Source of the DNA: Thioalkalivibrio sulfidiphilus
Lineage (GTDB): Bacteria; Pseudomonadota; Gammaproteobacteria; Ectothiorhodospirales; Ectothiorhodospiraceae
DNA: 34,491 nucleotides
NCBI RefSeq assembly: GCF_000377945.1
Contig: NZ_KB898953.1
Location: 1 to 34,491, forward strand
Direction of reading: 5' to 3'
Shown here in pieces: positions 1 through 34,491 of this stretch; the first letter of the stretch is position 1; every line of letters starts with the position of its first letter. The position numbers and the translations under genes were made by a program. Under the pieces are notes generated by a model. That model saw only the letters and a list, made by a program, of their open reading frames with translations, did no database searches and was not told where the DNA came from.

Positions 1-380
<380 letters not shown>

Positions 381-444
381 GGTCTAACACCCCAGTTGAC
401 GTTCTTTAAGAAGATTGTGGCCAGTACCCGAGACTACTCAAACA

Positions 445-520
<76 letters not shown>

Positions 521-573
521 CGAACTCTCTACAACTCTTTACATGGTGGACCGCCATGCGGCCATCAGTTCAG

Positions 574-647
<74 letters not shown>

Positions 648-843
648 GTCATGCACGACCCGCCTGACCGGCGGCGCCCGGCGCGGGATTCATGCGCCAC
701 GGGCTGCCGCGCTTTGTCGCGGCGCTCGGCATCGCTCCCGGCGACGCCGTCGAACCCTTGTTTCGGCTCGAATCCTTCCCCCCAGGGGAAGATGGCTCCC
801 GGATGGCCCTGCTGTCGCGGCCCGTCCGGAGGCCCTGAATACA

Positions 844-929
<86 letters not shown>

Positions 930-945
930 AAAACGAAAGCCGCTA

Positions 946-974
946 ATTGTGGGCCAGGGACCCCGGCCTGTCAA
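946..974 (-). promoter_or_regulatory. Sigma70 promoter of the tRNA-tuf operon
   Basis: On the minus strand a perfect TTGACA -35 box (969-974) is followed after exactly 17 bases by CACAAT (946-951) as the -10 box. Transcription would start about 938-940, roughly 10 bases before mature tRNA-Tyr. The -10 is followed by TAGCGGC, a GC-rich discriminator of the kind found on stringently controlled stable-RNA promoters; that control is inferred. Confidence 0.8.
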
Positions 975-1054
975 CCGCAAATCCACCCCGCCGCACCTGA
1001 CCGGGCGGCACTGCGACGCCCCTGCAGCCATTTAATGAAGCGGACACGGGCATC

Positions 1055-1063
1055 TGCTAGGAT
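1055..1063 (+). promoter_or_regulatory. Possible extended -10 promoter for ugd
   Basis: TGCTAGGAT reads as an extended -10 (TGn plus TAGGAT) about 83 bases before the ugd start. There is no good -35 at the expected spacing (around 1035-1040). It lies in the divergent gap between the tRNA operon and ugd, where a plus-strand promoter is needed. Weak call. Confidence 0.3.
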
Positions 1064-1145
1064 GCGCGCCATCTGAAGAGCGCGAATCATACGGCAACCG
1101 GAACACGGATGCCCGGCTTTTTGACACCCAGGAGACATACCCCCC

Positions 1146-2477
1146 ATGAAAGTCACCATCTACGGTTCCGGTTACGTGGGACTGGTCACCGGCGCCTGCC
1201 TGGCCCAGGTCGGCAACCATGTCATGTGTGTGGATATCGATCCCGCCAAGATCGAGGGCCTCAAGCAGGGCCAGATCCCCATCTACGAGCCGGGCCTGGA
1301 GGACATGGTCCTGGACAACATCCGCGCCGGGCGCCTGACCTTCACCCTGGACCCCGCCGAGGGCGTCCGCCACGGCCTGTTCCAGTTCATCGCCGTGGGC
1401 ACCCCCCCGGACGAGGACGGCTCCGCCGACCTGAGCCACGTGCTCACCGTGGCCCGCAGCATCGCCGAGAACCTCTCCGAGTACCGCATCGTGGTGAACA
1501 AGTCCACGGTCCCCGTGGGCACCGCCGACCGGGTGCGCGAGACCATCCAGAAGGTCCTGGCCGAGCGCGGCACCGGGGGCGAATTCGACGTGGTCTCCAA
1601 CCCGGAATTCCTCAAGGAAGGCGCCGCCATCGAGGACTTCATGAAGCCCGACCGGGTGGTGGTGGGTACCGACAACCCCCGCACCGCCGAGCTGATGCGT
1701 GCCCTGTACGCCCCCTTCAACCGCAGCCATGACCGGGTCATCGTCATGGACGTGCGTTCCGCGGAGCTCACCAAGTACGCCGCCAACGCCATGCTGGCCA
1801 CCAAGATCAGCTTCATGAACGAGCTGGCCAACCTGGCCGAGAAGCTCGGTGCCGACATCGAGCAGGTGCGCCAGGGCATCGGCTCCGACCCCCGCATCGG
1901 CTACCACTTCATCTACCCCGGTTGCGGCTACGGCGGCTCCTGTTTCCCCAAGGACGTCAAGGCCCTGGAGCGCACCGCCCGCCAGGTGGGCTACCAGGCC
2001 AGCCTGCTGGAGGCCGTGGAGGCGGTCAACGACCGCCAGAAGGAGCGCCTGTTCCAGAAGATCACCCGCCACTTCGGCGAGGACCTCTCCGGCCGCACCT
2101 TCGCCCTCTGGGGCTTGGCCTTCAAACCCAACACCGACGACATGCGCGAGGCCTCCAGCCGGGTGCTCATGGAGGCCCTCTGGGCCGCTGGCGCCAAGGT
2201 GCGGGCCTTTGACCCGGTGGCCGAGGATGAATGCGAGCGGATCTACGGCAAGCGCGACGACCTCACCCTGTGCGAGAGCCCCGAACAGGCCCTGGAGGGT
2301 GCCGACGCCTTGGCCATCGTCACCGAGTGGAACGTCTTCCGCAGCCCCGACTTCGACCAGATCCGCCAGGCCCTCAAACAGCCCGCGATCTTCGACGGCC
2401 GCAACCTCTACGATCCAGAGCACATGGCCTCCATGGGCTTCGACTACTACGCCATCGGCCGGGGAAAAACGGCGTAA
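1146..2477 (+). CDS. ugd: UDP-glucose 6-dehydrogenase
   Basis: Oxidises UDP-glucose to UDP-glucuronate with two NAD+, in the cytoplasm, supplying uronic acid for exopolysaccharide. The 443-residue length is typical. The N-terminus has the Rossmann motif [14 protein letters not shown] (residues 7-20) ending in the acidic VDID. The catalytic region has [12 protein letters not shown] with the nucleophile Cys266, and the C-terminal domain starts [16 protein letters not shown]. An AGGAG ribosome site lies about 12 bases before the ATG. It heads a plus-strand run with galE and rmlB, separated by hairpin repeats. Ugd enzymes are commonly activated by tyrosine phosphorylation, which may relate to the phosphatase at 17.6 kb (inference). 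Confidence 0.95.
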
Positions 2478-2490
2478 ATTCAAGGACCTG

Positions 2491-2519
2491 TTCTCTCGCA
2501 GAGGCGCAGGCATGCGGGG
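2491..2519. repeat. Half arm of the long-hairpin repeat family
   Basis: A CTCTCGCAGAGGCGCAGG-type arm lies directly after ugd with no matching right arm nearby. It belongs to the same family as the complete element that follows, but in the cgc variant rather than the cac variant. Confidence 0.6.
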
Positions 2520-2531
2520 ATAAAAACCTTA

Positions 2532-2628
2532 TTCTCTCACGGGGGCACGGAGACACGGGGGAAGAACTTTCCTAATTTTTTCTATCCGTGCCTCCGTGTC
2601 CCCGTGAGAGGATAAGCCTTTGATTTAG
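2532..2628. repeat. Long-hairpin intergenic repeat, complete copy with tail
   Basis: The left arm CTCTCACGGGGGCACGGAG and onward (2534-2558) pairs with the right arm ending CCCCGTGAGAG (2586-2610). 23 of 25 positions are complementary. The arms enclose an AT-rich loop of about 27 bases. The right arm is followed by the conserved tail AAGCCTTTGATTT seen after other copies. It fills the ugd-galE gap and could act as a transcription attenuator or RNA-stability hairpin (inference). Confidence 0.8.
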
Positions 2629-2649
2629 ACATCCAAGGGAGCAATCACC

Positions 2650-3633
2650 ATGTCAGACAAAGGGATCCTGGTCACCGGCGGCGCCGGCTACATCGGCAGC
2701 CATGTGGCGCTCATGCTGGCGGAGGCCGGCGAGCGGGTGGTGGTGCTGGACAACCTGTCCACCGGCTTTCGGGAGGCGGTGCTGCATGGCACCTTCGTGC
2801 AGGGCGACGTGGCCGACCGGGACCTGGTGGCCAAGACCCTGAAGACCCACGACATCGACACGGTGATGCACTTCGCCGCCCACACCATCGTGCCGGAGTC
2901 GGTCTCCGACCCGCTCAAGTACTACCGCAACAACACCTGCGCCACCCGCAACCTGCTGGAATCCTGCCGCGACGCCGGCGTGAAGCACTTCGTGTTCTCC
3001 TCCACGGCCGCCGTCTACGGCATCCCCGAAGGGGGACTCGCCCGGGAGGACACCCCCACCGCCCCCATCAATCCCTACGGCACCTCCAAGCTCATGAGCG
3101 AGTGGATGCTGCGGGACCTGTCCGCCGCCACGGACCTGCGCCACGTGGCGCTGCGCTACTTCAACGTGGCCGGCTCCGACCCGGCCGGGCGCATCGGCCA
3201 GTCCACGAAGAACGCCACCCTGCTCACCAAGGTGGCCTGCGAGGCGGCGCTCGGCAAGCGCAAGGAACTGATCATCTTCGGCACCGACTACCCCACCCCC
3301 GACGGCACCGGCGTGCGTGACTACATCCACGTCACCGACCTGGCCAGCGCCCACGTCCGCGCCCTGGATTACCTCAGAAACGGCGGCGAGTCCCGCACCC
3401 TCAACGTGGGCTATGGCCACGGCTACAGCGTGCGCGAGGTGATCGAGGCCGTGGAGCGCGCCCACGGTGGCCCCCTGCCCGTCCGGGAAGCCGAACGCCG
3501 TGCCGGCGACCCGCCCCAGCTGATCGCCGTCACCGACGCCATCCGCCAGACCCTGGACTGGACCCCCGAACTGGATGACCTGGACCGCATCGTGGAGACC
3601 GCCCTGGCCTGGGAGCGCAAGCTCGGTTCCTAA
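2650..3633 (+). CDS. galE: UDP-glucose 4-epimerase
   Basis: Interconverts UDP-glucose and UDP-galactose using bound NAD. The 327-residue protein is an extended short-chain dehydrogenase. The nucleotide motif is TGGAGYIGSH (residues 9-18), the catalytic Ser/Thr lies in FSSTAAVYG (about 118-119), and the YxxxK pair is Tyr143-Lys147. It also has the GalE signatures ALRYFNVAGSDP and DGTGVRDYIHVTDLA. AAGGGAG before the ATG is a good ribosome site. Placement between ugd and an RmlB homologue supports nucleotide-sugar supply for polysaccharide. GalE-like 4-epimerases vary in substrate (Glc, GlcNAc, uronic acids), so the exact sugar is not certain. Confidence 0.93.
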   Translation: MSDKGILVTGGAGYIGSHVALMLAEAGERVVVLDNLSTGFREAVLHGTFVQGDVADRDLVAKTLKTHDIDTVMHFAAHTIVPESVSDPLKYYRNNTCATRNLLESCRDAGVKHFVFSSTAAVYGIPEGGLAREDTPTAPINPYGTSKLMSEWMLRDLSAATDLRHVALRYFNVAGSDPAGRIGQSTKNATLLTKVACEAALGKRKELIIFGTDYPTPDGTGVRDYIHVTDLASAHVRALDYLRNGGESRTLNVGYGHGYSVREVIEAVERAHGGPLPVREAERRAGDPPQLIAVTDAIRQTLDWTPELDDLDRIVETALAWERKLGS

Positions 3634-3642
3634 AAAGCGTGC

Positions 3643-3771
3643 TCTCTCGCTGAGACGCGGGGGCGCAGGGAAAGGCAACAATATGTCCTCTCACGGAGGC
3701 ACGGGGACACGTAGGAAAGGCATTTTGATGAGTAAAGACTTCCCTGCGCCTCTGTGGCTCCGTGAGAGGAT
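3643..3771. repeat. Long-hairpin repeat: extra left arm plus complete copy
   Basis: A cgc-type left arm (3643-3672) is followed by a cac-type left arm (3685-3710) and one right arm ending CTCCGTGAGAGGAT (about 3743-3771). The interior has the conserved TTTTGATGAGTAAA-like loop. The right arm begins with cgc-type sequence (CCTGCGCCTCTG) and ends as cac-type, so it is a hybrid, as recombination between copies would produce. Confidence 0.7.
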
Positions 3772-3843
3772 GGGTTTGGAGTTTGTGGTGTAGAGTCAAG
3801 CAATCGCCAAAACTGATTACCTTAGCCTGCGTCAACAGGCTGG

Positions 3844-3866
3844 ACGGCGGGCGCGGCCCGCCCTAT
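3844..3866. repeat. Short GC palindrome (cggcgggcrcggcccgccctat type), copy 1
   Basis: GGCGGGCGCGGCCCGCCCTAT is a palindromic GC-rich motif just before the rmlB start. Related copies are at 9483-9507, 13705-13729 and 16730-16752. It is a dispersed repeat, and here it takes the place of a normal ribosome binding region. Confidence 0.65.
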
Positions 3867-3879
3867 TTTGTGCGAGACC

Positions 3880-4905
3880 ATGAACCACACCCTGCTTGTC
3901 ACCGGCGGCGCCGGTTTCATCGGCTCCGCGCTGATCCGGCACCTGATCGACAAGACCGGCTACCGGGTCGTCAATCTCGACAGGCTCACTTACGCCGGCA
4001 ACCCCCGCTCCCTGGCAACGGTGGCAGACTCGCCACGCTACCGCTTCGAGCATGCGGACATCCGCGACCGTGGCGCGCTGGATCGCATCCTGCGCGAACA
4101 CCGACCCAGCGGCATCCTGCACCTGGCCGCCGAGTCCCACGTGGACCGTTCCATCGCGGCACCCACGGATTTCATCGACACCAACATCGTCGGCACTTAC
4201 ACATTGCTGGAGGCCGCGCGCGCCTACTGGAATGAACTGGAAGGCAATGCCAGGGCCCGCTTCCGACTCCTGCAAGTCTCCACCGACGAGGTCTACGGCA
4301 GCCTGAGCGGCACGGGCGTTTTCACCGAGGCAAGCCCCTATGCCCCCAACTCTCCCTATTCCGCCAGCAAGGCCGCCTCAGACCACCTCGTGCGCGCCTG
4401 GCATCGCACCTATGGCCTGCCCGTGGTGACCAGCAACAGCTCAAACAACTACGGCCCCTATCAGCACCCGGAGAAGTTCATCCCCCGCATGATCATCCAT
4501 GCCCTGGAAGGCAAACCCCTGCCGGTCTATGGCGACGGCAGCAACATCCGGGACTGGCTATACGTGGAGGACCAGGTGCACGCCCTCGTGTGCATCCTGG
4601 AACAGGGCCGTGTCGGTGAGACCTACAACGTGGGCGGAGGCTGCGAGCGCCGCAATCTGGACGTGGTCACCAGCATCTGCGAACTCCTGGATGAGTTGAT
4701 TCCCGACGCGGGTCATCGGCCACACAGACAGCTGATCACCCATGTCCCGGACCGCCCCGGACATGACTTTCGCTATGCCCTGGATGCAGGAAAAATTGAT
4801 CGGGAACTGGGCTGGCACCCCCGCGAAAGCTTCGAAACAGGTCTGCGCAAGACGGTGAACTGGTACCTGGCCAACCGCGACTGGTGGCAGCGGGCTGGGC
4901 GATAA
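3880..4905 (+). CDS. rmlB: dTDP-glucose 4,6-dehydratase (RmlB-like)
   Basis: Converts dTDP-glucose to dTDP-4-keto-6-deoxyglucose, the entry to rhamnose and other deoxysugars. From the ATG at 3880 the protein has 341 residues, slightly short of the usual ~355. Visible motifs are TGGAGFIGS (8-16), the catalytic STDEVYG (Thr135, Asp136, Glu137), YSASK (Tyr160, Lys164), and the RmlB block [19 protein letters not shown] at 3868 would add four residues, but the ATG matches family starts better. Neither start has a strong Shine-Dalgarno. RmlA, RmlC and RmlD are not in the window, so the final sugar is open. Confidence 0.9.
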
Positions 4906-4923
4906 CGCGGTCCTTCCCAACCC

Positions 4924-5010
4924 ATCCTCTCACGGAGCCACAGAGACACGGGGAAGGATCTTCTCATCAAAACGCCTGTCCTCCGTGGCTCCGTGCCCCC
5001 GTGAGAGGAC
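4924..5010. repeat. Long-hairpin intergenic repeat, complete copy
   Basis: The left arm starts TCCTCTCACGGAGCCACAG and the right arm ends CCCCCGTGAGAGGA. About 24 of 29 arm positions pair around a loop containing TTCTCATCAAAACG. It lies between the convergent rmlB-like and VanZ-like genes and may serve as a bidirectional terminator (inference). Confidence 0.75.
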
Positions 5011-5057
5011 ATACTTCTGCCTTTCCCCAGCCCCCGTAAGAGTAGCGCGTCTTCCCC

Positions 5058-6410
5058 TCAACGCCGCCACCGCAACCCATCCAGCATCCACCACAGGATC
5101 AGATAGACCCCGGCAGCAGAAACCGCCCCCAGGATCGGCGCCGCAGTGTCGGGCCGCAGCCCCACCAGGAACAGCTTGCTTGTTTCCAGCGCACTGGCCA
5201 GAGAAAAGGCAAACAACGCAGCCCATACCCCCCGATGCGCCACGGCGCCACCCGGCCGGCGCAGATCCCAGAGCCACAGCCCAAGCCCCAGGAAGGCATA
5301 GACACCCAGGTTCATGAACACACTGCGGATGGCCTGCCCCTCGGCGATGAAGTAGTGGTAGTAAAGGGGCAGCCAGCGCAAGGACTGCAACTGCGCCATG
5401 GCAGCCTCAAGCGTCGCCCAGCCCTCACTCCCCGCGAGTACCACCAGTGACGCCACCAGCAGGTACACCGGCAGCATCGCCAGCAGCAGACTGCGCAGGT
5501 TGGCAGACAGCCATTGCCACGGCAGCCTCTCCCGCCAAGCCCACAGCATGGCCCCCAGCACCGCACCCAGCCCGTGCAGCAGCACCGAGGCCCCTTCGGA
5601 GACCCCCGATACCGTGAGCAGCAGCCCCAGTTCCACGAGCAGGCCCAGCAAGACCCCCAGGGCCCCCGCCCACACCAGGGACCAGTAACCGGAGACATCC
5701 ATCCGCCAGGCCACCCAGAGCCCGAGCGGCAGCATCAGCAACACCTCGAGCACATGCAGGGTCACGCATCGCACACCCCACCAGCAGCCCTGCTCGGCCA
5801 CGAACAGCCCCCACTGGCCGGAGGCCAGCTTGGCGGACCACTCCCGCGCCGAGATCACCAGATCCAGAGGCAGCAGACTCACAAACACGTAGGCGGCCAG
5901 ATACACCAGCAGCCAGGCACCAGGACCATGCTGACGCTGGATCAGTCCCCTGGCAGCCTGGCGCACAACCGGCACGCGCGACACCAGCCAGGCCAGCACC
6001 CCGATGACGCCGCCGGTGGCATTGGCACTGATATCCGTCAGGGAGGGGCCACGATTGGGGATCCAGAACTGCAGGAACTCCACGCTGGCGGTCACCAGCA
6101 GGCAGAAGCCCGCCACCAGCACAGCGCCGCCCCCCTGCAGCCAGGGACTGCGAACGCGATGCAGCCACCAGCCCGCCCACAGAAACCCCAGGGGCACGAA
6201 CATCAGCACGTTGGAGACCCACTGCTGCCGCGCCCGGGGACCGCTCCCATCGAAGCGTATGTTCTGATAACGCGCCCAGGCCTCGGCGAAGCTCATGTCG
6301 CCAAAGGTAAAGGGCAAGAGGGTCAGATACAGCACCACCCCCAGCCAGGCCAGGGCTGCATATCGCCAGATGCGTGTGGGAATGAGGTTCAAGGGCCTGT
6401 GATGCCGCAA
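5058..6410 (-). CDS. VanZ-family integral membrane protein
   Basis: A 450-residue polytopic membrane protein with about ten hydrophobic segments. The N-terminal third is a VanZ-like domain with the family pattern LYLTLLPF near the start, NVLMFVPLGFLWAGW in the middle and a SVEFLQFWIPNRGPSLTDISANATGG segment (about 110-135). The C-terminal half looks like a second, diverged VanZ-like unit. VanZ proteins are linked to glycopeptide resistance and often occur in polysaccharide clusters, but the biochemical role is unknown. The start is uncertain: the first codon at 6410 is TTG, another TTG is seven codons in, and no ATG precedes the first membrane segment. Confidence 0.8.
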   Translation of the reverse strand: MRHHRPLNLIPTRIWRYAALAWLGVVLYLTLLPFTFGDMSFAEAWARYQNIRFDGSGPRARQQWVSNVLMFVPLGFLWAGWWLHRVRSPWLQGGGAVLVAGFCLLVTASVEFLQFWIPNRGPSLTDISANATGGVIGVLAWLVSRVPVVRQAARGLIQRQHGPGAWLLVYLAAYVFVSLLPLDLVISAREWSAKLASGQWGLFVAEQGCWWGVRCVTLHVLEVLLMLPLGLWVAWRMDVSGYWSLVWAGALGVLLGLLVELGLLLTVSGVSEGASVLLHGLGAVLGAMLWAWRERLPWQWLSANLRSLLLAMLPVYLLVASLVVLAGSEGWATLEAAMAQLQSLRWLPLYYHYFIAEGQAIRSVFMNLGVYAFLGLGLWLWDLRRPGGAVAHRGVWAALFAFSLASALETSKLFLVGLRPDTAAPILGAVSAAGVYLILWWMLDGLRWRR

Positions 6411-6440
6411 TCTGGATCCGTGAAAGGAAATTCAAACCGT

Positions 6441-6650
6441 GATTCTCTCACGGGACACAGAGCTCAGAAACAGAGGGCGAGCCATGCCCTCCACCCTAAA
6501 CCCATCCTCTCGCGGAGTCGCGGAGACGCAGGGAATGAACAACCGAAATCCTCCCCTATAACGGAGGCACGGGGAGGGCTGTTTTGATCAGGATGCTTTT
6601 TCTCCGCGCCCCAGCGCCTCTGCGAGAGAACAAGCCTTTGATGTTTTCGC
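6441..6650. repeat. Degenerate mosaic of long-hairpin repeats (gap between VanZ and the PIN toxin)
   Basis: Successive arm fragments are seen: TTCTCTCACGGGACACAG (from 6442), TCCTCTCGCGGAGTCGCGG (from 6504), GGAGGCACGGGG (from about 6561), and a right arm ending CTCTGCGAGAGAACAAGCCT (to about 6637) with the tail TTTGATGTTTT. The interior TTTTGATCAGGATGC loop is conserved. No gene is seen between 6411 and 6749. Confidence 0.65.
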
Positions 6651-6749
6651 AGCTTCACGAAACCAACCTAACCGCAGTCTCTGCGACAAGACAACATCAA
6701 GCATCGGGTTGTCACACTACCTGTCAGCAAGCTCCAGCGTGGCGCGGAT

Positions 6750-7136
6750 TCAAACCCGCTGGATCGGACCAGGATAAGCGGCGACCTGATCGTCGCCGGT
6801 CAGCAGGAGCATCCCTTCGGATTCAGCCTGGGCAACCAGGATCCTGTCAAACGGATCCTTGTGGATCGGCGGAAGATGACCGACGGCGATGGCATGGGTG
6901 CTCGTGATGGGCAACTCCTCGTAACCGTTCTCAACCAGGCCACGGCGCAACAGCGCGGGATCCACATGGAAATCGGTACGACCCAGGCTGCGCTTGATCG
7001 TGATTTCCCAGAGACTGGCCGCGCTGAACACAAGCCTGTTATCCGGGTTTTCGATCAGCGCCACGGCCTCCTGCGAGAGCCTGTCCGGCATGGCGGCGGC
7101 CCAGAGCAACAGATGCGTATCAAGCAGCAGGTGCAT
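6750..7136 (-). CDS. vapC: PIN-domain ribonuclease toxin (VapC family)
   Basis: A 128-residue PIN domain. Visible acidic metal-binding positions are Asp6 (LLLDTHLLLW), Glu44 (SLWEITIK), Asp93 and Asp96 (KDPFDRILVAQA) and Asp114 (LLTGDD). This matches VapC ribonucleases that cleave structured RNA such as initiator tRNA or rRNA when not held by an antitoxin. It overlaps the upstream antitoxin gene by 17 bases, as is usual for these operons. No motif looks disrupted, so it is probably active. Confidence 0.9.
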   Translation of the reverse strand: MHLLLDTHLLLWAAAMPDRLSQEAVALIENPDNRLVFSAASLWEITIKRSLGRTDFHVDPALLRRGLVENGYEELPITSTHAIAVGHLPPIHKDPFDRILVAQAESEGMLLLTGDDQVAAYPGPIQRV

Positions 7137-7377
7137 CGTCTACCCCGAACTGAGCGAGGATCTCCTCTTCCCCCATGCGATCAAAGTCATCCGGGACCTG
7201 GACCTGGCCCGTCAGGAAGCCAAGTCTTCTCACCTGCCACTCTTCAGGTGCATCGATACTGACCACCCGGGCGATGGGCTTGCCAGCCTTGGCGATGATG
7301 AAAGGCTTGCCCTTGCTGACACCGTCGAGCAGCTTCGAGAGCTGGGTTTTGGCTTCGTGAATATTGACTGTTTCCAT
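7120..7377 (-). CDS. Phd/YefM-family antitoxin
   Basis: An 85-residue protein beginning METVNIHEAKTQLSKLLDGV and continuing KGKPFIIAKAGKPIARVV, the classic Phd/YefM DNA-binding N-terminal domain. The C-terminus (DDFDRMGEEEILAQF) is the acidic tail that wraps the toxin. It is the first gene of the pair, overlaps the toxin, and probably represses its own promoter together with the toxin (family knowledge). Confidence 0.9.
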   Translation of the reverse strand: METVNIHEAKTQLSKLLDGVSKGKPFIIAKAGKPIARVVSIDAPEEWQVRRLGFLTGQVQVPDDFDRMGEEEILAQFGVDDAPAA

Positions 7378-7832
7378 GGCGGCAATACGACCCCAATAAG
7401 AACTTAGCTAACCGGACTTAGTTTATTTATTCGCCCATCAAATTACAACGACGCTGCATATGAGAGGGTTGGTCTGTAAACCATGTGCCCGGTTTACAGA
7501 TCTGCCCTCCTCTCCCTCAGGGACAAATCCGCCTGGAGCGGATTTGAACAGCCAATAGTGCCCATGCCGGCAAGGCCTGATGGGTGCGCTGCGCTTCACC
7601 CATCTACGGTTTTGTTTACTCCCCGAGGGAGAGGGGACCCTTCGATTTGCTTTGGTTCATCATCCCATCCTTGGGTAATCCCACGCACTCAGAAGTACTA
7701 GGAATGACCTTTTCCCTACGCCTCTGTGACCCCATGATGGGGCCAGAGGACAAGGTTCCGACGGTTGACACCCGGCTGGCTCCTGTTAGTCTGAAAATCA
7801 TAATATGCGCTTGATTCCCGGAGAAAATTGCA
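7378..7832. repeat. Mosaic repeat block, copy 1
   Basis: No gene is seen in this 455-base gap. It holds TCTGTAAACCATGT (7473-7486), shared with 9177-9190. It also holds the palindromic GATGGGTGCGCTGCGCTTCA element (about 7558-7608), shared with 8539-8609 and 16446-16530. A block from TTTTGTTTACTCCCCGAGGG to CATCCCATCCTTGG (about 7610-7674) recurs at 8610-8670, and its part from CCCCGAGGG onward recurs at 9297-9352. The last ~60 bases hold the upstream region of the MNT gene. Confidence 0.75.
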
Positions 7833-8123
7833 ATGCGCCCGTCCACCGCCCTGGAGGCTCGTCGAGCCGACATCCACCGCATAGTGCTTGCCCACCGGGC
7901 GCATAACCCTCGCGTATTCGGATCGGTGTTACGGGGCGAGGATCACGAAGACAGTGACCTAGACCTGCTGGTAGACGCCGAGCCGGGCGCAACGCTGTTT
8001 GATCTGGGTGGATTGCAAGATGAACTGGAAACCCTGCTGGGCATCCACGTTGACCTGTTGACCCCTGATGATCTGCCACCAGTGTTTCGGGCCAAGGTAC
8101 TCGCAGAGGCCAGGCCCATATGA
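7833..8123 (+). CDS. mntA: MNT-type nucleotidyltransferase antitoxin (MntA-like)
   Basis: A 96-residue minimal nucleotidyltransferase. The catalytic signature is exact: Gly30-Ser31, ten residues, Asp42-x-Asp44 (GSx10DxD). In characterised MntA/HepT pairs this enzyme AMPylates a tyrosine next to the active site of the HEPN toxin and so silences it. GGAGA ten bases before the ATG is a ribosome site. Its stop overlaps the start of the HEPN gene (ATGA at 8120-8123), so the two are translationally coupled. Confidence 0.9.
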   Translation: MRPSTALEARRADIHRIVLAHRAHNPRVFGSVLRGEDHEDSDLDLLVDAEPGATLFDLGGLQDELETLLGIHVDLLTPDDLPPVFRAKVLAEARPI

Positions 8124-8479
8124 GCGAAAATCGTCTGGGCGACTACCTGGACCACATGGAGCAGGCTGCAAAAGATGCCCTTGGTTTCGTGGAGGGCCTC
8201 GACAAGCAGGGTTTTCTTTCCGACAAACGAACGCAGCAGGCTGTCATCATGAGCGTCATCATCATTGGCGAAGCCGCTACGAAAGTGATCGAAGGCTATG
8301 AAGGATTTGTAAATTCACACCCTGAAGTTCCGTGGCGCAGCATGCGAGGCATGCGCAACCGCATTGCCCACGGTTACTTCGACATCAATCTCGACGTAGT
8401 CTGGGACACTGTCCAGACAGCGCTCCCCGAGCTTCTAAAACAACTCGCCGACATACGCCAGAACCAAAAAAGTCATTGA
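8120..8479 (+). CDS. hepT: HEPN ribonuclease toxin (HepT-like, DUF86)
   Basis: A 119-residue all-helical HEPN protein. The catalytic motif RX4HXY is complete: Arg79, His84, Tyr86 (RNRIAHGY). Tyr86 is the residue expected to be AMPylated by the neighbouring MNT protein. The family cleaves RNA, and in HepT/MntA this includes tRNA. The ATGA overlap with the MNT gene supports a working two-gene module. Both genes look intact. Confidence 0.9.
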   Translation: MSENRLGDYLDHMEQAAKDALGFVEGLDKQGFLSDKRTQQAVIMSVIIIGEAATKVIEGYEGFVNSHPEVPWRSMRGMRNRIAHGYFDINLDVVWDTVQTALPELLKQLADIRQNQKSH

Positions 8480-8538
8480 TAACAACCCGGCCAAGAGAGA
8501 CAGAGAACCGTCCAGGGACCAAGCGGCTGGAGTTCTGT

Positions 8539-8817
8539 AGATGGGCTAAGCAACGCGTGCCCATGCTGGCAAGGTCTGATGGGTGCGCTGCGCTTCACCC
8601 ATCCTACGGTTTTGTTTACTCCCCGAGGGAGAGGGGACCCTTCGATTTGCTTTGGTTCATCTTCCATCCTTGCCCCCACGATCTCAGGGGTAGGCAAAGC
8701 TTCCAATCAACTTCTTTCCTCCGTGGCTCTGTGGCCCCGTGAGAGGATATCTGTTGTTGCTTGATCACCCCCGCGTCTCCGCGCCCCCGCGAGAGAACAA
8801 GCCTTTGATTTTTTTGG
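8539..8817. repeat. Mosaic repeat block, copy 2
   Basis: This begins with the palindromic element GATGGGCTAAGCAACGCGTG to CACCCATCCTACGG (8540-8609). It continues with the CCCCGAGGGAGAGGGGACCC block (from 8621), then right arms of the hairpin family (about 8716-8748 and 8771-8796) and the tail AAGCCTTTGATTTTTTTGG. About 170 bases of it (8621-8790) align with 9297-9460. No gene is visible between 8480 and 8880. Confidence 0.75.
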
Positions 8818-8878
8818 TATAAGAGATTGGCGTTTGACCTTCACACCACCCCTAATACCTAATCGACTTCAAGGAATA

Positions 8879-8935
8879 TCTCACCAGACTCCAGAGACTG
8901 AATGATGTTCGGCAGCAGAGACGTGAAGAATGGGG
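8879..8935 (-). pseudogene. C-terminal remnant of a DUF5615 PIN-like toxin
   Basis: In a frame different from the DUF433 gene, the minus strand encodes LLPNIIQSLESGEIFLEVD and then stops close to 8876. This resembles the last helix and end strand of DUF5615 toxins, where a leucine-rich helix is followed by a GxxxxIE/VD ending. The catalytic part is absent, so an internal deletion seems to have joined the antitoxin end to the toxin end. The identification is by pattern only. Confidence 0.4.
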
Positions 8936-9159
8936 TGATCGCTCTGCCTGGCAGCAAACTCCAGCGCGGCAGTGATATCTCCCTCTTCAAGATAGGGATA
9001 ATCCTCAAGAATTTCCTGACGTGAGGCACCTGCTGCAAGAAGATCAAGGATGTCCTTCACACGAACCCGCACCCCCCTGACGGTTGGGCGTCCTCCGCAG
9101 ACCTCGGGTTTCACAGTGATCCGATGCAACTCGCTCATTCCAGCCCCCCCCGGGACCAA
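8881..9159 (-). CDS. DUF433 (VapB-like) antitoxin, solitary
   Basis: DUF433 proteins are small antitoxins usually encoded next to a DUF5615 PIN-like toxin. The core runs from MSELHRITVKPEVCGGRPTV through VRVKDILDLLAAGASRQEIL and DYPYLEEGDI to AALEFAARQSDHPIL, which is a near-complete domain. Eight extra residues (MVPGGAG plus) come from the GTG or ATG at 9159, and the ATG at 9138 is the more likely start. The last ~14 residues differ from the family because the reading frame runs into a toxin remnant in another frame (see 8879-8935). Confidence 0.75.
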   Translation of the reverse strand: MVPGGAGMSELHRITVKPEVCGGRPTVRGVRVRVKDILDLLAAGASRQEILEDYPYLEEGDITAALEFAARQSDHPILHVSAAEHHSVSGVW

Positions 9160-9171
9160 TCATGTCCTCGG

Positions 9172-9565
9172 CTTAATCTGTAAACCATGTTACCAGCCTA
9201 ACCCTTCCCTCACCCTGTCCCTCTATTCCGGGCGTCCTGCCCTCCACCCTACGGGCCAGCCTATTGGCTGTTCAAATCCGCTCCAGGCGGATTTGTCCCC
9301 GAGGGAGAGGGGACCCTTCGATTTGCTTTGGTTCATCATCCCATCCTTGGCACCCCTACGAACTCAGGGGTAGGTAAAGCTTTCAATCAGCTTCATTCCT
9401 CCGTGGCTCTGTGCCCCCGTGAGAGGATATGCGTTGTTGTTTGATCACCCCCGCGTCCCCGCGAGAGTACAAGATTTGGGCTTTGCGGCGGGCACGGCCC
9501 GCCCTATGGCGACTTCTCCGCGTCTCTGCGCCTCCGCGAGAGTAAAAGCCTTTGATTTTTTTGGG
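9172..9565. repeat. Mosaic repeat block, copy 3
   Basis: This contains TCTGTAAACCATGT (9177-9190) and the CCTGCCCTCCACCCT to GGCGGATTTGTCCCC block (9236-9300), related to 30439-30510. It also contains the CCCCGAGGGAGAGGGG block shared with copies 1 and 2, hairpin-family right arms (about 9397-9430 and 9449-9470), the GGCGGGCACGGCCCGCCCTA palindrome (9487-9506), and another right arm plus tail AAGCCTTTGATTTTTTTGG. No gene is seen between 9160 and 9599. Confidence 0.75.
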
Positions 9566-9599
9566 ATTAATTTCTACGTGAGCGAACTGATCAGACGCC

Positions 9600-10967
9600 C
9601 TACCGATTCAGATCATGCTTCTTCAGCAGGTCATACAGCGTCGGCCGGCTCACCCCCAGCAGTTCGGCGGCCCGGGAGATGTTGCCGTCCACGATCTGCA
9701 GGGTACGACGCAAGGCCTTGGCCTCGGCCTCGTCGCGAACCTGGCGCAGGTTGAGCATCAACGGATCCTCACCCTCGGGCGAAAGCTCCAGGTCCTCGAC
9801 ATTGATCTGATTACCCTCCGCCATGATCACCGCCCGCTTCACCCGGTTCTCCAGCTCGCGCACGTTGCCGGGCCAGGTATGGCGCTCCATGGCCTTCAGG
9901 GCCTCGGCGGTGAAGCCCTTCAAGGGACGCCCCTGCTCCTTGGCAAATCGCTCCAGCAACGCCCGGGCCAGGAGCAGGGTATCGCCGCTGCGCTCGCGCA
10001 GCGGCGGGATGGTGACGGTCATCTCGCTGATACGATAGAAAAGGTCCTCGCGGAAGCGGCCTTCCTCGATCAGTGTCGTGAGATCCTGGTGGGTCGCGCA
10101 GACCACACGCACATCCACCGGGATCTCCTCCCGGCCGCCGACCCGCTCCACCACCCGCTCCTGCAGGAAACGCAGCAGCTTGGCCTGGAGCGGGTGCGGC
10201 AGGTCCCCCACCTCGTCCAGGAACAGGGTGCCGCCGTCGGCGTACTCGATCTTGCCCTTGGTCTGCTTGGCCGCGCCGGTGAAGGCGCCTTTCTCATAGC
10301 CGAACAGCTCAGACTCCAGCAGGTTGTCCGGGATCGCGGCGCAATTGATGGCCACGAAGCGGAAATCCTTGCGGGGGCTCAGGGCGTGGATGGAACGGGC
10401 CACCACCTCCTTGCCCGTGCCACTCTCGCCCAGCAGCAGGGTGGTCACATCCACCGGCGCCACCTTCTCCACGGTACGGCAGACCTTGAGCATCTCAGGA
10501 CTGCCGGCAATCAGGCCCGGCAGGGCTGTCGTCCCCGCCCCATCCCGCAGACGGCGGTTCTCCCGCTCCAGTTCGTAGAGACGCTGGGCCCGCTTGACGA
10601 TCAGGTTGAGCAGATCCGCGTCCACCGGCTTCTGGTAGAAGTCGTAGGCACCCAGACCCACGGCCTTGACCGCGTTCTCCCGGTCGCTGTTGCCGGTCAC
10701 CACGATGACCTTGGTCTCCGGCGCCAGGGTCAGGATCTGCTCCAGGGTCGCCAGTCCTTCACTGGCCCCGCCCGGGTCCGGGGGCAACCCCAGGTCCAGG
10801 GTCACCACCGCGGGCTCGGAACGTCGCAGCTGGGCGATGGCCTCATCCCGGGTGGTCGCGGTCACCACCTCGAAATCGTCGAAACACCAGCGCAACTGGT
10901 TCAGCAGCCCCGGATCATCCTCCACCAGCATCAACACAGGTCGTTGTTCCGCAGCCCCCATCAGCAC
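9600..10967 (-). CDS. prsR: PrsR-type sigma54-dependent response regulator
   Basis: An NtrC-class activator of 455 residues. The receiver domain (about 10-130) has the acidic pair EDD (16-18) and phospho-acceptor Asp58 in [10 protein letters not shown], with the lysine in [10 protein letters not shown]. The AAA+ domain has Walker A GESGTGKE, the sigma54-contact loop GAFTGA, Walker [12 protein letters not shown] and the arginine region FREDLFYRI. The C-terminal Fis-type helix-turn-helix ends [23 protein letters not shown]. The overall sequence resembles the regulator of PEP-CTERM/exosortase-linked polysaccharide loci. The GTG at 10967 or the ATG at 10961 could start; GGAG lies 4 or 10 bases upstream. 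Its usual kinase PrsK is not in the window. Confidence 0.88.
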
Positions 10968-11429
10968 ACCACTCCATTGTTCACGTCAGACATGTAAATC
11001 GTGACCTCAGCCCATCCCTCTCACCCGCAGGTCGGGCTTCAGCCCGACAGCCAAACCTGCCAGTACCACCCAAGCCCGGGAGTGAGCGAAACCCACCCTG
11101 CAATCTCAGGGATCAAGCCCGCCCCCGCTGGACACGACGCACCCACATTGTGAATCAAATGCGTACGGATCGACAGCCGACGCCCCAGTCTGCCGCCTGG
11201 CAGATCGTCAGGAACGGTGTGATCGAGGGTCAGCCACGCTCTGACAAACACCCGATTCCACGACCCAACCAGGCTCGGGTGACAGACGTCGCAAATTCAC
11301 AGATATACGGAAAATTGGTCCCAAAAAGCTGACGAAGTGCCGCATGGGCTGTGATGCCCTTCACGGAGATGCCCGTCCCGATCAAGCACTATTTGTCCAA
11401 CGTCAAACATCGGCCCAGTGTCGATCAAC
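10968..11429. other. Intergenic region upstream of prsR and of the riboswitch
   Basis: No convincing gene is seen. It holds a perfect palindrome GTCGGGCTTCAGCCCGAC at 11031-11048, a common dispersed hairpin. It must also hold the promoter for prsR on the minus strand and that of the riboswitch transcript on the plus strand. I could not find a convincing -24/-12 or -35/-10 pair. Confidence 0.5.
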
Positions 11430-11508
11430 CGAAACGGCATACCCGACCGAAAGGCGGGGACGCAAAACCACCGGTCTACGGATTATCCAGGACAGCGGGG
11501 TTACCGAA
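11430..11508 (+). ncRNA. Cyclic di-GMP-I riboswitch (GEMM)
   Basis: The conserved GEMM-I skeleton is present in order: CGGCATACCC, a GAAA tetraloop at 11449-11452, GGGGACGCAAAACCACCGG (11456-11474) including the invariant GGACGCAAA and the tetraloop receptor side, then GACAGCGGGGTTACCG (11491-11506). These match the c-di-GMP-binding aptamer closely. It lies about 208 bases before the lipoprotein start at 11716 on the same strand. No T-tract terminator follows, so the mode of control is not visible. The aptamer identity is strong; the regulated gene is inferred from position. Confidence 0.9.
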
Positions 11509-11715
11509 ATGATCATGCAACAGGTGCACGCGTGCGATCAGCGCGCTGACTGCAACAGGGCCAAGACCGGTCTCACGGCCACGGGTACCCGCTCACCCGC
11601 CCGTCAGACCTCCGAAGATGACACCCGTATTCAGCGCAAACTCTGCGCAGACGGCATGGCTCGGCCCATGACCGCCGAGTCCAAAACTGCGGCCAGCGGC
11701 CGCACCCGGAGCCCC

Positions 11716-12162
11716 ATGAAGCTGAAGTTGCTGCTCAAGACCCTCCCGGCCCTGCTCGCGGCAGGATTCCTCCTCACCGGCTGCGGCGGCGGAGACGGCG
11801 GCAGCACCTCCAGCTCCAGCGGCAACACCGGTAGTGGCACCACCTCCACCTGGTACATGGCCGTCCGGGCCTTCAACTCAGAAACCGAATACAGCCCCTA
11901 CTCCAACGAAGCCGCCGGCACCCTCGCTGCCGGCAGTCGCGTGACACTCGCGTGGGAAGCCCCCACCCGCACCCTCGACGGGCAGTGCACAACTGTCGCA
12001 GGCTATGTGATCGAGATGGGCACCCGCTCAGGCATCTACAGCCACGATGTAGAGGTTATCAACGGGTCCAACAGTCTGACCTGCTGGGCGACTGGCACCG
12101 ATGACGGTTGCAACACCACCATCTACACCTGCGAAGCCCAGGTCCAGATCCCCAGCGCTTGA
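11716..12162 (+). CDS. Small lipoprotein with fibronectin III-like segments
   Basis: A 148-residue protein. Residues 1-23 are a lipoprotein signal (basic MKLKLLLK, hydrophobic core, lipobox LLTGC with Cys23), followed by a Gly/Ser linker. Residues ~45-70 (WYMAVRAFNSETEYSPYSNEA) look like the last strands of a fibronectin type III domain. Residues ~77-105 (RVTLAWEAPT to AGYVIEMG) look like the first strands of another. Upstream codons are open to 11344 but include the riboswitch, so the ATG at 11716 with CGGAG before it is chosen. It is probably anchored in a membrane facing outward. Function unknown; the riboswitch suggests a role in c-di-GMP-controlled matrix or attachment. Confidence 0.7.
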   Translation: MKLKLLLKTLPALLAAGFLLTGCGGGDGGSTSSSSGNTGSGTTSTWYMAVRAFNSETEYSPYSNEAAGTLAAGSRVTLAWEAPTRTLDGQCTTVAGYVIEMGTRSGIYSHDVEVINGSNSLTCWATGTDDGCNTTIYTCEAQVQIPSA

Positions 12163-12200
12163 TCCCGCAGGGACGCGGAACCGCAGAGAGCACAAACCCG

Positions 12201-12273
12201 TCCTCTCACGGGGACACGGAGCCACGGAGAAGGCTCTTTTCCCAAATACCTTTCTCCGTGCCCCCACGAGAAA
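12201..12273. repeat. Long-hairpin intergenic repeat, shorter copy
   Basis: The left arm TCCTCTCACGGGGACACGG begins at 12201 and the right arm CTCCGTGCCCCCACGAGA ends near 12273. The loop AAGGCTCTTTTCCC is shorter than in other copies. It follows the lipoprotein gene by about 40 bases. Confidence 0.7.
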
Positions 12274-12282
12274 CATCGCAAT

Positions 12283-12358
12283 AGCTCCGTAGGCCCGACA
12301 GAGCGCAAGCGGGATCGGGCAGCTTATGCCGGACACCGCGACGCTCTGTCCGGCCTAT
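12283..12358. repeat. Palindromic repeat (ccgtaggcccgaYaragcgcaagcg type), copy 1
   Basis: A ~76-base element running from CTCCGTAGGCCCGACAGAGC to CTCTGTCCGGCCTA. Its ends are mutually complementary (TAGGCC with GGCCTA). Two closer copies are at 15129-15205 and 15328-15406. It is followed by a fragment of the GATGGG-type element (12363-12395). Confidence 0.75.
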
Positions 12359-12404
12359 CACTGCGCTTCTCCCATCCTAGGGCTACGCTGAAACAAAAAC
12401 CCCA

Positions 12405-12487
12405 TCCTCTCACGGAGCCACAGAGGCACGGATAAAGACGTTACGTTCAAAATGCCTTCCCCGCGGCTCCGTGTCCCCGTGAGAGAA
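12405..12487. repeat. Long-hairpin intergenic repeat, complete copy
   Basis: The left arm TCCTCTCACGGAGCCACAG and right arm GGCTCCGTGTCCCCGTGAGAG enclose the second loop type, with ACGTTACGTTCAAAA. A diverged tail CAGGCCTTTGAATTCC lies at about 12525-12540. It fills the gap before the aldo/keto reductase. Confidence 0.75.
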
Positions 12488-12565
12488 TAGGGTTTCGACC
12501 TTCCCCGCCCCTCCGCGAGTCAACAGGCCTTTGAATTCCAAACCGCCTGCCGCACACTCCACCCC

Positions 12566-13519
12566 ATGAAACAGCGGCGATTCGGCAACACCGACCTCCA
12601 CCTCTCTGAAATCGGCTTCGGCGCCTGGGCCATCGGCGGGCAGAGCTTCGGCCCGGTTGACCGCAAGCAGGCCCTCGACACCCTCGCTCGGGCCGAGGAA
12701 CTGGGCTGCAACTTCATCGATACCGCCGCCGTCTACGGCGACTCCGAGGCCATCATCGGCGAGTTCCTCAAAACCCGCCGCGACCGCTGGATCCTCGCCT
12801 CCAAATACTCCGGCCAGAAGCCCGGCCTGCGCCAGACCCTGGAGGCGCAACTCCAGGCGCTTGGTACCGACACCATCGACTTCTACCAGATCCACTGGAT
12901 GCCCGGCGCCTCGGAGCGCCACCTCATCGATGAACTTCAGGCCGCCAAACAGGCAGGCAAGATCCGCTACACCGGCGTCTCCCTCTATTCCGCCGGCGAC
13001 CTGGAGCGGGCCCTGGCCACCCCGGAACTGGACGGCATCCAGCTCAAGATCAGCCTGCTCTCCCCCAGCCCCTTCCACGAATACCGTGAGCGCATCCGCC
13101 AGTCCGGCAAGGGCGTGCTGGCCCGATCATCGCTCGAAGACGGCTTCCTCACCGGCAAATACAGCGCCGACACCCGTTTCACCACCCCGGGCGACAAACG
13201 CGCCGAACTCACCCCCGAGCAGATCCGCAACCTCGCCGCCAAGGCCGAGGCCTTCAAACACCTTTGCCCCGATGATCTGCCCCTGCTGATGCTCGCCACC
13301 CGCTACGTGCTGTCCTTCCCCGAAGTCACCAGCCTGCTGCTCAGCAGCAAGACCCCGGCCCAGGCCGACACCAACTTCGGCCAGATACCCGCCGGGGACC
13401 TACCGCCCGACACCCTCCAGCGGATCGCCCGACTGCAAACCGAACTGCGCCTGTTCGACAACCCCGACCCGCTGCGCAAACTCGTCCACGTCCTGCGCCG
13501 CTGGCTGAAGCCCGGCTGA
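12566..13519 (+). CDS. Aldo/keto reductase family oxidoreductase
   Basis: A 317-residue NAD(P)H-dependent carbonyl reductase of the (beta/alpha)8-barrel type. The start RRFGNTDLHLSEIGFGAWAIGG is typical of the YajO/Tas-like branch. The tetrad residues are visible: Asp and Tyr in FIDTAAVYGDSE, Lys in LASKYSG and His in YQIHWMPG. The C-terminal EVTSLLLSSKTPAQADTNF is the cofactor-binding region. Substrate unknown. It stands alone between repeats. A role in processing keto-sugars is possible but there is no direct evidence. Confidence 0.88.
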   Translation: MKQRRFGNTDLHLSEIGFGAWAIGGQSFGPVDRKQALDTLARAEELGCNFIDTAAVYGDSEAIIGEFLKTRRDRWILASKYSGQKPGLRQTLEAQLQALGTDTIDFYQIHWMPGASERHLIDELQAAKQAGKIRYTGVSLYSAGDLERALATPELDGIQLKISLLSPSPFHEYRERIRQSGKGVLARSSLEDGFLTGKYSADTRFTTPGDKRAELTPEQIRNLAAKAEAFKHLCPDDLPLLMLATRYVLSFPEVTSLLLSSKTPAQADTNFGQIPAGDLPPDTLQRIARLQTELRLFDNPDPLRKLVHVLRRWLKPG

Positions 13520-13528
13520 CAAAACCTG

Positions 13529-13764
13529 CGCTCTCGCGGAGGCGCTGAGTCGCGGGGAAACCAAACCCCATGACTCTCGCAAAGCCGCGAACAACAACAA
13601 AGGCCCATCCTCACACGGAGCCACAGAGGCACGGGGAAGGCTTTTTGATCAGAACGCTCTTCTCCGCGCCCCTGCGCCTCTGCGAGAGAACCGGTTTTCG
13701 GTTTTGCGGCGGGCACGGCCCGCCCTATACCCCCGTGGCCCCGTGCCTCCGTGAGAGGATAAGG
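13529..13764. repeat. Mosaic of hairpin repeats and GC palindrome
   Basis: The order seen is: cgc-type left arm GCTCTCGCGGAGGCGCTGAG (from 13529), a fragment ACTCTCGCAAAGCCGCGA (from 13572), a cac-type left arm TCCTCACACGGAGCCACAG (from 13608), the loop CTTTTTGATCAGAACGC, a cgc-type right arm ending CTCTGCGAGAGAA (to 13690), the GGCGGGCACGGCCCGCCCTA palindrome (13708-13727), and a cac-type right arm ending CCGTGAGAGGATAAGG. This looks like one element broken by others. No gene lies between 13520 and 13822. Confidence 0.7.
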
Positions 13765-13822
13765 TTTTGAACTCCCCCCGCATTCCCGCACAATACCCCC
13801 GCGCCCAAACCACCAGCCCACC

Positions 13823-15010
13823 ATGACCACCCGCGTACTCGTCCTCGACGCCAACCAACGCAGCGCGCTGGCCATCACCCGGTCCCTGGGCAAAGACCCC
13901 AACATCACGGTCCTGACCGCCGACGACACCGACACCGCCCTGGCCGGCGCCTCCCGCTTCTCCAGCCAGTACCTGAAATGCCCCTCCCCGGAACACGAAC
14001 CCGGCGCCTTCATCGACTGGCTCACCGCCACCCTCAAGATCCACGGCATCAAACAGCTCTTCCCCGCCACCGAGATCAGCAGCTACCTCTGCCTCATGCA
14101 CCGGGAGCAACTCCTCCCCTGCCAGCTCCCCTTCCCCGCCCTGGACACCGTCCTGTCCCTCGCGGACAAGGGACGCCTGGTTGCCCTGGCCCGGGAACTG
14201 GGTGTGTCCCACCCCGAGTCCCGGCTGGTGATCGGTGCCGAACAGTTCGACCCCAACGCCATCGACCGCTACCCGGTCATCCTCAAGCCCTGCCTGTCCC
14301 GCCGCTGGATCGGCAACGGATGGCTCTCCACCTCCGTGCACCTGGCCCGATCCAGGGAAGAGGCCCGGCGCCTGATCGAGACCCTGCCCTACCTGCGCCA
14401 TCACCCCTTCATGGTCCAGGCATTCATCCCCGGCAGCGGCGCCGGCGTCTTCGCCCTCTACAACCAGGGCAAGGCCGTCACCTTCTTCGCCCACAAGCGC
14501 CTGCGGGAAAAACCGCCCACCGGCGGCGTCAGCGTCCTGTCGGAAAGCGCGCCCCTGGACCCGCGGCTGTTGGACATGTCCCGCCGCCTGCTGGACCACG
14601 CCCAGTGGCACGGCGTCGCCATGGTGGAATTCCGGGTCACCCCCGAAGGTGAGCCCTACCTGATGGAAGTGAACCCCCGCTTCTGGGGCTCCCTGCAACT
14701 GGCCATCGACTGCGGCCTGGACTTTCCCCACCTGTTGTTCGAGATGGGCCAAGGGAAAACCCCCACCCCGCCGGCCAACTACCCCATCGGCCAACGCCTG
14801 CGCTGGCTGATGGGCGACCTGGACAGCCTCTACCTCACCCTGCGCAACAGCCGGGACTTCAGCAAAACCCAGCGCCTGCGCCGAGCCCTCGCCTTCCTCA
14901 ACCCCGGCCTCGGCACCACCCGCTACGAAGTCAACCGCCTCGGCGACCTGGGCCCGGCCCGTTACGAACTGGTCCAATATCTCAGGGATCTGCTGCGGCT
15001 GAATCGCTGA
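13823..15010 (+). CDS. ATP-grasp domain protein (carboxylate-amine ligase-like)
   Basis: A 395-residue ATP-grasp enzyme. The N-terminus RVLVLDANQRSALAITRSLG is a Rossmann-like pre-ATP-grasp domain. The ATP-binding core includes YPVILKPCLSR (about 150-160), the loop MVQAFIPGSGAGVFALYNQG, and the metal-binding VEFRVTPEGEPYLMEVNPRFWGSL near 272-296, where the acidic and Asn residues are intact. Proteins of this type occur in polysaccharide and cell-surface loci, and probably join a carboxylate to an amine at the expense of ATP. The substrate cannot be told from sequence. No strong ribosome site precedes the ATG. Confidence 0.82.
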   Translation: MTTRVLVLDANQRSALAITRSLGKDPNITVLTADDTDTALAGASRFSSQYLKCPSPEHEPGAFIDWLTATLKIHGIKQLFPATEISSYLCLMHREQLLPCQLPFPALDTVLSLADKGRLVALARELGVSHPESRLVIGAEQFDPNAIDRYPVILKPCLSRRWIGNGWLSTSVHLARSREEARRLIETLPYLRHHPFMVQAFIPGSGAGVFALYNQGKAVTFFAHKRLREKPPTGGVSVLSESAPLDPRLLDMSRRLLDHAQWHGVAMVEFRVTPEGEPYLMEVNPRFWGSLQLAIDCGLDFPHLLFEMGQGKTPTPPANYPIGQRLRWLMGDLDSLYLTLRNSRDFSKTQRLRRALAFLNPGLGTTRYEVNRLGDLGPARYELVQYLRDLLRLNR

Positions 15011-15128
15011 AAACCAAAAAATTGTCCTCTCACGGAGCCACAGAGCCACGGAAAAAAGGCGTTACGTTTAAAAGGCCCTCCCCGTGGCTCCGTGCCCCCG
15101 TGAGAGAACAAGCCTTTGGCTTTTTTCA

Positions 15129-15205
15129 GCTCCGTAGGCCCGATAAAGCGCAAGCGGTATCGGGCAGCTTTGCCGGACACCGCTACGCTTTGTCCGGCCT
15201 ACGAC
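15129..15205. repeat. Palindromic repeat (ccgtaggcccgaYaragcgcaagcg type), copy 2
   Basis: The copy inside unit 1 of the tandem array. It runs from GCTCCGTAGGCCCGATAAAG to TTTGTCCGGCCTACG and is almost identical to the copy at 15328-15406. Confidence 0.8.
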
Positions 15206-15327
15206 TGAGAACCCAAAAATAGTCCTCTCACGGAGCCACAGAGGCACGGAGAAAATCCGTTACGTTCAAAAAGCCCTCCCCGTGGTTCCGTGCCCCCGTG
15301 AGAGAACAAGCCTTTGGCTTTTTTTCA

Positions 15328-15406
15328 GCTCCGTAGGCCCGATAGAGCGCAAGCGGTATCGGGCAGCTTATGCCGGACACCGCTACGCTTTGTCCGGCCT
15401 ACGACT
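15328..15406. repeat. Palindromic repeat (ccgtaggcccgaYaragcgcaagcg type), copy 3
   Basis: The copy inside unit 2 of the tandem array. It keeps the TTATGCCGG interior also found in copy 1 at 12283-12358, where copy 2 has lost two bases. Confidence 0.8.
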
Positions 15407-15669
15407 GAAAACCAGAACCATCCTCTCACGGAGCCACAGAGCCACAGAGCCACGGGGAAGGCTTTTTCATCAAAATGCTTTTCTCCGCGCCCCCGCGCCT
15501 CTGCGAGAGAACAGCCTTTGCTTTTTGATTCAAAAGCTTCCTTCACGTCTTAGCGGCTTCGCGAGAGAACCGATTTTGGTTTTGCCTTCCCCATGCCCGT
15601 GGCAGAAACGGGGTTTCTAACGACCGCGATTAGCAGTATCGTGACCAGAAACGACCCTGGAGCCCCCAC

Positions 15670-15969
15670 ATGCGGCTGACCCCGGAGCAGCAAGACATCA
15701 TCCGCGAAGAAATCCACGCCATCTTCGGCCCGGAGGCGCGTGTACACCTGTTTGGCTCGAGAACAGACGACACCGCCCGGGGCGGCGACATCGACCTCTA
15801 CATCGAGGCCCCTGGGACGGAAGCAGAGCTGCTCGACCGCGAGCTACGGCTCTACGCGCGCCTGCAGCGCCGCTTGGGCGAACGGCGTATCGATATCGTC
15901 ACCCACGACCCGAACCGCCCGCTCCGCCCGATTGACCGGCATGCCCGGGAGACAGGAGTCGTGTTGTGA
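15670..15969 (+). CDS. MNT-type nucleotidyltransferase, second module
   Basis: A 99-residue minimal nucleotidyltransferase. The catalytic region is LFGSRTDDTARGGDIDLYIE with Gly29-Ser30 and Asp40-x-Asp42, a spacing of nine rather than ten residues. The C-terminal third (RRLGERRIDIVTHDP) carries the third acidic strand. The ribosome site is GGAG ten bases before the ATG. Its stop overlaps the next start as GTGA (15966-15969), so the HEPN partner is translationally coupled. The likely role is a protein-AMPylating antitoxin, by family. Confidence 0.87.
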   Translation: MRLTPEQQDIIREEIHAIFGPEARVHLFGSRTDDTARGGDIDLYIEAPGTEAELLDRELRLYARLQRRLGERRIDIVTHDPNRPLRPIDRHARETGVVL

Positions 15970-16451
15970 ATGCTGATCTCCAACGGCTACAGCGACTGAT
16001 TGACCTCGTCAACCGGGAAGACGAGCACCTGCTCGGCGTGAGAGCGCGTCTGTTGAATGATGATTGCGTGGTCAACGAGACCCGTCTTGAGCAACTGCTG
16101 TCCAACGATTTGGGCATCGACCGCCTGGAGTCCTTCGGCGCCAAGTTCGGACGCATGCAAGACACCATCATGGACAAGCTCATTCCGGCCCTTCTCGAAG
16201 CTGCCGGCGAACCGATCCTGGCCGCCATCGACAATCTGGAGAAGATGGAGCGCCTCAGACTCATAGACTCGGCCGATGCCTGGCTTCAGATCAGGCGACT
16301 GCGCAACCGCCTGGTGCATGAGTACTTTGAAAAGCCCTCAGAACTCGCCCCCGCCCTACAGCGCGCCTGTGAATTCACCGACCAGATGCACCTGGACTTC
16401 CAGTCCATGCGCCGCTACGCCGCCGAGCACCTGGGCGTCCAAGCTCCGTAG
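15966..16451 (+). CDS. HEPN-domain protein, second module (putative toxin)
   Basis: A 161-residue, largely helical protein starting at GTG 15966. Near the C-terminal half it has RNRLVHEY, which satisfies RX4HXY with Arg113, His118 and Tyr120. It is about 40 residues longer than HepT of the first module, with an N-terminal helical extension rich in Leu, Glu and Asp. This marks a different HEPN subfamily. Pairing with the MNT gene supports a toxin-antitoxin role. The last codons (CCG TAG) fall where the CCGTAGGATGGG repeat begins, so the natural C-terminus may have been altered by repeat insertion. Confidence 0.82.
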   Translation: MNADLQRLQRLIDLVNREDEHLLGVRARLLNDDCVVNETRLEQLLSNDLGIDRLESFGAKFGRMQDTIMDKLIPALLEAAGEPILAAIDNLEKMERLRLIDSADAWLQIRRLRNRLVHEYFEKPSELAPALQRACEFTDQMHLDFQSMRRYAAEHLGVQAP

Positions 16452-16530
16452 GATGGGCAAAGCAACGCGTGCCCATACCGGCAGGGTCTGATGGGTGCGC
16501 TGCGCTTCACCCATCCTACGGGCTACGCTG
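16446..16530. repeat. Palindromic GATGGG repeat, most complete copy
   Basis: It runs from CCGTAGGATGGGCAAAGC through GGTCTGATGGGTGCGCTGCG to CACCCATCCTACGG. The ends are complementary (CCGTAGGATGGG with CCCATCCTACGG). Related copies are at 7558-7608 and 8539-8609. It supplies the stop codon of the HEPN gene. Confidence 0.8.
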
Positions 16531-16545
16531 AAACAAAAAACCCCA

Positions 16546-16713
16546 TCCTCTCGCAGAGGCGCGGGGGCGCAGAGAAAGGCAAAATCAAAATCGATTCTCT
16601 CGCTAAGACGCGAAGACGCCAAGAAATGCTTTGGAATTCTTGGGATTTCCTTTGCGTCTTTGCGAGAGTAATGGGGTTGATGTTCTCCGCGCCCCCGCGC
16701 CTCTGCGAGAGAA
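16546..16713. repeat. Nested hairpin repeats (one element inside another)
   Basis: The outer arms are 16546-16576 and 16683-16713, with 29 of 31 positions complementary (cgc variant). Inside them is a second pair with CTCTCGCTAAGACGC (16597-16611) and GCGTCTTTGCGAGAG (16654-16668), which pair at 14 of 15 positions. The inner element is more AT-rich. The GGCGGGCACGGCCCACC palindrome variant follows at about 16730-16752. No gene lies between 16452 and 16801. Confidence 0.8.
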
Positions 16714-16801
16714 CAGGATTTTCGCTTTTCCGGCGGGCACGGCCCACCCAATCAGCCAATCCCAAGTCTCAGTGACACCGGGCGAGATGAGGTGTCGGGC
16801 A

Positions 16802-17647
16802 TCAGGAATGGGACAAGTTCACATCCCGAGCCACATCGAATAACCAGCCATAAGGCGACAGATAGTCAACAGGAGAGACTGGAATGCGCTCCCAGGCATG
16901 CACCTGGATTTCGGGGTTCAGCAACCCACCACGACACAAGGTCACCGTCTCGAAGCCCAGTTTCTCTTTGGCAATAGCGGAAATTCGGGGGAGAGAGGGG
17001 AAGGCCCGCCCATAGGGAATCGCGAAATGCTTGGGTGGCGCACCTACCCAGTCACGGATATCCTGCGCGGAGCCCTCTATCTCTGCGATCCCTTCTTCCT
17101 CCGGCACTGCCCCAAGGTCACAGTGATTCCTGGTGTGGGCACCAATCTCATGACCCTCTTCGTGCAGCGCCTTTACCTGCTGCCGAGTCATCCAGCGGCT
17201 CTTGATGCCTGCCGACACGTCCCAAGGGGCCTGTCTGTCTGAGTCGATGAAATGCGTGGTGACAAAAAATGTGGCAGGGAGAGCATTCCGATTCAGCACG
17301 GGTGCCGCTAACTCCGCGTTGTCCGCGTAGCCGTCATCAAATGTAATGGCGACGCTTCCATCCAACTCGCGACCTTCGCGTACCCGCTCAGCCAGCTCTG
17401 TCAATGTGCAGACCCGCATATGCTGGGCGAAGAAACGACAATAAATCTCAAAATCGTCAACACCACAACGAAGTGCGCCGGTGCTCGGCGCCTGGGTGAT
17501 GGAGTGAAATGCGACAATGATGCCCCGCCCCCGGAAGCGGCGATGATGCATCCCGCTCAGAACGAGCACCCGGCCCAGCAGATCCTTGACGGATTTGGCT
17601 GCAAAAGCGCGCCCGCGACGAAGCCATTGCGATGAACCACTTGGCAT
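16802..17647 (-). CDS. Polysaccharide deacetylase (NodB-homology, CE4)
   Basis: A 281-residue protein from the ATG at 17647. The metal-dependent deacetylase core shows motif 1 TFDDGYADN (Asp104, Asp105) and motif 2 GAHTRNH (His171, His175), followed by FAIPYGR. These enzymes remove N- or O-acetyl groups from polysaccharides or lipid-linked sugars. The start is chosen because its ATG overlaps the stop of the phosphatase gene as TGATG, giving translational coupling; an earlier in-frame codon at 17662 is also open. No export signal is evident, so it may act on a cytoplasmic or lipid-linked intermediate. Last gene of a three-gene minus-strand operon. Confidence 0.88.
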   Translation of the reverse strand: MPSGSSQWLRRGRAFAAKSVKDLLGRVLVLSGMHHRRFRGRGIIVAFHSITQAPSTGALRCGVDDFEIYCRFFAQHMRVCTLTELAERVREGRELDGSVAITFDDGYADNAELAAPVLNRNALPATFFVTTHFIDSDRQAPWDVSAGIKSRWMTRQQVKALHEEGHEIGAHTRNHCDLGAVPEEEGIAEIEGSAQDIRDWVGAPPKHFAIPYGRAFPSLPRISAIAKEKLGFETVTLCRGGLLNPEIQVHAWERIPVSPVDYLSPYGWLFDVARDVNLSHS

Positions 17648-18174
17648 CACCCCACCCCCCATTTCTGGTGTAAACCATGAACCACCCGATCAATCAGATC
17701 GAATACCTCGCGGAATACGGCCTCATCACGCCCGTAAGGATCTCTGACCACAGAAAAAGGGTTTCCGCAGAAATGGCTCATAAGGACAGCTTGACAACCC
17801 TCGTCTCGAACACGAGGACGCACCGCTAGAAAATGGTGCAACTGGGCGGGCAGGACGAGATCCCCTGGGCGCAGCTCCAGGTCAGACCACGCCGTGGTTC
17901 GATGGGAAGTCAGATCCAAGCCTCTGGCCTGAGCCTCAACAATGGTTTGTGGGTACGCGGGTAGGCCCGGCGTTGTATCCACACCAGCGGAAACCGCCTC
18001 GAAGCCAAGGGACCGAGCCACCGCTTCAGCATAGGCACTTCGGCAAATGTTTCCAGTGCACACGAAGACCAGCCTCTCTGGCCTGACCTCAGGCGCCCGC
18101 CCACCGAATGCATTGATCCCAGCACGATTGACGAACCACTCCACTGCCGTATTGGCGTTTGAACGCAATCCCAT
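17647..18174 (-). CDS. Low-molecular-weight protein-tyrosine phosphatase
   Basis: A 175-residue phosphatase of the Wzb/Etp type. The active-site loop CTGNICRS gives Cys39 and Arg45 (CX5R). The general-acid region DPYGRDEAVFREVFDLI is present near the C-terminus. A ~33-residue N-terminal extension before the core is longer than in Wzb. These enzymes dephosphorylate BY-kinases and nucleotide-sugar dehydrogenases in capsule and exopolysaccharide synthesis. No Wzc-type kinase is in the window. The stop overlaps the deacetylase start (TGATG), and 78 bases separate it from the upstream glycosyltransferase. Confidence 0.9.
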   Translation of the reverse strand: MGLRSNANTAVEWFVNRAGINAFGGRAPEVRPERLVFVCTGNICRSAYAEAVARSLGFEAVSAGVDTTPGLPAYPQTIVEAQARGLDLTSHRTTAWSDLELRPGDLVLPAQLHHFLAVRPRVRDEGCQAVLMSHFCGNPFSVVRDPYGRDEAVFREVFDLIDRVVHGLHQKWGVG

Positions 18175-18252
18175 TAACCCATCCCTTTTTCACAAGTACT
18201 CTTGGCATCGCCACCAGGAGAACGCACCAAAACACACCCGGCAAAATCGTTT

Positions 18253-19368
18253 CTATCGAGAAGCAGTCGATTTCCCCACCGCCTTGAGATAAAGCCGCTC
18301 ATAGCGATCCGCCATAACATCCAGAGAGAAACCACTGATCGCACGCTCGGAGGCAGCCTTGGCAACATCTTCGCGCAAGGCAGGATTACCCATCATGCGC
18401 AACATCGCTGCGGCTAACTCATCTGCGTTGCCAGGCTCGCACAACAGACCATGCTTTTCGTGCTCGATCAGTTCCGGCACCCCCCCGCAGCGCGTGGCGA
18501 CAATAGGTAACGCGTGAGCCATCGCCTCAATTAACGACAGGGGCATTCCCTCGGTGAGCGAGCTGGAAACGACACAGTCAACGCTCTCGAAGAAACCCTG
18601 GATATCGGCTACATGCCCCAGAAACTCGACACATCCCTGCAATCCCAGTTCCTCACGCTGCTTCAGCAACCGCTCATAGAGCCCCGCCTTGTCCGGTTCG
18701 CCAGCTATCCGAATCCTGATCGACTGTTCACCAGCACAAATCTGTGCGGCAGCATCCAGGAGGACCGAATACCCCTTGGGCTCTCTGATGTTGCCGAGAG
18801 CGCCGAACGTAAATGGCTGCTCAGATCGGAATGTATTTCTCTCCTTCAGCGCAGATTCCGCAGAAATAGGGATGCCATTCGGTATCATCCTCGCCTTGGC
18901 CCGAATGACAGGAAAATCATGCAGCACCTGCCTCTCCAGCGCCTCGGAAACAAAAACCACATCGGAGGCAAACGCTCTCAATATCAGGCACTTGGCTAAT
19001 TGCGTCCGCTTGCTCCCTTTCAGGTCCGCATGTCCATGGATTGTGGATACCAGCGGTACACGCGTCAGGGCGGACACCGCCGCCGAATAAACCGACGCGT
19101 CGAACATGTGAGCATGGATAACGTCGATTCCCTTATCAATGACAATACGACGGAGCCGCCGAACCGTCTCCGTCCGGGTCCCATTCCGTCCGCCTGTATA
19201 AAGCAACCATGGCAAGCCCCGCTGTTCCGCGGCCTTAGACACCCAACCGTCTGCAGGAACGGCCACCAGGCACTCATGTCCGCGCAGGCGCATCGCCCGC
19301 CCCAGATTGAGCATCGCAGTTTCGGCCCCACCAGGGCCGGACGTTTCGGAAACAAGAAGGACACGCAT
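18253..19368 (-). CDS. Glycosyltransferase family 4
   Basis: A 371-residue GT-B retaining glycosyltransferase. The N-terminal domain has the donor/acceptor loop SGPGGAETAMLNLGRAM and IHAHMFDAS. The C-terminal domain has LGNIREPKGYSVLLDA and the GT4 signature SSLTEGMPLSLIEAMAHALPIVAT (EX7E). It transfers a sugar from an activated donor to a growing lipid-linked chain at the cytoplasmic membrane face. First gene of the minus-strand operon with the phosphatase and deacetylase. The ribosome site before the ATG is weak. Confidence 0.9.
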   Translation of the reverse strand: MRVLLVSETSGPGGAETAMLNLGRAMRLRGHECLVAVPADGWVSKAAEQRGLPWLLYTGGRNGTRTETVRRLRRIVIDKGIDVIHAHMFDASVYSAAVSALTRVPLVSTIHGHADLKGSKRTQLAKCLILRAFASDVVFVSEALERQVLHDFPVIRAKARMIPNGIPISAESALKERNTFRSEQPFTFGALGNIREPKGYSVLLDAAAQICAGEQSIRIRIAGEPDKAGLYERLLKQREELGLQGCVEFLGHVADIQGFFESVDCVVSSSLTEGMPLSLIEAMAHALPIVATRCGGVPELIEHEKHGLLCEPGNADELAAAMLRMMGNPALREDVAKAASERAISGFSLDVMADRYERLYLKAVGKSTASR

Positions 19369-20044
19369 GCATCGATGGTACGGCTAGCGTATGACCTTTG
19401 CTAGCCTGCATATCTCGCCGGGGTGACACCCGCTGGAACAATCTGCCAGGCTGCGCATTGCGCCCACTGAAGATAATTTTTCATTTAGTTTCTGAGAGTT
19501 GCGCGACGACCGATATACGTCTCGCAAGAGGCCGCAGCCAGGACTAAGGAGAACTGAAACCAATCCCGAGCGATGGGGCCAGCCAATCAGGCTGGCAAAC
19601 AGAGCCTCCAGAACAATCCAGAACTCGTTGCCTGGCCCACTCACCCCCTCCGGGCGAGCGCTTGTATTCACCCTACCAACAGCGCAGAATCCTACAAAAA
19701 ATCGCCGGGTCTACGACAGTCATCCGGCGAGGGAAAATAACCTTAAGGAACTGTTTTTATTATAAAATTTCCCCAGATCGCCCCCGCGATCGGAGGCCCG
19801 AGCACCACATGTACCAGGAGCACTGCGCCCCGTAGCAATTAGTAACCACCGGACCCGGTCATTCGCATCCTGGGCACACAGGCACTCCCGAGGGATGAGT
19901 GTGGTGTCACCTCAACCGAGATTGCACAGCCGTTGAAACTTGCGTAACTGGGGGGGGGGAGCTCACTTCCTCCTGCCGAGAAGAACTGAGAAAGCCCCCA
20001 ACAACACTCGGCAAACGAGTACGCAACAAGATCATGACTTCGCC
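19369..20044. other. Divergent intergenic region with a G10 tract
   Basis: No convincing gene is seen in these 676 bases. They separate the minus-strand glycosyltransferase operon from the plus-strand SGNH/MBOAT operon, so promoters for both should lie here. An AT-rich patch with TTATTATAAAATTT is at about 19757-19770. A run of ten G bases lies at 19950-19959, 85 bases before the chosen start of the next gene. The hairpin repeats common further left are absent. Confidence 0.5.
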
Positions 20045-21034
20045 ATGGAAACGCTAAAGGCAACAATCAACACAACCTACGCGGCAGTCATATCTGCAAC
20101 GACCGCTCTGGCTCGTTTTCTCAGAACACAAAACCCCGGATACATCCTCGCTGCCGTACTTCTTATCCTGCTCACCGCCGAATTGGGGCTGCGGACCATC
20201 GAAAGCAGCCTGTCCGGAAACGTCCGTCACATTACTGAGTTCAAGACTCAATTCGCAGACCTCCGGTCCACCACACCTGAACCCGAAACGAAAACCCTCG
20301 TCGCCGTCGGGAACTCACTAGTCAACAATGCCCTGAACGCGCCCATGCTTGCGGAGCTCACCCGGGCACACGTGCCCGCAGACGTTCAGGTGATCAAAGC
20401 GACGCCCGATGCCACTTTTGGATGGGACTGGTGGTGTTTGATAAGAAATCAAATCACCAATCATCATAAACATGTGGGTGAACATCTCCTTCTGGGGTTC
20501 GCCTGGGATCACCTGACAGACCAGCGACCGCCTAACGCCTCCCGGATGGGTGCCTTCTTCTGCGAGCCGGCAGATTTCGCCCCGTTGATCCAATTGGGCA
20601 TGACGGACCATTCCAAGCTCGCTGAGTTCTGGGTGGGCCGCTTCTCCCGACTCTACGCCCATAGAGAAACGATCCGCAGTCGCCTTCTTGACGCGTTCGT
20701 CCCAGAATATCGCGAGTACACACGCGCCCTTAACGCGGCCGGCCAGGAAACCACCCCGCAACGTCACCACCCCGACTACACATACAATCTTCTCAGTTCT
20801 AAGCTGAGCCTCCTGGCCGCCTCCCAGATCAATGTCACGATCATTGCCATGCCCACCGTCACACCCTATGAGGTGGATGCCAATCTCATCAAAACGATAA
20901 TAGATAACGGTGCACAATTCATTGACCTCAGACGCCTGCCCGTGAACGAGGCAGATCACTACCTCGACCCGATCCACCTCAATGACCAAGGCGCTGAGAT
21001 CTTTACGAAATATCTTGCCGAAGCGCTTCATTAA
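20045..21034 (+). CDS. Membrane-anchored SGNH-like protein of an O-acylation pair
   Basis: A 329-residue protein with one N-terminal membrane segment (about 33-45) and a periplasmic domain. The block AVGNSLVNNAL (Ser91) resembles the GDS/GNS block of SGNH esterases, and DPIH (Asp308, His311) near the end supplies the other two catalytic residues. It precedes an MBOAT acyltransferase by 29 bases. In alginate (AlgI with AlgJ/AlgX) and D-alanylation (DltB with DltD) systems such a pair passes acyl groups across the membrane onto polymer. The frame is open upstream to a TTG at 19940 across the G10 tract, but the ATG at 20045 gives a normal membrane-anchor start. Confidence 0.75.
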   Translation: METLKATINTTYAAVISATTALARFLRTQNPGYILAAVLLILLTAELGLRTIESSLSGNVRHITEFKTQFADLRSTTPEPETKTLVAVGNSLVNNALNAPMLAELTRAHVPADVQVIKATPDATFGWDWWCLIRNQITNHHKHVGEHLLLGFAWDHLTDQRPPNASRMGAFFCEPADFAPLIQLGMTDHSKLAEFWVGRFSRLYAHRETIRSRLLDAFVPEYREYTRALNAAGQETTPQRHHPDYTYNLLSSKLSLLAASQINVTIIAMPTVTPYEVDANLIKTIIDNGAQFIDLRRLPVNEADHYLDPIHLNDQGAEIFTKYLAEALH

Positions 21035-21063
21035 GACAGCCCCAAAACCGTAGACGAACCTAG

Positions 21064-22485
21064 ATGCTTTTCAACAGCTTTGTTTTTTGGGGTTTCTTTG
21101 CCGCCGTCCTGCTCTTGTACAGATGGCTGCCGCACCGCTCCCAGAACCACATGCTGCTGGTCGCCAGCTACATCTTCTATGGCTACTGGGACTACCGGTT
21201 CCTATCGCTCATTCTGCTATCCACCGCCGTTGACTACGTTGCTGCCAAGGCAGTCGCATCATCACAACACCAAGGAGAGCGACGGACCTGGCTCGTTGTA
21301 TCGATAGCGACAAATCTCGGCATTCTCGGTTTCTTCAAGTACTGGGGGTTCTTCACAGCCGAGGCCGATGCGCTTCTGCAAGCCATGGGTTTTAACTCCG
21401 CTCTACCGGTCCTGAATATCATCCTGCCGATCGGCATTTCGTTCTACACGTTCCAGTCCATGAGCTACACCATCGATGTGTACCGTGGACAAACCAAACC
21501 TGCGGGCAGATTCCTGGATTTCGCACTTTACGTCTCGTTCTTTCCCCAGCTGGTCGCGGGCCCCATCGAACGTTCCTCTCGATTGCTCCCGCAGATCCTC
21601 CAGCCGCGCACGGTCGATCGACAGGCTTTTCACGAAGGTCTCTACCTCATCATTTCCGGACTCTTCCGGAAAGTTGTCGTTGCCGACAACATGGCACCGA
21701 TCGTGAACAGCATCTTTTCCAGACCTACCTCCGAGCTAACCGCCGCAGAGGTCATGATCGGTGTCTACGCGTTTGCATTCCAAATATACGGAGACTTCTC
21801 GGGGTATTCGAATATTGCCAAAGGGATCGCGAGGTGGCTTGGCTTTGATTTGATGTGGAATTTCCGAAATCCATACTTCGCCATTTCCCCCTCGGATTTC
21901 TGGCGCAGATGGCACATCAGTCTCTCGACCTGGCTAAGAGACTATCTGTACATTGCGCTCGGCGGTAACCGCGGCGGACGGCTGATGACGTTCCGAAACC
22001 TGATGCTGACAATGACACTTGGAGGTCTCTGGCATGGCGCGGCATGGAATTTTGTCGTTTGGGGCGTTTATCACGGGCTCCTTCTGATCGGCTATCGCAT
22101 TGCAGGGCTCGACGGAGGTGATTCAACCTCAACAAACAAGATGAGCCAGTTCAAGCGCGTGCTCTTGATCGTACTCATGTTCCACCTAATCTGCTTCAGC
22201 TGGTTACTCTTCCGGGCGGACTCAATGGAACAGATCACAGGCATGCTTGCCACGGCGGGAGGCGGACTTGGCTGGACGCCTTTCGTGACCTATTCCGCCA
22301 CCATGCTGCTGTTGTTCGCGGGCCCACTACTGGTATTGGACTATGTGACAGAGCGCAAGAACGATCTCTATTACCCAATTCGCACCTCGGGCACCACACA
22401 GATTGGCATGTTCGCTTACATGATGCTGACGCTTATCATTTTCCCTCCGCCCGCGACCCAAGAGTTCATCTATTTCCAATTCTGA
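21064..22485 (+). CDS. MBOAT-family O-acyltransferase (AlgI-like)
   Basis: A 473-residue polytopic membrane O-acyltransferase of usual AlgI/DltB length. Seen are VLLLYRWLP and FLSLILLSTAVDY at the N-terminus, the conserved FPQLVAGPIERSSRLLPQ, the region DFWRRWHISLSTWLRDYLYIALGGN, and the catalytic WHGAAWNFVVWGVYHG (His324, His337). It moves acetyl groups from cytoplasmic donors to the outer face, where the SGNH-like partner transfers them to polysaccharide. Same operon as the SGNH gene upstream. The deacetylase begins about 155 bases downstream. Confidence 0.92.
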   Translation: MLFNSFVFWGFFAAVLLLYRWLPHRSQNHMLLVASYIFYGYWDYRFLSLILLSTAVDYVAAKAVASSQHQGERRTWLVVSIATNLGILGFFKYWGFFTAEADALLQAMGFNSALPVLNIILPIGISFYTFQSMSYTIDVYRGQTKPAGRFLDFALYVSFFPQLVAGPIERSSRLLPQILQPRTVDRQAFHEGLYLIISGLFRKVVVADNMAPIVNSIFSRPTSELTAAEVMIGVYAFAFQIYGDFSGYSNIAKGIARWLGFDLMWNFRNPYFAISPSDFWRRWHISLSTWLRDYLYIALGGNRGGRLMTFRNLMLTMTLGGLWHGAAWNFVVWGVYHGLLLIGYRIAGLDGGDSTSTNKMSQFKRVLLIVLMFHLICFSWLLFRADSMEQITGMLATAGGGLGWTPFVTYSATMLLLFAGPLLVLDYVTERKNDLYYPIRTSGTTQIGMFAYMMLTLIIFPPPATQEFIYFQF

Positions 22486-22639
22486 GCCGACCATGCTAAT
22501 GACTGAACCGCGCACCTGCGGAACAAACATTGGCGATTGATATGGCTATACTCATGGCAGATTACGCGCAATAGAAGTACTACCTGAAACTCAGGCTTAA
22601 AACGAGAGCAATAGACCATCCAAGAGTGACGACGCATCC

Positions 22640-23641
22640 ATGCTTAGGAAGGCCCTCAAGAAGATCGCCATTGAATCCGTATCGCGACTCGGCCCACAAG
22701 CCTGGCCCTCTCGGAAGCCCCGTCTATGGGTACTCATGTATCACAGAGTGCTTCCAATCGGAGACCCACGCCGTTCGTCTGAAGAACCCGGCATGGTGGT
22801 CTCCCCGGAAACCTTCCGGAAGCATATTCAATGGATAGGATCCGAATACGAGTTGATGGGTCTGGGTGAATGGATCGAGCGCGCAATAAACAAACAGACA
22901 CTACCGGACAAGGCATGTTGCATCACCTTTGATGATGGGTGGCAGGACAATTATGAATTTGCCTTCCCGATACTTAAGGAAACCGAAACACCGGCCACGA
23001 TCTTTGCTGTCTCCCACATGATTGGCACCCAAGAACTGTTCTGGCCCAACAGATTGGCGCGGATTCTTGTTCATGAAGAGTTGAAGAATCTGCGCAACGA
23101 TGATCGATCCTGGTTAATGGGTATCATCACATTTCAACTTGGGGTGCGCCCCACTCTCGACCAAGTTTCCGGGACCATAGCCAACGCCAAGGAATATGAC
23201 GATAACCGCATACAGGATCACCTGAACTCCATCGAAGATACCCTCAATATCTCCCACGCAGGGAATCAAGCCCTGGCTGACTGGGGTCAGCTTCGAGAGA
23301 TGTCCAATAGCGGGCTGGTCGAAGTAGGAAGCCACACGCGCTACCACACACGCATTCTGCCAAGTCTCTCAGAAGAAGCGGTGAGCGCCGAAATCCTCGG
23401 GAGCAAGCACCTCTTACAGGAACAACTCAACCGACCCATCCGGCTGTTTTGCTACCCCAACGGCGATGTGACGGACTTCGCAAAACGGCAGGTTGAAGCA
23501 CACTACGAGGGCGCAGTGACGACCCAGATTGGTATCAATCGGAGCGATGCTGACGTCTATGCGATCAAACGAATGGCCGTTCACGATGACATATCCGGCC
23601 GTCGGTCTGACCTTTTTGCGCGCCTGTCTGGCTGGCTATGA
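22640..23641 (+). CDS. Polysaccharide deacetylase (CE4), second copy
   Basis: A 333-residue NodB-homology protein. Motif 1 is TFDDGWQDN (Asp98, Asp99) and motif 2 is GSHTRYHTR (His232, His236), followed by RLFCYPNGD. It has an insertion of about 90 residues between the motifs compared with the copy at 16802-17647, with which it shares little outside the motifs. No signal peptide is evident. The stop overlaps an ATG as ATGA (23638-23641), suggesting a coupled small reading frame. It probably trims acetyl groups from glycan, acting opposite to the upstream MBOAT pair. Confidence 0.88.
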   Translation: MLRKALKKIAIESVSRLGPQAWPSRKPRLWVLMYHRVLPIGDPRRSSEEPGMVVSPETFRKHIQWIGSEYELMGLGEWIERAINKQTLPDKACCITFDDGWQDNYEFAFPILKETETPATIFAVSHMIGTQELFWPNRLARILVHEELKNLRNDDRSWLMGIITFQLGVRPTLDQVSGTIANAKEYDDNRIQDHLNSIEDTLNISHAGNQALADWGQLREMSNSGLVEVGSHTRYHTRILPSLSEEAVSAEILGSKHLLQEQLNRPIRLFCYPNGDVTDFAKRQVEAHYEGAVTTQIGINRSDADVYAIKRMAVHDDISGRRSDLFARLSGWL

Positions 23642-23781
23642 ACGACAGCAAAGCCCGTGAGGCTCTTCACACTATGGCCCTGAATGAATGGGCGATACTT
23701 CAGCCAGAATTACCATACGCAAACAAGATGATTCATTGGCCTTGGCGTTCCCAGGACATCACCACCCATGTGCCTACTTGA
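23638..23781 (+). CDS. Small open reading frame coupled to the deacetylase
   Basis: A 47-codon frame starting at the ATG of an ATGA overlap with the deacetylase stop. The product begins MNDSKAREALHTMALNEWAI and ends in THVPT. I do not recognise it. The ATGA overlap is the only support. It may be a real small gene or the 5' end of a gene truncated where the AT-rich segment begins. The rest of the gap to 23891 shows nothing clear. Confidence 0.3.
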   Translation: MNDSKAREALHTMALNEWAILQPELPYANKMIHWPWRSQDITTHVPT

Positions 23782-23891
23782 TTGAAGTCGTGGGATCTAA
23801 ATGGGTATTCATGCAGATCAGGCACGCCAGTATTGATATTGCCACTTGAACATTGATCGTACCGACGAATACGTGATTGAGGTATACATCC

Positions 23892-25406
23892 ATGAAAAGC
23901 ATTAGCCTAATTAAACGGATCCAGTATGCTGCATTGCTGGTACCGTTTTTAATTTTACTTATATCAAGCGTTGACGCAAAAGCGGCTAACTACCCGCTCG
24001 AGATCATTCAACCCCAACCCAATCTCAATACTCTCAACCGCTTCTATAAAGCATATCCCGGCCTTGAATACAACGTGCGAATGGCTGTCACCGGGGGGAA
24101 TTATCCTTACCGTTTTGAGTTGATTACCGCGCCACAAGGAATGACAATTAATAATCGAGGTGTGATTAGATGGGAGAACCCAAGCACCTCTGGCACTCCG
24201 TATGCCGTTACCGCACAAGTCACCGACGTGGATGGTTCTATTCAGACTGTGTCATGGAGTATTACTGTAACGACAAACGGCTTTTTGTTTGTTGATGCAG
24301 TGAATGGCCGATCAAGAGAGCAAGGCGGAACGGGAACCATAGACAACCCATGGAAGACGATGCGTGATGTATATGGCGGAGATGATTACAATTCAAAGTG
24401 GGCGAATTTTAATCCAGGTGCGTTTGTTTACTGGCGCGAAGGAAAATATCACCTTGATGCCTACCTTGAAGACTGCCATGTCGATAATTGCAGAGTGCCT
24501 TGGTCGGGCAGAAAGCCTCTCGTATGGCTTGCCTATCCGGGTGAAAAGCCTGAGATAAATTTCAATATGAACGGCCGCAGCGGCCATATAAGTTTCTACG
24601 ACAACGTCAGAAACTTATACTTAGATGGATTTGATTTTAACCTCAACAGCAATAATCGCGGCCAAGGTATCAATATATCTAACAATGGCAATGTCACAGT
24701 TAGAAATAGCACATTCAGAGGATTAACTAACTGCACACATCCGGGCACGAACCCATCCCAGCTATTTCTTACTGGCGGCAGCGGCCAATATACTTCAATT
24801 CAAGACAACTATGCATACGAATCCTGTGGCTATTGGTTATTAGGTTACGTCTCCCCAAAAACCCTCGTTGAAAACAATACAATATTGTCGGACATACCGC
24901 TGCCCATTGGCCCAAAGCATGGCATACAAAATTGGACCATAAGAGGGAACCGCATCGATGGCCAAACAACAAGAGGGGCAATATGGATACAAGATTTCAG
25001 TACCTCGGGAGATATCGAGATAAACTTCAATCTGATCCAGATGCGCAATCCAGATGGCGTTGCAATCAAATTGCTATCATCAGATCCCAGCGGGCCAATA
25101 AATGTTTACAGGAATACTTTTATCGGCCACGTAACTGTCGACAATTTGACAAGCACTAAAGGTCCGTTTAGATTTAATAATAATGTTATTATTAATAACT
25201 CCTCAAATCCGGACAAGATATCTCGCACGCGGACGGTAGTTGAGTCTCGTCTGATTGTGAGCGACAACCTAACGGGATCATCTCAGCAAAATATCGTTGA
25301 TAACGACGGCAACCTCACTGCGACATACAGCCAATACATTGGCTCGCATGGTCACCAAATTGGGTCCACTATTGCCCCCCCTAAACAGCTTCGACTAACA
25401 CAATAG
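23892..25406 (+). CDS. Secreted protein with Ig-like domain and parallel beta-helix
   Basis: A 504-residue protein from the ATG at 23892. The first ~34 residues are a Sec signal (basic MKSISLIKRI, hydrophobic ALLVPFLILLISS, likely cleavage after DAKA). Residues ~40-125 form a putative Ig-like domain (APQGMTINNRGVIRW, YAVTAQVTDVDGS). From about 130 to 450 there are short N-rich repeats (NISNNGNVTVRNSTF, NTILSDI, WTIRGNRIDG) typical of right-handed beta-helix/pectin-lyase folds. No PEP-CTERM anchor is seen at the end. It may be a polysaccharide lyase, epimerase or matrix-binding protein. The coding sequence is clearly AT-richer than the flanking left genes. Confidence 0.75.
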   Translation: MKSISLIKRIQYAALLVPFLILLISSVDAKAANYPLEIIQPQPNLNTLNRFYKAYPGLEYNVRMAVTGGNYPYRFELITAPQGMTINNRGVIRWENPSTSGTPYAVTAQVTDVDGSIQTVSWSITVTTNGFLFVDAVNGRSREQGGTGTIDNPWKTMRDVYGGDDYNSKWANFNPGAFVYWREGKYHLDAYLEDCHVDNCRVPWSGRKPLVWLAYPGEKPEINFNMNGRSGHISFYDNVRNLYLDGFDFNLNSNNRGQGINISNNGNVTVRNSTFRGLTNCTHPGTNPSQLFLTGGSGQYTSIQDNYAYESCGYWLLGYVSPKTLVENNTILSDIPLPIGPKHGIQNWTIRGNRIDGQTTRGAIWIQDFSTSGDIEINFNLIQMRNPDGVAIKLLSSDPSGPINVYRNTFIGHVTVDNLTSTKGPFRFNNNVIINNSSNPDKISRTRTVVESRLIVSDNLTGSSQQNIVDNDGNLTATYSQYIGSHGHQIGSTIAPPKQLRLTQ

Positions 25407-25433
25407 CAGTCGGATAATCTCCGTAGAATAGAA

Positions 25434-25468
25434 TAGGCCCGCACTTGTAAGTGCGGGCCTAGTTTATA
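25434..25468. terminator. Bidirectional intrinsic terminator between convergent genes
   Basis: A perfect inverted repeat with arms AGGCCCGCACTT (25435-25446) and AAGTGCGGGCCT (25449-25460), followed by AGTTTATAT. It lies 28 bases after the beta-helix gene and about 33 bases from the end of the minus-strand glycosyltransferase, so it can end transcription from both sides. Confidence 0.85.
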
Positions 25469-25500
25469 TCCGCAGTAAATATAAGCATATCTCTCACTCA

Positions 25501-26880
25501 TTAATAGGGAGATGACTCTCGCAAGCGCATCAGAAGATTTTCTATGTCACCCGACCCTTGCCTTGAGAACGCCTTGAGAACAGGCGCGCGCAAATCCAAT
25601 AAATAACTGTACTTTTCATCTAGATAAGCCAACTCCGGCTTATTCACTTTGGGAACAATGTTGCGCTTATTAACAATACTTTCTGCTTTGTCAAATCGCT
25701 GCACGTGCGCATTAAGCGTAGCCGCACTAATCCTGGGATCGATATTCTCATCGACCCAAGACCGTGGTTTAAAGGAGCCGTAATGATCTGAGAACCACAA
25801 GAGTTCTCGCTCCAACTCATTGTCTGCCACAAGTTTACCTGTAGCATCATTTATATGTCTTTGATTCCCACATGCGCATTCCTTAATCAGCAATGCTGGG
25901 ACATCGGCCCATAAGCCCTCTGCCAGCCCTTTGTTCGCACCCTCTCTGAGAGAAACAAGGACATTCACTTTGGACTGATTGACTAGCTTGTTAAGCTCAG
26001 ACTGTTGCATCCCTTCGAAGAAGTCAACGTTGGCTTTACTTTTCGCCCATTTCACGACTTCTAGGATTTCCGAACGAGCTGTCCCATGTCCAGCACAGAC
26101 AAGGCATGCACGGAAGTGTTTGTTCTTTTTAGACGCCCTCACTACAGCGCGCAGATACCGATCAACCCTTTTCATCGGGTCAAAATTCGCAACATAAATG
26201 CAATCATATTTTTTTTCAGACATTTCGATACGCTTAAAGGTATTAGGATCAACCCAGTCGGCTGGCCCAAGCGTAATTGGCACGAGATTGCTCTCCAGCC
26301 CTGATATGAAGTCGAAGTCGTCCTGATATGGCGTCAATAGGATTACCTTCTCATCACCAAGCCTGGACCATACAAGTATCTCTGGAAGACTGTACCCAAC
26401 CCAGCTTGGCTCCAGGACAATCCGAAAATATTTTGCCAAGAGGTGAACATCTAAAAGCTGATAAAGTGCCCCACAGGTCTCGGAGAACTTGATTATAATC
26501 ACGCCTTTTTCGACGAGCTCATTTCCCTCAAACAGGGGCAACCTGAGGATTAGCGTACGACCCTCATAATCCTGAGCTCCTCGCCCATTTGTTGGGATTA
26601 GAAGACTTTCAAGTTGAACGCTACCTCTTCCTTTTAGATACGCTTCTAAGTAATTACGTATCCTATAATCGGCTTTTTTTGTTTTCGAGATGCGCCTCGA
26701 TTTCAATAACAATTCAACTGACTTTGTTTTTCGACCCAAGGCCCATAATATGGATGAAATCAGGAGAACCATCCTGGATAGCGGAGACTTAAATTTTGTA
26801 TGCAATAAGCTGACAAACATTTGCTTAGCAGTAAACCGTAATACTGTAACAACTGAATACCCCCCCTCACTCCCACTCAT
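25501..26880 (-). CDS. Glycosyltransferase (GT4-like), AT-rich
   Basis: A 459-residue protein if started at the ATG at 26880, which has GGAG six bases upstream; an ATG at 26886 is also open. The N-terminal ~200 residues are unusual and do not match common GT-B domains by eye. The C-terminal half has YDCIYVANFDPMKRVDRYLRA and the signature SLREGANKGLAEGLWADVPALLI, as in GT4 enzymes. The AT-rich codon use matches the adjacent beta-helix gene and differs from genes left of 17 kb, suggesting transfer. Acceptor and donor unknown. Confidence 0.78.
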   Translation of the reverse strand: MSGSEGGYSVVTVLRFTAKQMFVSLLHTKFKSPLSRMVLLISSILWALGRKTKSVELLLKSRRISKTKKADYRIRNYLEAYLKGRGSVQLESLLIPTNGRGAQDYEGRTLILRLPLFEGNELVEKGVIIIKFSETCGALYQLLDVHLLAKYFRIVLEPSWVGYSLPEILVWSRLGDEKVILLTPYQDDFDFISGLESNLVPITLGPADWVDPNTFKRIEMSEKKYDCIYVANFDPMKRVDRYLRAVVRASKKNKHFRACLVCAGHGTARSEILEVVKWAKSKANVDFFEGMQQSELNKLVNQSKVNVLVSLREGANKGLAEGLWADVPALLIKECACGNQRHINDATGKLVADNELERELLWFSDHYGSFKPRSWVDENIDPRISAATLNAHVQRFDKAESIVNKRNIVPKVNKPELAYLDEKYSYLLDLRAPVLKAFSRQGSGDIENLLMRLRESSPY

Positions 26881-26990
26881 TACCATCTCCGAATTCGTCG
26901 CAATATTTACAATTACTTATTACCAAATGCATATATTACGAAATAGGCTCTAGCTACAGCCGGACGTATAGCCAAGCACTCATTGTCGAA

Positions 26991-28952
26991 CTAAGACCAT
27001 TGCAAGCGCCACTGTAAGAATGCCAAGACAGACCATATTTTGAGGCCACTACCAGGCATGCCTTTTTTAAAATTATCATGTTCTTTGCGGATCAACTCAT
27101 AGTCCAATAACTCATCATCTTTTTCAACACGTGTATTGATCATGTCGGAAGACCACTCATATAAACTGGTCTTCAGCCACTTATCCACCGGGACCGTGAA
27201 GCCCATCTTTGGGCGTTCAAACAATGACGCTGGTACATACTCAGATAGAATATCTCTTAGGATAGACTTAGATTTTCCACCAGCCCACATCATCGAAACA
27301 GAAATTCTATGTGACTTTTCAATGAGCTCTCTCTCGACCAAAGGTAGCCGTGTTTCCAAAGAATACCGCATGGAGGCCCTATCAACCTTTACAAGGTTAT
27401 CTCCAGGTAGATAGTGAGACTGATCCAATAACATTGCGGTTTTTTCGAAATCGCCCTCAACATAGCATGCCATCTCTAGTTTGTAGTTCAGTGGAAAGCT
27501 TTTCAATGGCACTTCATCGAACCATGTCGACAACAGAAAGTCATACAACTCAGATCCGTTATTCATTCTTAGTGCACGGCTAAATTTTCTTATCTTTCCT
27601 TCAACATCCTGGATCGGTTTTCGCCCAAACTTATAAAGCAGTTTTTCAAACTCTGTCGACCGGTTCTCCAGAATATTGCAAAGTTTGACCCCCAAGTTTC
27701 TTATAAATCTGGGATTAATCTTGTTATATTTTTCAACCTTTGCGCCCCATAGGTAACGGTTGTACCCCCCAAAGAACTCATCACCACCATCTCCGGACAA
27801 ACAGACTTTCACCTCTCTTCTTGCATGCTTGGACAAAAGCAGCATCGGTATCTGGGATGGATTCGCGAATGGCTCATCATAGATTGACGGCAATGTTTCA
27901 ACCTGACCTAGAAGGTCCTGGTCTGTCAGGGTCAGCTCGTGATGTTCTGTACCCAGGTGCTTGGCGATTTCCGCCGCGAATCTGGCTTCATTGTATGAGG
28001 GATCATCAAAACCAATCGTAAAGCTCTTTACCGGACCTTCCTTAACATCTCTCAGTATGGCAGCCACCAAGCTTGAATCGATGCCCCCCGACAGGAAGAC
28101 ACCGACATCGACATCTGCGATAGATTGATCTGAAATCTTCTTCCTTAAGGTATGGTGCACATCGGCTAGCGCTTCGGCTCTGCTGGTATAAGGATCAGCA
28201 ATGGCTTTTCTTCTGACCTCAAAGAGATCCCAGTACCTTGTTGTTCCACTGGAAATCAGATCAGCCAGCGATTGGCTTGTCCCTCCTGAATGGCGTTTGA
28301 GCGAAATGGTAAGTACCGACCCCGGAGCGAGTTTTCTCGCCTTGGCGTAGATTGATCTCGGGTCTGGCACATAGCCATATCTGAAATATTGTGCCAGGGC
28401 GATTTGATCAATCTCGCCAAGCCCACCAAACATCGACTTTAGCGCCTTGAGCTCAGAAGCGAATGCCAGAACACCTTGGTCGAGATAGACGTAGAGCGGT
28501 TTTTCACCAACCCTGTCACGGACCAGGAAAAGTTTCTCTTCCGCACGATCCACCAACGCAAAAGCAAACATCCCTGTAATCCGATCCAAGGCACAACTCA
28601 GTCCGAATCGATCGATGTATTCGAGGAGAACTTCCGTATCAGAATGCCCTCTCAAGGCGATACCCGCAGACTCTAGTTCCCTGGCCAACTCCTTGAAGTT
28701 GTATATCTCGCCATTAAATGTGATGACGAAACGTCCTGATCTGGACTCCATGGGCTGATGACCCAGTGGCGACAGATCCTGGATCGCGAGCCTGGCATGA
28801 AATAGGAAGACTTCCCGGTTTTCAGACACCCAGGTTCCGCTTGAGTCCGGACCTCTGTGCTTCAAGACCTGGGGCAAGGATTCCGTGCGAATGCTTTCGG
28901 GAGATCGACCAGCCCTCCCCTGTGGGCAGTAGTATCCGGCTATCCCACACAT
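26991..28952 (-). CDS. asnB: Asparagine synthase-like glutamine amidotransferase
   Basis: A 653-residue class II amidotransferase. Cys2 of MCGIAGYY is the glutaminase nucleophile, followed by LKHRGPDSSGTW and FNGEIYNFKEL. The synthetase domain has the ATP pyrophosphatase loop FLSGGIDSSLVAAIL and CLSGDGGDEFFGGYNRY. In exopolysaccharide clusters, including exosortase-linked ones, such proteins amidate sugar acids rather than make asparagine. With Ugd supplying UDP-glucuronate, a uronamide is one candidate product (inference). The start overlaps the end of the upstream glycosyltransferase by 13 bases, with GGGGA inside that gene as ribosome site. Confidence 0.9.
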   Translation of the reverse strand: MCGIAGYYCPQGRAGRSPESIRTESLPQVLKHRGPDSSGTWVSENREVFLFHARLAIQDLSPLGHQPMESRSGRFVITFNGEIYNFKELARELESAGIALRGHSDTEVLLEYIDRFGLSCALDRITGMFAFALVDRAEEKLFLVRDRVGEKPLYVYLDQGVLAFASELKALKSMFGGLGEIDQIALAQYFRYGYVPDPRSIYAKARKLAPGSVLTISLKRHSGGTSQSLADLISSGTTRYWDLFEVRRKAIADPYTSRAEALADVHHTLRKKISDQSIADVDVGVFLSGGIDSSLVAAILRDVKEGPVKSFTIGFDDPSYNEARFAAEIAKHLGTEHHELTLTDQDLLGQVETLPSIYDEPFANPSQIPMLLLSKHARREVKVCLSGDGGDEFFGGYNRYLWGAKVEKYNKINPRFIRNLGVKLCNILENRSTEFEKLLYKFGRKPIQDVEGKIRKFSRALRMNNGSELYDFLLSTWFDEVPLKSFPLNYKLEMACYVEGDFEKTAMLLDQSHYLPGDNLVKVDRASMRYSLETRLPLVERELIEKSHRISVSMMWAGGKSKSILRDILSEYVPASLFERPKMGFTVPVDKWLKTSLYEWSSDMINTRVEKDDELLDYELIRKEHDNFKKGMPGSGLKIWSVLAFLQWRLQWS

Positions 28953-30217
28953 TGCTGATCCCCACTCTGGGCTTCTGGCATCAAGGCATCAAATTCCATA
29001 TAAAGTCTTTTTCCGATTGATGCGAAGCTGTACCTGGTCTCCACCAACCGCCTGGCTGCTGCGGAAATACTGTGCCGCATATCTGCACCATCAACGAGCA
29101 GCTTTATGCCATTCATAAATTCATCGGGTGTTGAGGCCAGCACTACATCTCTCCCGTCCTCCACCGCAATACCTTCACATGCAATAGGATGCGCAACCAT
29201 GGGGATACCCGATGAGAACGCGTCCAGAACCTTGAGCTTGGTCCCTCCACCATCTCGGATCGGACACACGTAGATACCCGCCTGGGACATGTAAGGCCTG
29301 ATGTCGTCGACGAATCCAAGCACCCTTATCCGGCTGTCCTCCCGGGCGTAGTTGCGAATCTCCTCTGGTGGCGCAGCGCCGATGATATCGAGGGTGAGAT
29401 CCGGCAACTCCCGTGTCAGCAGCGGCCAGACATCGGACACAAAGAAGCGCATGGCATCAACATTGGGGTACCAGTTCATGGTACCGATAAAAATCAATTT
29501 TTTCGGGTCACGCGTTGACTCACTGGGTACGAAGTAGTCGATATCGACTCCATTCTCGATGGTCTCCACACGCCCGACATCTCCGAGTTCCCTGAGCCGA
29601 TCTGAATCAAGATCTGAGCAGGTGATGTTCAAATCAAACTTTGGACAAATCGCTCTTTCATATCTGCCCAGCCTGATACCTTCCTGAAGGAAGTAGAATT
29701 TTTTGAGAATGTTGCTCTGGAGCTTCGCTCTGCGGAGCAGCATATGGGACTCGACGTTGTGATGGCCAAGACTGATGCGCGCATCGGGGCACAATCTTTT
29801 GACCTCTGGCAGGTAGTAGGCCAGGCCGATCGTGTCGAAATGCACGACATCGTAATGCTCCTGCTCAAGCAAGCTGATCAGACTGGCCTTAAACTCCGGA
29901 CTGATGAGCCAGTTGATGTTGTATGGGTAGCGGCTGACAAGGCTTTTGAGCGCAATCAGCATGTTTCCATGTGACACCTCGGACAAAGGCACGTCCACAA
30001 CCCCTCGAACGCACACAAATTCATTCAGGGCATCGATGGCAACAGCCTTAGGGTTTGGCTCATGGGGGAGTAGTGGATCGAGCAACCTGGGTTGATTGAA
30101 AGCCAACAGGTCGACCTCAGCATATTTGCTGAGTTCCTTGATCAGATAGTACCCGCGTTGCAATACGCCACCTTTGGGTGGATAGGGCAGGAAGTGAGAA
30201 ATCCAGAGTACTTTCAT
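28940..30217 (-). CDS. Glycosyltransferase family 4
   Basis: A 425-residue GT-B enzyme. The N-terminus KVLWISHFLPYPPKGGVLQRGYYLIKELSK is typical of sugar transferases in exosortase/PEP-CTERM polysaccharide loci. The C-terminal domain contains LIFIGTMNWYPNVDAMRFF, DIRPYMSQAGIYVCPIRDGGGTKLKVLDAFSSGIPMVA and the helical end. It overlaps the amidotransferase gene by 13 bases, so the two are co-translated. Assignment to the exosortase-associated subfamily is by resemblance only. Confidence 0.88.
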   Translation of the reverse strand: MKVLWISHFLPYPPKGGVLQRGYYLIKELSKYAEVDLLAFNQPRLLDPLLPHEPNPKAVAIDALNEFVCVRGVVDVPLSEVSHGNMLIALKSLVSRYPYNINWLISPEFKASLISLLEQEHYDVVHFDTIGLAYYLPEVKRLCPDARISLGHHNVESHMLLRRAKLQSNILKKFYFLQEGIRLGRYERAICPKFDLNITCSDLDSDRLRELGDVGRVETIENGVDIDYFVPSESTRDPKKLIFIGTMNWYPNVDAMRFFVSDVWPLLTRELPDLTLDIIGAAPPEEIRNYAREDSRIRVLGFVDDIRPYMSQAGIYVCPIRDGGGTKLKVLDAFSSGIPMVAHPIACEGIAVEDGRDVVLASTPDEFMNGIKLLVDGADMRHSISAAARRLVETRYSFASIGKRLYMEFDALMPEAQSGDQQCVG

Positions 30218-30232
30218 AATCTAAAACCAATC

Positions 30233-30510
30233 TCCCTCACCCCGACCCTCTCCCTCAAAGGCGAGGGGGTCAAAGGTGCTTTTTGGCGCATTGCATCATG
30301 TTGGCGTATCCACCTACTCCCGTAGGAGCCTGGACCTGCCCGAGATATTCCTAAAGCTTCGCCCGGAGGTCCGGGCTCCTACGCATACTGACTTCCTCAG
30401 TTACGCTCATTTCCTCACCGCAGTCCCTATATCGGACATCCTGCCCTCCACCCTTCGGGCCAGCCTGCCGACTGTTCATATCCGCTCCCGGCGGTTTTGT
30501 CCCAGTGGGA
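30233..30510. repeat. Mosaic repeat block at the end of the aminotransferase gene
   Basis: Three parts are seen. A CCCTCACCCCGACCCTCTCC motif with an inverted match starts near 30235. An inverted repeat is at 30321-30383 (CGTAGGAGCC paired with GGGCTCCTACG, plus inner GGACC and GGTCC). A block CCTGCCCTCCACCCTTCGGG to CGGTTTTGTCCC (30440-30505) matches 9236-9300. The last part forms the 3' end of the aminotransferase gene. Confidence 0.7.
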
Positions 30511-31639
30511 GAGGGAGTAGACATGCAAGCATTCTTGTATCTGCCTCTGTCACCTGGCAATGGACCGGCATCGTTATCAAGCGGGCGGCAAAGGACCTGG
30601 CGTTTGGAACCGCATCATATTTATACAGGTGTGGTTTCACGCCCGTGACATCTGGCAATGCATTGACGTACATCGCCGTGGCGCCCAGCCCCTGCTCAGT
30701 AGCCTCCTTCAATATCCGGTTCCTTTCGCTCTGGTCGCGGCATAACACTGGATAGCGTAACAATCTACCTGACCTTGCCGGCAGGACGCAGGGCAAATCA
30801 ACGGAGTCTACCGAAGATTCGGTAAACGCCTTCGCTAGTGCCGTCTCCTGCAATCTATTCTTGCGAAAATATCGCTCTGCATTGGCCTTCAAAAGCACTA
30901 GCCGCGACGCATCCATGCGATGAATACCAGCCACCGGCTTGTAACGCGTCTCTCCCAGTCCAAGCCCCGGGATTCTGGTCAGCCAGGCGTAAAAGATGGG
31001 CTTTATCAGCAGGTTGTAAACCATCATCTTTGAAAACAGCATGCCTGGCTTGGAGGTAGGAGGCCGTAATCGGCTTTCAGTTTCCCCCGCCATGGCAGAG
31101 TCCTTGAGAAGGAGCGCTCCGCCCCCCAATAGACTGACCGGCTTTCCCCGCCCGAAACTCAGCACCATCGCATCGGCGGGCGAGAGGCTATTCTTCTCCC
31201 CCGGCGCCAGCTCCGGATACCACTGGGCACTGTCCTCGATGAGCCAGGCATCATGGTGGTGTGCGAGTTCTGCCAATGCCTCGATTCGCTCCCGAATGCC
31301 GAGGAAATTCACTGCCACCACGGCGACCACGTTCCCAGACAGCGCCTGTTCAAGGCATTCAAGGTCGTACCCGGGATCTTCCACCCCTATATCCACCAGC
31401 ACAGGCCGCGCCCCGGCATAGACGGCTGCCGCCACCAGGTCCGGGCAACCATAGGCCGGGAGCAGCACCTCGGGATACCTGATATCCGGCCGGCGGTCCA
31501 TGGCCAACTGAATGCCCAGGGCCAGGGCCGCAGTGCCGCTCTGGGTCCAGACGGGATGAAAGCCGGGAAATGTGGGCGGCTCGGCCCTTGGTCCCAGTGA
31601 GATCGGCTCCCCGACCGGGGGCAGTACCCGGAGCCTCAT
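30476..31639 (-). CDS. DegT/DnrJ/EryC1-type sugar aminotransferase
   Basis: A 387-residue PLP enzyme from the ATG at 31639, which overlaps the stop of the upstream glycosyltransferase as ATGA; longer upstream readings are in the wrong gene. Seen are SGTAALALGIQLAM (phosphate-binding), LLPAYGCPDLVAAAVYAGARPVLVDI, the aspartate in LIEDSAQWYP (Asp136), and LSFGRGKPVSLLGGG with the PLP lysine Lys166. Such enzymes aminate keto-sugars made by 4,6-dehydratases, linking it to the RmlB homologue. The last dozen residues (LPLPLGQNRRERI) are encoded by a dispersed repeat, so the natural C-terminus is probably altered. Confidence 0.83.
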   Translation of the reverse strand: MRLRVLPPVGEPISLGPRAEPPTFPGFHPVWTQSGTAALALGIQLAMDRRPDIRYPEVLLPAYGCPDLVAAAVYAGARPVLVDIGVEDPGYDLECLEQALSGNVVAVVAVNFLGIRERIEALAELAHHHDAWLIEDSAQWYPELAPGEKNSLSPADAMVLSFGRGKPVSLLGGGALLLKDSAMAGETESRLRPPTSKPGMLFSKMMVYNLLIKPIFYAWLTRIPGLGLGETRYKPVAGIHRMDASRLVLLKANAERYFRKNRLQETALAKAFTESSVDSVDLPCVLPARSGRLLRYPVLCRDQSERNRILKEATEQGLGATAMYVNALPDVTGVKPHLYKYDAVPNARSFAARLITMPVHCQVTEADTRMLACLLPLPLGQNRRERI

Positions 31640-32796
31640 CGGGCCGAAGGCTGCCAGGTGGTCATACGCCGCCCGCCCAGGTACTGGAGGGTGGCCTGGG
31701 CGATGGCCACATTGACCTGAACGAAGAAATAGATGATGCGCACTGCCGAGACGGCGCGGAGCTTCGGGTTGAGGTGACCTGCCAGAGCAAGTCCGTAGAA
31801 CAGCAGCTGTCCCCACAGGGCCAAACCATAGAACCAGTGGATGCCCTGAATGAGCAGGGTGACGATCAACAGCCCCAGCAGGAACCAGGGGACCAGCCAA
31901 CGCATCAGCTTGTGGCTCCAGACCTGGAAGGCAAACAGGCCGAAGCGCACCGGGTTGAGCACTTCCAGGTGTCTTGCCAGGCCGGTCACCCCCCTGAGCA
32001 CGGTGCGCAGTTTGCGCTGGTACTCCCGCCCAGGATCCTTCAGATCCCGGTAATAGCCCAGCACATCCGGCGCCGTGACGGCCTTCAGGCCCAGGCGAAC
32101 GCTGTTCAGGGCGGTATTGAAGTCACTCGGGGAGTGGATATCCCAATGCTCGCAGACTTCCCGCCGGGCCGCGAAGAAGGAGCCGGACAAACCCACGAGG
32201 CCGGCCAGGCGGGACTCCATCCGCCGCAGCCACATCTCGTAGCGCACGTAGGCGCCCTCCCCCACCAGTCCGCCATCCTGACTGATGAACCGGTCCTCAC
32301 TGGAAACCGCACCCACGGCAGGATCCGCAAAATAGGCCACCAGCTTCCGGATGGCGTCCGCCGGTTTCCGAGTGGCCACATCGGAAAAGACCAGGATCCC
32401 CCCCCGCGCCTCGGCGATGGCGCACTGCTGTGCATGCTCCTTGCCCAGACGCTCCCCCGCCCGCACCAGCCGGACGCCGCGATCCGAATACCCCCGGACG
32501 ATTTCATCAGTTTCATCCGCGGAGCAGTCGGAAGCGACAATCAGCTCGATGCGGTCAGCCGGGTAATCAATCTCCAGGGTGTTTTCCAGCTTGTCCCGAA
32601 TGCGCCCCGCCTCGTTATAGGCGGTCACGATCAGGCTCACCATGGGCAGGCGGTCATCATCCAGGGCAGCGGTCTGGACAGTTCCCTGGGGCTTTGCAGC
32701 GAGAAGGATTCTCAGTATCAGGGGATAGAAGAAATAGCTGTAGGTGGCCAGCAACAGCAGTGACCAGAAAAGGACTTGCCCCAATCCATTAGACAT
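31636..32796 (-). CDS. Glycosyltransferase family 2, membrane-bound
   Basis: A 386-residue GT-A enzyme from the ATG at 32796, with AGGA a few bases upstream; an earlier start at 32817 is open but lacks this. One N-terminal membrane segment is followed by the catalytic domain with VSLIVTAYNEAGRI, VASDCSADETDEI and SSEDRF, and about three C-terminal membrane segments (from about residue 285). The architecture resembles processive or chain-initiating GT2 proteins. The stop overlaps the aminotransferase start (ATGA), forming a coupled pair. Confidence 0.88.
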   Translation of the reverse strand: MSNGLGQVLFWSLLLLATYSYFFYPLILRILLAAKPQGTVQTAALDDDRLPMVSLIVTAYNEAGRIRDKLENTLEIDYPADRIELIVASDCSADETDEIVRGYSDRGVRLVRAGERLGKEHAQQCAIAEARGGILVFSDVATRKPADAIRKLVAYFADPAVGAVSSEDRFISQDGGLVGEGAYVRYEMWLRRMESRLAGLVGLSGSFFAARREVCEHWDIHSPSDFNTALNSVRLGLKAVTAPDVLGYYRDLKDPGREYQRKLRTVLRGVTGLARHLEVLNPVRFGLFAFQVWSHKLMRWLVPWFLLGLLIVTLLIQGIHWFYGLALWGQLLFYGLALAGHLNPKLRAVSAVRIIYFFVQVNVAIAQATLQYLGGRRMTTWQPSAR

Positions 32797-32901
32797 AGAC
32801 TTCCTGTGCCTCGGCACGAATTCCTGACAAAATGGGCTCCATTACGGAGACTTAATCAATCCCCTCGCCCCACAGCTGAGGGTAGCCTCAATCCCAACTA
32901 G

Positions 32902-32961
32902 CTACTGACTACTGACTACTGACCACTGACCACTGACCACTGACCACTGACCACTGACCAC
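32902..32961. repeat. Heptanucleotide tandem repeat
   Basis: Eight perfect 7-base units, three CTACTGA followed by five CCACTGA, plus a partial CCAC. The array lies in the divergent gap between the GT2 gene and the plus-strand glycosyltransferase, ending 16 bases before the start of the latter. Slippage at this array could alter promoter spacing or translation. Confidence 0.9.
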
Positions 32962-32976
32962 CCATTCTACCCCCCC

Positions 32977-34146
32977 ATGCCCCCATTGTCGCACCCGCCC
33001 AAACCCATCCAGGTCATGCACATCGCCTCCGGCGATCGCTGGGCCGGCGCCGAGGTACAACTCTGGACCCTGCTGCGCCACCTCAACAAGCGCGACGATG
33101 TCCGGGCGCGGGCAGTACTCATGAACGAGGGCGAAACGGCCGATCGATTGCGCGAAGCCGGAATCCCCGTGGATGTCCTGGACGAAACTCAACTGAACGC
33201 CTTCCAGATCCTGATGGGCCTGCGCAACTTAATGCGCCAGCATCAGCCGGACATCATCCATACCCATCGCCAGAAGGAGAATATCCTCGGCAGCATTGCA
33301 AACACCACCACGCTGCGCAGACCGTCCGTCCGCACCACACACGGCGCACCTGAATTCAACCACCCCTGGAGCAAACCCCACAAACGCCTGATCGCCTGGC
33401 TGGACTGGGCCTGCGGACGCTATCTGCAGGACCGAGTCATCGCCGTATCCCAGGACCTTGGGAGACAACTCGAAGCAAGCTACCCGACCAGCAAGATTGC
33501 CGTGATTGAAAACGGCGTGGACATCGACACAGTCCTCGACCTGGCGCAGGAGACGCCGGATTTCCGCCAGGATCAGCCATCACACAAACACATAGGCATC
33601 GTCGGACGGCTGGAAAGTGTTAAAAGAATCGACATCTTCCTGCACATAGCTGAGCACCTGCTGGAACAGGATCTTCCCTGGCCCCTCTCCTTCCACGTTT
33701 TTGGCGACGGCAGCCTGCGCAGCGAGCTGGAAAATCTCTCGACACACCTCGGTATTGCCGACTCAGTCCGCTTCCACGGTCATCGAAATGACATTGCCGC
33801 GTGTATAGATAAACTCGACGTATTGGTTATATGCTCTGACCACGAAGGCCTGCCCATGACCCTGCTCGAGGCCATGACACTGCGAACACCTGTCGTCGCT
33901 CACGACATCGGTGGACTCGCCGAGGCACTGGCGGAAGAGCATGGAGGCCTGCTGAACGCGGATCATACGGCGGATGCCTATGCAGAAGCTGTTCTTAGCC
34001 TATTGAAAGACAGCTCCCTCAAACAGAAAATACAGTCAAATGGATTTGAGCGTGTAAAGAGAAGATACTCAGCACCAACAAATGCAGAACGTGTAAAGAC
34101 CTTGTACCAGAAAACTAAAGCCCCGCTGAACCGATTAGCGACCTAA
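32977..34146 (+). CDS. Glycosyltransferase family 4
   Basis: A 389-residue GT-B enzyme. The N-terminus has VMHIASGDRWAGAEVQLWTLLRHL and DIIHTHRQKENILGSIA. The C-terminal domain has IVGRLESVKRIDIFLHIA and VICSDHEGLPMTLLEAMTLRTPVVAHDIGG (EX7E). The ATG at 32977 has no ribosome site; the ATG at 33016 (AGGTC before it) would trim 13 residues and is also plausible. The gene stands divergent to the GT2/aminotransferase pair and is followed by an insertion sequence about 75 bases downstream. Confidence 0.88.
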   Translation: MPPLSHPPKPIQVMHIASGDRWAGAEVQLWTLLRHLNKRDDVRARAVLMNEGETADRLREAGIPVDVLDETQLNAFQILMGLRNLMRQHQPDIIHTHRQKENILGSIANTTTLRRPSVRTTHGAPEFNHPWSKPHKRLIAWLDWACGRYLQDRVIAVSQDLGRQLEASYPTSKIAVIENGVDIDTVLDLAQETPDFRQDQPSHKHIGIVGRLESVKRIDIFLHIAEHLLEQDLPWPLSFHVFGDGSLRSELENLSTHLGIADSVRFHGHRNDIAACIDKLDVLVICSDHEGLPMTLLEAMTLRTPVVAHDIGGLAEALAEEHGGLLNADHTADAYAEAVLSLLKDSSLKQKIQSNGFERVKRRYSAPTNAERVKTLYQKTKAPLNRLAT

Positions 34147-34253
34147 GGCTACCAAACCAACAACGCAATCAGGACATCTCGTCTAGCAGATCCCGGTTTT
34201 TGATGCGCCATGAACACTAGTGTCCGGTTAACTCTGATGCATATTCGCATAAC

Positions 34254-34277
34254 AATATGACTTTTAGTCATATTTTT
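34254..34277 (+). terminator. Hairpin terminator inside the IS leader
   Basis: A perfect 9-base stem, AATATGACT (34254-34262) and AGTCATATT (34266-34274), around a TTT loop, followed by further T bases. Placed between the IS end and the transposase, it would stop read-through from outside promoters. Confidence 0.5.
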
Positions 34278-34356
34278 CTGAAAATTGGTGGTGTCGACTT
34301 GAGCGCGAGGTCGTGTTCAAGGGATCGTACAAGGGGTATTCCATCGAGGACCCCCT

Positions 34357-34491
34357 ATGTACACCGGAAAGACCTTGTTCGCGCAGTTGATGGACTTTCT
34401 GCCTTGGACGACTTTCGCCCGCATCGTCACACGCTATGGCGGAGATCACCGCGTCAGGACATTTCCTTGTACCGAACACTTTCGCATCCTG
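34357..34491 (+). CDS. IS4-family transposase, N-terminal part (DUF4372)
   Basis: The 45 codons in the window read MYTGKTLFAQLMDFLPWTTF, then ARIVTRYGGDHRVRTFPCTEHFRIL. This is the well-known DUF4372 N-terminal domain of a group of IS4 transposases. The catalytic DDE region is beyond the right edge. The ATG at 34357 matches family starts. Confidence 0.88.
   Translation, partial: MYTGKTLFAQLMDFLPWTTFARIVTRYGGDHRVRTFPCTEHFRIL

Follow-up and report, generated by a model that had tools for sequence, protein, structure and literature searches.

A c-di-GMP-I riboswitch of Thioalkalivibrio sulfidiphilus with a candidate start codon at the edge of its aptamer

Among the riboswitches of the c-di-GMP-I (GEMM-I) family, whose ligand contacts are G20, A47 and C92 (PMC4744006), Vc2 of Vibrio cholerae has been described as a translational OFF switch for tfoY (PMC7371385). 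Vc1 is reported to have neither a terminator nor an anti-SD and to act by an unclear mechanism, and how c-di-GMP-I aptamers work when no terminator or anti-SD is visible is open even for Vc1 (PMC4744006). In the metA SAM-II riboswitch of S. meliloti, the SD of the aptamer is needed and translation starts 74 nt downstream, at AUG2 (PMC9373788). Direct occlusion is attributed to SAM-II/V, SAM-III, SAM-SAH, some preQ1-I and preQ1-II riboswitches in a 2024 review (PMC10907184); in the accessible part of that review c-di-GMP-I is not among these classes, and its three mentions of c-di-GMP stand under strand exchange. Two riboswitch candidates of Thioalkalivibrio also involve start signals: the model of the mgtE motif includes SD and AUG, and P1 of the ykoW motif overlaps the SD (PMC11109978).

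The aptamer, its neighbours and the lipoprotein gene

The window, that is, the whole stretch of 34,491 nucleotides of T. sulfidiphilus DNA analysed here, includes the following features (the aptamer-bearing sites compared below are denoted L plus a number):

9600-10967, - strand: PrsR (PEP-CTERM-box response regulator), divergent neighbour; TIGR02915, 742.4 bits, cut-off 502.6
11423-11427, + strand: GATCA, possible outer P1 strand, pairing in the fold with TGATC 11510-11514 and so covering the UG of the AUG
11426-11508, + strand: c-di-GMP-I (GEMM-I) riboswitch aptamer; Rfam RF01051
11442-11458, + strand: P2 hairpin with GAAA tetraloop 11449-11452; Rfam alignment
11466-11502, + strand: P3; Rfam structure line, pairs parsed from the alignment
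11497-11500, + strand: GGGG on the P3 3' strand, candidate ribosome-binding sequence, 8 nt upstream of ATG 11509
11509-11511, + strand: ATG abutting the aptamer, proposed start codon; 9 of 12 genus sites have an ATG at +1/+2 that opens at least 90 codons
11509-11715, + strand: putative N-terminal extension of the lipoprotein frame, a 69-codon leader; no stop, best forward-frame codon score, frame-openness test
11509-12162, + strand: whole proposed reading frame, 217 aa; open frame
11708-11711, + strand: GGAG, ribosome site belonging to ATG 11716, the alternative in-frame start (spacing 4); computed -5.8 kcal/mol to the 16S tail
11716-12162, + strand: lipoprotein with signal peptide (lipobox LTGC), linker and C-terminal beta-strand domain (11845-12159); frame reading, domain model

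The original prediction, made from the letters of the sequence, had placed a GEMM-I aptamer ahead of a small lipoprotein gene and had named the Rfam model as a check. This model (RF01051) matched the + strand of the window at 11426-11508 from end to end (model positions 1-87 of 87; 70.9 bits, gathering score 35, E 3.8e-12 in the window): by covariance model the element is a c-di-GMP-I riboswitch, and it is predicted to bind the ligand. The wording that the aptamer agrees with GEMM-I in all invariant parts was slightly too strong; the match is full-length, and model position 15, a conserved A, is U in the window (11440), a replacement common to all six aptamers of the lipoprotein gene family. 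The Rfam structure line places AACC (11466-11469) and CCG (11471-11473) on the 5' strand of the P3 helix base, and CGG (11496-11498) and GGTT (11499-11502) on its 3' strand.

In the Rfam alignment letters G, A and C sit at the putative equivalents of G20, A47 and C92 of Vc2. G20 of Vc2 corresponds to what we take to be model position 11, window position 11436, which is G; an A at this position is the mark of cGAMP-type aptamers. An aptamer of the cGAMP type is not favoured, the putative discriminating place being a G. The accessible part of PMC8835794 does not name the cGAMP-discriminating residue. Besides the aptamer of the window, the genome (3.05 Mb in 69 contigs) carries three more of the GEMM-I type, four in all: contig C62 has one, and contig C37 a pair separated by 1.4 kb. 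The Rfam model found none in 14 control genomes.

The PrsR-type regulator reported beside the aptamer was confirmed by TIGR02915 (742.4 bits against a cut-off of 502.6); PrsR adjoins the aptamer gene in the window and lies about 5.6 kb from it in G004, another genome of the genus. An exosortase gene (TIGR02602) is present in the genome on another contig. With 46 GGDEF matches found in the genome, c-di-GMP is plausible as an input; the suggested tie of the locus to a biofilm switch is conjectural. That no clear terminator follows the aptamer also held: the + strand of 10968-12600 contains no intrinsic terminator, and the three terminator-like sites are on the - strand, all at 12197 or beyond. 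No sigma-70-like promoter was detected on the + strand of this region. A sigma-54 promoter linking the gene to PrsR was discarded, the window holding 8 matches with at most 2 mismatches to the consensus against 14 by chance, the nearest more than 1.4 kb from the aptamer. The window also carries imperfect intergenic palindromes, CCTCTCACGGAGCCACAGAGGCACGG ... CCGTGGCTCCGTGCCCCCGTGAGAGG, with 13-14 copies of each arm, for example at 2522-2635, 3632-3786, 4915-5032, 12191-12510, 13598-13751, 15007-15527 and 16531-16736; some copies stand behind the lipoprotein gene, and weak mir matches at 2524-2620 coincide with one of them.

The lipoprotein announced behind the aptamer was recovered by reading the frame, which gives MKLKLLLKTLPALLAAGFLLTGC with a lipobox and its cysteine; the product is likely a lipid-anchored envelope protein. 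Its C-terminal domain occurs in six copies in 2 of 47 family genomes, each in a gene that follows such an aptamer. Three copies belong to the window genome, in the window gene and in two C37 paralogues that carry Pro-rich stalks; G004 has the corresponding three. A model of the domain, made from six sequences, shows seven strands, with a mean pLDDT of 86. The window protein matched no Pfam or NCBIfam family above cut-off, nor PF00041 (fn3) in Pfam at E up to 1. The protein had been called fibronectin-like: the strands are borne out by the structure model, the Pfam family is not, and together they give no more than a faint hint of such a character.

The domain at 11845-12159 opens like the last two fn3 strands (TWYMAVRAFN...SPYSNEA) and continues like the first ones (VTLAWEAP...GYVIEMG). 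A circularly permuted fn3 domain was rejected as a weak sign, with one of three reordered domains, that of a paralogue, at 15.3 bits against a cut-off of 25. The protein behind the aptamer of L008, a site of a sister genus, reaches the fn3 cut-off (26.0 against 25). Other routes to the identity of the domain were likewise put aside: PDB profile matches concerned chiefly the Pro/Glu-rich stalk found in the paralogues, the best Foldseek E was 0.14, and the best VIA-align result (Z 6.3, 86 residues, rmsd 2.9) was under the safe level of that tool, one chain among 1000 having reached Z 5 or higher. The window lipoprotein had no match among plasmid records.

The candidate edge start in the window and in related genomes

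The lipoprotein gene had been assigned a start about 208 bases downstream of the aptamer, and the mechanism was to be sought in an alternative pairing with the ribosome site at 11707-11715. Neither proposal is supported in that form: ATG 11509 abuts the 3' edge of the aptamer and opens a frame of 217 codons without a stop before the lipoprotein, of which ATG 11716, 207 bases from the aptamer end, is codon 70; the second proposal rests on a start at 11716, and the edge ATG, in frame, is the layout of 9 of 12 genus GEMM-I sites. Aptamer, abutting ATG, open frame and the same layout at sister sites are observed, which suggests that the start signal is built into the riboswitch and not placed 200 bases downstream; the gap of about 208 bases is probably a misreading of the gene start, and 11716 could also serve as a start of the lipoprotein gene.

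The comparison covered 89 sites with available DNA: 12 belong to the genus, 4 to the family outside the genus and 73 to the class outside the family. L020 and L021, whose matches are short or truncated, are not counted among them, and the class sites, drawn from the higher-scoring matches, lean to high scores. An ATG at -3 to +6 of the aptamer end opening at least 90 codons was found at 9 of 12 genus sites, 1 of 4 family sites and 5 of 73 class sites. Each of the other 10-nt windows downstream holds 0-2 such long-frame starts in the genus; in the class they number 1-2 in the windows at +15 to +45 and 3-11 in those at +60 to +165. Of the nine genus sites, four lie in the window genome, four are the equivalents of these in G004 and one is in G003; L005, L012 and L017 are the three without this layout. 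The family site with an edge start outside the genus is L008, whose edge frame is out of phase with its lipoprotein. L008 and L022, also of the sister genus, share CCAGGAAACATG after the aptamer, an ATG at +5 and a leader frame out of phase with the lipoprotein, which starts at +171 and +142 after the aptamer, respectively.

Elsewhere the gene may begin at the aptamer edge with no extension: in L066 and L085 the signal peptide stands right at the start (these proteins are weakly similar to that of L001; BLASTP E 8e-7 for the pair L001/L066); in L100, L110 and L154 the N-terminus aligns within three residues with that of the homologue L007, which starts 96 nt after its aptamer with the SD-like GAGAGAGGA; and L161 and L146 encode proteins that read as thioredoxin-like. 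A scan of contigs for GEMM-I cores with an edge ATG returned 67 loci, 19 of them with a frame of at least 100 codons or open to the end of the record, and several of these 19 frames look doubtful.

Not every conserved edge ATG goes with a conserved frame. Nine Steroidobacteraceae sites (L108, L155, L099, L132, L140, L162, L134, L160, L148) have in common ATGTACAAC and a conserved stretch just after the aptamer, preceding the gene MNVIVFSK...; the edge ATG is conserved and the reading frame that follows differs from one relative to another (L162, L148), so the stretch looks like conserved RNA and not protein. L096, L149 and L144 share the gene MSDSGIVN, and the edge ATG opens MTA... frames of more than 300, 14 and 6 codons ahead of it; the longest of these resembles an accidental fusion. 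Subtilisin-like secreted proteases, named by reading the sequences, seemingly stand behind the GEMM-I aptamers of L009, L017, L023 and L033.

Several observations bear on translation of the extension. None of the nine genus leaders contains a stop codon, and in all seven leaders of at least 40 codons the leader's own frame outscores the other two forward frames by codon score; the short leaders L001 and L006 give it the lowest score, and L004 has one reverse frame that surpasses it. The window leader has a codon score of 0.10, against a mean of 0.53 (sd 0.29) for 52 real gene pieces; among 278 overlapping intergenic pieces, 34 were stop-free, with codon scores up to 0.51. An open frame in phase with the gene at six non-identical leaders has a chance probability of about 1.3e-5 by dinucleotide shuffles under assumed independence, a value that is too small because the six leaders are relatives; for the window leader by itself, 38% of shuffles are open. 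The 40-codon extension shared by L003 and L016 gives dN 0.081 and dS 0.341, from only 15 differences. Leader peptides are alike in L004/L019 (z 4.9) and L013/L006 (z 6.2), and hardly so in the window and its orthologue L014 (z 0.7).

The supply of starts differs between the sites. The sole ATG, GTG or TTG of the leader is codon 1 in L001 and L006, which also have an in-frame TTG at -7, within the aptamer; L003 and L016 have such codons at positions 1 and 5 alone. None of these four sites has such a codon among the first 12 of the signal peptide. L004 keeps an ATG at the signal peptide, and in the window and L014 a further in-frame ATG there is preceded by a ribosome site, stronger in L014 (-9.3 kcal/mol against -5.8 in the window, computed 16S-tail pairing). 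From these comparisons we infer that the extension is translated from ATG 11509; given the low codon score of the window, its z of 0.7, its openness in 38% of shuffles and the internal ATGs, the case rests on the group of sites and less on the window.

The candidate ribosome site and competing explanations

The ribosome site of the edge start is likely GGGG 11497-11500, within P3. GGAG has no advantage over GGGG in computed pairing with the 16S tail (-6.1 kcal/mol against -6.3). The P3 strand reads GGAG in L003, L004, L016, L019, L100 and L110, leaving an unrepaired C.A mismatch, and all six of these sites have the edge start; three others mismatched at the same P3 pair (GGAA) are without it, L084 starting at +10. 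Over 125 parsed sites (156, less 7 near-identical and 24 unparsed), an edge frame accompanies 8 of 13 GGAG sites and 23 of 112 others (Fisher p 0.003, which overstates the case because the 8 GGAG sites come from about three lineages). In this count 67 of the 156 sites came from a scan demanding an ATG, and the edge start, at least 90 codons from an ATG at -3 to +6, includes doubtful frames, e.g. L104, L112, L115, L121 and L153.

Folding predicts GGGG 11497-11500 to be 98-99% paired in the ligand-free ensemble, and hence no free ribosome site in the absence of ligand; that the site is predicted to be paired without ligand too is the main difficulty for an occlusion model. The possible outer P1 pairing of GATCA with TGATC had a probability of 0.77-0.91 in one of four folded stretches and of 0.15-0.27 in the other three. 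When shuffles were compared at 12 sites, 4.7% paired as well as the window; the fractions were 0.017-0.10 for L014, L003, L016, L004, L019 and L013, and 0.39-0.74 for L001, L006, L066, L085 and L033.

The reading that we prefer, holding it with about as much belief as doubt, is a c-di-GMP-I riboswitch without a separate expression platform, whose aptamer itself includes the ribosome site and the start codon and which is turned OFF by its ligand. GGGG in the 3' strand of P3 would be the ribosome site and ATG 11509, at the 3' edge of P1, the start codon. With the start signal inside the switch c-di-GMP would block the ribosome directly: when it is bound, P1 and the junction would close over the start region, ribosome entry would be blocked and translation would be OFF. 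When c-di-GMP is low, initiation at ATG 11509 would yield the lipoprotein with a 69-residue N-terminal extension, later cut off together with the signal peptide at the lipobox cysteine. An extension lost in this way would be nearly free to drift in sequence while its frame stays open, and an OFF switch would mean that the lipoprotein is made at low c-di-GMP, not high. More tentatively, with doubt having somewhat the upper hand, the Thioalkalivibrio group may possess a direct-occlusion form of GEMM-I, with SD and start codon in the aptamer, that arose several times, its secreted proteins having gained long disposable N-terminal extensions. The layout could have originated when a gene start was brought to the aptamer edge (compare L007 at +96 with its homologues L100, L110 and L154 at the edge), and an open frame would be the main constraint on the extensions of secreted proteins.

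The strongest mechanistic rival, beside a plain start at 11716, remains translation at a distance, in which the ribosome would bind the site in the aptamer and begin synthesis at the in-frame ATG 11716, as in metA SAM-II. The anatomy is the same in both, and the retention of an ATG at the signal peptide, with a ribosome site in the window and L014 and as an ATG in L004, agrees with it; L001, L006, L003 and L016, however, have no second start there, and the distance would be 207 nt against 74 nt in metA, so that we regard this reading as unlikely. We think it equally improbable that the layout is an ordinary one, with a start at 11716, a 207-base untranslated leader acting as a strand-exchange platform on 11707-11715 and a frame kept open by the chance of GC-rich DNA. 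The more frequent downstream position of long-frame starts in the rest of the class, the starts of the relatives L008 and L022 at +171 and +142, the 0.38 probability that the window leader alone is open and a fold of 11405-11720 that pairs half of the internal GGAG are all consistent with it, but chance does not readily account for an open in-phase frame at 9 of 12 genus sites, four of them without a start at the signal peptide, nor for the fewer non-synonymous than synonymous changes per site in the extension of L003 and L016.

A transcriptional output is less probable still: c-di-GMP would stop translation of the leader and Rho would shorten the untranslated leader. No intrinsic terminator is visible, and edge leader frames exist elsewhere too, some short or out of frame with the gene, which would suit this mode of control; fusion of the genus leader in frame to the gene is, however, something that polarity would not need. 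The reading with direct occlusion from the aptamer edge offers a simple and testable mechanism, that of a start signal in the aptamer. If true, it would correct the gene starts, since annotation choosing the ATG of the signal peptide hides the layout, and would explain some c-di-GMP-I riboswitches that seem to have no expression platform. An ATG abutting the aptamer and followed by an in-phase gene is a signature by which others may be found.

Comparison with described riboswitches

Titles and abstract openings among the literature matches listed, which included few subscription journals, gave no account of a GEMM-I aptamer with the start at its edge, and the accessible parts of PMC12452182 and PMC6366702 contain nothing on this layout. 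Vc1 and Vc2 share with the window the c-di-GMP-I aptamer family; work on Vc2 cited in PMC7371385 speaks of a ribosome site distant from the aptamer, whereas that proposed for the window is inside it. The metA SAM-II riboswitch resembles the window in having an SD in the aptamer, AUG1 behind it and an in-frame AUG2 downstream, and differs in its aptamer and ligand, in the terminator between its AUGs, none being seen in the window, and in its start, which is AUG2 at 74 nt and not the first ATG, as proposed here for 11509 (PMC9373788). The mgtE and ykoW motifs are, like the window, Thioalkalivibrio riboswitch candidates that include or overlap start signals, but they are motifs other than GEMM-I, and ykoW precedes a gene for an EAL-domain protein (PMC11109978). 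The proposal for the window is of the same type as the direct-occlusion classes, in which aptamer and ribosome site are one unit and the ligand blocks the ribosome (PMC10907184, in the part accessible); these classes have the ribosome site in or next to the ligand site, and in the window GGGG lies in P3, 8 nt before the candidate start ATG 11509.
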